This document shows positions 1 to 45,957 of a stretch of 45,957 nucleotides of DNA, piece after piece. The translations under genes and the position numbers were made by a program. The number at the start of each line of letters is the position of its first letter. The stretch's first letter is position 1. Origin of the DNA: a bacterium (lineage in GTDB: Bacteria > CG2-30-53-67 > CG2-30-70-394); the NCBI GenBank assembly GCA_024278555.1, contig JAJRSX010000188.1:1-45957 (forward strand). The letters are read 5' to 3'. Below the pieces are notes generated by a model that worked only from the letters and a program-made list of their open reading frames with translations, ran no database searches and was not told where the DNA came from.

Positions 1-254
1 TATCCCCTTAGCTCATGACCGGAGAAGGGCAATCGGAAGACAGCAAGGGCTCAGGGGGGAAGGGGATCCACCCATCAGGATCGAAGGAACCACCAGGTGG
101 TCACGGCGCCGGCCTTGAAGGCCATTTCACCACGGAGACACGGAGGGCACAGAGAACTACATCAGAAAACAGCATGATCTTTGCAGCGTCTGCGGTTGTC
201 GTCCCTCCTTGACGATCCATTGCAGTTCTCCGTGCCCTCTGTCTCCGTGGTGAA
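1..254. repeat. Intergenic inverted-repeat element, copy 1 (TTCACCAC family)
   Basis: The core is a long imperfect palindrome that starts TTCACCACGGAGACACGG near 125 and ends CTCTGTCTCCGTGGTGAA near 254, enclosing about 90 bp. The preceding 125 bp flank (TATCCCCTTAGCTCATGACC...) is similar to the reverse complement of 27560-27683, so this is a second copy of the element at 27394-27683. The first base of the window lies inside it, so its left end is not seen. Repeats of the form TTCACCACAGAGGACACAGAG are known to be scattered through many environmental bacterial genomes. No transposase lies nearby. The rest of the gap, 255-478, shows nothing I can identify. Confidence 0.75.
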
Positions 255-478
255 TTTCCCCTTCGAGGGGTTGTCCATTTCCCGATCGAGGAAGAGTGAG
301 ATGTCGTACTTGAAAACGGCTCCCCCCTCTGCGGGTCTGCGTTCACCCCCTACCCACTCCAAGCTCCCCCTCGCGCCATCTTCGACGCCCCCCTGCCGTC
401 CTGCCCCCACCCTTTGCACCCCCGCGCCTTTGCGTTGCGCTCGTTGCCTTCCCGGTCTGCCCACCCGCGACGCCCCCC

Positions 479-2488
479 TCAGCCTCCCTCCCCCCCATCT
501 GTTTTTTCGCGCAGCGAAAAAACAGTGTCGAGTGCCTCCTGCACCTCCCGGTGAAATGGGTCGCTCCCGAGGAGGTGGCCGTGGATCCGCGCCGCGAGGC
601 CGGTGAGGACGGCGATGGCCCGGTCGATGGGGCCGCGCGGGAAGCCGGGGTCGTAGTCACCCCGGTGGGCGCAGAAGCCGAAGCCGGGACGCCACACCAG
701 CAGGCGGAAGCCGAAAAGGAGGAGCTCCTCCCACAGAAGCTCCGGCGTCCCGGCCGCGTTCGCCGCCCGATCCGCACCACGGTAGAGGGGGGCGAGGGGG
801 GAGAAGAGGTCCGGCCGGCCGTCGATCTCACGCACCAGGGCGTCGCCAAACCGCTCGCCGCTCCCCTCCCCGTCGCCGGCGGCCACCGCCGCCCGTGCCG
901 CCACCTGGTCGCACCCGGCCACCACCGCCGCCACCTCCTGCTCGTCGTTCACCAGCAGGCCATGGAGCCAGAGGCGGCCGAGGCTGAAGAGGTCACACGG
1001 CACATGCAGGGTCGGGTGGTGGAGGCAGGCGGACTCGGCCAGGGGCTCCCCCACCCGTCCGGCCACCGCCGCCTCCTGCTCCGCGGTGAGGGTACCGCTC
1101 ACCTGCAGGGCCCCACCGTCCGCCCGCTCGATCCGACCAAACAGGGCCACCTCCCCCGCTACCTGCAGGGTGAGGCCGTCATTGGCCACCGCCTGCATGG
1201 GCCCGCCGCGCACTACCGCCTGAAAGCGCCCCTTGGCCGCCGCCGTCAACTCCACCTCGGCCCGCTCGCCGCGACCGCTGGGCGCCACCAGCGGCGGCGC
1301 GCTGTAGGCCTCTCGCACCTCCGCCGGGGGGAGGAAGAGGCCGGCGGGCAGGCCGCCCGCCACCATCGGCTCGGCGCCTCCCGGGGCGATCACCCTGACC
1401 GCCGTCGTCCAACGCGCCGGCGCCGGACCGCCCGGCGAGGCGAGGCGCGCCATCACGTGCGACGGATCCAACCGCAGGTGCGGCGCCCGCAGCCGCTCGT
1501 GGAGCGCCGCCACCCCGTCGAACAACTGCAAAAAGGCGGTCGCCTTCAGATAGAGGACCTCGAGCTGGAAGAGGCCGTCGGCTTCACCCTCGAAGAGGTA
1601 CTGAGGACCGCGACGCAAGTTCGCCGCCGCCCCCTCCACCAAACCCCGCCGCGCCGCCTTCCCCTCCCCCGCGAGGCTGCGCGCGATCAGAGAATCCCAG
1701 CCGTCGCCGCCGAGGAGGGCCATCTGCTCGTCGAAGCGGAGGTGGAGCGGCTCCAGGGGGAGCGCCGCTACCGGCGCGAAGGCGATGGGTTGCAGCCGCG
1801 TCGCCGCCTCCCCCTCGCCCGCGGCGGGGAAACAGGCCGTGGCCTCATCGCACCCCACACACGGCGCCGCCCCCGCGGGCAGGGAGGCCACCGCCGCCCC
1901 CAGCCCATCGCGCCAGCCTCCGAAGTCGACCACCGCCGCCCCGCCCCCCTTCACCCCCTTGGGCAGCGAACGGGTGTAAAGAGGCGCCGTCCCGGTCTGG
2001 CTGCATGGGGGACAGTAGAGAAAGACGTGGCGGGAGGTGGCCGGCGATGCCAGGGAGAGGCGATCGAGGAGGACCTCGTCGACACACGGCACGAGCTCCG
2101 CGCCGCAGGTCGGGCAGAGGGGCGCGAAGGTGATCCACCGCTCGCTGCACAAGACGGCCATCCCACCGTCGCCGAGGAGGTCGGTGGTGGGGACGGGGAG
2201 CCGCTGGACCACCCCGGGCCGGCCGGCGAGGGCGTCGAGGGCTGCCGCCTCCCGTTGATGACGCGCCGATGCCTGCGCCTGGGTGATCTCCCCCCCCTCC
2301 AGGGGCAGGCGAGGCAGATCCCGCCCCACCTTCACCACCACCTCCTGGATCGACCCGGCGGAGCTCGCCACATGGGCCAAGAGGAGGCGCGACGTATTCC
2401 CGCCGTCGCTCACCACCCGAAGGGGGGACGCCCCTTCACCGCGGATCAGCTCCAACCGGATGTGGTTGCCGTCACCAACCCCCCTCAT
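479..2488 (-). CDS. Zinc-finger protein-kinase-like protein (probable pseudokinase)
   Basis: The 669-residue product has landmarks of the eukaryotic-type protein kinase fold in the right order. A strand with VVVKVGRD gives a beta3-type lysine (K53). QREAAALDAL gives an alphaC-type glutamate (E80), followed by PGVVQRL, which resembles the PNIVRL segment. LHERLRAPHLRLDPSHVM (329-346) stands where LHERGIVHRDLKPENVLL is expected, so the HRD aspartate is not conserved. CDLFSLGRLWLHGLL (498-512) matches the D-x-YSLG-x-LL alphaF helix. Inserted between the lobes are Cys pairs CPTC (125/128), C135, CPPC (159/162) and CVGC (210/213), suggesting zinc binding. About 150 residues separate the degraded loop from the alphaF-like helix. 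No DFG motif is clear. The ATG has GGGGGA about 7 nt upstream. No partner gene is adjacent. The kinase-fold call is pattern-based, and catalytic inactivity is inferred. Confidence 0.65.
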   Translation of the reverse strand: MRGVGDGNHIRLELIRGEGASPLRVVSDGGNTSRLLLAHVASSAGSIQEVVVKVGRDLPRLPLEGGEITQAQASARHQREAAALDALAGRPGVVQRLPVPTTDLLGDGGMAVLCSERWITFAPLCPTCGAELVPCVDEVLLDRLSLASPATSRHVFLYCPPCSQTGTAPLYTRSLPKGVKGGGAAVVDFGGWRDGLGAAVASLPAGAAPCVGCDEATACFPAAGEGEAATRLQPIAFAPVAALPLEPLHLRFDEQMALLGGDGWDSLIARSLAGEGKAARRGLVEGAAANLRRGPQYLFEGEADGLFQLEVLYLKATAFLQLFDGVAALHERLRAPHLRLDPSHVMARLASPGGPAPARWTTAVRVIAPGGAEPMVAGGLPAGLFLPPAEVREAYSAPPLVAPSGRGERAEVELTAAAKGRFQAVVRGGPMQAVANDGLTLQVAGEVALFGRIERADGGALQVSGTLTAEQEAAVAGRVGEPLAESACLHHPTLHVPCDLFSLGRLWLHGLLVNDEQEVAAVVAGCDQVAARAAVAAGDGEGSGERFGDALVREIDGRPDLFSPLAPLYRGADRAANAAGTPELLWEELLLFGFRLLVWRPGFGFCAHRGDYDPGFPRGPIDRAIAVLTGLAARIHGHLLGSDPFHREVQEALDTVFSLREKTDGGEGG
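499..525. repeat. Perfect T-tract/A-tract hairpin inside the 3' end of the pseudokinase gene
   Basis: CTGTTTTTTCGC (499-510), a GCA loop, then GCGAAAAAACAG (514-525) make a perfect 12 bp stem. Because the T run lies inside the stem, it is not a standard intrinsic terminator. It is read as codons within the last 16 of the minus-strand gene. The same design recurs at 24100-24124, where both stem and preceding C-rich tract are alike, and in decayed form at 2722-2743. Confidence 0.7.
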
Positions 2489-2633
2489 CGCAAATCCCCC
2501 AAAGAGTTGGACGCATCCTCCCCCGCCCCCGACGACGGATCAAGGGGCCGCCGGGGCTGCCCTTGGCGGCGGGGCACTCCATCCCAAGGGTTACCCGGCA
2601 GGCGAAGCGATGACCTTCCCGTCCGCGCGGCCC

Positions 2634-2717
2634 GGTAGGAGGGGGTTGCACCCCGACCCCGGCCCAAAGGGCCGGCCGCGCCATGGGCGCGGATCGGGGG
2701 TGCAACCCCCTCCTACC
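2634..2717 (-). repeat. REP-like palindromic element, copy A
   Basis: Begins GGTAGGAGGGGGTTGCACC and ends with the matching GGTGCAACCCCCTCCTACC, with an inner GGCCCAAAGGGCC palindrome and a GCGCCATGGGCGC arm. It is inverted relative to the copies at 17584, 19093 and 22175. It lies about 145 bp upstream of the pseudokinase start. Elements of this style (GTAGGAGCGG...) are common REP sequences in gammaproteobacteria and can fold into strong stem-loops. Confidence 0.85.
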
Positions 2718-2721
2718 TGAT

Positions 2722-2743
2722 TGATTTGCGCCGCGAAAAAATC
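2722..2743. repeat. Decayed copy of the T-tract/A-tract hairpin
   Basis: TGATTTGCGCCGCGAAAAAATCA keeps the outer TGATTT/AAATCA arms and the CGCGAAAAAA half of the hairpins at 499-525 and 24100-24124, but the left T tract is shortened. It directly abuts REP copy A. Confidence 0.45.
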
Positions 2744-2903
2744 ACCGCGTGGCGGCGTCGTTGTAGGTGGAGCGCAGCTCCGTGGCGGTACCGTCGGTGC
2801 GCGGCGACAGGGGGACGTCGCCCTCATCCGACCCATCGGGACCATTCGAGGCGGTGACCCGCAACGACCAGCGATTCCCCCATGAGACCGCCTCACGGCC
2901 TGT
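2742..2903 (-). pseudogene. Possible 3' remnant of an unidentified gene
   Basis: This minus-strand frame is open for 53 codons after a TGA and has protein-like composition unlike neighbouring shadow frames: it includes WGNRWSLRVTASNGPDGSDE and ends with ELRSTYNDAATR before TGA. It has no ATG, GTG or TTG start in a plausible position and no ribosome binding site. It could be the tail of a gene whose 5' part was deleted. I do not recognise a family. The remainder of the gap 2489-2996 holds only REP copy A and the small hairpin. Confidence 0.25.
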
Positions 2904-2996
2904 TCAGCCGGTCACTCCTAATTTTGGGTCCATCGGAACTCGACCCCGGAAAAATAGACTCTGGTCCACAAGCGACCCAACAGATAACTCTCCCCT

Positions 2997-5900
2997 TCAC
3001 CGCTCGCTGACGACCTCGACCATGGGGACCTCCCATTCGTCGACGCGATAGCGCGCTCGATACCCCTCGTCGCCGTCGCTGCTTTTTCGGCGCACCATGG
3101 CCAGGAGCCGGACTTCACGAACCTTCTCCAGCCGTCCGGACCAGCGGTGGTGGCTGGCCCGGGAGAGGGCGGCGATGGGGTGGCCCTGGTGGGTGACGAG
3201 GAGGCGGTTGCCGCGTGGCACGATTGCCAGGCGGGCGCCGGTGGGGGCGTCGCGCAGGGCGGCGTGGATCGGCGCACCGGCAGGCTGACGGCCGGCATAG
3301 CCGAGGTCGATCTCCTTGAGACCGAGGACGGCGTACTCGCGGTGGAGGAGTCGCTCCCGGTCGGCCGGCGCCACCTCCGCCGGGGATCCGCCCCCCCCGC
3401 CCACACCCCCCTGGCGCCGGAGGAGGTGGTCGCCACCCATCTCCGCCACATAGGGGTTGCCCTTCCCTCCGGCCTGTTGGAAGAGGCAGAGGGTCTCCCG
3501 CGCGCGGGTGACGGCGACGTAGTAGAGGCGGCGCTCCTCCTCGACCCGGCCCGCAGGGCCGGCGCTCCCCCAGCCGCCGTCGGCGATGAGGAGGTGATCG
3601 AACTCCATCCCCTTGGCCGAGTGGATCGTACTCAGGAAGACCCCCTCACCGACGAGCGGGGTGCGCCGTTGTTCCGCCAGCCAGTCGCAGACGTGCTCCT
3701 CGACGAAGCGCGCCGGCTGTGGGGTGTTCGCGGTCTCCTCACGCCAGGCCAGGAGGATCCTGCGCAGGTTGTCCCACCACCGGTTGTCGGCGCAGCCCCG
3801 GCTCTCCGCCTCCAGCCAGGCGAGGAGGGCGTCGGCGGTACAGAGCTCACCGTCGAGACCACGGAGATGGTCGAGGAGGCGGCAGTGCTCGCGCACCCGA
3901 AAGGGCTGCGGCTGCCGGTCGCGATCCATGGCCAGGGTCACGGGAATCGCTTCGGCCTCGGCCAGGGCGCGGATCGGGTTGAGGACGCTCCATTGGCGGG
4001 CGAGGAGCGCACACCGGGCCCAGGCCGTCTCCGGATCGAGCCGGCGCAGGCGCTGGAGCTCCTCCACCACGGCCACCGCCTGCCGATAGCCGTCTGCCAC
4101 CTCCACCACCTGCACCCGACCACGGCCCAGGGGGTCGAGCCGCTGCCACCGGCCCCCTGGTTCCAGCCCCTTCCGGTCGCGGTTGATCCGGATCGGGTAA
4201 CCACCCTTCATCCGATCCCGGTTGCGGGCGATCAGCCCGTTCGCCGCGGCGATGATGTGGGCGCTGCTGCGGTAGTTCTCCACCAGATAACGGGTCTCCG
4301 CCCGGTAGTCCTCGGCGAAGCGTCGGATGAAGGCAACATTGGCGCCGCGAAACTGGTAGATGTTCTGGTCGTCGTCGCCCACCGCGAGGATGGTCAGGCT
4401 CCGGTCGGGGTCGTCGAGGGTGCGCCCGGCAATCGCCGAGACCAGCTCGTACTGGACCTCGTCGATGTCCTGATACTCGTCCACAAGGATGTGGCGAAAG
4501 CCGGCGAAGAGACGATCGCGCAGGTCATCCTCCTCCATCCCCGGGAGCTCCCTGGCCCCCTGGAGGAGGGCTACCGCCTCCTTGAGAATGGCGTCGAAGT
4601 CCGGCTCGCCCCCCGCCCTCCACCCCTCCCCGAACCTCGCCGCCGAGTGGCCGGTGAGGCGCATGGCGAGGCCGTGGTAGGTCTGCACCGTCACCCCGGC
4701 TGCATCCTCCCCCACCAGTTGCCACAGGCGGCGGCGGAGTTCGTCCGCCGCCTGGCGGTTGAAGCAGAGGACGAGGATCGCGGTGGGTGGAACCCGCAAG
4801 ACGCGCAGGAGGTAACCACAGCGGTGCACCACTACCCGCGTCTTGCCGGCGCCGGGGCCGGCGAGGACCAGGAGGTTGCCTCTCTCGCCAGCCGCAACGA
4901 TCGCCTGCTGATCTGGGTTTGCCAGGTCGTCGACGATGTGCCGGAAGGAGGTCTGGCTGGTGGCCCAGCGGAGCATCTTCTCCCGTCCCGGGAACCACCG
5001 GCGGATGAACTCGGCCCGGTCCAGACGGAAGTAATCCACCGCAAGGCGCAGGGCTTGGCCGAGCTTTTCCAGGCCGTGGCGGGCGTACTCATTCATCACG
5101 TGGACCTGGAAGATCCGCTCGCTGTAGTGGTGCGCCAGCGGCTTGAAGTCGGCGCTGGTGTAACGCCGCCCCTTGGCCTCCGGGAGGACGCGGATGGTCA
5201 TGGCCGAACGGAATACCGCCAGCCCCTGCTGGAGGGTAATGACCCGCTGTTCGTGGAGAAACATCAGGGCTCGGTCCATGGCCGCCAGGGGGTCGTGGAT
5301 CTCCGCGCCGAGGAACATGTCGCGCTGGATCGCCTCGACCACCTCTTCGGCGGTGAAGTCCACCAACAGGGCGGCGCTCGGCCGGACGTCCGGCGGGATC
5401 TTGGCGAGAATCGTCTGTAGGGCGATGTGGGCCAGGGTGCGCCGCCGCTCGGCAATCTTTCGTAGGGCGGCCCAGCTCCGCTGCACCTTGACCACGAAGC
5501 GATCCTGCCCCCGGTAACGGAGGTCGATACTGCCGCGCCCAGGGGCCAGGCCGCGTCCATCCTGGGAGAGGCTGTGGAGGAGGTTACGCAGGATCTCCGG
5601 GTGGCTGGGGTGGCCCTGATCGAGGAGCCGCTGGTTGAGGCGGCGTAGAGAGAGGCTCTGCCACTCGCCGCCCTCCGCATCCGGAGCCTCCTCCGGCAGG
5701 AGCTCCAGCATTGCCTCATCCAGACGTGCGACCTGCTCCAGGGTCTCAACCGCACTGTGCTGCACCTTGTAGCGCACGTAGGCGGTGAGGGTGGTCGCCA
5801 GGGTGATGAGGCCGTGCTCCGCCATGGCGCGGAGGGTGCGCACCACCCGCTGGGCCTCGGTGTCGGCCTCTCGGTCGCCGCTGGCCGGGTCGCAGCGGAA

Positions 5901-8228
5901 GTCGGTGTTTTCGGCCAGATCGTCGGCGCTCAGCCCGCGGTTCGGCTCGCCGTTCATCAAGGCCTCCAGGAGCAGCAGCCACCGTTGCTCCTGGCGCGCC
6001 GAGAGGCCGAGGCAGGCGATCCGCTCCTGCGCCTCCGCCAGGTTCCGGACCCGTGGTGTGCCGTGAAAGAGCTGGGTGCGGTTCTGATCGCGGGCCACAA
6101 ACCCGGCCCGCTCCAGCCAGGCGACCGCGGTGCGCACCTTGGTGTCGGCCTGCCGGTCGTCGCTATCGAAGGAGGCCTCCACCCGCTCCGAATGGAGGAG
6201 CTCGCGGGCGGTGAGCACCACCTCGCCCTCACGGTTGCGGCGGGCAGCGCGCAGGCCGCGGAGGATCTGGGCGATGTCACGGCGGCTCAGCTCCGAGCGG
6301 CTGCCGAGACGGAACTGGGTCTCGATGTCGTGGTCGTCGTAGAGCAGGACGCACTGGGCGTGGCGTTGGTCGCGGCCGGCACGGCCGGCCTCCTGCAGGT
6401 AGTTTTCCAGAGAGCCGGGGATCTCCGCGTGGATCACCAGGCGCACATCCTGTTTGTCGATCCCCATGCCGAAGGCGTTGGTGGCGCAGATGACCCGGAT
6501 GGCGCCGGCGATGAAGCCATCCTGGACCTGGCGCTTCGCCGGCGCCTCCAGCCCGGCGTGGAAGGCGGCCACCTCCCACCCCTGCCGCTGTAGGTAGTCG
6601 GCCAGGTCTTCCGTGTTGCGGCGGGTAGCGCAGTAGACGATCGCGCTTCCCGAGTCGAGGCGCTCCGCGAGCACCTCATGCACCCGGGCAAACTTCTCGG
6701 CGCGGTTGACCGTCTGCACCTCGAAGGCGAGGTTGTCGCGCCGGATATCCCCGTCAAACACCTCCATCTCGACGGCCAGCTCGCGGCGCATCAGCGCACA
6801 GATCTCCTCCTTCACGTCCCCCTTGGCGGTGGCGGTGAAGCACTGGATGGGCGGGATGGCGACCCGCTGCTCGGCGGCGAGCTCGCGAATGCGGCGGACC
6901 GCGTACAGGTAGTCGGGGCGGAAGTCGTGGCCCCACTTGGAGAGGCAGTGGGCCTCGTCGAAGACCCAGCAGCCGATCTCCCGGTAACGGACCGCGTCGT
7001 TGAAGGAGCGGTTACGGAGCTGCTCCGGCGAGACGTACAGCAGCGCCACGTCGCCGGTGCGGAGCCCCTCCAGGACGGTGCCGCGCTCCGGCGGGGTGAG
7101 CATCCCGTAGAGGGCGGCGGTGTTGGGGGCGCCGGTCTTCTCGCACAGATTGTCTACCTGGTCCTTCATCAGGGCCTGGAGGGGCGAGATGACGATGGTG
7201 AGCAGGCCGCGCCGCTGGTAGCGCACCAGAGCCGGCAACTGGTAGCAGAGCGACTTGCCCCCGCCGGTGGGCAGGATGGCGAGGAGCGACCGGCTGCCCA
7301 TGGCGGTGCGGACGATCGACTCTTGCAGACTACCCCCATCCGGTAGGGCCGGCCGCGGGCGAAAGGCTGAAAAGGCGAAGTAGCGCCGAAGCTGGCCGAC
7401 CGGGTCGTGGGTGGTGCGGCAATAGCGGCAGTCCGGCTGGTCGCACGGCATGTCGCGCAACCGGGTGAGGAGCGGTGCGACCTCCGGGAACTGGAGACGG
7501 ACCCAGGGAGGCAGGACCGAGTTGCCCCCGGCCACGGCGAGCCACGCCAGGCCATAGGCGAGGGCGATCCGCTGGTCCGGGTCCGCCAGGGCCTCCTCTG
7601 CCACTTGCGGCAGGGCGTCGGCGCACACCGTGGCGGTGAGCTCACGCTGAAGCAGGTTGCGAGCCTGCTCTTCAGTGACGACCGCCGTCCCCAAGGCGTC
7701 AAACAGGGCGGCGAGGCCGCGCCCCATGCGCTCGTCGGCGAGACAGAACCGGAGCAGGGCGACCCGGTCGGGGTTGCCTGCCTGCTGGCCGGCCAGGCTC
7801 TCCCACTGGTCGCGAAAGAGGGAGAGGGCGAGGCGCGCGTCCGCCACCGGGTCATTGATGGCATCGCGCACCAGCTTGTAGTCCTTCACCAGCCGGTGGT
7901 ACGGGTTCTCGGGAAAGGCGAGCGGGGAGAGGTAGAGGGTGTCGATGGCCTCCATCTCCAGTAGCCGCAACCCCGGAGCGAGGCCGCGCAGGATCGACAG
8001 GTCGTGACGCAGGAGGTTGTGGCCGAGGAGCCGCGCCGACGGAGAGCAGAAGGCGTCCAGGGCACGGAGCCCCTCACCCCGATCGAAGTGGCCACGGCGC
8101 GCAAAGGTTGCCTCCGACCCTTCCGCGACGAAGCGGCACGCGCCGATGGCATACAGCTCGCCGCTCTCGTTAACCTCGATGTCAACGGCAACCGTGCGTG
8201 CCAAAAATGTGTCCGGCGGTGACACCAA
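2997..8228 (-). CDS. DEDD exonuclease-RecQ helicase-UvrD/REP helicase fusion
   Basis: The 1,743-residue protein joins three DNA-processing modules. An N-terminal DEDD-type 3'-5' exonuclease domain shows AVDIEVN (D16, E18), LLGHNLLRHDLSIL and NDPVADARLA (D130). A CDQPDCRYC cluster (262-270) follows. The RecQ-type SF2 helicase has LPTGGGKSLCYQLPAL (Walker A, about 319), FDEAHCLSKWGHDFRPDY (DEAH, 424-427), FTATA, and helicase motif VI AGRAGRDQRH near 614. The C-terminal SF1 module of UvrD/Rep type has LAGPGAGKTRVVV (about 1125), VDEYQDID (about 1253), VGDDDQNIYQFRGAN, STIHSAKGMEFDHL (about 1536) and YVAVTRARETL. The role is presumably DNA repair or recombination, or clearing aberrant DNA; the substrate cannot be told from sequence. 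An in-frame TAG lies immediately before the TTG at 8228. GTG at 8225 and a TTG near 8202 are alternatives, and no clear Shine-Dalgarno is visible. It stands alone, with no visible defence partner. Confidence 0.93.
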   Translation of the reverse strand: MVSPPDTFLARTVAVDIEVNESGELYAIGACRFVAEGSEATFARRGHFDRGEGLRALDAFCSPSARLLGHNLLRHDLSILRGLAPGLRLLEMEAIDTLYLSPLAFPENPYHRLVKDYKLVRDAINDPVADARLALSLFRDQWESLAGQQAGNPDRVALLRFCLADERMGRGLAALFDALGTAVVTEEQARNLLQRELTATVCADALPQVAEEALADPDQRIALAYGLAWLAVAGGNSVLPPWVRLQFPEVAPLLTRLRDMPCDQPDCRYCRTTHDPVGQLRRYFAFSAFRPRPALPDGGSLQESIVRTAMGSRSLLAILPTGGGKSLCYQLPALVRYQRRGLLTIVISPLQALMKDQVDNLCEKTGAPNTAALYGMLTPPERGTVLEGLRTGDVALLYVSPEQLRNRSFNDAVRYREIGCWVFDEAHCLSKWGHDFRPDYLYAVRRIRELAAEQRVAIPPIQCFTATAKGDVKEEICALMRRELAVEMEVFDGDIRRDNLAFEVQTVNRAEKFARVHEVLAERLDSGSAIVYCATRRNTEDLADYLQRQGWEVAAFHAGLEAPAKRQVQDGFIAGAIRVICATNAFGMGIDKQDVRLVIHAEIPGSLENYLQEAGRAGRDQRHAQCVLLYDDHDIETQFRLGSRSELSRRDIAQILRGLRAARRNREGEVVLTARELLHSERVEASFDSDDRQADTKVRTAVAWLERAGFVARDQNRTQLFHGTPRVRNLAEAQERIACLGLSARQEQRWLLLLEALMNGEPNRGLSADDLAENTDFRCDPASGDREADTEAQRVVRTLRAMAEHGLITLATTLTAYVRYKVQHSAVETLEQVARLDEAMLELLPEEAPDAEGGEWQSLSLRRLNQRLLDQGHPSHPEILRNLLHSLSQDGRGLAPGRGSIDLRYRGQDRFVVKVQRSWAALRKIAERRRTLAHIALQTILAKIPPDVRPSAALLVDFTAEEVVEAIQRDMFLGAEIHDPLAAMDRALMFLHEQRVITLQQGLAVFRSAMTIRVLPEAKGRRYTSADFKPLAHHYSERIFQVHVMNEYARHGLEKLGQALRLAVDYFRLDRAEFIRRWFPGREKMLRWATSQTSFRHIVDDLANPDQQAIVAAGERGNLLVLAGPGAGKTRVVVHRCGYLLRVLRVPPTAILVLCFNRQAADELRRRLWQLVGEDAAGVTVQTYHGLAMRLTGHSAARFGEGWRAGGEPDFDAILKEAVALLQGARELPGMEEDDLRDRLFAGFRHILVDEYQDIDEVQYELVSAIAGRTLDDPDRSLTILAVGDDDQNIYQFRGANVAFIRRFAEDYRAETRYLVENYRSSAHIIAAANGLIARNRDRMKGGYPIRINRDRKGLEPGGRWQRLDPLGRGRVQVVEVADGYRQAVAVVEELQRLRRLDPETAWARCALLARQWSVLNPIRALAEAEAIPVTLAMDRDRQPQPFRVREHCRLLDHLRGLDGELCTADALLAWLEAESRGCADNRWWDNLRRILLAWREETANTPQPARFVEEHVCDWLAEQRRTPLVGEGVFLSTIHSAKGMEFDHLLIADGGWGSAGPAGRVEEERRLYYVAVTRARETLCLFQQAGGKGNPYVAEMGGDHLLRRQGGVGGGGGSPAEVAPADRERLLHREYAVLGLKEIDLGYAGRQPAGAPIHAALRDAPTGARLAIVPRGNRLLVTHQGHPIAALSRASHHRWSGRLEKVREVRLLAMVRRKSSDGDEGYRARYRVDEWEVPMVEVVSER

Positions 8229-8363
8229 CTACGACTCGCAATCAATGGCCATCAGAAACCGATCTGCGCACTCCCAAGCCCCTCGCCCTCCTTGCTGGGA
8301 CTCTCTGCATGGAGGGTCGGGAGCCTACAGCATTCGGCCAACCGGGCGGCACACCACTGGATC

Positions 8364-8431
8364 GGGAGCCGGGGCTGAAACTTGGGGTGGTCGTCCTGGC
8401 CATTGACCGTCATTGACTCTAGCCGGCTCCC
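8364..8431. promoter_or_regulatory. Inverted repeat upstream of the ferredoxin-MBL gene
   Basis: GGGAGCCGG (8364-8372) and CCGGCTCCC (8423-8431) form a perfect 9 bp inverted repeat separated by about 50 nt, ending 30 bp before the GTG start at 8462. A direct repeat CATTGACCGTCATTGAC lies in the loop. The gene's own ribosome binding site is CTGGAGCCACC. It could be an operator or a leader structure; no factor is indicated. Confidence 0.3.
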
Positions 8432-8461
8432 GGCACCTCCTATTCGCGTCCTGGAGCCACC

Positions 8462-9388
8462 GTGGCGAACGAGCGGCGTGCCTATCCCGAGAACGTGGAC
8501 GGCGAGTTCTTCGTGGACTCGCGGTGTATCGACTGCGACAACTGTCGGTCACTGGCGCCGGAGGTCTTCGTCCAGCGGCCGCCGGCCGCGGGGCAGGACG
8601 GGTACAGCTTTGTGGCGCGGCAGCCGGAGACGGCGGCGGAGCGGGAGCAGGCGATCGCGGCGTTGGCGGTCTGTCCGGTGGCGTGCATCGGCTCCCGCGC
8701 CGGGGTGCGACCCAAGGCGGCGGCGGAGGCGTTTCCCCTCCACCTGGAGGGGCCGGTCCACTTTCTCGGTCAGAGTTCGAAGAAGAGCTTCGGCGGCAAG
8801 GCGTACGTCGCCGACCTCGGCGACAGGCGGGTGATGGTGGATGCGCCGCGATGGGATCGCCACCTGGTCGCATGGTTCGAGGAGCGGGGCGGCCTCGACC
8901 TCATCCTCCTCACCCACCGCGACGACGTGGCCGACGCGCCGCGCTACGCCGAGCGGTTCGGTGTCGATGTCTGCATCGGGGCGGCGGACGCCGATGCCTA
9001 CGACGGCCCCGGGCGCCACCCCCTCCACCCCACCGCGCCCGCCCCCCTCGGGAGCCTCCTCGACGGCACCGCCGGTGTGGCGCCGACCGCGTGGGACCGG
9101 GTCCGGGTCCTCCCGACCCCGGGCCACACCGAGGGCTCCATCTGCTACCTCCTCGACGACCGCTACCTCTTCACCGGCGACCACATCGCCTTCAGCCGCC
9201 TCACCGGCCGGCCGTACTGCTTCGACCGCCACTGCTGGTACGACTGGGGAGCGCTGCTGACGAGCGTCCGCCTCCTCCTCGACCACCCCTTCGAGTGGAT
9301 CCTCCCGGCACACGGCCGCTACGGTCACCTGAAGTGGGCGCAGATGCGGCCGATGATCGCCGAGGCGGCACGGAGCGGGGCGGCGTAG
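8462..9388 (+). CDS. Ferredoxin-metallo-beta-lactamase fold fusion protein
   Basis: The 308-residue cytoplasmic protein begins with a single-cluster ferredoxin domain: CIDCDNC (C22, C25, C28) and a distal CPVAC (C71, C75), as in 4Fe-4S ferredoxins. A metallo-beta-lactamase fold follows from about residue 95: LTHRDDVADA (H152, D154, D155), PGHTEGS (H222), FTGDH (D240) and LPAHGRYGH (H284). The first motif departs from HxHxDH; it resembles the THxDDVADH form of plant and cyanobacterial ferredoxin-MBL proteins, but its final His is Ala here. Such proteins are annotated as hydrolases or oxidoreductases of unknown substrate. GTG start with GGAG 9 nt upstream. It is monocistronic and convergent with purB. 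Confidence 0.88.
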   Translation: MANERRAYPENVDGEFFVDSRCIDCDNCRSLAPEVFVQRPPAAGQDGYSFVARQPETAAEREQAIAALAVCPVACIGSRAGVRPKAAAEAFPLHLEGPVHFLGQSSKKSFGGKAYVADLGDRRVMVDAPRWDRHLVAWFEERGGLDLILLTHRDDVADAPRYAERFGVDVCIGAADADAYDGPGRHPLHPTAPAPLGSLLDGTAGVAPTAWDRVRVLPTPGHTEGSICYLLDDRYLFTGDHIAFSRLTGRPYCFDRHCWYDWGALLTSVRLLLDHPFEWILPAHGRYGHLKWAQMRPMIAEAARSGAA

Positions 9389-9526
9389 GGGATGGCGACA
9401 GGCCACGGCCGCCGGAGTGGGGGGCGGCGGTGGACCTCTCTGTCCCACGCAAACCTGCGCCACACTGAGGGAGAGCCCTACCCTCGCCGCGGCAGGCACG
9501 CCGTGACGCCGCCCTACCTTGTTGCC

Positions 9527-10825
9527 CTATGCCTCGCCGAAGACGCGCTTGAAGATGGTGTCTACCTGCGCCAGGTGCGGCGCGAGGTCGAAGCAGGCGG
9601 CGAGGTCTTCGGCGGTGAGGGCCCCGGTGACGTCGGTGTCGGCGGCGAGCAGGTCGGCCAGGGGGGTGTGGGCCTCCCAGCTTTGCATGGCGTTGCGCTG
9701 CACCCAGCGGTACGCCTCCTCGCGTGCCACCCCGGCGTGGGTGAGGGCCAAAAGGACCTGCTGCGAGTGGATGAGGCCGTGGGTGAGCTCCAGGTTCTCC
9801 CGCATCCGGTCGGCGTGGACCACCAGATTGTCCAGAACCCGGGTGAGGCGGGCGAGCATGTAGTCCACCAGGATGGTGGAGTCGGGGAAGATCACCCGCT
9901 CCACGGATGAGTGGGAGATGTCGCGCTCGTGCCACAGGGGCACGTTCTCCAGGGCGGCGCCGGCGTTGGCGCGCACCAGGCGGGAGAGGCCGGTGAGGTT
10001 CTCGGCGGAGATCGGGTTCTTCTTGTGCGGCATCGCCGAGGAGCCCTTCTGCGCCTTGCCGAAGGACTCCTCCACCTCCAAGACCTCGGTGCGCTGGAGG
10101 TGGCGCAGCTCCACCGCGATCCGCTCGATGGAGGCGGCGATGAGCGCCAGGGAGGAGAGGTAGTGGGCGTGGCGATCGCGCTGGATGACCTGGGTGGAGA
10201 TCGGCGCCGGGGCGAGGCCGAGGCGCGCGCAGGTGAGCTCCTCCACCCGCGGGTCGCAGTGGGCGAAGGTGCCGACCGCGCCGGAGAGCATCCCCACCTC
10301 CATCTGGTGGCGGGCGGCGCGGAACCGCTTGAGGTTGCGTGCCATCTCCGCGTACCAGAGGGCGACCTTGAGGCCGAAGGTGGTGGGCTCGGCGTGGATG
10401 CCGTGGGAGCGGCCGACCCCCACCGTCTCCTTGTGCTCGAAGGCGCGCCGCGCAAGCACCGCCATGAGGGCGTCGAGGTAGGCCTCGATGAGGTCGGAGG
10501 CGTCCTTCACCTGCAGGGCGAGGCCGGTATCGAGGACGTCGGAGCTGGTGAGCCCCTGGTGGATGTAGCGGGCGTCGTCACCGACATTCTCGGCGACGTT
10601 GGTGAGCAGGGCGATGACGTCGTGGTGGAGCTCCGCCTCCAGCTCCGCCACCCGCGCCACGTCAAAGGTCGCCCCCTCGCGGATCCGCGCCACCGCCTCT
10701 TTGGGGATATTGCCGAGCTCGGCCTGGGCGTCGCAGGCGGCGACCTCCACCTCCACCCACTTGGCGTAGCGGTTCTCCAGGGTCCAGATACGGCCCATCT
10801 CCGGGCGGGTATAGCGATCAATCAT
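9527..10825 (-). CDS. purB: Adenylosuccinate lyase
   Basis: The 432-residue fumarase/aspartase-superfamily enzyme releases fumarate from SAICAR and from adenylosuccinate in purine synthesis. Visible motifs are HHDVIALLTNVAENVG, TSSDVLDTG and the superfamily signature GSSAMPHKKNP at about residue 262. The length is that of the shorter, Bacillus/Thermotoga-type enzyme. The ATG overlaps the TGA of purF by 4 nt (ATGA), so translation is probably coupled. Full length, no damage seen. Confidence 0.97.
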   Translation of the reverse strand: MIDRYTRPEMGRIWTLENRYAKWVEVEVAACDAQAELGNIPKEAVARIREGATFDVARVAELEAELHHDVIALLTNVAENVGDDARYIHQGLTSSDVLDTGLALQVKDASDLIEAYLDALMAVLARRAFEHKETVGVGRSHGIHAEPTTFGLKVALWYAEMARNLKRFRAARHQMEVGMLSGAVGTFAHCDPRVEELTCARLGLAPAPISTQVIQRDRHAHYLSSLALIAASIERIAVELRHLQRTEVLEVEESFGKAQKGSSAMPHKKNPISAENLTGLSRLVRANAGAALENVPLWHERDISHSSVERVIFPDSTILVDYMLARLTRVLDNLVVHADRMRENLELTHGLIHSQQVLLALTHAGVAREEAYRWVQRNAMQSWEAHTPLADLLAADTDVTGALTAEDLAACFDLAPHLAQVDTIFKRVFGEA

Positions 10826-12219
10826 GGCTGAAAGAGCTCGAGCTGGTTGCGCGGCGCGACGGCCGGGGTGAGGGGGTAGGCGCCGTCGAAGCAGGCGGTG
10901 CAGTAGCCGGCGCCGGAACGGGCGGCGGCGGCGAGCATGCCCTCATGCGACAGGTAGGCGAGGGAGTCGGCGCCGGTGTAGTCACGGATCTCGTTGACGG
11001 TGCGCGCCGAGGCGATGAGCTCCTCGCGCGTCGGGGTGTCGATCCCGTAGTGGCACGGGTGGGTGGTGGGGGGAGAGCTGATCCGCAGGTGGACCTCGGT
11101 GGCGCCGGCGTCCCGCACCATCTTGACGATCTTGCGGCTGGTGGTGCCGCGGACGATGGAGTCGTCAATGAGGATCACCCGCTTGCCGGTGATGGAGCCG
11201 CGCACCGGGTTGAGCTTCAGGCGCACCCCGAAGTTGCGGATCGACTGGGACGGCTCGATGAAGGTGCGCCCCACGTAGTGGTTGCGCACCAAGGCCGGCT
11301 CCAGGGGGATGGAGGACTCGGCGGCGTAGCCGAAGGCGGCCGGCACCCCCGAGTCGGGGACCGGCACCACCATGTCCGCGGCCACCGGCGCCTCGCGGGC
11401 GAGCTGGGCGCCGAACCGCTTGCGCACCCCATTGATGCAGACGCCGAAGATGTGGGAGTCGGGGCGGGCGAAGTAGAGGAGCTCGAAGATGCACGAGCGC
11501 CGCTCCTCCGGCGGCAGGGGAAAGGAGGAGTGGAGGCCCTCTTTATCGACCACGATCATCTCCCCCGGCTCCACCTCGCGGACGAGCTGGGCGTCGATGA
11601 GATCGAGCGCGCAGGTCTCGGAGGCGAAGACGGTGGCGCCGTCCACCGTCCCCATCACCAGGGGGCGCAGCCCCCACGGGTCGCGCACCGCCACCACGCA
11701 CTCCTCGTCCATGAGGACAAAGGCGTAGGCGCCGCGCAGCTGGCGCAGGGCCTGGACGATGCGGGCGGTGAAGCGCCCCTCCAGGGACTGGGCGATCAGG
11801 TGGATCACCACCTCGGTGTCGGAGGTGGACTGGAAGATGGAGCCGTACGCCTCCAGGGACTCGCGGATCTGCTGGCCGTTGACGAGCTGGCCGTTGTGGC
11901 CCAGGGCCATCTGGCCGAGGCCGTAGTTCACCATGAAGGGCTGGATGTTCGCCGCCACCGAGCCGCCGTGGGTGGAGTAGCGGTTGTGGCCGATGGCGAT
12001 CCGTCCCGGCAGGCGGGCGATCGCCTCCTCGGTGAAGATGTCCCCCACCAACCCCATCGCCCCGACCTTGTGGAGCTGCCCGGAGTCGGAGGTGACGATC
12101 CCCGCCGACTCCTGCCCGCGGTGCTGGAGGGCGTGGAGCGCCAGATAGGCGAGGGTCGCGGCCTCCGGGTGGTCGTAGACGGCGACGACTCCGCACTGAT
12201 CGTGAAAGTGGTCGGGCAT
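10822..12219 (-). CDS. purF: Amidophosphoribosyltransferase
   Basis: First committed step of purine synthesis: PRPP plus glutamine gives phosphoribosylamine. The N-terminal Ntn glutaminase has the catalytic Cys at position 9 (DQCGVVAVYDH), which implies removal of an eight-residue propeptide, followed by HRGQESAGIV. The PRPP loop VILIDDSIVRGTTS lies at about residue 345. Four cysteines, in SCIFELLYFARPD, HPCHYG and YCTACFDG (about 244, 389, 439 and 442), match the 4Fe-4S ligands of the Bacillus-type enzyme. The 465-residue length fits. Downstream purB overlaps by 4 nt; purL lies 214 nt upstream. Confidence 0.97.
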   Translation of the reverse strand: MPDHFHDQCGVVAVYDHPEAATLAYLALHALQHRGQESAGIVTSDSGQLHKVGAMGLVGDIFTEEAIARLPGRIAIGHNRYSTHGGSVAANIQPFMVNYGLGQMALGHNGQLVNGQQIRESLEAYGSIFQSTSDTEVVIHLIAQSLEGRFTARIVQALRQLRGAYAFVLMDEECVVAVRDPWGLRPLVMGTVDGATVFASETCALDLIDAQLVREVEPGEMIVVDKEGLHSSFPLPPEERRSCIFELLYFARPDSHIFGVCINGVRKRFGAQLAREAPVAADMVVPVPDSGVPAAFGYAAESSIPLEPALVRNHYVGRTFIEPSQSIRNFGVRLKLNPVRGSITGKRVILIDDSIVRGTTSRKIVKMVRDAGATEVHLRISSPPTTHPCHYGIDTPTREELIASARTVNEIRDYTGADSLAYLSHEGMLAAAARSGAGYCTACFDGAYPLTPAVAPRNQLELFQP

Positions 12220-12261
12220 GGGGTTCGCTACGCTCGCCGGGGGTTAGGGGATAGGGACGCT

Positions 12262-12429
12262 GGGGAATAGGGGTAGTGCCGGCCGGCGGCCGGCGACGAT
12301 TCTTTCGCGGGCAACATCCATCAACATCTCGTCAGCCCGAAGGGCGGTCCTCCCCCTTCTACTTTCTGCCTTCTACTGCTATTTGCAGTCTGGAGTGCCG
12401 TCTATCCTTATTTTCCTACCCCTGTTCCC
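12262..12429. repeat. Inverted-repeat-bounded spacer between purL and purF
   Basis: GGGAATAGGGGTAG near 12263-12276 is matched, with one mismatch, by the reverse complement of CTACCCCTGTTCCC at 12416-12429. Inside is CTACTTTCTGCCTTCTACTG, a short homopurine/homopyrimidine repeat type. The spacer separates purL from purF, which would otherwise be close neighbours. No gene is seen in it. Confidence 0.4.
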
Positions 12430-12433
12430 TACC

Positions 12434-14650
12434 TTACCGGTCCAGCAGCGCCGGCAACGCACCGAACCACGCCTCACCGAGAATTGTGGCCGCAAGGTCG
12501 AGGTCAGCGCCAGGTGAGCGGACCACCAGGCGGCCGGTGTCGGTCACCTCGCCGAGGCGGTTGCAGGGGAGGCCGGAGGCGGCGGCGAGTTGCTCCCACG
12601 CCGCCTGCTTGTCCGACGCGACGCTCACCACCACCCGACTCGCGGACTCGCCGAAGAGGGCGGCGTCGGGGCGCAGGCCGCCGCCGACGCGCACCTCACA
12701 ACCAAGCCCCTCGGTCTGGGCGGTGAGGAGGCACTCGGCGAGCGCCACCGCCAGGCCGCCGTCGGAGCAGTCGTGGGCGGAGGCGAGGAGGTGCTCCTTG
12801 GCCGCCGCCACGAGCAGCCCGTAGAGCCTCTTCTCCCGTGCCAGGTCGAGTTCCGGGATCGGCCCCTGCTCCAGATGGTGGACCACCGCCAGGTACTCGC
12901 TGCCGCCCAACTCTTCCAGGCTTTCACCAACGAGGTAGACGCCATCGCCGGCGGCGGCAAACCCCTGGAGGAGGCGATCCTCCACCCGCTCGATCACCCC
13001 CACCATCCCCACCTCCGGGGTCGGGTCGACCGGCCGGCCGTGGGTCTCGTTGTAGAAGGAGACGTTGCCCGAGACCACCGGCGTCTCCAGGACCCGGCAC
13101 GCCTCCGCCATCCCCTCCACCGCGGCGACGAACTGGCCCATCACCACCGGGTTCTCCGGGGAGCCGAAGTCGAGGCAGTCGGTGATCGCCAGGGGCCTCC
13201 CGCCGCCACAGGCGACGTTGCGCCCCGCCTCCGCCACCGCGTGCTGCGCCCCGAGGTACGGGTCAAGCCGGCACCAGCGCGGGTTGCAGTCGCTCGCCAG
13301 GACCAGGCCGACGCCGGTCTCCTTCACCCTGACCACCGCCGCGTCCGAGCCGGGCAGGACCGCGGAGTCGGTACGCACCATGTGGTCGTACTGGCCCCAC
13401 ACCCACCCCTTGTGGGCGATATTCGGCGAGCGCAACAGGGTGAGAAGCGCCTCGCCGTAGTCCGCCGGCAGGGGGAGGGCGTCGAGGTCGAGGGAGCGGT
13501 CGGGGACCGGGTCGTCGTGGGGCCGGTCGTACTTCGGCGCCTCCTCGGCGATGTTGTCCGCGGGGATCTCCACCACCACCGCCCCGTGGTGGCGGCACCG
13601 GACCATGCCGTCGTCGGTCACCCGCCCGACCACCACCGCCTCCAGGTCCCAGCGGTCGAAGAGCGCCTTCACCTTGGGCTCGTACCCCTCCCGCGCCACC
13701 AGGAGCATCCGCTCCTGCGACTCGGAGAGGAGCATCTCGTACGGCGTCATGCCGGTCTCGCGCTGCGGCACCAGGTCGAGGTCGAGGTCGACACCGGTCC
13801 CGGAACGGCTCGCCATCTCGCAGCTCGACGAGGTGAGCCCGGCCGCCCCCATGTCCTGGATGCCGACGATCCAGTCGTGGCGCATCAGCTCCAGACACGC
13901 CTCCAGGAGTCGCTTCTCGGTGAACGGGTCGCCCACCTGCACGGTGGGCCGCTTCTGGCTCGCGTCGTCGGTGAACTCCTCCGACGCCATGGTGGCGCCG
14001 TGGATGCCGTCGCGGCCGGTCTTCGCGCCGACGTACATCACCGGGTTGCCGACCCCGGACGCCTCGCCCTTGAAGATGCGGTCGTGGCGCACGATGCCGG
14101 CGGTCATCACGTTCACCAGGATGTTGCCCGCACACGCCGCGTGCGAGGTGAGCTCGCCGGCCACCGTGGGGATCCCCATGCAGTTGCCGTAGCCGGCGAT
14201 CCCCGCCACCACCCCGCGCACCAGGTGCTGGTGCAGGGGGTCGGTGAGGGGGCCGAAGCGCAGGGAGTCGAGTGACGCCACCGGCCGTGCCCCCATGGTA
14301 AAGACGTCGCGCAGGATGCCGCCCAGACCGGTGGCCGCCCCCTGGTACGGCTCGATAAAGGAGGGGTGGTTGTGCGACTCCATCTTGAAGCAGCACGCCA
14401 GGCCGCCGCCGATGTCGATGATCCCGGCGTTCTCCCCCGGCCCCTGGATCACCCAGTCCGCCTCGGTGGGGAACTTCGCCAGGTGGAGCCTGGACGACTT
14501 GTAGGAGCAGTGCTCCGACCACATCACCGAGAAGACCCCGAGCTCGGGAAAGGTGGGCTCACGCCCGAGGATGGCGAGGACGCGGTCGTACTCCTCGGGG
14601 GAGAGGCCGTGCTCGGCGATGAGCTCCGGGGTGATGGGGGGATCGGCCAT
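12434..14650 (-). CDS. purL: Phosphoribosylformylglycinamidine synthase, small-type PurL subunit
   Basis: ATP-dependent amidation of FGAR to FGAM. At 738 residues this is the small PurL that needs separate PurQ and PurS subunits, neither of which is in the window. Motifs: [10 protein letters not shown] (His47), [49 protein letters not shown] and [15 protein letters not shown] chose the ATG at 14650 because homologues begin near [17 protein letters not shown]. An in-frame ATG at 14701 would add a 17-residue proline-rich leader and has a much better Shine-Dalgarno (GGGAGGT, 5 nt away), so the true start may be there. Purine cluster with purF and purB downstream. Confidence 0.95.
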
Positions 14651-14735
14651 GGGTCCGTGGGAGGGGGGAGGGGGGAGGCGGAAAGGGGGGATTATCCCCA
14701 TCCGGACCTCCCGGGGCGAGGGGGTGGCGAGCGAA

Positions 14736-14806
14736 CAGCTTTCGGCTTTCGGCTTTCGGCTTTCAGCGAACAGCTTTCCGCGGTTGGCTCTCAGCGGTCG
14801 GCACTC
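14736..14806. repeat. Short AGCTTTCGGC-type tandem repeats
   Basis: Degenerate 7-8 bp units (CTTTCGG, CTTTCAG, CAGCGAA, TCAGCGG) run in tandem upstream of purL. A related cluster on the opposite strand, CGCTGATCGCTGAAAGCTGA, lies at 14915-14942, ending at the stop codon of the next gene. The same style occurs near 17520, 17735, 19265, 31675 and 45901. Confidence 0.6.
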
Positions 14807-14944
14807 AGCGGTTGGGCTCCGATCCCACGATTGTTGGCCGTCACCGGCCGCGTGACGGTTGGAGGGCGCCTGCACGACCGCCCCCCGTCCCCGGCCCACC
14901 GCAACCCGACCGCTGAACGCTGATCGCTGAAAGCTGAAAGCTCC

Positions 14945-15427
14945 CTACAACCGCTCGACCACCAGCCGGGTGACAAACTCGGCGGTCTCGGCGCACCGCT
15001 CGCCGCGCAGGCGGGCGAACTCGGCGAACTCCTGCTCGTCCCACATGTCGAAGGTGCGGCCGGTGAACCGCTCCTGGAGCTCCCGGCAGGTAGTGCCGCC
15101 GAACCGCTCCGCGAAGGCGCCGATGAGCTCGTTGCACCGCTTGAAGTTGCCGATGAACTTGCCCTTTTCGAACTTGTCCCGGTCGCGCCCCCGGCGCGTC
15201 CCGAGGGCGAGGATGCCGCCGACCAGGGAGCCGCACAGGCCGGTACCGGAGAGGGCGCCGCCGCCGGAGAGGCCGTGGCTCGCCTTGATCGTCTCCTCGG
15301 TGACCCGGCTGCCCGGCACCGTCTCCTTCACCGCCGCCAACACACACTGGGGGCAGCAGCCGTAGTCCAGCTCGTACCCCCGGGCGACCGATGCCGCCCG
15401 CTCCGCGATCTCACACTTGTCACCCAT
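14945..15427 (-). CDS. C_GCAxxG_C_C family protein
   Basis: The 160-residue soluble protein carries the cysteine pattern of this family: YGCCPQCVLAAVKE near residues 23-37, LCGSLVGGILALG near 84-96, and C119/C134 in RCNELIGAF and GTTCRELQ. Family members are probably metal- or redox-active and are common in anaerobes and lithotrophs, but their reaction is not known. Starts at ATG 15427 with AGGGGG upstream. It is transcribed in the same direction as purL but separated from it by a repeat-filled 294 nt spacer, so a functional link is doubtful. Confidence 0.85.
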   Translation of the reverse strand: MGDKCEIAERAASVARGYELDYGCCPQCVLAAVKETVPGSRVTEETIKASHGLSGGGALSGTGLCGSLVGGILALGTRRGRDRDKFEKGKFIGNFKRCNELIGAFAERFGGTTCRELQERFTGRTFDMWDEQEFAEFARLRGERCAETAEFVTRLVVERL

Positions 15428-15517
15428 CGTCGCCCCCTGAACCGTGGCACTCCATGCATGTGGCAGGGCCGCCCCTCACCAACCCCGGACACGGCGGCGG
15501 AGTTTACCCCACCTTAT

Positions 15518-15551
15518 CCAGCGACTGCACGATACCCAGCGACTGCACGAT
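15518..15551. repeat. 16 bp direct repeat, two copies
   Basis: CCAGCGACTGCACGAT occurs at 15518-15533 and again at 15536-15551, a period of 18 bp. It lies between the C_GCAxxG_C_C gene and the end of the guanylyltransferase gene. Tandem spacing of nearly two helical turns would suit a dimeric DNA-binding protein, but slippage duplication is equally likely. Confidence 0.6.
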
Positions 15552-15635
15552 CCGGGTGCGGAGACCGGGTCTACCGTGCGCGATTCATTCTGATTATCGC
15601 GGCGCCCGTCGTCTGGACTCGGGTTCGACAGCCCC

Positions 15636-16721
15636 CTACAACAGCCCCGGGTCCACGTCCTTCAGGCGGGCCACGACCTCGCGCACCCGCTGCACCTGGT
15701 CGACGGGGATGACGAGGAGGGCGTCGTCGGTCTCGACGATGGCCATCCCCTCCAGCCCCACCGCGGCGATGAGCCGCTTCTCGCCCACCGCGATGCACCC
15801 CTTGCAGTCGATGAGCAGGGTGTGGCCGACGGTGACGTTGCCGTGGTGGTCCGCCTCCAGGACCTCCGGCAGGGCGTTCCAGCTCCCCACGTCGGACCAG
15901 GCGTAGTCGCCCGGCACGACCACCACCTCCTCGGCGTGCTCCATGACGCCGTAGTCGATCGACTCCGACGGGATGCAGCGGTAGACCGAGGCGAGGGAGT
16001 CGGCCACCGGCTCGCCCCCCTCCCCCACCACCAGCTCCTCCATGCCGCGGGCGAGCTCGGGCATGTGGCGGCTGAGCGCCTGCTGGATGGCGTCGCAGCG
16101 CCAGATGAAGCAGCCGGAGTTCCAGTAGTAGTTGCCGTCGGCGAGGTAGCGCTCCGCCGTCTCCCGGTCCGGCTTCTCCACGAAGCGGTCGACCCGGTAG
16201 CCGCCCTCCTCCAGGGGGGCGCCGCGGTGGATGTAGCCGAAGCCGGCCTCCGGCCGCGTCGGCGGGATGCCGATGGTGACCAGCACCCCACGCGCCGCGG
16301 CGATCCGCGCCGCCTGCTCCAGGGTGGCGCGCATCCGCGCCGGCACCCCGATGCGGTGGTCCGCCGGCAGGAGCACCATCACCCGGCTCGGGTCCCCCTC
16401 CCCCACCAGGCGCGCCGCCAGGGCGACCGCCGGGGCGGTGTTGCGCCCCTCGGGCTCGCCCACCACGTGGGCGGCATCGATCCCCGGCAGCTCCCGTCGC
16501 ACCTCCTCCACGTAGTCGTGGCGGGTGATCACCCACACCCGCTCCGGCGAGATGAGGGGGCGGATGTTGGTGAGGGTCTGCTGGAGGAGGGTCAGCTCAC
16601 CGGTGAGGTGGAGGAACTGCTTCGGCCGGTCGTCACGCGACAGGGGCCAGAAGCGGGTCCCCTGGCCGCCCGCCATGATGACCGCGTAGAGCTCGGGGGT
16701 GGGGGGTGATGAGGTAGCCAT
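15636..16721 (-). CDS. manC: Mannose-1-phosphate guanylyltransferase
   Basis: Makes GDP-mannose from mannose-1-phosphate and GTP for surface polysaccharide. The nucleotidyltransferase signature MAGGQGTRFWPLSRDDRPKQ is near the N-terminus; EGRNTAPAVALAA, LLPADHRI, FGYIHRG, VEKPDRETAERYL and SWNALPEVLEADHHGN follow in the expected order. At 361 residues it lacks the C-terminal cupin isomerase domain of bifunctional enzymes. The ATG at 16721 has CCGGAG upstream; an open extension to 16790 has no such support. It is the only polysaccharide gene here and is divergent from the next gene. Confidence 0.92.
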   Translation of the reverse strand: MATSSPPTPELYAVIMAGGQGTRFWPLSRDDRPKQFLHLTGELTLLQQTLTNIRPLISPERVWVITRHDYVEEVRRELPGIDAAHVVGEPEGRNTAPAVALAARLVGEGDPSRVMVLLPADHRIGVPARMRATLEQAARIAAARGVLVTIGIPPTRPEAGFGYIHRGAPLEEGGYRVDRFVEKPDRETAERYLADGNYYWNSGCFIWRCDAIQQALSRHMPELARGMEELVVGEGGEPVADSLASVYRCIPSESIDYGVMEHAEEVVVVPGDYAWSDVGSWNALPEVLEADHHGNVTVGHTLLIDCKGCIAVGEKRLIAAVGLEGMAIVETDDALLVIPVDQVQRVREVVARLKDVDPGLL

Positions 16722-16885
16722 GGGGGCTCCGGCAGGTGGGTTCTCCAGTGGATCGCTTGAGCGCGGTGGTGCCATGAGGGTAGACGGCAAGCGGGGCGAG
16801 TGACGAGGGGCGGCCGCCGCTGGTTACACTGGCCGCCGCGCGCTCCGGCGCCCCCCCCTTCCTCGCCGTCCCCACCCCAGCAGCC

Positions 16886-17512
16886 ATGAAGATCGTCTGC
16901 CTCGGAAAAAACTACCGCGCCCACGCCCAGGAGATGCAGGAGCTCCTCGGCGACGTCACCAAGCCGCTGGTCTTCCTCAAGCCGCCCACCGCGCTGCTTT
17001 ACCAGCCGGGGCCGATCCGCCTGCCCGACTACTCGACCAACGTCCACCACGAGATCGAGCTGGTGGTGGAGATCGGCGTCCGCTGCAAGGCGGTGGCGGC
17101 GGCCCACGCGTGGGAGGTGATCGCCGGCTACCGGGTCGGGCTCGACCTCACCGCCCGTGACCTCCAGCAGGAGGCGAAGCGCCACGGCTGGCCGTGGACC
17201 CTCGCCAAGGGGTTCGACACGAGCGCGCCCATCTCCCGCCTCTACCGGCCCGACGAGGTCGACGGCGAGATCACCGCCACCCGCCTGCGCCTGTGGGTGA
17301 ACGGCGACCTGCGCCAGGAGGGGACCACCGCGCAGATGGAGCTCGCCGTCCCCCAGGTGGTCGCCTACCTCTCCGGCTACATGACCCTGGAGGAGGGCGA
17401 CCTCCTCTTCACCGGCACCCCCGCGGGGGTCGGCCCGATCCGGCCGGGCGACGAGCTCATCGCGGCCATCGACGCCCTCGGCGAGATGCGCTTCACCGTG
17501 GCAACGGGGTAA
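16886..17512 (+). CDS. Fumarylacetoacetate hydrolase family protein (FAHD1-like)
   Basis: The 208-residue single-domain protein has the metal-binding set of the family: HHEIELVVEIG (E56, E58), GYRVGLDLTARD (D87) and KGFDTSAP (K108), plus LLFTGTPAGVGP near the C-terminus. Proteins of this compact type act as acylpyruvases or oxaloacetate decarboxylases, or act on catechol-pathway intermediates; substrate cannot be assigned. Full length. It is divergent from manC and alone before a REP element. Confidence 0.9.
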   Translation: MKIVCLGKNYRAHAQEMQELLGDVTKPLVFLKPPTALLYQPGPIRLPDYSTNVHHEIELVVEIGVRCKAVAAAHAWEVIAGYRVGLDLTARDLQQEAKRHGWPWTLAKGFDTSAPISRLYRPDEVDGEITATRLRLWVNGDLRQEGTTAQMELAVPQVVAYLSGYMTLEEGDLLFTGTPAGVGPIRPGDELIAAIDALGEMRFTVATG

Positions 17513-17583
17513 CAGCGCACCGCTTTCAGCGATCCGCGTTCAGCTCTCGGGGAGGGGGACACGGCATCAACGCCTGGAATCCC

Positions 17584-17670
17584 GGTAGGAGCGGGCCGTG
17601 CCCGCGATCCGCGGCCTCTGGCCGCGGCCGGCCCAAAGGGCCGGGGTCGGGGGTACAACCTCCTCCTACC
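17584..17670 (+). repeat. REP-like palindromic element, copy B
   Basis: GGTAGGAGCGGGCCGTGCCC at the left, an inner GCGGCCTCTGGCCGC hairpin, then GGCCGGCCCAAAGGGCCGG and a terminal CTCCTCCTACC. Same orientation as copies C and D. It sits between the hydrolase and the MEMO-family gene, with AGCTGAA-type short repeats on both sides (17519-17545 and 17729-17766). Confidence 0.9.
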
Positions 17671-17770
17671 GGTGCTTCGACGGTCGCTGTGACAATCGCC
17701 CCCCCGCACCACCCCACGAACACGGTAAGCTGATCACTGGAGGCCAAGCGCCGAGAGCTGAAACTCCCCC

Positions 17771-18997
17771 ATGTCCCCGCCGCTGCCCGCCATTCGCCCC
17801 CTCGACGCCCACCCGGTGGAGCAGGACGGCGAGGTGCGCTACCACCTGAGCGACCCGGCCGGCTACTCGGACCACGAGGCGTGGCTCACCCCGCAGGCGC
17901 TGTTTCTCGCCGCCCAGCTCGACGGCCACCGGACCGCCGCCGAGGTGGCCGCCGCCCTCCACGCCCGCTTCGGGGTCGCCGTGGCCGAGGCGGAGGTGGA
18001 GCAGGCGGTGGCGCAGCTCGACCAGGTCCTCTTCCTGGAGAGCGACCGCTTCCGCGCCCACCGGCAGGCGGTGGAGGCCGCCTTCCACGCCGCCCCCCTG
18101 CGGCCACCGGTCCACACCGCAGCCTACGAGCCCGACCCGGCGCGCCTGCCCGCCTTTCTCGACCGCCTCTTCACCGCCGACGGCGGCCCCGGTGTCCTGC
18201 CCACCCCGCCCCACGGGGGGCCGCTCGCCGGCATCGTGGCGCCGCACATCGACCTCCACCGGGGCGGCCCGATCTACGCCCACGCCTACAAGGCCCTCGC
18301 CGAGGCGACGCCGCCGGAGACGTGCGTCGTCCTCGGCACCTGCCACGCCGGCCTCGACCACCCCTTTGCCTGCCTCGACAAGGGGTACGACACGCCGCTC
18401 GGGGCGGTCCCCGTGGACGGGGAGCTGGCGGCGGCGGTGCGCAGTGCCTGTCCGTGGGCCTTTGAAGAGGCGGCGGCCCACCGGCGGGAGCACGCCATCG
18501 AGTTCCAGGCCCTCTTCCTCCGCCACCTCTTCGGCGACACGGTGCGCATCCTGCCGATCCTCGTGGACGGCCTCCACGGCTGCCTCGCCACCGGCGGCGA
18601 GCCCGCGGACGACACGCGCATCCACGGCCTCCTCGACACGGTCGCCGAGGCGGTGGCCCGCCTCGGTCGCACCACCACCACCATCGCCGCCGTCGACCTC
18701 TCCCACGTGGGCCGCCACTTCGGCGACGAGGAGCCCCTCGATGCCACCCGTCTGGCGGCGGTGGAGGCGACCGACCGGACCCTCCTCGACACCCTCACCA
18801 CCGCCGACGCCGACGCCTTCTACGGGGCGTGGGCGGCCACCGGCGACGCCACCCGCGTCTGCGGCGCCGCGCCGCTCTACGCCTTTTGCCGCCTCACCGC
18901 GGCGAGCCCCGGCGAGCTCCTCGCCTACCGCCAGTGCTACACCCGGTCGGAGGATCTGATGGTGAGCTGCGCGGCGATGGCCTTTCCGGCAGGGTGA
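17771..18997 (+). CDS. AmmeMemoRadiSam system protein B (MEMO1 family) with N-terminal PqqD-like domain
   Basis: The 408-residue protein has two parts. Residues 1-110 look like a PqqD-type winged-helix peptide-binding domain (LTPQALFLAAQLDGHRTAAE, then AALHARFGV). From about 150 is a MEMO1/dioxygenase-like domain with IVAPHIDLHRGGPIYAHAY, VVLGTCHAGLD, EHAIEFQALFLRHLF and AAVDLSHVGRHFGDE. MEMO-family proteins in prokaryotes occur with an AMMECR1 protein and a radical SAM enzyme; neither is in this window, so the partners must be elsewhere or absent. The function of the system is unknown. No good Shine-Dalgarno precedes the ATG; an AGCTGAAA repeat unit lies there instead. Confidence 0.88.
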   Translation: MSPPLPAIRPLDAHPVEQDGEVRYHLSDPAGYSDHEAWLTPQALFLAAQLDGHRTAAEVAAALHARFGVAVAEAEVEQAVAQLDQVLFLESDRFRAHRQAVEAAFHAAPLRPPVHTAAYEPDPARLPAFLDRLFTADGGPGVLPTPPHGGPLAGIVAPHIDLHRGGPIYAHAYKALAEATPPETCVVLGTCHAGLDHPFACLDKGYDTPLGAVPVDGELAAAVRSACPWAFEEAAAHRREHAIEFQALFLRHLFGDTVRILPILVDGLHGCLATGGEPADDTRIHGLLDTVAEAVARLGRTTTTIAAVDLSHVGRHFGDEEPLDATRLAAVEATDRTLLDTLTTADADAFYGAWAATGDATRVCGAAPLYAFCRLTAASPGELLAYRQCYTRSEDLMVSCAAMAFPAG

Positions 18998-19092
18998 GCG
19001 TCTTCACCACGGGGGGCACGGGAGAGGTTGGGGACAACGAAGGCTTGGCGGCCCTCCCAAAGTACGGCGGCACAGGTGGCTTCGAGGGGGAG

Positions 19093-19176
19093 GGCAGGAG
19101 CGGGTTGTACCCGCGATCCGCGCCGCAGGCGCGGCCGGCCCAAAGGGCCGGGGTCGGGGGTGCACCCCCTCCTACC
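19093..19176 (+). repeat. REP-like palindromic element, copy C
   Basis: GGCAGGAGCGGGTTGTACCC, GCGCCGCAGGCGCGG, GGCCCAAAGGGCC and terminal CCCCTCCTACC. Nearly identical to copy D at 22175. Copies C and D bracket uvrA in the same orientation. A short AGCTG-heptamer run follows at 19262-19310, ending next to the uvrA stop codon. The rest of gap 18998-19324 holds nothing recognised. Confidence 0.9.
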
Positions 19177-19324
19177 GGAGACCGGAACCACGCCGCCGGG
19201 CCCGCGGGAACACCGGTAGGAGCGCCGCAGTCCTGGTGCCCCCTCCCGACCGGCGACCACGGAAAGCTGTCCGCTGAAAGCTGTTCGCTGAGAGATGAAA
19301 GCCGATCGCCACCCGCAGCGGAGA

Positions 19325-22147
19325 TCACCGCTCCAGCAACGGCGCCAGGTACCGCCCCGTGTGCGACGCCGGGTTGGCGGCGATCTCCTCGGGGGTGCCG
19401 GTGGCGATGATCTCGCCACCGCCGTCGCCGCCCTCGGGGCCGAGGTCGATGATCGTATCGGCGCACTTGATGACGTCGAGGTTGTGCTCGATCACCACCA
19501 CCGTGTTGCCCTCGGCCACCAGCCGGTCGAGGACCGCGAGGAGCTGCTCCACGTCGGCGAAGTGGAGGCCGGTGGTGGGCTCGTCGAGGATGTAGAGGGT
19601 ACGGCCGGTGGCCCGCTTGGCGAGCTCGCGGGAGAGCTTCACCCGCTGCGCCTCACCGCCGGAGAGGGTAGTGGCGCGCTGGCCGAGCTGGATGTAGCCG
19701 AGCCCCACGTCCATCAGGGTCTGCAGCCGCCGGCGGATCGCCGGTACCGCGGCGAAAAAGGCGAGCCCCTCCTCCACGGTCATCGCCAGGATCTCGGCGA
19801 TGTTCTTGCCCCTGTAGTGGACCTCCAGGGTCTCGCGGTTGTAGCGCAGCCCCTGGCACTGGTCGCAGGTGACGAAGAGGTCCGGGAGGAAGTGCATCTC
19901 GATGCGGGTGACACCGTCGCCGTGGCAGCTCTCGCACCGGCCGCCCTTGACGTTGAAGGAGAAGCGACCCGGCCGGTAGCCGCGGATGCGCGCCTCCGGG
20001 ACCTCCGCCAGGAGCGCCCGGATGTCGGTAAAGAGGCCGGTGTAGGTGGCGGGGTTGGAGCGGGGGGTGCGGCCGATCGGGGTCTGGTCGATGGCGATCA
20101 CCTTGTCGACGTGGACCAGGCCGTCGATGCGGTCGCACGCCCCCACCGGCTCGGTGGCGCGGTGGAGGTGGTGGGCGAGGCCGCGATAGAGGCAGTCGTT
20201 CACCAGCGACGACTTGCCCGAGCCGGAGACGCCGGTGACGCAGATGAAGCGGCCGAGGGGGAAGGTCGCGTCGATCCCCTTGAGGTTGTGCTCGGCCGCC
20301 CCGCGCACGGTGATCGCCTCACCGCTGCCGGTGCGCCGCGCCTTTGGCACGCCGATGGCGCGGCGGCCGGCGAGGAAGGCGCCGGTGAGCGACCGCTCGG
20401 CGCCGAGGATCGCCGCCAGGTCACCCGCCGCCACCACCTCGCCGCCGTGGACCCCGGCGCCCGGCCCCATGTCGACGATGAAGTCGGCGCTCCGAATGGT
20501 CTCCTCGTCGTGCTCCACCACCACCACCGTGTTGCCGAGGTCGCGCAGGCGGCAGAGGGTGGCCAGGAGCCGGTCGTTGTCGCGCTGGTGCAGGCCGATG
20601 GAGGGCTCATCCAGCACGTACATCACCCCGACCAGGGCGGCGCCGATCTGGGTGGCGAGGCGGATCCGCTGCCCCTCGCCGCCGGAGAGGGTGGCGGCGG
20701 TGCGGTCGAGGGTCAGGTAGCCGAGCCCCACCGCCTGCAAGAAGCCGAGGCGGGCGTTGATCTCCTTGAGGATCTTCTCGGCGATCTGCGCCGCCCGCGG
20801 CGAAAGCTCCAGGTCGGCGAAGAGGGCGACGGCGTCGGCGATCGCCAGGCGCACCACATCATCGATGTTGTGGCCCGCGACCCGCACCGCCAGGGCCTCG
20901 GGCTTCAGCCGCCGGCCGCCGCACGCGCCGCACGGGTGGCGCCCCATGTACCCCTCGATCTCCTCGCGCAGCCGCTCCGACTCCGCCTCCCGGTAGCGCC
21001 GCTCGAGCTGCGGGATCACCCCGGAAAAGGGGCGGTGGCGCACCCGGCCGGTGTGGGCGCTTCTCACCGCCACCACCTCGGTACCGCCGCCGAAAAGCAG
21101 CAGGTGGCGGACCTCCTCCGGCAGCTCCCCAAACGGCACATCGAGGGAGAAGTCGTACCGCTTGGCCAGGGCCACCAGCCACGGCCGAAAGAAGCGGGTG
21201 TGGCGCCCGGCCCACGGGGCGATCGCCCCCTCGTGGAGGGTGAGGCTCGGATCCGGCACCACCCGCTCCGGGTCGATCTGCTGCACGAAGCCCAGCCCGG
21301 AGCAGGCAATGCACGCCCCCTGGGGGGCGTTGAAGGAGAAGGAGCGGGGGGTGAGCTCGGCAAAGGAGCGGGAGCAGGCGAGGCAGGCGAGGCGCTCGGA
21401 GAAGGTCTGCTCGTCACCGCCGGTGAGGTCGTGGATCACCACCACCCCGTCGCCCAGCTCCAGGGCGGTCTCCACCGAGTCGGCGATCCGGCCGCGCGCC
21501 GACGGCTTCACCACCACCCGGTCGACCACCACCTCGATGGTGTGGCGCCGCTTGCGATCGAGGGTGGGCGGCTCGCGGTCCACCAGCTCCACCACCTCGC
21601 CGTCCACCCGGGCGCGCACATACCCCTGGCGGACCATCGCCTCGAACTCGGCCCGGTACTCCCCCTTGCGATCGCGCACCAGGGGCGAGAGGACCAGCAG
21701 GCGGCTCCCCTCCGCCAGAGCGAGGATGGCGTCGACGATCTGGGTCGGGGTCTGGGCGGTGATCGGCCGGCCGCAGCTCGGGCAGTGGGGCTCGCCGATA
21801 CGGGCAAAGAGCAGCCGCAGGTAGTCGTAGATCTCGGTCACCGTGCCGACCGTGGAGCGCGGGTTGCGGGAGGTGGTCTTCTGCTCGATGGAGATCGCGG
21901 GAGAGAGCCCCTCGATCGCCTCCACCTCCGGCTTCTCCATCCGCTCCAGAAACTGGCGGGCGTAGGTGGAGAGGGACTCCACGTAGCGCCGCTGCCCCTC
22001 GGCGTAGAGGGTATCGAAGGCGAGCGACGACTTGCCCGAGCCCGACAGGCCGGTGACCACCACCAGCCGGTCGCGGGGGATCGTCAGGTCGACCCCCTTC
22101 AGGTTGTGCTCCCGCGCCCCGCGGATGTGGATGGCGTCGCTGCCCAT
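19325..22147 (-). CDS. uvrA: Excinuclease ABC subunit A
   Basis: The damage-recognition ATPase of nucleotide excision repair, which loads UvrB on lesions. At 940 residues it has the usual length. It carries two ABC modules: [19 protein letters not shown] and [16 protein letters not shown] in the first, [18 protein letters not shown] and [15 protein letters not shown] in the second. The zinc-finger cysteines are present in [25 protein letters not shown] and [12 protein letters not shown]. The ATG at 22147 gives [20 protein letters not shown], the family start; longer reading would run into REP copy D. No Shine-Dalgarno is evident and no SOS box was recognised. Confidence 0.97.
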
Positions 22148-22174
22148 GGGCCGCGGAGTGTAGCCCTTTCGACC

Positions 22175-22259
22175 GGCAGGAGCGGGTTGCACCCGCGATC
22201 CGCGCCGCAGGCGCGGCCGGCCCAAAGGGCCGGGGTCGGGGGAACAACCCCCTCCTACC
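22175..22259 (+). repeat. REP-like palindromic element, copy D
   Basis: GGCAGGAGCGGGTTGCACCC, GCGCCGCAGGCGCGG, GGCCCAAAGGGCC and terminal CCCCCTCCTACC. Its right edge overlaps the last codons of vapC, and on the minus strand the TAG in its GGTAGGAG end is the vapC stop codon. It also occupies the 5' side of uvrA. Confidence 0.9.
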
Positions 22260-22689
22260 GCGCCAAGGGATCACGCACGCGCAGCCCCGGGAGCGAGACG
22301 AAGGCCGCGTCGTGGGTCCAGATCTCCCGGCCTCCGCTCTCGAAGACGGTGAGGGCGATCTGGAGATCGAAGATCCGCACGCCGGTGACCTTGAGGTCGG
22401 CGGCGAGCTGCCAGAGCCGCTCGCCAAAGCCGATTCCGGGCGTCCAGACCCGGAGACCACCGTCGGCCACCAGGCCAGCCAGGAAACCGGCCGCCTCCTC
22501 CACCGTGGAGGGGCGGCCGGTGGCCGCCGGATGGGTGACGACGGACCAAAACTCCGAAACGGTGGCGGCGGCAATGCCACACCCCTCGCCAGAGCCACAC
22601 GCCTCCTCGATCGCCCTCTGGGCCGCACCGTGCTCGGGGGTGGCGGCCCGGTGGGCGTAGATGAGGAGGTTGGTGTCGAGGGCGATCAT
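22255..22689 (-). CDS. vapC: VapC-type PIN-domain toxin ribonuclease
   Basis: The 144-residue PIN domain protein begins [14 protein letters not shown] (D5), with TVSEFWSVV giving the central acidic residue near 45, and [12 protein letters not shown] and EIWTHDAAF giving the C-terminal acidic residues. VapC toxins cleave structured RNA, usually tRNA or rRNA, when freed from VapB. Its ATG overlaps the vapB stop by 4 nt, the usual toxin-antitoxin arrangement. The last codons and stop are formed by REP copy D, so the native C-terminus may have been altered by the insertion. Confidence 0.88.
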
Positions 22690-22931
22690 CGCTGGTCGCG
22701 AAGCCAGTCGTGCATCGCCGCGCGGTTCGTGATGTCGACACCCTCGGGCAGGCCGCCGTCGACGGTGAGCCAGTGGATCGGCCTCGCCGCCCCCTTGTGC
22801 GGCGCCTCAACGGCTGCGAGTTGGGCCCGTAGCCCCGCCTCCACGAGGGCGCGCAGGGGCCGACGCAGCTCCGCCGCCCGCTTATTCGCGGCGATCAGCA
22901 ATTCATCCGGGAGGTCGATGGTGGTCCTCAT
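22686..22931 (-). CDS. vapB: VapB-type antitoxin
   Basis: The 81-residue protein starts MRTTIDLPDELLIAANKRAA, a ribbon-helix-helix DNA-binding segment, and has a C-terminal tail (GLPEGVDITNRAAMHDWL) suited to binding the toxin. The ATG at 22931 is chosen because the RHH domain begins there; upstream in-frame codons lie in the promoter palindrome. It is first in a two-gene operon with vapC and probably autoregulates through the adjacent inverted repeat. Confidence 0.85.
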   Translation of the reverse strand: MRTTIDLPDELLIAANKRAAELRRPLRALVEAGLRAQLAAVEAPHKGAARPIHWLTVDGGLPEGVDITNRAAMHDWLRDQR

Positions 22932-22932
22932 G

Positions 22933-22958
22933 CATAAAAGCATAACGCTGTTTTTATG
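22933..22958 (-). promoter_or_regulatory. Probable VapB operator
   Basis: Read on the minus strand, CATAAAAACAGC then GTTATGCTTTTATG places perfect CATAAAA/TTTTATG arms two bases upstream of the vapB ATG. The segment is locally AT-rich in a GC-rich setting. Ribbon-helix-helix antitoxins normally bind such short palindromes to repress their own operon. Confidence 0.5.
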
Positions 22959-23039
22959 GGTGTCAAACCGCTGATCGCTGCCTATCATCGTCAGCTGGAA
23001 ATCTCGCACAGAGACACCGGGGGGGACCGGGGGCCAGGC

Positions 23040-23240
23040 GTCACCGGGGTTGCAACACATTGCAGAGGTGGCCGGGAAGGACACTCCATGGAAGATCGAG
23101 CCGCAAATCGGGCGCGAATGGACGCAAATAGCGGCGCCTCCAGTCCGACGTCACCGGGAAGGGCAACCAGGGCGCAACCGCCTGGAAGGCGATTTTTTTT
23201 CTACGGAAAACATGGAAGTAACTCTCTCCCGCTGGGTTGA
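23040..23240. other. Repeat-like debris in the gap between vapBC and the NusG-II gene
   Basis: The gap 22959-23390 contains no supportable gene. It holds GAAATCTCGCACAGAG (near 22998), similar to GAATCTCGCGCAGAG at 31792, and a GGCGCGAATGGACGCAAATA segment near 23110 of a kind common in dispersed bacterial repeats. A T8 tract follows at about 23190, and the 65 bp GATATC repeat begins at about 23313. Confidence 0.4.
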
Positions 23241-23312
23241 GGGGGTCGCCCGGTCCCGGTTTCTGCTCGAAACACGGCAGGCGCCACCTCCATTCTCTTC
23301 CCCTCCTCCGCG

Positions 23313-23382
23313 CGCTTTCGCCCCTTCCGTGGATTCCGTGGCCGATTCCCTGCCGGGCGGCATGGGATATCGGGGCGACTCA
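23313..23382 (-). repeat. 65 bp GATATC-containing dispersed repeat, copy 1
   Basis: On the minus strand it reads GAGTCGCCCCGATATCCC, then GCCGCCCGGCAGGGAA, then CACGGAATCCACGGAAGGGG, matching 28995-29060 with only scattered differences. It ends just before the stop codon of the NusG-II gene. Confidence 0.85.
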
Positions 23383-23390
23383 GATTGCCG

Positions 23391-23786
23391 CTACCGCGAG
23401 ACCGCGTCCACCCCGCCCTCCGCCACCGGGCCGAGGATGCGGATGACCAGGTGCGACGGCACGCAGACGATGGTCTCCCCGGCGCGCCCCTTGGCCCCCA
23501 TGCGGACGCACACCTTGTGGCGGCACGGGGCGTCGACCACCCGGATCTTGCCGTCGGCCACCCGCAGGTGCAGGGGGCCGAGGCGACCCTCGACGGTGGT
23601 CTCACCAGGCCGGTTGAGCGGCAGGCGGAGGACGACCCGCCGATCGAGGCCGACCTCGGCGACCGAGCCCCGTCCCGCGTGGGCGGCGAGGTAGAGCTGG
23701 CCGGCGACCGCCACGGCGAGGATCAGGCCGATGAGGAGCCAGTCCGCCGGGCGGGTGGCGGCGACCCAACCGCGCCACCCCCTCAC
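23391..23786 (-). CDS. NusG domain II-containing membrane-anchored protein
   Basis: The 131-residue protein has one N-terminal membrane segment (WLLIGLILAVAVAGQLYLAA) and then a NusG domain II-like beta domain with GPLHLRVADGKIRVVDAPC, HKVCVRMG and GETIVCVPSHLVIRI. The paired cysteines (DAPCRHKVC) are characteristic of these small proteins. Relatives often sit beside ApbE-type flavin transferases or Gx transporters; neither is present here and the role is unknown. I use the GTG at 23786, which has GGGAGA upstream and puts the membrane segment near the N-terminus; a GTG at 23852 would add 22 residues. Confidence 0.8.
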   Translation of the reverse strand: MRGWRGWVAATRPADWLLIGLILAVAVAGQLYLAAHAGRGSVAEVGLDRRVVLRLPLNRPGETTVEGRLGPLHLRVADGKIRVVDAPCRHKVCVRMGAKGRAGETIVCVPSHLVIRILGPVAEGGVDAVSR

Positions 23787-24099
23787 ACCCAGTTCTCCCG
23801 CCTGCCGCCATGATCGTCGGCTGCCCTTCCCGGAGAAAACCACGACGCCCACGCGGTCGATTCGCGCTTCCCCCGGCAGGTGAACGACCCGAAGAGCGCC
23901 GACGAGGTCGATCGCCTTGGAGATCCGGCACGATCGCCCCGATGGAGGGACCCAGCACCGACGATCAGGGCGGCGGCGCTCTTGCTCCCCCTACAACATC
24001 GTGGTCCCATGGTTGATTCTCCTCCTTCCCGGCCATCTTGCCCCGCCCACACCGGCAGTGCATACGACAACGGGCGGCCTCCCACCCCTCCCCCACCCC

Positions 24100-24124
24100 A
24101 TTTTTTTCGCGTAGCGAAAAAAAT
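24100..24124. repeat. T-tract/A-tract hairpin abutting the GH57 start codon
   Basis: ATTTTTTTCGC, GTA loop, GCGAAAAAAAT is a perfect 11 bp stem. It ends 3 nt before the GH57 ATG, exactly where a ribosome binding site is expected, and no Shine-Dalgarno is visible. The C-rich sequence before it resembles that before the copy at 499-525. The rest of gap 23787-24099 shows nothing I can assign. Confidence 0.7.
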
Positions 24125-24127
24125 CCC

Positions 24128-26200
24128 ATGCCCATCCACCTCCTCTTCGGGATCCACTGCCACCAACCGGTGGGCAACTTCGACTCGGTGCTGGAGCGCG
24201 AGGTCGAGCGTGCCTACGCCCCCTTTCTGGAGGTGGCGGAGGCGTACCCCGACTTTCACTTCGCGGTCCACTACTCCGGCTGGCTCCTGGCGTGGATCGC
24301 CGACCACTACCCGGAGGTGGTCGACCGCCTGGCGCGGATGGTGGCGCGCGGCCAGGCGGAGCTGATGACCGGCGGCTTCTACGAGCCGATCCTCTCCGCC
24401 ATCCCGCGGGTGGACCGGGCGAGCCAGATCGAGCGCCACCAGGCATTTCTCGAATCCCACCTGGGGGCACGGGCGCGGGGCCTGTGGCTCACCGAGCGGG
24501 TGTGGGAGCCGGAGCTGGTCTCCGACCTGGCGCGCGCGAAGATCGACTACGTCACCGTCGACGACTACCACTTCCAGGCCGCCGGCTTCGACCGCGCCCA
24601 GCTCACCGGCTGCTTCCTCACCGAGGACGCCGGCAGCCGGGTGGCGGTCTTCCCCATCGACATGACCCTCCGCTACCTCACCCCCTTCCATCCCCCGGAG
24701 GCGACCGTCGACTACCTGCTGAAGGCACGGGAGCGGTGGGGGTGGAGCGCCGCGACGATCGCCGACGACGGCGAGAAGTACGGCACCTGGCCCGGCACCC
24801 ACGCCCTGGCCTACGGCGAGCGGTGGCTCGCCCGCTTCCTGGAGCAGATCATCGCCTGCCCCGAGATCCGCGCCTCCACCTTCAGCGAGTACCGCGCCGC
24901 CCACGAGCCGCAGGGGCTCGCCTACCTGCCGAACACCTCCTATTTCGAGATGGGCGAGTGGTCGCTACCCGCCACCCAGGCGGTGCAGATGGGTCACCTG
25001 GTGGCGGAGGAGGAGCGGCGCGGCCGCCTCGACGAGATCAAACCGTTCCTCACCGGCGGGATCTGGAAGGGGTTTCTGGTGAAGTACCCGGAGGCCAACC
25101 GGATGCACAAACGCGCCCTCGCCCTGTCACGCCGCATCGAGGCCCTCGGGCCGGAGGCGGACGACGCCGCCCTCGTGGAGCTGCACGCGGCGCAGGCGAA
25201 CGACGCCTACTGGCACGGGGTCTTCGGCGGCCTCTACCTGCCCCACCTGCGCCACACGGTGTGGCGCCACCTCAACCGGTGCGAGGCCCTCCTGCCGCCC
25301 CTCCCCCCCCGCGAGCTGCGCGATGAAGACGCCGACGGCCACGCCGAGCTCCACCTGAGCTCCGCCACCCTCCACGCCACCGTCGACCTCGCCGGCGGCG
25401 GCGCGGTGAGCGAGCTCTCCGACCGCACCGGCGGCACCAACTTCGGTGCCACCCTGCCGCGCCGCTTCGAGCACTACCACCTGCGTACCGCAACCCCGGA
25501 GGGGGAGACCGCCACCGGAGAAGACGCCGAGGAGGGCGGCTCCGCCCAGACCATCCACGACACCGCAGGCTCCGCGATCAACGGCGCTCGCGACAAGATG
25601 GTCTACGACCTCCTCCCCCCGGCGATCGGCCGCCTCGTCTACCTGGCGCCGGGCGAGCCGGTGGCGCCGCGCGTCGCCCCCGGCGGCCACCCGCCCGTGT
25701 CGCCGCCCGCGGCCACCGCCGCCGCCTACGTCGACGGCCGCATCACCCACCTGCTCTCTCCCGGGATGGCGGCCGTCACCACCGTCGACCTCGACGACGA
25801 CCGCCCCCTCCTGCGCCTCGCCCACGAGGTCACCGCCGAGGGGGTGCTGCCCCCGGGACGGATAGCGGTGGAGCTCTGCTTCGCCATGCCGGGCTGCGAC
25901 TCACCGGCGACCCACTACGCCTGGCCCGGCGACCCCACCCCGGCCGGCGGCCTCGGCGAGTCGGTGGAGCGCGACCGCATGGCGGGCGTCGACCTGGTCG
26001 ACACCACCATCGGCCGCCGCCTGCGGATCCGCCTCTCCGACCCGGCCCTCGTCGCCCTCGCCCCCATGCGCACCGTCTCCCAGTCGGAGGCGGGGGTCGA
26101 CATCTGCTACCAGCAGAGCTGGGTGATGGCGGCGTGGCCCGTGCCCTGGGACGCGCCGTCGTGGCGCGGGGCCCTCACCGTGGAGATCGACCATGTCTGA
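24128..26200 (+). CDS. GH57 family 4-alpha-glucanotransferase / alpha-amylase
   Basis: Acts on alpha-1,4-glucans in the cytoplasm (no signal peptide). The 690-residue product starts MPIHLLFGIHCHQPVGNFD, the first GH57 conserved region. WLTERVWEPEL contains the nucleophile position E123, and TIADDGEKYGTWPGT contains the acid position D214; both numbers agree with the Thermococcus glucanotransferase. After the barrel come the helical domain and a large beta domain (DUF1925/DUF1926-like) from about 400, matching the amylopullulanase-free, transferase-type architecture. The ATG is preceded by a hairpin rather than a ribosome site. The 3' end overlaps galT by 8 nt, implying coupled alpha-glucan and sugar-phosphate metabolism. 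Confidence 0.92.
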   Translation: MPIHLLFGIHCHQPVGNFDSVLEREVERAYAPFLEVAEAYPDFHFAVHYSGWLLAWIADHYPEVVDRLARMVARGQAELMTGGFYEPILSAIPRVDRASQIERHQAFLESHLGARARGLWLTERVWEPELVSDLARAKIDYVTVDDYHFQAAGFDRAQLTGCFLTEDAGSRVAVFPIDMTLRYLTPFHPPEATVDYLLKARERWGWSAATIADDGEKYGTWPGTHALAYGERWLARFLEQIIACPEIRASTFSEYRAAHEPQGLAYLPNTSYFEMGEWSLPATQAVQMGHLVAEEERRGRLDEIKPFLTGGIWKGFLVKYPEANRMHKRALALSRRIEALGPEADDAALVELHAAQANDAYWHGVFGGLYLPHLRHTVWRHLNRCEALLPPLPPRELRDEDADGHAELHLSSATLHATVDLAGGGAVSELSDRTGGTNFGATLPRRFEHYHLRTATPEGETATGEDAEEGGSAQTIHDTAGSAINGARDKMVYDLLPPAIGRLVYLAPGEPVAPRVAPGGHPPVSPPAATAAAYVDGRITHLLSPGMAAVTTVDLDDDRPLLRLAHEVTAEGVLPPGRIAVELCFAMPGCDSPATHYAWPGDPTPAGGLGESVERDRMAGVDLVDTTIGRRLRIRLSDPALVALAPMRTVSQSEAGVDICYQQSWVMAAWPVPWDAPSWRGALTVEIDHV

Positions 26201-27197
26201 GCTGCGTTGGGGACCGGTAGACCAGCAGTGGGTAATCTTCGCCCCGGAGCGTGCCGGCCTCTTCCTCGCCGACCCCGAGGCCCAGCTCCCCGACGACCCC
26301 GCCTCCTGTCCCCTCTGCCCGGAGAACGTGGACGCGGCGGCCAAGACCATCTACCTCCACCCGGCGGAGGGTGACTGGCGGGTGCGGGTGGTCGCCAACC
26401 GCTACCCGGCCCTCCACATCGAGGGCGATCTCAAACCCACCGGCGTCGGCCTCTACGACCGGATGAACGGCGTCGGTGCCCACGAGGTGGTGATCGAGAG
26501 CCGCGACCACCACCGCCCCCTCGCCGAGCTGTCGGTAGAGGAGATCACCGGCGTGCTCGCCACCTGCCGGGCACGCCTCGTCGACCTGCGCCGCGACCTG
26601 CGCCTGCGCTACGTCACCATCTTCAAGAACCACGGCGGCGACGCCGGCGCCCTCCTCGCCCACGGCCACACCCAGATCATCGCCACCCCGTTCATCCCCA
26701 CCCTGCCGCGCGCCGAGCTGATCCACGCCCGCGACCACTTCCTGCACAAGGAGCGGTGCCTCTTCTGCGACCTTATCCACCAGGAGGAGATCCACTCGCG
26801 GCGGGTGGTCCGCAACGACGACGCCTACCTCACCTTCTGCCGCTACGCCTCCCCCCACCCCTTCGAGATGTGGGTCATGCCGCGGCGCCACCAGCACGAC
26901 TTCGCGCTCCTCACCGACGGCGACCTCACCCTCTTCGCCGCGGCCCTCAAGGACGCCCTGCGTCGCCTCAACGCGGTCCTCGGGGAGCCGGCGTACAACT
27001 TCGCCCTGAAGACCGCGCCGTCGCCCCACCCGCGGCCGGGCCGCCCCAACGACTGGTCGACCATCGAGCTCGACTACCACTGGCACCTGGAGATTATCCC
27101 CCGCCTCACCCGTCCCGCCGGCTTCGAGTGGGCCACCGGCATCTCCATCAACCCCACCCCGCCGGAGACCGCCGCCGACTACCTGCGCCGGGCGTGA
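26193..27197 (+). CDS. galT: GalT-family nucleotidyltransferase (galactose-1-phosphate uridylyltransferase-like)
   Basis: The 334-residue HIT-superfamily protein has zinc ligands CPLC (C39, C42), FKNHGGDAGALL, and the active-site triad HGHTQ at 157-161, with the nucleophilic His at 159. Typical GalT has HPHxQ; here Pro is Gly. CLFCDLI and DYHWHLEIIPRL near the C-terminus also fit the family. It would transfer a nucleotidyl group between a nucleotide-sugar and a hexose-1-phosphate. Because it overlaps a GH57 glucan enzyme, ADP-glucose phosphorylase-like activity with glucose-1-phosphate is a real alternative to galactose metabolism. No galK or galE is nearby. Confidence 0.87.
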   Translation: MSELRWGPVDQQWVIFAPERAGLFLADPEAQLPDDPASCPLCPENVDAAAKTIYLHPAEGDWRVRVVANRYPALHIEGDLKPTGVGLYDRMNGVGAHEVVIESRDHHRPLAELSVEEITGVLATCRARLVDLRRDLRLRYVTIFKNHGGDAGALLAHGHTQIIATPFIPTLPRAELIHARDHFLHKERCLFCDLIHQEEIHSRRVVRNDDAYLTFCRYASPHPFEMWVMPRRHQHDFALLTDGDLTLFAAALKDALRRLNAVLGEPAYNFALKTAPSPHPRPGRPNDWSTIELDYHWHLEIIPRLTRPAGFEWATGISINPTPPETAADYLRRA

Positions 27198-27393
27198 AGC
27201 GGCCCGAGGCGGGCCCTTCACCGAAACTGCCTATCCCCGCTGCTCATGACGGACAGCGTGCTTCGTCTTGAAAGCAAGAGGTTGAGCATGGCGAGTGGCA
27301 TCCTATCCACTGGGAAAGGGGAGGATTTGCGTTGTTAGGTACGGCGTCGCTCCACGGCCTCGGCCGGGAGATGCAGGGCTCCCGGAAGGGATT

Positions 27394-27683
27394 TTCACCA
27401 CAGAGGACACAGAGGACACAGAGAACTACATCAGAAAACAACACGATTTTGCGCCGTCCTCTTGCACGGCAACCCCGTGGTGATCCATTGCGAGGCCTAA
27501 GAGGAGGAAAGCACCTTTCCTTTGCAGTTCTCTGTGTCCTCTGTGTCCTCTGTGGTGAAATCGCCTTCCAGGCTTGCACCGTGATCACCTGGTGATTCCC
27601 TCGACCCTGTTGGCGGTATCCCCTCCCCCTGAAATCTTGCCCTCTTTCCGATTGCCCGTCGTCGGTCATGAGTTAAGGGAATA
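27394..27683. repeat. Intergenic inverted-repeat element, copy 2 (TTCACCAC family)
   Basis: TTCACCACAGAGGACACAGA at the left and the reverse-complement TCTGTGTCCTCTGTGGTGAA near 27560 enclose about 130 bp. The right flank to 27683 (…GGTCATGAGTTAAGGGAATA) is the reverse complement of the flank of copy 1. The core, AACTACATCAGAAAACAACA, is in the same orientation as in copy 1, so core and flank are inverted relative to one another between the copies. The rest of the gap 27198-27393 has no gene. Confidence 0.85.
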
Positions 27684-27689
27684 GGCATT

Positions 27690-28136
27690 TCACCGGATGA
27701 TCTTCATCCCCGCCAGCCTCTTCCTGAGCTTGGCGATCCGCATGCGGTTCACCCCGAGATCGAAGATCGCGATGGTGGACGAGGAGCGCACGTCGACCGT
27801 CTGACCATCTGCCCGCAGAACAAGCTCAAGGTGGTCCACGAAGCGGAAGACGCGGCTGGTGCACTTGGCATGGAGGTAGTGGTCGTCGGACTCCACGATC
27901 TCGGTCCGCGGCATCTCCACGACCACCTCTCGGATCTTCGCCCACGCCACCGGGCCGGCCATCGCCAGGACGAACGGCGAGGTCCGGTTGTAGAGGATGC
28001 TGGTGGTGCTCGACACGCAGTTCGGCAGCGGCGAACAGCCGTGCAGCGACAGGCTATTGTCCTCCAGCACGGCCACATGTTTACCCGCACACCCGGAGAG
28101 CACGAATAACAACACACCGGCAAACAGCAGCTTCAT
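27690..28136 (-). CDS. DUF1499 family lipoprotein
   Basis: The 148-residue product begins with a lipoprotein signal peptide, MKLLFAGVLLFVLSGCAG, with the lipobox Cys at 16, so it should be membrane-tethered in the envelope. The mature part has the DUF1499 signature CSPLPNCVSS, followed by EMPRTEIVESDDHYLHAKCT and a C-terminal VRSSSTIAIFDLGVNR. The function of DUF1499 proteins is unknown. It starts 14 nt after the stop of the ZIP transporter gene, so the two are probably cotranscribed, possibly linking it to metal homeostasis. Confidence 0.85.
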   Translation of the reverse strand: MKLLFAGVLLFVLSGCAGKHVAVLEDNSLSLHGCSPLPNCVSSTTSILYNRTSPFVLAMAGPVAWAKIREVVVEMPRTEIVESDDHYLHAKCTSRVFRFVDHLELVLRADGQTVDVRSSSTIAIFDLGVNRMRIAKLRKRLAGMKIIR

Positions 28137-28150
28137 TTTGTCCGATCGGG

Positions 28151-28870
28151 TCAGCCACCGAGCGTCGCCACCGCCATGAAGGCGATCCCCACCAGCAGGG
28201 CCGCCAGGGCCCGGCCGCGGCCCTCGCGCTCCTCGTGGACGTGGGGGAGCATGTCGTCGGTGGCGATGTGGAGGAAGGTGCCGGCGGCCAGCGCCACCAG
28301 GGTGCCGATCGCGGAGGTAGGGATCTCGTGCACCAGGAGGGTGGCGATCGCCACCCCCACCGGCACGGTGGCGGCAAAGCCGCCCACCAGCATGGCGACC
28401 AGGCGGCGCGGGTAGTGGCCGTGGAGGAGCAGCGAGGCGAGGGTGAAGGTCGCCGGCGCCTTGTGGGCGAGGATGGCGATGAAGACCACCACCCCGAGGC
28501 CCGCAACCTCGCTGGTGGCGCCGAGGGCGACCCCCTCCACCAGGCCATGGAGGGAGAGGCCGAAGAAGGAGACCAGGCCGAGCTGGTGGTAGTCGCACTC
28601 ATCCCCGTGGGCGCAGCCGCCGCCGAGGACGAAGTTCTCCGCCACGTACAGCAGCAGGAAGCCGGCCAACAGGTACGCCCCCACCGCGTGGCCCACGAGC
28701 TCGGTCGCCTCCGGAATCATGTGGAGGAAGGCGGCCCCGAAGAAGATCCCGGCCGCCATGCTCACCACCAGCCGCAGCCCCTCGCCGTGCCAGTGGATCC
28801 ACAGCGGGGTCCAGCCGGCGACCAGGGCGACAACGAAGATCAGGGCGGTTTGGTAGGCAACAGGGGGCAC
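28151..28870 (-). CDS. ZIP family metal transporter
   Basis: The 239-residue, about eight-helix inner-membrane protein has the TM4 motif LSLHGLVEGVALGA and the TM5 motif ILAHKAPATFTLASLL, plus a His/Cys-rich loop GGGCAHGDECDYHQ between helices 3 and 4. ZIP proteins move Zn2+, Fe2+ or Mn2+ into the cytoplasm. In TM5 the usual HExP is HKAP, which removes an acidic metal ligand; the same change occurs in a subset of bacterial ZIPs. The GTG start at 28870 lacks a clear ribosome site. DUF1499 lipoprotein gene follows. Confidence 0.88.
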   Translation of the reverse strand: MPPVAYQTALIFVVALVAGWTPLWIHWHGEGLRLVVSMAAGIFFGAAFLHMIPEATELVGHAVGAYLLAGFLLLYVAENFVLGGGCAHGDECDYHQLGLVSFFGLSLHGLVEGVALGATSEVAGLGVVVFIAILAHKAPATFTLASLLLHGHYPRRLVAMLVGGFAATVPVGVAIATLLVHEIPTSAIGTLVALAAGTFLHIATDDMLPHVHEEREGRGRALAALLVGIAFMAVATLGG

Positions 28871-28994
28871 GGGGCGGAAGTGTACGCCTCCAGCCTTCGG
28901 GCGACAGCAAAGCCAAGAGCGTCGGCCTTGCTCTTTCCGTCACCGCCATGGTGCGGGTCTCACAGGCCCACGGCTCCATTCCTGGCGGTGACCT

Positions 28995-29060
28995 GAGTCA
29001 CCCCGATATCCCTTGCCGCCCGGCAGGGAACTGACCACGGAATCCACGGAAGGGGGAAAG
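28995..29060 (+). repeat. 65 bp GATATC-containing dispersed repeat, copy 2
   Basis: GAGTCACCCCGATATCCC, GCCGCCCGGCAGGGAA and CACGGAATCCACGGAAGGGG match the reverse strand of 23313-23382. It runs directly into an imperfect palindrome, GAAAGCACGAAAAAC against TTTTCGTGCCTTCGTG, ending near 29120. The rest of the gap 28871-29304 has no supportable gene. Confidence 0.85.
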
Positions 29061-29304
29061 CACGAAAAACAACCGATTGAATTCTTTCGTGTTTTGAACT
29101 TTTCGTGCCTTCGTGTTCCCACCCCCTCGAGGTCTCGGGAACATCGACCTTCTCGCCAGCCATGATTTCCGCTGCTCCTCGGAGTCCAGGTTACTCGTGC
29201 AACCCAACGGGAGCCCCCTACTTCCGTGCCCTTCGCTCGCATCGCCGACGACACTCGTCCCACGACCCGCGTCTCAACGTCGCTGCGCGGGCCTCGCAGT
29301 CTGC

Positions 29305-30888
29305 CTACACCCCGGCGAGGAAGGCGGCGACCTCCGCCGCCTGCCGCTCGCCAGACCAGCCGAGTACGCCGCCCATGAGGGCGGCCGCGTCGGCGGCGGT
29401 CGGCGGGTCGAGGGTGGCAAGTAGAGTCGCCGGCATGCGGCGGCGGAGGGCGTCTTCCAGGCCGCGGGCCATCTCGTCGCGGGCGGCAAGCACCACCTCG
29501 GCGCGGCAGAAGGGGGCCCCGGGGGTGAGCCGGCGGGCGAGGGTCGGGTCACCGCCCACGAGGGCGTGGAGGTCGGCGAGGCGGGTGCCGAAGCGGTGCG
29601 CCGCCCAGTGGGCGGTCTCCCGGTCGAGGCCGAGCGCGGTGGAGGCGGCGCTCTCCTCCGCGAGCCAGCTCTCGAACGGCAGCGGCGGCGCCCAGGGGAG
29701 GGGCCGGTGGCGGGTGGGGGAGACGCCGTCGGAGCGACCAAGCAGCCGCAGGGCGCGACGGACAATCTTCGCCGCGTCGGCGCGGGCGGCGGTGAGCTTG
29801 CCGCCCACCGGCATGAGCAGCCCGGCCATGGGGGTGGCGAGGTGCCACTCGCGGGAGACCGCCGACGGGGAGACCCCGTCCACATGGCGCAGGGTCCGCA
29901 GGCCGGCGAAGCTGCCGAGGATAGACGACTCGTCCCAGCCGAGCCCCGGGCAGTGGGCGCGCAGCTCGGTGAGGAGATAGTCGATGTCCGCCGGTTCCAC
30001 CGCCACCTGGCTGGGATCACCCAGGTAGTCGGTGTCGGTGGTCCCCACCAGGGTCCGGCCGTACCACGGGATGACGAAGAAGACACGGCCGTCGGAGCGC
30101 GCCACCAGGAGCAGGGCGCCGTCGGTGGGCAGGGGACCCATCACCAGGTGGACCCCCTTGGTGTAGCGGGCGTAGGTGTGGCGGCGGGCGGCCCGCGGCA
30201 GGATCCCCTCGGCCCATGGGCCGGCGGCAAGGACGGTGAGGCGCGCCTCCACCTCGAGGTTGGCGTCGGACTCGCCGTCCGCCACCCGCGCCCCGACCAC
30301 CCGCCCGCCGGCGACGAGCAGCTCCTCCACTCGCGCCCGGTTCACCCCCGCCGCCCCGGCGCGCCAGGCGCCATCCACCACCTCGCAAGTGAGGCGGGCG
30401 TCGTCGGTACCGCAGTCGCCGTAGGTGAAGGCGCCGGTGAGGCGGCCGGTGTCGAGGTAGGGGTAGGCCGCGGCGACCGCGGTGCGTGAGAGGCCGCGGT
30501 GGCCGATGACCGGCTGGCCGGTACCGGCGAGGAGGTCGTAGAGGGTGAGCCCGGCGCCGAGGAGGCGACGGCCGGCGAAACCGCCGTCGGTGGGGAAGAG
30601 GAAGCGCAGGGGGCGGACCTGGTGCGGCGCCAGGGTCGCCAGGAGCCGGCGCTCGGCGAGCGACTTGTGGACCAGCTTGAGGTGGAGGTGCTGGAGGTAG
30701 CGCAGCCCCCCGTGGATCAGCTTCGAGGAGGCCGACGAGGTGCCGGCCCCCCAGTCGTCTCGCTCCACCAGGGCGACCTTGAGGCCGCGCAGGGCTCCGT
30801 CGAGGGCGGTCCAGGCGCCGTAGATCCCGCCCCCCACCACCAGGAGGTCGAAGGGTGCGTCGCGCAGGCAGTCGAAGTCGCGCTTCAT
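29305..30888 (-). CDS. glpD: Glycerol-3-phosphate dehydrogenase (FAD, aerobic type)
   Basis: The 527-residue membrane-associated flavoprotein oxidises sn-glycerol-3-phosphate to dihydroxyacetone phosphate and feeds quinone. The FAD fingerprint VVGGGIYGAWTALD is at 17-30 and the GlpD signature SSKLIHGGLRYL at 54-65. PWYGRTLVGTTDTDYLGD and MPVGGKLTAARADAAKI also match, and a C-terminal cap domain is present. The ATG overlaps the stop of the glycerophosphodiesterase gene by 4 nt, so the two enzymes form a route from phospholipid headgroups into central metabolism. Full length. Confidence 0.94.
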   Translation of the reverse strand: MKRDFDCLRDAPFDLLVVGGGIYGAWTALDGALRGLKVALVERDDWGAGTSSASSKLIHGGLRYLQHLHLKLVHKSLAERRLLATLAPHQVRPLRFLFPTDGGFAGRRLLGAGLTLYDLLAGTGQPVIGHRGLSRTAVAAAYPYLDTGRLTGAFTYGDCGTDDARLTCEVVDGAWRAGAAGVNRARVEELLVAGGRVVGARVADGESDANLEVEARLTVLAAGPWAEGILPRAARRHTYARYTKGVHLVMGPLPTDGALLLVARSDGRVFFVIPWYGRTLVGTTDTDYLGDPSQVAVEPADIDYLLTELRAHCPGLGWDESSILGSFAGLRTLRHVDGVSPSAVSREWHLATPMAGLLMPVGGKLTAARADAAKIVRRALRLLGRSDGVSPTRHRPLPWAPPLPFESWLAEESAASTALGLDRETAHWAAHRFGTRLADLHALVGGDPTLARRLTPGAPFCRAEVVLAARDEMARGLEDALRRRMPATLLATLDPPTAADAAALMGGVLGWSGERQAAEVAAFLAGV

Positions 30889-31640
30889 CCGGCCACCCCA
30901 CGGGCGTCGAGGTGGGCGTCGAGATACGAGGCGAGCCAGGCGGGGCGGCCGGTGATGATCGCGTCGGCGCCCGCGGCGATCGCCCGCTTCGCGGTGCGCG
31001 GCGAGTCGCAGGTAAAGGTAAAGCAGGCGAGGCCGGCGCGGTGGACCGCCTCCACATAGGCGGGGGTGAGGTGGCGCACCGCCAGACAGAGGGCGAAGAG
31101 GCGGTCCACCGCGCCGGGGGCGGCGAGGTCGATAGGGCGCTTGAGGTTGAGACAGGTCCGCAGGGGCGGCCCTACCCGGCAGCAGGAGGCGAGGACCGCG
31201 CGGTTGAAGGAGAGGAGACAGACCCGCTCCGCCACCCGGTACCGCTCGACTGCCGCCGCCACCTTCTCTACCAGCTCCTGGTGGCGGGCCGGGGTGTCGA
31301 CACGCGGCCTGGCCTTCACCTCCAGAAAGATACGGGTCCGGCTGCCGTAGCGAGAGAGGACCTCGTCGAGGGTCGGGATGGATGCGCAACGACCGGAGCG
31401 GCTGCGCACCACCAGGCGGCGGAGGGCGGCGAGGTCGAGGTGGAAGATGCGCCGCCCGCGCAGGCAGGCGCGAAAGAGGGTGCGGTGGTGAAAGACCACC
31501 GGCACCCCGTCACGGGAGAGCTGCACGTCGAGCTCGATGCCATCCGCGGCGTGCTCCAGCGCCGCCTCGAAGGCGGCGAGGGTGTTCTCGGGCGTCCCAT
31601 CGGTGACGCCGCGATGGCCGATGATCCACGGCCGCGCCAT
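30885..31640 (-). CDS. Glycerophosphodiester phosphodiesterase
   Basis: Hydrolyses glycerophosphodiesters to glycerol-3-phosphate and an alcohol. The 251-residue TIM-barrel protein starts MARPWIIGHRGVTDGTPENT with the HRG active-site His-Arg (H9, R10), then GIELDVQLSRDGVPVVFHH with E36, D38 and H51, then RIFLEVKARP. No signal peptide, so it is cytoplasmic. The ATG at 31640 fits homologues; a GTG at 31661 would add seven residues, and neither has a clear ribosome site. It is the upstream partner of glpD. Confidence 0.92.
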   Translation of the reverse strand: MARPWIIGHRGVTDGTPENTLAAFEAALEHAADGIELDVQLSRDGVPVVFHHRTLFRACLRGRRIFHLDLAALRRLVVRSRSGRCASIPTLDEVLSRYGSRTRIFLEVKARPRVDTPARHQELVEKVAAAVERYRVAERVCLLSFNRAVLASCCRVGPPLRTCLNLKRPIDLAAPGAVDRLFALCLAVRHLTPAYVEAVHRAGLACFTFTCDSPRTAKRAIAAGADAIITGRPAWLASYLDAHLDARGVAG

Positions 31641-31785
31641 GGGTGGGGTGAGGGCGTCCACGAGGGAGGGGCGGTCAGCGAACAGAGGTCAGCCTGCAGC
31701 AGCCACCATGGAGGGTGAGGCGAAATCTACAGGCAGACGGCTCGCCACCGAAAGCGGGGGGACCCCGGCGCCATAGTCGTCGAGT

Positions 31786-31830
31786 CGGAATCTCGCGCAG
31801 AGGCGCGAAGGCGCAGAGAGAAAGGAGAGA
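31786..31830. repeat. GCGCAGAGGCGC-type short repeat
   Basis: TCTCGCGCAGAGGCGCGAAG followed by GCGCAGAGAGAAAGGAGAGA is of the widespread CGCAGAGGCGCAGAG repeat style, and its head GAATCTCGCGCAGAG resembles 22998-23012. Nearby in the same gap (31641-32280) are AGCGAACAGAGGTCAGC at 31675, TCACCACAGAGGGCACAG at 31908 and TTTCACCACGAAGAACATGA near 31993, which look like eroded pieces of the TTCACCAC family. No gene is seen in this 640 bp gap. Confidence 0.5.
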
Positions 31831-32166
31831 TGGGAGAGATGGCATCAGACCGTCGCGGGGTTGCCACCCGCCGACTCCCGATCGTGCATGGCCGGAAGGT
31901 CATCCTCACCACAGAGGGCACAGGGGGCGTACCGCCTTGTTGGTGGAAGGGCGCGAGCCGCGTGCAGCTCCGGACGCCATCCCCGACACCGCTTTCACCA
32001 CGAAGAACATGAAGGTGCGGTTGCCTACGACGCCGATCCCGAGTCTCCCACCCCGCTGGGCGTCGGCGCCTCTGCACCACGCCGGCCTTCAATGGCACCA
32101 CACGGATCCCGCTTCTCCTGACCACGACGCCGACGACCTAGGTCATCAACCAAAACCGTAACAACG

Positions 32167-32267
32167 GGTAGGAGCCGGCTGCCGCCGGCGAAACAGGCCC
32201 CACCTTGAGATCGGGGGGCCCGCCGCGGCCGGGGGCCGCGGATCGGGAGCGGGGGCTCGCTCCTACC
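32167..32267. repeat. REP-like palindromic element, copy E (divergent)
   Basis: GGTAGGAGCCGGCTGCCGCC at the left, GCCGCGGCCGGGGGCCGCGG near the centre, and GCTCGCTCCTACC at the right. It shares the outer GGTAGGAGC/GCTCCTACC arms with copies A-D but the interior differs. It lies 13 bp from the nnrS stop codon and could serve as a 3' stem-loop. Confidence 0.75.
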
Positions 32268-32280
32268 TCAACGCCGCGGT

Positions 32281-33528
32281 TTACCCCTTCGGCGGCACGA
32301 CCCGCAGGGGGCGCATGGGCGCCACCGCGGCGAAGTGGCGATAGACCATCTTCGGCAGGTGGTAGACCAGCCAGAGGAGGCTGGCCGCCATCCACACGGC
32401 GGCGGCCGCTGCCGCCACCTGGAAGTAGTGCTCCGGGGTGGCGGCGGTGGCCAGACGCAGGAGGAGCGCCGTGACCACGCCGGTCCCCACCCAGCGGATC
32501 GGCCGGTTGCGCGACTCCAGGGCCATGTAGCCGCCGTGGGAGAGGGTGACCCGCGCCCCCACCATAAAGACCATGAGGGAGAAGCCGCCGATGAAGATGA
32601 GGTGCAGCGCCGCCACGTAGTAGGGGCCGGCGAGCGCCACCGCCCAGGTGCCGAGGATCACCGCCCACACCGCGTGCCACACCCCCCAGGCAAAGGGGGC
32701 ACGCACCCGCGGCAGGTGCCAGAACCGCCCCGCCACCAGGAGGGCGACGGTGACCACCACCGCCCGCAGGAGGCGACCGGCGCTCTCGTGGCCAACGCCT
32801 TCAATGACAAATCCGGCAAACAGCGCGCCTCCCGCCGCCCACCACGCCAGGGCCTCACCGCGAAAGGCCGCGGCGACACCACGCCAGCCGCGCACCGCCG
32901 GGTACTTCGGCACCACCCCCTCGGGGTAGCCGAGGAGGCGCGGGATCAGGTGGCCGCCCATCCCGATCACCACAGCCAGGGACGCCCCCTGCCACAGGAG
33001 ACGGCGGCCGAAGAGTTCCAGCCCCGGTGGCCCCCCGAGGCGGACCCAGAGGAGAGAGGCGGCCCCCACCACCGCGTACAGCCAGCCGACGGTGAGCCAG
33101 ACCAGGACCGGCGGCTGGGTCGTCGCCCGCCCCCAATAGCGACGCCAGGCAAAGAGTCCGAAGGCGAGGAGCTGCACCAGGGTCCCCGCCTCGATCGCCA
33201 CCCACAGCCGCCCCCCACACCCCACCGCCACCAGGGCGGTGCCGCCGAGGATCCCCGCCGCCTCCACCGTGGAGACCGGCGGACCGACGGTGAACTTGGG
33301 CAGCGCGGTGAGGAGAAAGCCGATAATGAAGCTCGCCATGAACCCCTGGATCTGCAGGGAGGCGTGGAGCACCCCCGAGTAGTGGCCGGTGATCCCGACG
33401 CCGTAGAGGAGCCAGTGGCCCACGCCGACGAGGCCGAAGCAGACCCCCACCGGGAAGAGGAGGCGAAACGGCTCCTCGCGCACCGAGGCACGCCAGACGT
33501 TGCGGCGGACAGTGACGGGGGTAGCCAT
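32281..33528 (-). CDS. nnrS: NnrS family heme/copper membrane protein
   Basis: The 415-residue integral membrane protein has about twelve hydrophobic helices. It shows the NnrS features FRLLFPVGVCFGLVGVGHWL, HASLQIQGFMASFIIGFLLT, GMGGHLIPRLLG, HLIFIGGFSLMVFMVGARVT and LSHGG. NnrS relieves nitric oxide stress and is often controlled by FNR/NnrR-type regulators. It is divergent from the SQR-like gene across an AT-rich control region. I use the ATG at 33528 (MATPVTVRRNVWRASVREEP); an open extension to 33594 has no support. Confidence 0.93.
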   Translation of the reverse strand: MATPVTVRRNVWRASVREEPFRLLFPVGVCFGLVGVGHWLLYGVGITGHYSGVLHASLQIQGFMASFIIGFLLTALPKFTVGPPVSTVEAAGILGGTALVAVGCGGRLWVAIEAGTLVQLLAFGLFAWRRYWGRATTQPPVLVWLTVGWLYAVVGAASLLWVRLGGPPGLELFGRRLLWQGASLAVVIGMGGHLIPRLLGYPEGVVPKYPAVRGWRGVAAAFRGEALAWWAAGGALFAGFVIEGVGHESAGRLLRAVVVTVALLVAGRFWHLPRVRAPFAWGVWHAVWAVILGTWAVALAGPYYVAALHLIFIGGFSLMVFMVGARVTLSHGGYMALESRNRPIRWVGTGVVTALLLRLATAATPEHYFQVAAAAAAVWMAASLLWLVYHLPKMVYRHFAAVAPMRPLRVVPPKG

Positions 33529-33589
33529 TGGGGCGGCGACTATACGGCAGTCGTACCGACCACACGAGCCAGCTCTGAATGACGGCATT

Positions 33590-33906
33590 CGCACACCGAC
33601 TCAGGGGCATCAAGCCCCTCTCTATACAACTCCTTTTTTCCGATTTACATCACTATTTTCCGGTACATACAACTCACGTTATACCCACTTTTTTCATACA
33701 TTAGATCAATACTAGGATGTGACCGTTGAATCCTTTTTGGGCCGCCTATCTCATAACTACCATCACACACAAATTGGCCATAATAAACAACGTTTAACAA
33801 CTACCAGTATGTTATTTTATTCCGCTAAACATTCATGACACCGCGTCCGACACGGGATTTATGACGCGCCATACCCTGGCGCACAAACCCACCACGGAGG
33901 AACGTC
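33590..33906. promoter_or_regulatory. AT-rich divergent control region between nnrS and the SQR-like gene
   Basis: From about 33600 to 33850 the sequence is visibly AT-rich, unlike every other gap in the window, with several possible promoter-like hexamers (TTTACA near 33643, TTGAAT near 33726). A short palindrome AAACAACGTTT lies near 33786. The right end has a strong ribosome site, GGAGGAACGTC, for the gene at 33907. A long untranslated leader or several promoters are likely. I cannot name the regulator. Confidence 0.5.
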
Positions 33907-35178
33907 ATGAAGCGGTTAGTAATCCTAGGTGCGGGAACCGGTGGTTGCATGATGGCCAACAAGATGCGGAATAAGTTGTCCGCCTCGGAGTGGGAGATCA
34001 CGGTCATCGACAAGAGCCGTAACCACTACTACCAGCCCGGTCTGATCTTTCTCCCCTTCCAGCTCTACGGCTACACCGGCGAGGAGGGGAACGTCCGCGA
34101 CACCACCGACTTCATCCCCTCGGGGGTGGGCTTTCTGGAGGCGGAGATCCAGCGGATCGACCACGAGAACCACCGGGTCGAGACGAGCGCCGGGAGCCAG
34201 GAGTACGACCGCCTGGTGGTGGCCCTCGGGTGTCACATTAGCCCGGACGAGATCCCCGGCCTTACAGAAGGTTACGGGAAAAACGTCTTTTATTTCTATA
34301 CCTATCCGTCGGCCCTGGATCTGCAGCGCGCCCTCGATGACTTTGACGGCGGTCGGTTTGTCCTCGACATCGCCGAGACGCCGATCAAGTGCCCGGTGGC
34401 ACCGATCGAGTTTGCCTGCCTGGCGAACTACTACTTCACCCTGAAGGGGATCCGCGATCGGGTGGAGATCGCCATGATCACTCCGATGGAGTCGGTCTTC
34501 ACCAAGCCGATCTGCTCCACGATCATGGGTGATCTATTGCGTGAACGGGGCATTGAGGTGATCCCCAACTTCTCCCTCGCCGAGGTCGATTCGGACAAGG
34601 GAAAGATCTCCTCCTATGAGGGCAACGAAGAGCGATTCGACATGCTCGTGGCCATCCCTCCCAATGTCGGTCCGGAGGTCCTCGACAACTCGGGTCTCGG
34701 TGACGGTAATGGCTACTGTGTGACCCATCCCAAGACCCTCGCGGCGACCCGCGGCGAGGACATCTTCGTCCTCGGCGACTGCACCAACGTGGCCACCTCC
34801 AAGGCCGGCTCCGTGGCCCATTTCGAGGCGGGCATTGTGGCCGAAAACCTGATGCGCTCGATCCGCGGTGAGGAGCTGATCAACGGTTTCGACGGCCACT
34901 CCAACTGTTTCATCGAGACCGGCTTCAACAAGGCGCACCTGATCGACTTCAACTACACCCAGCAGCCGGTCCCCGGGACCCTGCCGCTGCCGGTGGTGGG
35001 CCCCTTCTCCCTCCTGAAGGAGACCCACATGAACCACCTCGGGAAGCTCATGTTCCGGTGGTACTACTGGAACCTCCTCCTCCACGACCGCCTCAGCGGC
35101 CCCATGGAACTCTTCCTGCCAACGCGGATGAGCACCCTGGGCAAGGACCCGGCCCTCTTGAACCGGAAGGCCGCCTGA
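33907..35178 (+). CDS. Sulfide:quinone oxidoreductase-like FAD flavoprotein (type III SQR family)
   Basis: The 423-residue protein has the FAD fingerprint VILGAGTGGCMMANKM, a second FAD motif VLGDCTNVATSKAGSVAHFE, and the SQR-type cysteine motif KCPVAPIEFA (C162). A later cysteine, C334 in HSNCFIETG, could complete the redox pair, as in enzymes that move sulfide electrons to quinone. The C-terminus (MFRWYYWNLLLHDRL) looks amphipathic and suits membrane attachment. Catalysis is inferred; flavocytochrome c-like or other NDH-2-type roles are possible. It has the strongest ribosome site in its area, an AT-rich control region and a strong terminator, suggesting high, regulated expression as a single gene. 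Confidence 0.82.
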   Translation: MKRLVILGAGTGGCMMANKMRNKLSASEWEITVIDKSRNHYYQPGLIFLPFQLYGYTGEEGNVRDTTDFIPSGVGFLEAEIQRIDHENHRVETSAGSQEYDRLVVALGCHISPDEIPGLTEGYGKNVFYFYTYPSALDLQRALDDFDGGRFVLDIAETPIKCPVAPIEFACLANYYFTLKGIRDRVEIAMITPMESVFTKPICSTIMGDLLRERGIEVIPNFSLAEVDSDKGKISSYEGNEERFDMLVAIPPNVGPEVLDNSGLGDGNGYCVTHPKTLAATRGEDIFVLGDCTNVATSKAGSVAHFEAGIVAENLMRSIRGEELINGFDGHSNCFIETGFNKAHLIDFNYTQQPVPGTLPLPVVGPFSLLKETHMNHLGKLMFRWYYWNLLLHDRLSGPMELFLPTRMSTLGKDPALLNRKAA

Positions 35179-35192
35179 ACTCGGCCGCGGAA

Positions 35193-35230
35193 GGCCCCCC
35201 GCTCCGGGTGGAGCGGGGGGCCGTTTTTTT
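35193..35230 (+). terminator. Intrinsic terminator after the SQR-like gene
   Basis: GGCCCCCCGCTCC, loop GGGT, GGAGCGGGGGGCC, then GTTTTTTT: a perfect 13 bp GC stem with a seven-T run, 14 nt after the stop codon. It is the clearest rho-independent terminator in the window. Confidence 0.95.
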
Positions 35231-35271
35231 CCCGGCAGCAGAGGGGGTAGGAGTCCGCCGGACCGGCGCGA

Positions 35272-35718
35272 TCACACCGGGGTGTCCTTCGTCGCCCGCT
35301 CCACCTCCCAGCCGCGGCTAACGGCACGGCCGAGGTAGGCGACCTCCTGCACGAGGTAGAGGAGAAGGTCGTCGGCAGAGACGATACCGACGGGACGGAG
35401 GTGTTCATCCACCACCGGCAGACGGCGCGCCTTGGTCCGGCGCATCGTCTCGAGGGTATCCATGATGCCGCTGTGGTCGCGCAGGAAGGCGGGCTCCGGA
35501 GACATGATCTCGACCACCGCGGTGGTCGAGAGGGCGCGCCCCTCGGCGATGACGGAGACGGTGATGTCCCGGTCGGTGAGCATGCCGATGAGCTCCCCCT
35601 CGCGGGTCACCACCAGGGCCCCCACGTGGTGGTGGGCCATGAGGCGGGCGGCATCCTCGGCGGTGGCATAGGCAGGGATGTCGACCACGGGTGCCTTGGC
35701 AATCTCGGAAACGGGCAT
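35272..35718 (-). CDS. Tandem CBS domain protein (first of adjacent pair)
   Basis: The 148-residue protein is a stand-alone pair of CBS motifs (Bateman module) that would bind adenine nucleotides. Visible repeats are HHVGALVVTREGELIGMLTDRDI and RRLPVVDEHLRPVGIVSADDL. It has a good ribosome site (AAGGAGGA) before the ATG at 35718 and lies 32 nt after the stop of a second CBS gene, so they form a two-gene unit. No enzyme domain is fused, so a regulatory or sensor role is inferred. It faces the SQR-like gene's terminator. Confidence 0.9.
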   Translation of the reverse strand: MPVSEIAKAPVVDIPAYATAEDAARLMAHHHVGALVVTREGELIGMLTDRDITVSVIAEGRALSTTAVVEIMSPEPAFLRDHSGIMDTLETMRRTKARRLPVVDEHLRPVGIVSADDLLLYLVQEVAYLGRAVSRGWEVERATKDTPV

Positions 35719-35750
35719 GGTGCGTCCTCCTTGTCAGAGGGGGGTGAGGA

Positions 35751-36173
35751 TCAGACCGGAGCCGGGCGGTGGCCGCGCACCGTCTCCCCGAGGGCGGCGA
35801 GCTCCTCCCCGAGCAGGGGGATGAGGTCGTCGGCGCTGAGGATGCCCACCACCCGGCCGGTGGCGTCGGTCACCATGAGACGCCGGACCCCCTCCCTCGC
35901 CATGGTCGCGATGGCATCGGGCAGGGCCATCGACTCGAGAACGGTCACCGGCGGATGGGCCGCCAGGGTGCGCACCGGGGCATCCGGCAAGACGCCGTCG
36001 ACGCCACAGGCGAGGGCGATGTCGCGATCGGTGACCAGCCCGAGGGGCTGCTCCCCGTCGACCACCGCCACGCAGCCGACCCCGCGGCTCTTCATCCACC
36101 GTGCCGCCTGCTGAACCGGCATGGTGGGGGTCACACTGACGACCTGCGGAGAGACCAGGGACGAGATGCTCAT
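35751..36173 (-). CDS. Tandem CBS domain protein (second of adjacent pair)
   Basis: The 140-residue Bateman module has repeats RGVGCVAVVDGEQPLGLVTDRDI and GVRRLMVTDATGRVVGILSADDL. The ATG at 36173 has a strong ribosome site, GGAGGAG; an upstream open stretch is not needed. It is upstream of and cotranscribed with the CBS gene at 35272, and divergent from pncA. The two products are similar in plan but not near-identical, so they are older paralogues that might form hetero-oligomers. Confidence 0.9.
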   Translation of the reverse strand: MSISSLVSPQVVSVTPTMPVQQAARWMKSRGVGCVAVVDGEQPLGLVTDRDIALACGVDGVLPDAPVRTLAAHPPVTVLESMALPDAIATMAREGVRRLMVTDATGRVVGILSADDLIPLLGEELAALGETVRGHRPAPV

Positions 36174-36326
36174 CTTTTCTCCTCCGTGTCCACGCCACCA
36201 CCGTCGGTGGTCGTCGGTGACTCCATTATAGCGAGACCCCACAAAATGCCGGGGCAGAGCGGCAGCGGTCACCAGCGGCGATATAATTTTTTTTGTTAAT
36301 GGTGGTTTGGGGCAGAGGAGCACAAC

Positions 36327-36920
36327 GTGAACCCCCCCCTTCTTGATGACCTACGGCGGGGCGACGCCCTGCTGATCGTCGACGTGCAGAATGATTTTCT
36401 CCCCGGCGGCAGCCTTGCGGTCCCCGCGGGGGACGAGGTGGTGGAGCCCCTCAACCGGGCGATCACCGCCTTCCATGAGGCCTCCCTGCCGATCTTCGCC
36501 AGCCGCGACCACCACCCGCCGGACCACTGCTCCTTCCGGCCCCGGGGCGGCCGGTGGCCGGTCCACTGCGTCGCCGGCAGCCACGGGGCCGCCTTTGCCG
36601 ACGGTCTCCACCTCCCCGCCGACACGGTGGTGGTCTCCAAGGCGACGACCGCCGAGCGCGACGCCTACTCCGCCTTCGACCACACCGATCTGCGCGAGCA
36701 ACTCCGGGCCGCCGGCGTCGTCCGCCTCTTCATCGGCGGCCTGGCCACCGACTACTGCGTCAAGGCGACGGTCCTCGATGGCCGCGCCGCCGGCCTCGAC
36801 GTGGTCGTGCTCATGGATGCGGTGCGGGCGGTGGAGGTGGAGCCGGGAGACGGCGACCGGGCGATCGAGCAGATGCGCGCCGCCGGTGCGGTGGTCGCCT
36901 CCGCGGGGGTGGCACGATGA
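36327..36920 (+). CDS. pncA: Nicotinamidase
   Basis: Deamidates nicotinamide to nicotinate in NAD salvage. The 197-residue isochorismatase-fold enzyme has the triad D19 (LLIVDVQNDFLPGG), K105 (VVSKATTAERDAYSAF) and C144 (GGLATDYCVKATVLD), and metal ligands in SRDHHPPDHCSF (D61, H63) and H80 (WPVHCV). GTG start with AGAGGAG 6-10 nt upstream. Its stop overlaps the pncB ATG, so both salvage steps are made together. Confidence 0.95.
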   Translation: MNPPLLDDLRRGDALLIVDVQNDFLPGGSLAVPAGDEVVEPLNRAITAFHEASLPIFASRDHHPPDHCSFRPRGGRWPVHCVAGSHGAAFADGLHLPADTVVVSKATTAERDAYSAFDHTDLREQLRAAGVVRLFIGGLATDYCVKATVLDGRAAGLDVVVLMDAVRAVEVEPGDGDRAIEQMRAAGAVVASAGVAR

Positions 36921-38269
36921 TCGGCCGCGACGCCCTGCTCACCGACCTCTACCAGCTCACCATGCTCCAGGGGTATCTGGAGGCGGGGATGGAGGGGGAG
37001 GCGGTCTTCGAACTCTTTGTCCGGCGCCTGCCGCCGGGGTGGTCGTTCCTGGTCGCCGGAGGGCTGGAGCAGGCGGTGGACTATCTGGAGGGGCTCCGCT
37101 TCCACGAGGCCGACCTCGCCTGGCTCGCCGCCTCCGGCCGCTTCTCCCGCGACCTGGTGGAGCGCCTCGGGCGGCTGCGCTTCACCGGCACCGTGGAGGC
37201 CCTCCCCGAGGGGAGCTGCTGCTTCCCGGACGAGCCGATCGTCCGGGTCATTGCCCCGCTCCCGGAGGCGCAGCTGGTGGAGAGCCGGCTGATCAACCTG
37301 ATCCACTTCCAGACCCTGATCGCCTCGAAGGCGGCACGCCTGCGCCTCGCCGCCCCGGGCAAGCTCCTCGTCGACTTCGGCATGCGCCGTGCCCACGGCG
37401 GCGAGGCGGCCCTGTTTGCGGCGCGCGCCAGCTACCTCGGCGGCTTCGACGGCACCGCCACGGTCCTCGCCGGGGCCCGTTTCGACATCCCCCTCTTCGG
37501 CACCATGGCCCACTCCTTCGTGCAGGCGCACGCGGACGAGGCGGCCGCCTTCGAGACCTTTGCCCGCGCCCAGCCGGATAACGTGGTCTTGCTCATCGAC
37601 ACCTACGACACCGAGCAGGGGGCGGCGCGGGTGGTGGAGGTGGCGCCGCGGCTGGCGGCGGCGGGGATCCGCATCAAGGCGGTGCGCATCGATTCGGGCG
37701 ACCTCGCCGACCACGCCCGGCGGGTGCGGGCGATCCTCGACCAGGGCGGCCTCACCGAGGTGGGAATCTTCGCCTCGTCGTCGCTGGACGAGGCGGAGCT
37801 CACCCGCTTCCACGCCGACGGGGTCCCCATCGACGGCTTCGGCGTCGGCACCCGCCTGACGACCGCTGCCTCCCACCCGTACCTCGACTGCGCCTACAAG
37901 CTCCAGGAGTACGCCGGACAGGCGCGGCGCAAGCGGTCCGAGGGGAAGCAGACGTGGCCGGGACGCAAGCAGGTGTGGCGGCGGTACGAGCACGGTCGCG
38001 CGGTGGGCGACACCCTCGCGAGGGAGGGGGAGGCGGCAGCGGGCACGCCGCTCCTCGTTGCCGCCATGCGCCACGGCCGCCGGGTGGCCCCCTTGCCGAC
38101 CCTGGCCGAGGCGCGAGAGCGGGCCGCCGCCGAGGTCGCCGCCCTGCCGGAGGCGATGCGCGACCTCGCCTCCACGACCCCCTACCCGGTCGCCGTGTCG
38201 CCGGGGCTGCGCGCCCTCGCCGTGGAGGTGGACCGGCGCACCGCCACCCCCCGCGAGGTGGAGGGGTGA
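36917..38269 (+). CDS. pncB: Nicotinate phosphoribosyltransferase
   Basis: Converts nicotinate and PRPP to nicotinate mononucleotide. The 450-residue product begins LLTDLYQLTMLQGYLEAGM, the family start, and has VDFGMRRAHGGEAALFAARA, LFGTMAHSFVQAH, VLLIDTYDTEQGA, AVRIDSGDLADHARRVR and FGVGTRLTTAASHPYLDCAY. The His in TMAHSFVQ is the expected phosphorylated or active-site residue. ATG overlaps pncA by 4 nt; a small DUF2905 gene overlaps its stop. Confidence 0.96.
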   Translation: MIGRDALLTDLYQLTMLQGYLEAGMEGEAVFELFVRRLPPGWSFLVAGGLEQAVDYLEGLRFHEADLAWLAASGRFSRDLVERLGRLRFTGTVEALPEGSCCFPDEPIVRVIAPLPEAQLVESRLINLIHFQTLIASKAARLRLAAPGKLLVDFGMRRAHGGEAALFAARASYLGGFDGTATVLAGARFDIPLFGTMAHSFVQAHADEAAAFETFARAQPDNVVLLIDTYDTEQGAARVVEVAPRLAAAGIRIKAVRIDSGDLADHARRVRAILDQGGLTEVGIFASSSLDEAELTRFHADGVPIDGFGVGTRLTTAASHPYLDCAYKLQEYAGQARRKRSEGKQTWPGRKQVWRRYEHGRAVGDTLAREGEAAAGTPLLVAAMRHGRRVAPLPTLAEARERAAAEVAALPEAMRDLASTTPYPVAVSPGLRALAVEVDRRTATPREVEG

Positions 38270-38475
38270 GCCCCGCCGCCCGCCTCCTGGTCACTGTCGG
38301 CCTCCTCCTGGTGGCGGTGGGGATCCTCCTGCCGTGGCTGGCGCGCCTTCCCCTCGGCCACCTGCCGGGCGACCTCGTGGTCCGGCGGGAGGGGTTCCGC
38401 CTCTATGCCCCCATCACCACCTGCGCGGTGGTGAGCGTAGCGATGTCGCTGCTGGTCTGGTTCCTGCGGCGATAG
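38266..38475 (+). CDS. DUF2905 family small membrane protein
   Basis: The 69-residue protein is two membrane helices (LLVTVGLLLVAVGILLPWLA and CAVVSVAMSLLVWFL) joined by LPLGHLPGDLVVRREGFRLY, the typical DUF2905 loop with PGD. The GTG start overlaps the pncB TGA, and GGAGGGG supplies a ribosome site in the end of pncB. It is likely the third gene of the salvage operon by position only. Its function is unknown. Confidence 0.88.
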   Translation: MSPAARLLVTVGLLLVAVGILLPWLARLPLGHLPGDLVVRREGFRLYAPITTCAVVSVAMSLLVWFLRR

Positions 38476-38565
38476 CCGCTGGCATGCACAACTTTCGGAC
38501 CGGCCCGTCTCGGCGACCATCGGCCGCGGCCGCCTTCCTGAGCATCCGACACAGAAAGTGCTAAA

Positions 38566-38585
38566 GTGGCGTGAGGCAACGCCAC
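38566..38585 (+). other. Perfect hairpin downstream of the pnc operon
   Basis: GTGGCGT, loop GAGGCA, ACGCCAC forms a perfect 7 bp stem in the 287 bp gap (38476-38762) between the DUF2905 gene and the RND gene. There is no T run, so it is not a clear intrinsic terminator; it could be a rho-dependent 3' structure or part of the RND leader. I see no gene in the gap. Confidence 0.35.
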
Positions 38586-38762
38586 CACCCGCGGCATATG
38601 GCCGGCGGCGCTGCCAGGAGGAGTGGCCGTGGACGGGCGCAGGCATCCCGAGAACCCACGCTCCGCCCCGCGGCTCGGGGCGAAGCCGCTGGCACACCCG
38701 CCCCACCGCCCCGCACGGCGGTCGCCATACAGCCCCACGACGCTGCGCCGGAACGGAGGTCC

Positions 38763-41700
38763 GCCATGGCCCCGAAAACCGACGATACCCTCCTCGGCCG
38801 CACCGTTGCCTACTTCACCACCAGCAAGCTGACGCCGCTCTTCATCCTGGCGACCTTCGTTCTCGGCCTCTTCGCGGTGTGGCAGACGCCGAAGGAGGAG
38901 GACCCGCAGATCGTCGTGCCGATGGTGGACATCCTCGTCCCCTACCCCGGGGCCACGGCACGGGAGCTGGAAGAGCAGGTGATCAAGCCCCTGGAGCGGA
39001 CGATCTGGGAGATCGACGACTTCCCGGTGGAGTACGTCTACGCCATGGCGCAGGACGACTTCGCCATCGTCACCGCCCGCTTCTACGTCAACTCGCCGCT
39101 CCAACCCTCCCTGGTCCAGCTCTACGACAAGCTGTACGGCAACATCGACAAGGCGCCCGGCGGCGGCGTCTCCCTCACCCCCGGCGGGCCGCGGGTGATG
39201 CCGCTGATCAAGCTCAAGGACATCAACGACGTCGCCAACATCTGCCTCACCCTGTACAGCGACCACTACGGCGACTACGACCTGCGGCGCATGGCCCAGG
39301 GGCTCGCCGACGAGCTCCAGGAGCTCCCCACCACCGCCGAGATCACCCTCACCGGCGGCCGGTCGCGGGCGGTGCGGGTCAGCCTCGACCCGGAGGCCCT
39401 CGCCGCCCACCACCTCGCCCCCCTGCAGGTGGCGCAGATGGTCCACACCGCCAACTGGGAGCTGCCGGCCGGCAAGATGCACCAGAACGACCAGGAGATC
39501 CTGGTGCGCACCGGCCCCTACCTCCAGTCGGCCGCGGCGGTGGGCGACCTGGTGGTCGGTGTCTCTCAGGGGCGGCCCGTCTACCTGCGCGACGTGGCAA
39601 GTGTCCGCGACGGCCCCGGCGAGGTAGACAACTACGTCCTGTTCGGCGTCGGCCCGGCCCATGGGCTCCCGGAGGAGGCCCTCGGCAAGGAGATCGACTG
39701 GCCGGCGGCGGCGCGCGACCACCTGCTACCGGCGGTGACCATCGGCATCGCCAAGAAGAAGGGGACCAACTCGGTCGACCTGGCCCGCGCCGTGCGGGCA
39801 AAGGTGGAGGCCCTGCGCAGCCAGATCCTCCCCGCCGACGTCCACGTCTGCATCACCCGCAATTACGGCCACACCGCCGGCGAGAAGGCGAGCGAGCTGA
39901 TCCGCGAGCTGATCATCACGGTGGCGGCGGTGATCCTCCTGATCGGGGTCTTCCTGAGCTGGCGCGACGCCTTCGTGGTGGCGATCGCGGTCCCCATGGT
40001 CCTCTCCATCACCCTCTTCTGGTGCTACTGCGTCGGCTACACCCTCAACCGGGTGACCCTCTTCGCCCTGATCATGTCCATCGGCATCCTGGTGGACGAC
40101 CCGATCGTCGATGTGGAGAACATCCACCGCCACTTCTCCATGCGGCGGCTGCCGCCGGTACAGGCGATCATCCACGCGGTGAACGAGGTGCGACCGCCGA
40201 TCATCCTCGCCACCTTCGGGGTGATCACCACCCTGCTTCCCATGGCCTTCGTGGGTGGCCTCATGGGGCCGTACATGCGGCCGATGCCGGTGAACGCCTC
40301 GGTGGCGATGCTCATGTCCCTGGTGGTCGCCCTGGTGGCGACGCCGTGGTGCGCGAACCGCTTCCTCAAGCACTACGCCCCGGAGCCGGTGACCACCCGG
40401 CGGCGCACCGAGGAGGAGGCCGACCAGCTCCACGGCCGCGACACCATCTTCTTCCGTACCTACGACCGGGCCATGGGGAGGGTCCTCGACCACCGGTCGC
40501 TCCACTGGCTCCTCTACGGCGTCGTCGCCCTGCTCATGGCCCTCTCCATGGTCCTGGTGGCGACCAAGGCGGTCCTGGTGAAGGTCCTGCCGTACGACAA
40601 CAAGAGCGAGTTCGACGTCATCGTCGACATGCCCGAGGGGACCCCCCTGGAGGAGACCACCCGGGTGGCCATGGCCCTCGGCGACTACATCCGCACGGTG
40701 AACGAGGTCTCCGACTACCAGATCTACGCCGGCACCGCCTCGCCGTTCAACTTCAACGGCATGGTGCGCCACTACTTCCTCCGCCAGGGAGGCAACGTGG
40801 CGGACATCCAGGTGAACGTGGTGGGCAAGCACTGGCGCACCCAGCAAAACCACGAGATCGCCTCGCGCCTGCGGCCCGACCTCCACGCCATCGCCGGCAA
40901 GTACGGCGCCCGCATCAAGCTGGTGGAGCCGCCGCCCGGGCCGCCGGTCCTCGACACCCTGGTGGCGGAGGTCTACGGCGGCGACCGCGCCACCCAGGTG
41001 GAGGTGGCGCGACGGGTGCGTGACATCTTCGACACGACGCCGGACATCGTCGATGTCGACTGGTACTACGAGGACGACCAGGTCCAGGAGCGGATCGTCG
41101 TGGACAAGCCGGCCGTCACCCGCCACGGCATCTCCGAGGAGGCGGTGGTGAAGTCCCTGCGCCTGGCGGTCGCCGGCATGGACGTATCATTCCTGCGCAC
41201 CACCGGCGAGCTCGCCCCGGTCCCCATCCGCCTGCGCTTCCCGATCCACCGGCGGCTCAGTGTCGATGACCTGAAGGAGATCCGCCTCCCCACCCCCACC
41301 GGCGCCATGGTCCCCCTATCGGAGCTAGTACGGGTAGATCACGCCCTCTCCTCCAAGTCGATCTTCCACCAGAACCTCCAGCGGGTGATCTACGTCATCG
41401 GCGACGTCGCCGGCCGCAACGCCTCGCCGGTCTACGCCCTGTTCAACACCTGGGGGCCGATCAGCGAGATCACCGACGCCGCCGGCCGGCCCGTACAACA
41501 GCACCTCTTCCTCCAACCCAAGGGGGAGAAGGAGCCGGTGGTGAAGTGGGACGGCGAGTGGCACATCACCGTGGAGACCTTCCGCGACCTCGGCGCCGCC
41601 TTCGCCATTGCCCTGTTGGTCCTGTGGATGCTCCTGGTGGCGTGGTTTCGCTCCTTCACCCTCCCCGGCATCCTCATGGCGCCGATCGCCTTCACCCTGG

Positions 41701-42149
41701 TGGGCATCATGCCGGGCCACTGGCTCACCGGGACCTGGTTCACCGCCACCTCGATGATGGGGATGATCGCCCTGGGGGGGATCATCGTGCGCAACTCGAT
41801 CCTGGTGGTGGAGTTCGCCCTCAACCGGATCGAGGAGGGGATGTCGATCCGCGACGCCTGCATCGCCGGCGGCGCCATCCGGGCACGGCCGATTCTGCTG
41901 ACCGCCGGCACCACCGCCATGGGCGGGATGACCATCCTCTACGACCCGATCTTCAACGGCCTGGCCACCTCCCTCATCTGGGGGATCGCCGCCTCCTCGG
42001 TCATGTCGACCATCATGGTCCCGCTCTTCCTCTACAACCACCTCCGCTACCAGGAGCGACGCGACGAGCGACGCGCCCTGCGCCAGGCCCGGCGCGAGGC
42101 GCGCATGCGCCGCGAACAGGCGGCCGACATGGGGCCGACCACCGCCTGA
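38763..42149 (+). CDS. RND efflux transporter permease subunit
   Basis: The 1,128-residue inner-membrane proton-driven pump subunit of the AcrB/MexB superfamily. The TM4 motif GILVDDPIVDVENIHRHF gives the proton-relay Asp pair at about D445/D446, and the TM10-12 half has MMGMIALGGIIVRNSILVVE and AGTTAMGGMTILYDPIFNG. The two large periplasmic loops are present. It is longer than AcrB, with extra residues before TM7 and a KGEKEPVVKWDGEW segment. No membrane-fusion protein or outer-membrane channel gene is next to it, so partners are elsewhere. The ATG at 38763 has CGGAGG upstream; the open frame before it is not needed. Substrate unknown. Confidence 0.93.
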   Translation, partial: AMAPKTDDTLLGRTVAYFTTSKLTPLFILATFVLGLFAVWQTPKEEDPQIVVPMVDILVPYPGATARELEEQVIKPLERTIWEIDDFPVEYVYAMAQDDFAIVTARFYVNSPLQPSLVQLYDKLYGNIDKAPGGGVSLTPGGPRVMPLIKLKDINDVANICLTLYSDHYGDYDLRRMAQGLADELQELPTTAEITLTGGRSRAVRVSLDPEALAAHHLAPLQVAQMVHTANWELPAGKMHQNDQEILVRTGPYLQSAAAVGDLVVGVSQGRPVYLRDVASVRDGPGEVDNYVLFGVGPAHGLPEEALGKEIDWPAAARDHLLPAVTIGIAKKKGTNSVDLARAVRAKVEALRSQILPADVHVCITRNYGHTAGEKASELIRELIITVAAVILLIGVFLSWRDAFVVAIAVPMVLSITLFWCYCVGYTLNRVTLFALIMSIGILVDDPIVDVENIHRHFSMRRLPPVQAIIHAVNEVRPPIILATFGVITTLLPMAFVGGLMGPYMRPMPVNASVAMLMSLVVALVATPWCANRFLKHYAPEPVTTRRRTEEEADQLHGRDTIFFRTYDRAMGRVLDHRSLHWLLYGVVALLMALSMVLVATKAVLVKVLPYDNKSEFDVIVDMPEGTPLEETTRVAMALGDYIRTVNEVSDYQIYAGTASPFNFNGMVRHYFLRQGGNVADIQVNVVGKHWRTQQNHEIASRLRPDLHAIAGKYGARIKLVEPPPGPPVLDTLVAEVYGGDRATQVEVARRVRDIFDTTPDIVDVDWYYEDDQVQERIVVDKPAVTRHGISEEAVVKSLRLAVAGMDVSFLRTTGELAPVPIRLRFPIHRRLSVDDLKEIRLPTPTGAMVPLSELVRVDHALSSKSIFHQNLQRVIYVIGDVAGRNASPVYALFNTWGPISEITDAAGRPVQQHLFLQPKGEKEPVVKWDGEWHITVETFRDLGAAFAIALLVLWMLLVAWFRSFTLPGILMAPIAFTLVGIMPGHWLTGTWFTATSMMGMIALGGIIVRNSILVVEFALNRIEEGMSIRDACIAGGAIRARPILLTAGTTAMGGMTILYDPIFNGLATSLIWGIAASSVMSTIMVPLFLYNHLRYQERRDERRALRQARREARMRREQAADMGPTTA

Positions 42150-42217
42150 CCCCTCCCACAGAAATACGCCAATACCGCTTGGCAGCCGGCCGCCGCCCTC
42201 ACTACCCTCGCCCCCCC

Positions 42218-42271
42218 ATGGAGCGACAGACGACCCGCCACCCGGCGCGGGCGGTGGGGGCGGCGGCGTGA
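42218..42271 (+). CDS. Possible 17-codon leader ORF overlapping the prenyltransferase gene
   Basis: ATGGAGCGACAGACGACCCG starts a 17-codon frame (MERQTTRHPARAVGAAA) whose TGA overlaps the GTG start of the prenyltransferase gene by 4 nt. Such an arrangement could couple translation to a weak GTG start that has no Shine-Dalgarno. No ribosome site precedes this ATG either, so it may be meaningless. In many proteobacteria xseB occupies this place; this is not xseB. Confidence 0.25.
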   Translation: MERQTTRHPARAVGAAA

Positions 42272-43158
42272 CCCTCGACCCCACCGCCCTGCCCGCCGAC
42301 CTGGCCGCCGCCGCCGCCGAGGTCGAGGCGTACCTGGCGACCTGGCTCGACCGCCGCCCCCTGCCGGAGAACCTGCGCAGCGCCATCGCCCACGTGCTGT
42401 TGGGCGGCGGCAAGCGGGTGCGCCCCTACCTGACGCTGCGCGCCTGCGCCGCGGTGGGTGGCGACGCCAAGCGGGCGATGGCGGCGGCGGCGGCGATGGA
42501 GATGGTCCACACCTTTTCCCTCGTCCACGACGACCTGCCGGCAATGGACGACGCCCCCCTGCGGCGCGGCCGCCCGACGCTGCACGTCCGTGACAGCGAG
42601 GCGATGGCGCTCCTCGCCGGCGACGCCCTCCTCTCCCTCGCCTTCGAGCTCCTCGCCGACCGCATCGACAGCGGCGAACTCAGCGGCAGCCTGTGCGGCG
42701 AACTCGCCGCCGCCACCAACGACATGATCGCCGGGCAGGTCTACGACACCCTCCCCGACTTCCCCCCCGACACCCCGCCGATGGCGCGCCTGGAGACGAT
42801 CCACCGCAACAAGACCGGCGCCTTGATCCGCTGCGCCTGCCGCATGGGAGCGATCTGCGGCGACGCCTCCGCCGATTCTCTGGCGTCGATCACCGCCTAC
42901 GCCGAGGCGGTCGGCCTCATGTTCCAGGTGGTCGACGACCTCCTCGACGTCACCCAGACCACCGAGCAGCTCGGCAAGGTGGCCGACCGCGACGCCGACC
43001 ACGGCAAGCTCACCTACCCCGCCCTCATCGGCCTGGAGGCGAGCCGCGCCGAGATCAACCGCCAGGCGCAGACCGCCCTCGATGCCCTCGCCCCCCTCGG
43101 CCCCCCCGGCGACCCCCTGCGCCGCCTGTGCGGCTGGCTGGCGGTCCGGACCCGGTAG
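42268..43158 (+). CDS. ispA: Polyprenyl synthetase (farnesyl/geranyl diphosphate synthase)
   Basis: Condenses isopentenyl diphosphate with allylic diphosphates for quinone and cell-wall lipid precursors. The 296-residue product has GGGKRVRPYLTL, the first aspartate-rich motif VHDDLPAMDDAPLRRGRPT, HRNKTGALI, and the second motif FQVVDDLLDVT followed by GKVADRDADHGKLTYPALI. The two residues inserted in the DDxxxxD motif are typical of bacterial farnesyl-type enzymes. GTG start without visible ribosome site. xseB and dxs, its common partners, are absent. It ends 2 nt from the convergent cupredoxin gene. Confidence 0.93.
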   Translation: MTLDPTALPADLAAAAAEVEAYLATWLDRRPLPENLRSAIAHVLLGGGKRVRPYLTLRACAAVGGDAKRAMAAAAAMEMVHTFSLVHDDLPAMDDAPLRRGRPTLHVRDSEAMALLAGDALLSLAFELLADRIDSGELSGSLCGELAAATNDMIAGQVYDTLPDFPPDTPPMARLETIHRNKTGALIRCACRMGAICGDASADSLASITAYAEAVGLMFQVVDDLLDVTQTTEQLGKVADRDADHGKLTYPALIGLEASRAEINRQAQTALDALAPLGPPGDPLRRLCGWLAVRTR

Positions 43159-43160
43159 CC

Positions 43161-43910
43161 CTACTCGCCGTAGAGGAGCCAGTCGGACGGCGCCTTCAGG
43201 CGGTTATCCGGCCGGTAGGTCGGCTCAACCCGGGTCACCGCGCCGCGGGCCACCACCACCGGAATCTGCACCTCACCGAGCCGCTCGTGCCACACGTCGA
43301 GGGTGTAGCGGCCAGGCGGTAGCCCGTTGATCCGGAAGCGGCCCGCCGCGTCGCTCACCGCCCCATAGGGGTGGAGAGAGACGAAGATGAAGGCGGTCAT
43401 CCACGGATGGGAGATGTCGCAGCGCATGGAGATGAGGCCGGTGCGCCGGAGCCGCTGGCGCACCACGCTGTCCACCGACGGCAGGGCAAAGTTGAAGAGG
43501 TTGCGCCGGCGCTGAAAGCCGTGGACGTTGTGCAGGACCTCGTCACGGTTGCGGATGGTGATCCGGCTCTTCTTCGTCGCCACCTGGACGCGCGGGACGA
43601 ACTCCGAGTCATCGTTGAGGAGCTCGATCTCCCCGGGGGTCGCCGGAAGGCCGCTCTTTATCCCGACCACCGAGACGATCGCATTGGCCACCCCACCCTC
43701 GGAGTCAACCTTGAGCTGTCGCTCGATCGCCCGCGGGTGGCCGAAGAGCTCCGGGCTCGGGTAGTCCATCCGGTCGCGGTCGACCTTCAGGTCACCCCCA
43801 AGGAGGACGCGACCCGCGATCGTCCCCGGATCGCTGACCGGCTCACCGCGATAGGCCGCCGCCGGGATCGCCAGCGACACGACCACGAAGAGGGCGAGCA
43901 GGGCCCTCAC
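43161..43910 (-). CDS. Exported cupredoxin-like protein with C-terminal beta-sandwich domain
   Basis: The 249-residue product has a signal peptide (MRALLALFVVVSLAIPAAA) and is periplasmic. VLHNVHGFQ (H127, H130) and MRCDISHPWMTAF (C164, H168, M171) give the His...Cys-x3-His-x2-Met spacing of a mononuclear copper site. The C-terminal part, AVSDAAGRFRINGLPPGRYT, is a carboxypeptidase-regulatory-like sandwich. Such proteins are often annotated as methylamine utilisation or plastocyanin-like proteins and may carry electrons or sense copper. Its GTG overlaps the TGA of the upstream CBS gene by 4 nt (GTGA), so it follows a nucleotide-sensing protein in one operon. Confidence 0.82.
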   Translation of the reverse strand: MRALLALFVVVSLAIPAAAYRGEPVSDPGTIAGRVLLGGDLKVDRDRMDYPSPELFGHPRAIERQLKVDSEGGVANAIVSVVGIKSGLPATPGEIELLNDDSEFVPRVQVATKKSRITIRNRDEVLHNVHGFQRRRNLFNFALPSVDSVVRQRLRRTGLISMRCDISHPWMTAFIFVSLHPYGAVSDAAGRFRINGLPPGRYTLDVWHERLGEVQIPVVVARGAVTRVEPTYRPDNRLKAPSDWLLYGE

Positions 43911-44338
43911 TCGAGGGATTCCTGGAGGGCCGCGAGGACGTCGAGGTAGGTGACGATGCCGACCGGGGCGTTCTCCAGGTTGACCACCGGCAGACCGCCC
44001 ACCTTGGTGGCGAGGAGGATGTCTACCACCTCCTCCAGACGATCATCGGGCATCACCGTCACCGGCTCGCCGACCATCACCTCACCCACGGTCTCGTAGG
44101 CGTCGAGGACGTCCTGGCCGGTCTCGCTCTCGGTATAGAGGTGGGGCGAGATCGCTTGACGCAGATCGCGATCGGAGACGATCCCCACCAACCGGCCGTT
44201 CTCATCCACCACCGGGAGCTGGCGGATATCGTGCTCGCCCATGATATCCATGGCGACGAGGAGCCGCACATCCGCCGTCACCACGTACGGATCCGGGGTC
44301 ATCAAATCCCGCGCCGTGACCGCCTTGAGTCGCTCCAT
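43907..44338 (-). CDS. Tandem CBS domain protein upstream of the cupredoxin
   Basis: The 143-residue Bateman module has repeats HDIRQLPVVDENGRLVGIVSDRDL and KVGGLPVVNLENAPVGIVTYLDVL. The ATG at 44338 has GGAGG 6 nt upstream. It is the third stand-alone CBS protein in the window, different in sequence from the pair at 35272-36173. It overlaps the cupredoxin gene, which it precedes. A role as an energy-state sensor is inferred from the family. Confidence 0.9.
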   Translation of the reverse strand: MERLKAVTARDLMTPDPYVVTADVRLLVAMDIMGEHDIRQLPVVDENGRLVGIVSDRDLRQAISPHLYTESETGQDVLDAYETVGEVMVGEPVTVMPDDRLEEVVDILLATKVGGLPVVNLENAPVGIVTYLDVLAALQESLE

Positions 44339-44374
44339 ACCGCCTCCACGCACCGGTGAGCGTAGCCGCGGCGG

Positions 44375-44638
44375 CTAGCCGAGGCGGTTGACCCGCCGGG
44401 TGAGGCGGGACTTACAACGGGCCGCCACGTTGCGGTGGATCACACCCTTCGAGGCGGTCTTATCGAGGCGGACGCAGGCGCTGGCCAGGGCCGTCTCGGC
44501 GGTTGCCTTGTCACCCGCTTCGATGGCGGTGGTGACCTGCTTCAGGCTGTTACGCAAGGTGGACTTGTAGGCGCGGTTCCGCGTCCGGCGCTTGATCGCC
44601 TGACGGGCACGCTTGGCGGCAGAAGGCTTTGCGGACAC
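44375..44638 (-). CDS. rpsT: 30S ribosomal protein S20
   Basis: The 87-residue basic protein binds 16S rRNA: SAKPSAAKRARQAIKRRTRN, then ASKGVIHRNVAARCKSRLTR. The GTG at 44638 is selected because GAGGAG lies 6 nt upstream and the mature protein begins with Ser-Ala-Lys; a longer open frame would add 20 residues. A short TAGCCG/CGGCTA hairpin overlaps its stop. It heads the minus-strand segment that also holds the CBS-cupredoxin pair. Confidence 0.96.
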   Translation of the reverse strand: MSAKPSAAKRARQAIKRRTRNRAYKSTLRNSLKQVTTAIEAGDKATAETALASACVRLDKTASKGVIHRNVAARCKSRLTRRVNRLG

Positions 44639-44754
44639 AGTGAAACTCCTCGGATAATTCGGGGCGCGCACCGTAACCGCCGCCACTCTCGTGGTCAATA
44701 GCGTGCGGTCCGCCCTCGATCGTCGGCGCCGATCTCCGCGCCTCGAGCAAGGGC

Positions 44755-44907
44755 CTAAAGGATTAGAAAGATCGAGGAATCCGACCGGCGCGGGCTCTTC
44801 ACCCGCAGGGTAAAACAGGCGGCCCCAGCGTCACGCGCAGACGCAGCCCCTTGCGCCTCGGCCTCTTTGGGTGAGTCCCCGACCTTCAAGGCCCACGCCA
44901 TCTTCCG
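44755..44907 (-). pseudogene. Possible remnant of a SPOR-like domain gene
   Basis: A 50-codon minus-strand stretch reads KMAWALKVGDSPKEAEAQ, then AGAACFTLRVKSPRRSDSSI and FLIL before TAG. The hydrophobic spacing, AEA helix and alternating strands resemble the first half of a peptidoglycan-binding SPOR domain, cut by a stop where the VG-x-F strand would follow. No start or upstream coding signal supports a full gene. It lies in the gap 44639-45055, which otherwise contains nothing recognised. Confidence 0.25.
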
Positions 44908-45055
44908 GCCCACCACCCGTGACCCCACCTCCCCTCCTGCCTCCCCCTCCCCACCCCCGCCGTGCTCGGCCTCTCTGCCGGAGGATCCAACCGACGATGG
45001 TGGACCAAGCCGCAGCCGTGGCCTTCGCGGTTTTGGGCGCGGTAGAGTCCCCCCC

Positions 45056-45901
45056 ATGGCCGCCTCCCCCCCCCTTCGCCGACTGCTCGCCGCACCCGGC
45101 TGGGCCGGATGGTTTCTGGTGGCAGTGGCGGTGGCGGCGGCCGCAGCGCCGTGGCTGGCCTTCCACGATCCGGCGGCGATCGACCTCCCCGGTTGCCTCG
45201 CCGCCCCCTCCGCCCACCACTGGCTCGGCCAGGACCGCCTCGGCCGCGACCTGCTGGCACGCCTCCTCTTCGGGGGGCGCATCTCCCTCCTGGTGGGGGT
45301 GACGACGGTGGTGGTGACCGCCTCGGTGGGGGCAATGGTGGGGCTGGTCGCCGGCTGGCTCGGCGGCTGGGTGGACGAGGTGCTCATGCGGATCACCGAC
45401 TGCTTCCTCGCCTTCCCCGGGATCCTGCTCGCCATCGCCTTCACCGCCGCCACCGGCCCCGGGGTGGGCCATGTGATCCTCGCCTTGTCGCTCATCGGCT
45501 GGGTGGGGTATGCCCGCCTCATCCGCGGCCAGGTCCTCGCCCTGCGGGAGAGCGACTTCATGGCCGCCGCCACCGGCCTCGGCCTGTCGCTGCCGCGCCT
45601 CCTCCTCCGCCACCTCCTGCCGTCGGTGGCCGCACCGCTGACGGTGGAGGCGACCTTCGGCTTCGCCTACGCCGTCCTCGCCGAGTCATCTCTCTCCTTC
45701 CTCGGCCTCGGGGCGCCGCCGCCCACCCCCACCTGGGGCGGCCTGCTCAACGCCGGCCGCGCCGACCTGCTGGTGGCGCCGCACGTGACCACCTTCCCCG
45801 GGGTGGCGATCTTTCTCACCGTGGTGGCGGCGGTCCACCTCGGCGACCGCCTCCGCGACCGCCTCGACCCACACCACGAGGCGATGGTGCCGCATCCATG
45901 A
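45056..45901 (+). CDS. ABC transporter permease, DppC/OppC type
   Basis: The 281-residue inner-membrane permease of a peptide or nickel importer has about six helices. A cytoplasmic EAA-type loop GYARLIRGQVLALRESDF then AAATGLGLS is present, and HWLGQDRLGRDLLARLLFGG and FLGLGAPPPTPTWGG match DppC/OppC/NikC proteins. The ATG at 45056 is chosen because the preceding open frame is proline-rich and non-homologous; no strong ribosome site is seen. Partner permease, ATPases and binding protein would lie outside the window. The stop codon runs into a heptamer array. Confidence 0.9.
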   Translation: MAASPPLRRLLAAPGWAGWFLVAVAVAAAAAPWLAFHDPAAIDLPGCLAAPSAHHWLGQDRLGRDLLARLLFGGRISLLVGVTTVVVTASVGAMVGLVAGWLGGWVDEVLMRITDCFLAFPGILLAIAFTAATGPGVGHVILALSLIGWVGYARLIRGQVLALRESDFMAAATGLGLSLPRLLLRHLLPSVAAPLTVEATFGFAYAVLAESSLSFLGLGAPPPTPTWGGLLNAGRADLLVAPHVTTFPGVAIFLTVVAAVHLGDRLRDRLDPHHEAMVPHP

Positions 45902-45957
45902 GCGGACAGCGGACAGCGGACAGCGGACAGCGGACAGCGGACAGCGGACAGCGGACA
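45901..45957. repeat. Perfect AGCGGAC heptamer tandem array
   Basis: AGCGGAC is repeated eight times without error, plus one further base, to the end of the window, so its full length is not seen. It begins on the last base of the permease stop codon. The unit is related to the AGCTGAA, GCTGAAAG and CAGCGAA short repeats at 14736-14942, 17519-17545, 17729-17766 and 19262-19310. Perfect identity suggests recent slippage. Confidence 0.95.

Follow-up and report, generated by a model that had tools for sequence, protein, structure and literature searches.

Proteins that fuse a helicase to a nuclease hold a central place in DNA repair and in bacterial immunity. In RecBCD and AddAB the nuclease is of the PD-(D/E)XK type, and RecB and RecD have opposite polarity. 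The exonuclease of human WRN belongs to the DEDDy subclass of DnaQ-like nucleases. B. subtilis DinG is described as a DEDD exonuclease joined to an SF2 XPD-like helicase (PMC12525004). Here we describe a gene in the window, the whole 45,957-nucleotide stretch of bacterial DNA that was analysed, which encodes a single multi-domain DNA-processing protein. Its modules follow one another in the order DnaQ-like exonuclease, Cys3-His knuckle, RecQ core, probable winged-helix region and UvrD core (Table 1). Profiles, predicted fold and homologues all agree with the proposal of the earlier note that exonuclease, RecQ and UvrD modules share one chain.

Table 1. Features of the fusion gene, with residues counted along the protein and positions along the window
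Feature	Residues	Positions	Strand	Basis
Whole gene, exonuclease-RecQ-winged helix-UvrD fusion	1-1743	2997..8228	-	1,743 aa, TTG start; 67 full-length homologues, 45-56% identity
Predicted DnaQ-like (DEDD) exonuclease domain	1-140	7809..8228	-	AlphaFold2, Foldseek, conservation
Cys-rich knuckle (C262, C267, C270, H274), between exonuclease and RecQ core	262-274	7407..7445	-	Conservation
RecQ-type SF2 helicase core	281-636	6321..7388	-	TIGR00614, PF00270, PF00271
Central region	637-1090	4959..6320	-	AlphaFold2, Foldseek; no Pfam match
UvrD/Rep-type SF1A helicase core	1091-1585	3474..4958	-	PF00580, PF13361; key residues invariant
C-terminal tail and stop	1586-1743 + stop	2997..3473	-	Least conserved segment, 33% mean identity

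The gene boundaries given previously are exact, although no strand was named with them. On the minus strand the frame runs through 1,743 codons with no internal stop, whereas several stops interrupt the stated frame when the same interval is read on the plus strand. Homologues were collected by a scan of genome contigs, from which the best 80 of 527 related loci were taken. Among these 80, 67 hold one uninterrupted full-length frame with the same module order, and they come from several phyla. We checked 15 catalytic residues across the three modules: the metal-binding acids D16, E18, D76 and D130 of the exonuclease; K325, D424, E425, R616 and R619 of the RecQ core; and K1129, D1250, E1251, Q1288, R1320 and R1575 of the UvrD core. 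All 15 are identical, together, in 67/67 homologues. Complete plasmids from Thiothrix, Rhizobium, Cereibacter, Sulfitobacter and others also carry full-length copies.

These homologues bear directly on whether the fusion might be an artefact, two genes joined by a frameshift or by mis-assembly. The genome is fragmented (211 contigs) and high GC yields long spurious frames, both of which speak for such an error, but 67 independent full-length homologues, as well as copies on complete plasmids, show the same unbroken architecture, which rules the error out, and we regard its probability as negligible. The two outcomes that the earlier note had named as fatal to its proposal, a merger of separate genes and loss of catalytic residues in close homologues, were thus both looked for, and neither was found. 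The plasmid-encoded proteins (~1,700 aa), which share the architecture, are annotated as "RecQ family ATP-dependent DNA helicase", a generic automatic name. The parts are known, and the three-module combination is widespread and already present in databases under that name; a literature search, with most subscription papers and bioRxiv outside its range, found no paper on the fusion. Behind a generic "RecQ helicase" label, the protein is a candidate, and a tractable one, for a DNA-processing or defence factor that has gone unrecognised.

The RecQ core contains Walker A (K325), DEAH (424-427), the aromatic-rich loop WGHDFRP and motif VI QEAGRAGRD; the loop that follows DEAH (DEAHCLSKWGHDFRPDY) and the sequence YLQEAGRAGRD are nearly invariant among homologues. 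Pfam places DEAD at 301-473 and Helicase_C at 512-620, and the NCBIfam RecQ-family model TIGR00614 scores 294.9 bits, above its cut-off of 219.8, which assigns the core to the RecQ family of SF2. Its nearest solved relatives are RecQ, BLM and RECQ5. Models for the canonical bacterial RecQ equivalog match the helicase core only and stay below their cut-offs (TIGR01389, 337.3 versus 640.2 bits; PRK11057, 262.9 versus 1015 bits). The UvrD core contains Walker A GPGAGKT (1124-1130), DEYQD (1250-1254), GDDDQNIY, NYRS and motif VI VAVTRA. It belongs to the UvrD/Rep group of SF1A by PF00580 (146.2 bits versus 23) and PF13361 (63.3 versus 25.6), with the profile matches spanning residues 1107-1582, and scores under the equivalog cut-offs for UvrD (190.9 versus 1144 bits), PcrA (183.1 versus 911) and Rep (142.2 versus 951). 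Because these equivalog cut-offs are unreached, both helicases are family members rather than RecQ, UvrD, PcrA or Rep proper.

RecQ helicases move 3'->5', and so do the UvrD/Rep/PcrA helicases. The description of the two motors as opposed helicase families, if polarity was meant, is therefore not borne out. Two 3'->5' motors on opposite strands of one duplex would diverge or converge instead of travelling side by side as in RecBCD.

Two further elements separate the catalytic modules. In the knuckle, C262, C267 and C270 are present in 67/67 homologues and H274 in 64/67, a Cys3-His pattern that makes it a probable Zn site. The central region matches no Pfam family and no PDB sequence. Its AlphaFold2 model, of moderate confidence (pLDDT 79.4, pTM 0.51), mixes helix and strand, and Foldseek returned only weak, non-significant matches to RPC62, PadR, RTP and Zur/Fur-type proteins, several of which have winged helices. 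On this model, the region is probably an array of winged-helix-like elements.

No Pfam exonuclease profile matched any of 27 family members (the fusion protein and 26 homologues), and searching PDB sequences by profile likewise gave nothing significant. We therefore rely on predicted structure and on motifs (D16, E18, GHNLLRHD76 and D130). The AlphaFold2 model of residues 1-300, computed from an input alignment of 61 sequences, has a pLDDT of 92.4 and a pTM of 0.88. Foldseek ranks a family-B DNA polymerase first, with E 5e-4 and no other match below 0.001, followed with weaker E-values by the DinG exonuclease-helicase in second place, E. coli Cap18 exonuclease, TREX1 and Klenow; the matches to DinG, Cap18 and TREX1 have a Foldseek probability of 1.00. 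All of these proteins contain DnaQ-like exonuclease domains. Fold and motifs, rather than a Pfam match, thus place the N-terminal domain of the model in the DnaQ-like (DEDD) superfamily.

The domain falls into neither described subclass, as defined by His five residues (DEDDh) or Tyr four residues (DEDDy) before the last acid. Across the 67 homologues, the DEDDh position holds Asn in 51, Ser in 10 and Ala in 6, and the DEDDy position has Asp or Asn in most of them and Tyr in none. The fusion protein itself has Asn125 and Asp126 at these positions, and distant homologues, down to ~29% identity, likewise have neither the His nor the Tyr. The earlier statement that all key motifs are intact consequently holds for both helicases and goes too far for the exonuclease, in which the general base is replaced family-wide, in the 67 homologues and the distant set alike. 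Three other residues, H75, H111 and K115, are invariant in 67/67. Of these, H111 and K115 belong to a flexible loop preceding the last acid, where pLDDT is low (around residues 111-120) and the model is least certain; either could be an alternative general base.

Because the canonical general base is missing, the nuclease may be slow, differently activated or DNA-binding only. In the extreme case the domain would be catalytically dead, or would sense DNA, and the protein would be a dual helicase only, which is compatible with a function in either defence or repair. We consider this rather unlikely: Asn, Ser or Ala at the DEDDh position and the absence of the DEDDy Tyr in all homologues examined argue for it, but dead domains normally lose their acids, whereas here the four metal ligands are kept in 67/67 along with H75, H111 and K115, and the two loop residues could furnish another base. 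If the nuclease is active, the view of DnaQ-like exonucleases as two subclasses, DEDDh and DEDDy, would be called into question.

Within the window, the fusion gene is surrounded by genes for a ferredoxin/metallo-beta-lactamase-type protein and by purB-, purF- and purL-like genes, with uvrA farther off. PADLOC matched none of ten neighbouring proteins, in agreement with the earlier observation that there is no obvious repair or defence operon. Downstream of the fusion, positions 479-2488 (minus strand) encode an uncharacterised 669-aa protein with no match in Pfam, PADLOC or seven relatives from the class. Separately, a predicted tRNA-Pro (22173-22260, minus strand) extends over the initial ~50 bases of the longest uvrA frame (19325-22225); uvrA therefore probably begins farther inside that frame.

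The suggestion that homologues be searched for links to defence islands gave a divided answer: a minority have defence genes as neighbours, and there is no consistent partner. Most close homologues, like the window copy, lie among housekeeping genes, and all-against-all clustering of the 681 proteins called in the best 80 of 527 loci revealed no recurrent partner. A type I restriction system lies near the Allochromatium plasmid copy, and likewise at locus L038, and the Thiothrix plasmid copy has CRISPR type I-D genes as neighbours. In two distant members, defence-type genes and the fusion stand in a row on one strand: at L159, a type III methyltransferase and a type III restriction enzyme (969-7397) precede the fusion, likely an operon judging from this arrangement, and at L153 the fusion follows a type III restriction enzyme and a PsyrT-like RecQ helicase (1235-6474). 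PADLOC tallies of neighbours, compared with those from elsewhere in the same genomes, hint that restriction-type genes are more frequent around distant members and not around close homologues, with small numbers, models that cross-react with housekeeping helicases and regulators, home-made gene calls and hand-picked control regions. Given tallies this small and cross-reactive, we claim no enrichment and set aside a strong association with defence islands.

The fusion gene is accessory and patchily distributed. The host genome has one copy in addition to separate RecQ-like and UvrD-like genes, and neither a full-length match nor a nuclease-domain match was found in one congener and six other genomes of the class. 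Across 386 sampled genomes spread over the domain, the nuclease domain of the family occurs in nine, including the host genome; one genome has three copies and another has two. One of three copies in a genome (L124, G281:C65:966-1835) has an in-frame TGA in the nuclease region, leaves a frame of only 527 aa and is a probable pseudogene. Carriers make up 3/18 and 5/16 genomes within two further classes and 30/126 within a third. In the protein tree, phyla are mixed on well-supported branches, with 18 label changes versus a minimum of 8, which suggests transfer without proving it. A pattern-based scan of 2.9 million viral contigs found the fusion in six, two of which have a phage-type replication protein or methyltransferases beside it.

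Presence and absence of the gene can be compared in genus g115, which includes both carriers and non-carriers. In four carriers one and the same pair of conserved genes flanks it, with a flank spacing of ~8.4 kb. In six non-carriers (L215, L217, L218, L219, L220 and L221), alignment to the carrier L214 breaks at 2050/2051 and at 7341-7345. These breakpoints closely bracket the L214 gene (2146-7344) and delimit a unit of ~5.3 kb at an intergenic site, L214:2051-7344, which contains no integrase or partner gene. No remnant of the gene was detected by tblastn in the six non-carriers; a seventh, L216, has a larger gap with an identical left edge. Because a tree of the flanks intersperses carriers with non-carriers, repeated loss, repeated gain and recombinational exchange could each explain the pattern. 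Among relatives from the class of the window genome, the downstream neighbour (479-2488) has no match and conservation is also lacking on the other side of the fusion, so no empty site could be aligned. Two motor superfamilies and a nuclease are kept intact in one protein across several phyla, and yet this protein is dispensable and is acquired or lost precisely as a single gene.

That the protein acts on recombination intermediates or on foreign DNA, as the earlier note suggested, is plausible. In the proposed mechanism, the RecQ core and winged helices would engage branched, gapped or partly single-stranded DNA, the RecQ-type and UvrD-type motors would pull on one strand each or work alternately, and the DnaQ-like nuclease would trim the exposed 3' strand. 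Together these activities would take apart the intermediates formed when invading DNA, or a damaged chromosome, recombines or replicates. We give about an even chance to a stand-alone accessory helicase-nuclease that leans towards defence against foreign DNA. Control of recombination or action against foreign DNA appears slightly more likely than core housekeeping repair, because the pattern is patchy, compatible with plasmids and prophages, and one of single-gene gain and loss. Repair stays alive as an explanation because most close copies lie in a housekeeping setting, and, against the lean towards defence, an accessory repair gene would produce an identical distribution.

In the repair alternative, the protein would be an accessory genome-maintenance enzyme resembling WRN or DinG, whose motors would act on stalled forks and recombination intermediates, reversing them or taking them apart, while the nuclease would clean up ends, with no role against foreign DNA. 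It has an appreciable chance, short of even. Its order of exonuclease and RecQ is that of WRN, DinG is also an exonuclease-helicase, and both the window copy and most close homologues lie amid housekeeping genes. By contrast, patchy distribution, carriage on plasmids and precise single-gene gain and loss within a genus are unusual for core repair, and RecQ-like and UvrD-like genes are already present separately in the host genome. The favoured lean towards defence has a bolder form, which we consider less likely than not: a widespread, horizontally moving and undescribed single-gene defence or anti-recombination system, whose nuclease would be a new DEDD subclass with H111 or K115 as alternative base.

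Known defence systems resemble the fusion in parts. Three helicases of PADLOC defence systems, DpdF and PsyrT (RecQ-like) and GajB (UvrD-like), give local matches, each to one helicase core: the DpdF NCBIfam model scores 192 bits against a cut-off of 550, and the best PADLOC 2023 component match (359 bits) covers residues 279-650 only. Partners of known PADLOC 2023 systems do not adjoin the fusion, with no recurrent neighbour family across the loci and no such partner among the ten neighbours scanned in the window. With one helicase core matching and partners absent from these neighbours, we reject membership of Dpd, Gabija or PsyrTA. RecBCD and AddAB, like the fusion, unite a nuclease with two helicase-like modules in one machine, but they are multi-subunit and have a PD-(D/E)XK nuclease, whereas the fusion is one chain with a DnaQ-like domain; AddA and RecB models score far below cut-off on it. 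DinG is closer in being a bacterial exonuclease-helicase in one chain and the second-best fold match of the nuclease domain, although its helicase is XPD-like rather than RecQ and it has no UvrD module. WRN likewise lacks a UvrD module, its DEDDy Tyr is missing from the fusion, and the RecQ core of the fusion is closer to bacterial RecQ and BLM. Nevertheless, in WRN as in the fusion a DnaQ-like exonuclease at the N-terminus precedes a RecQ core within one chain, and the RecQ core of the fusion matches WRN structures with an E-value of ~1e-42.
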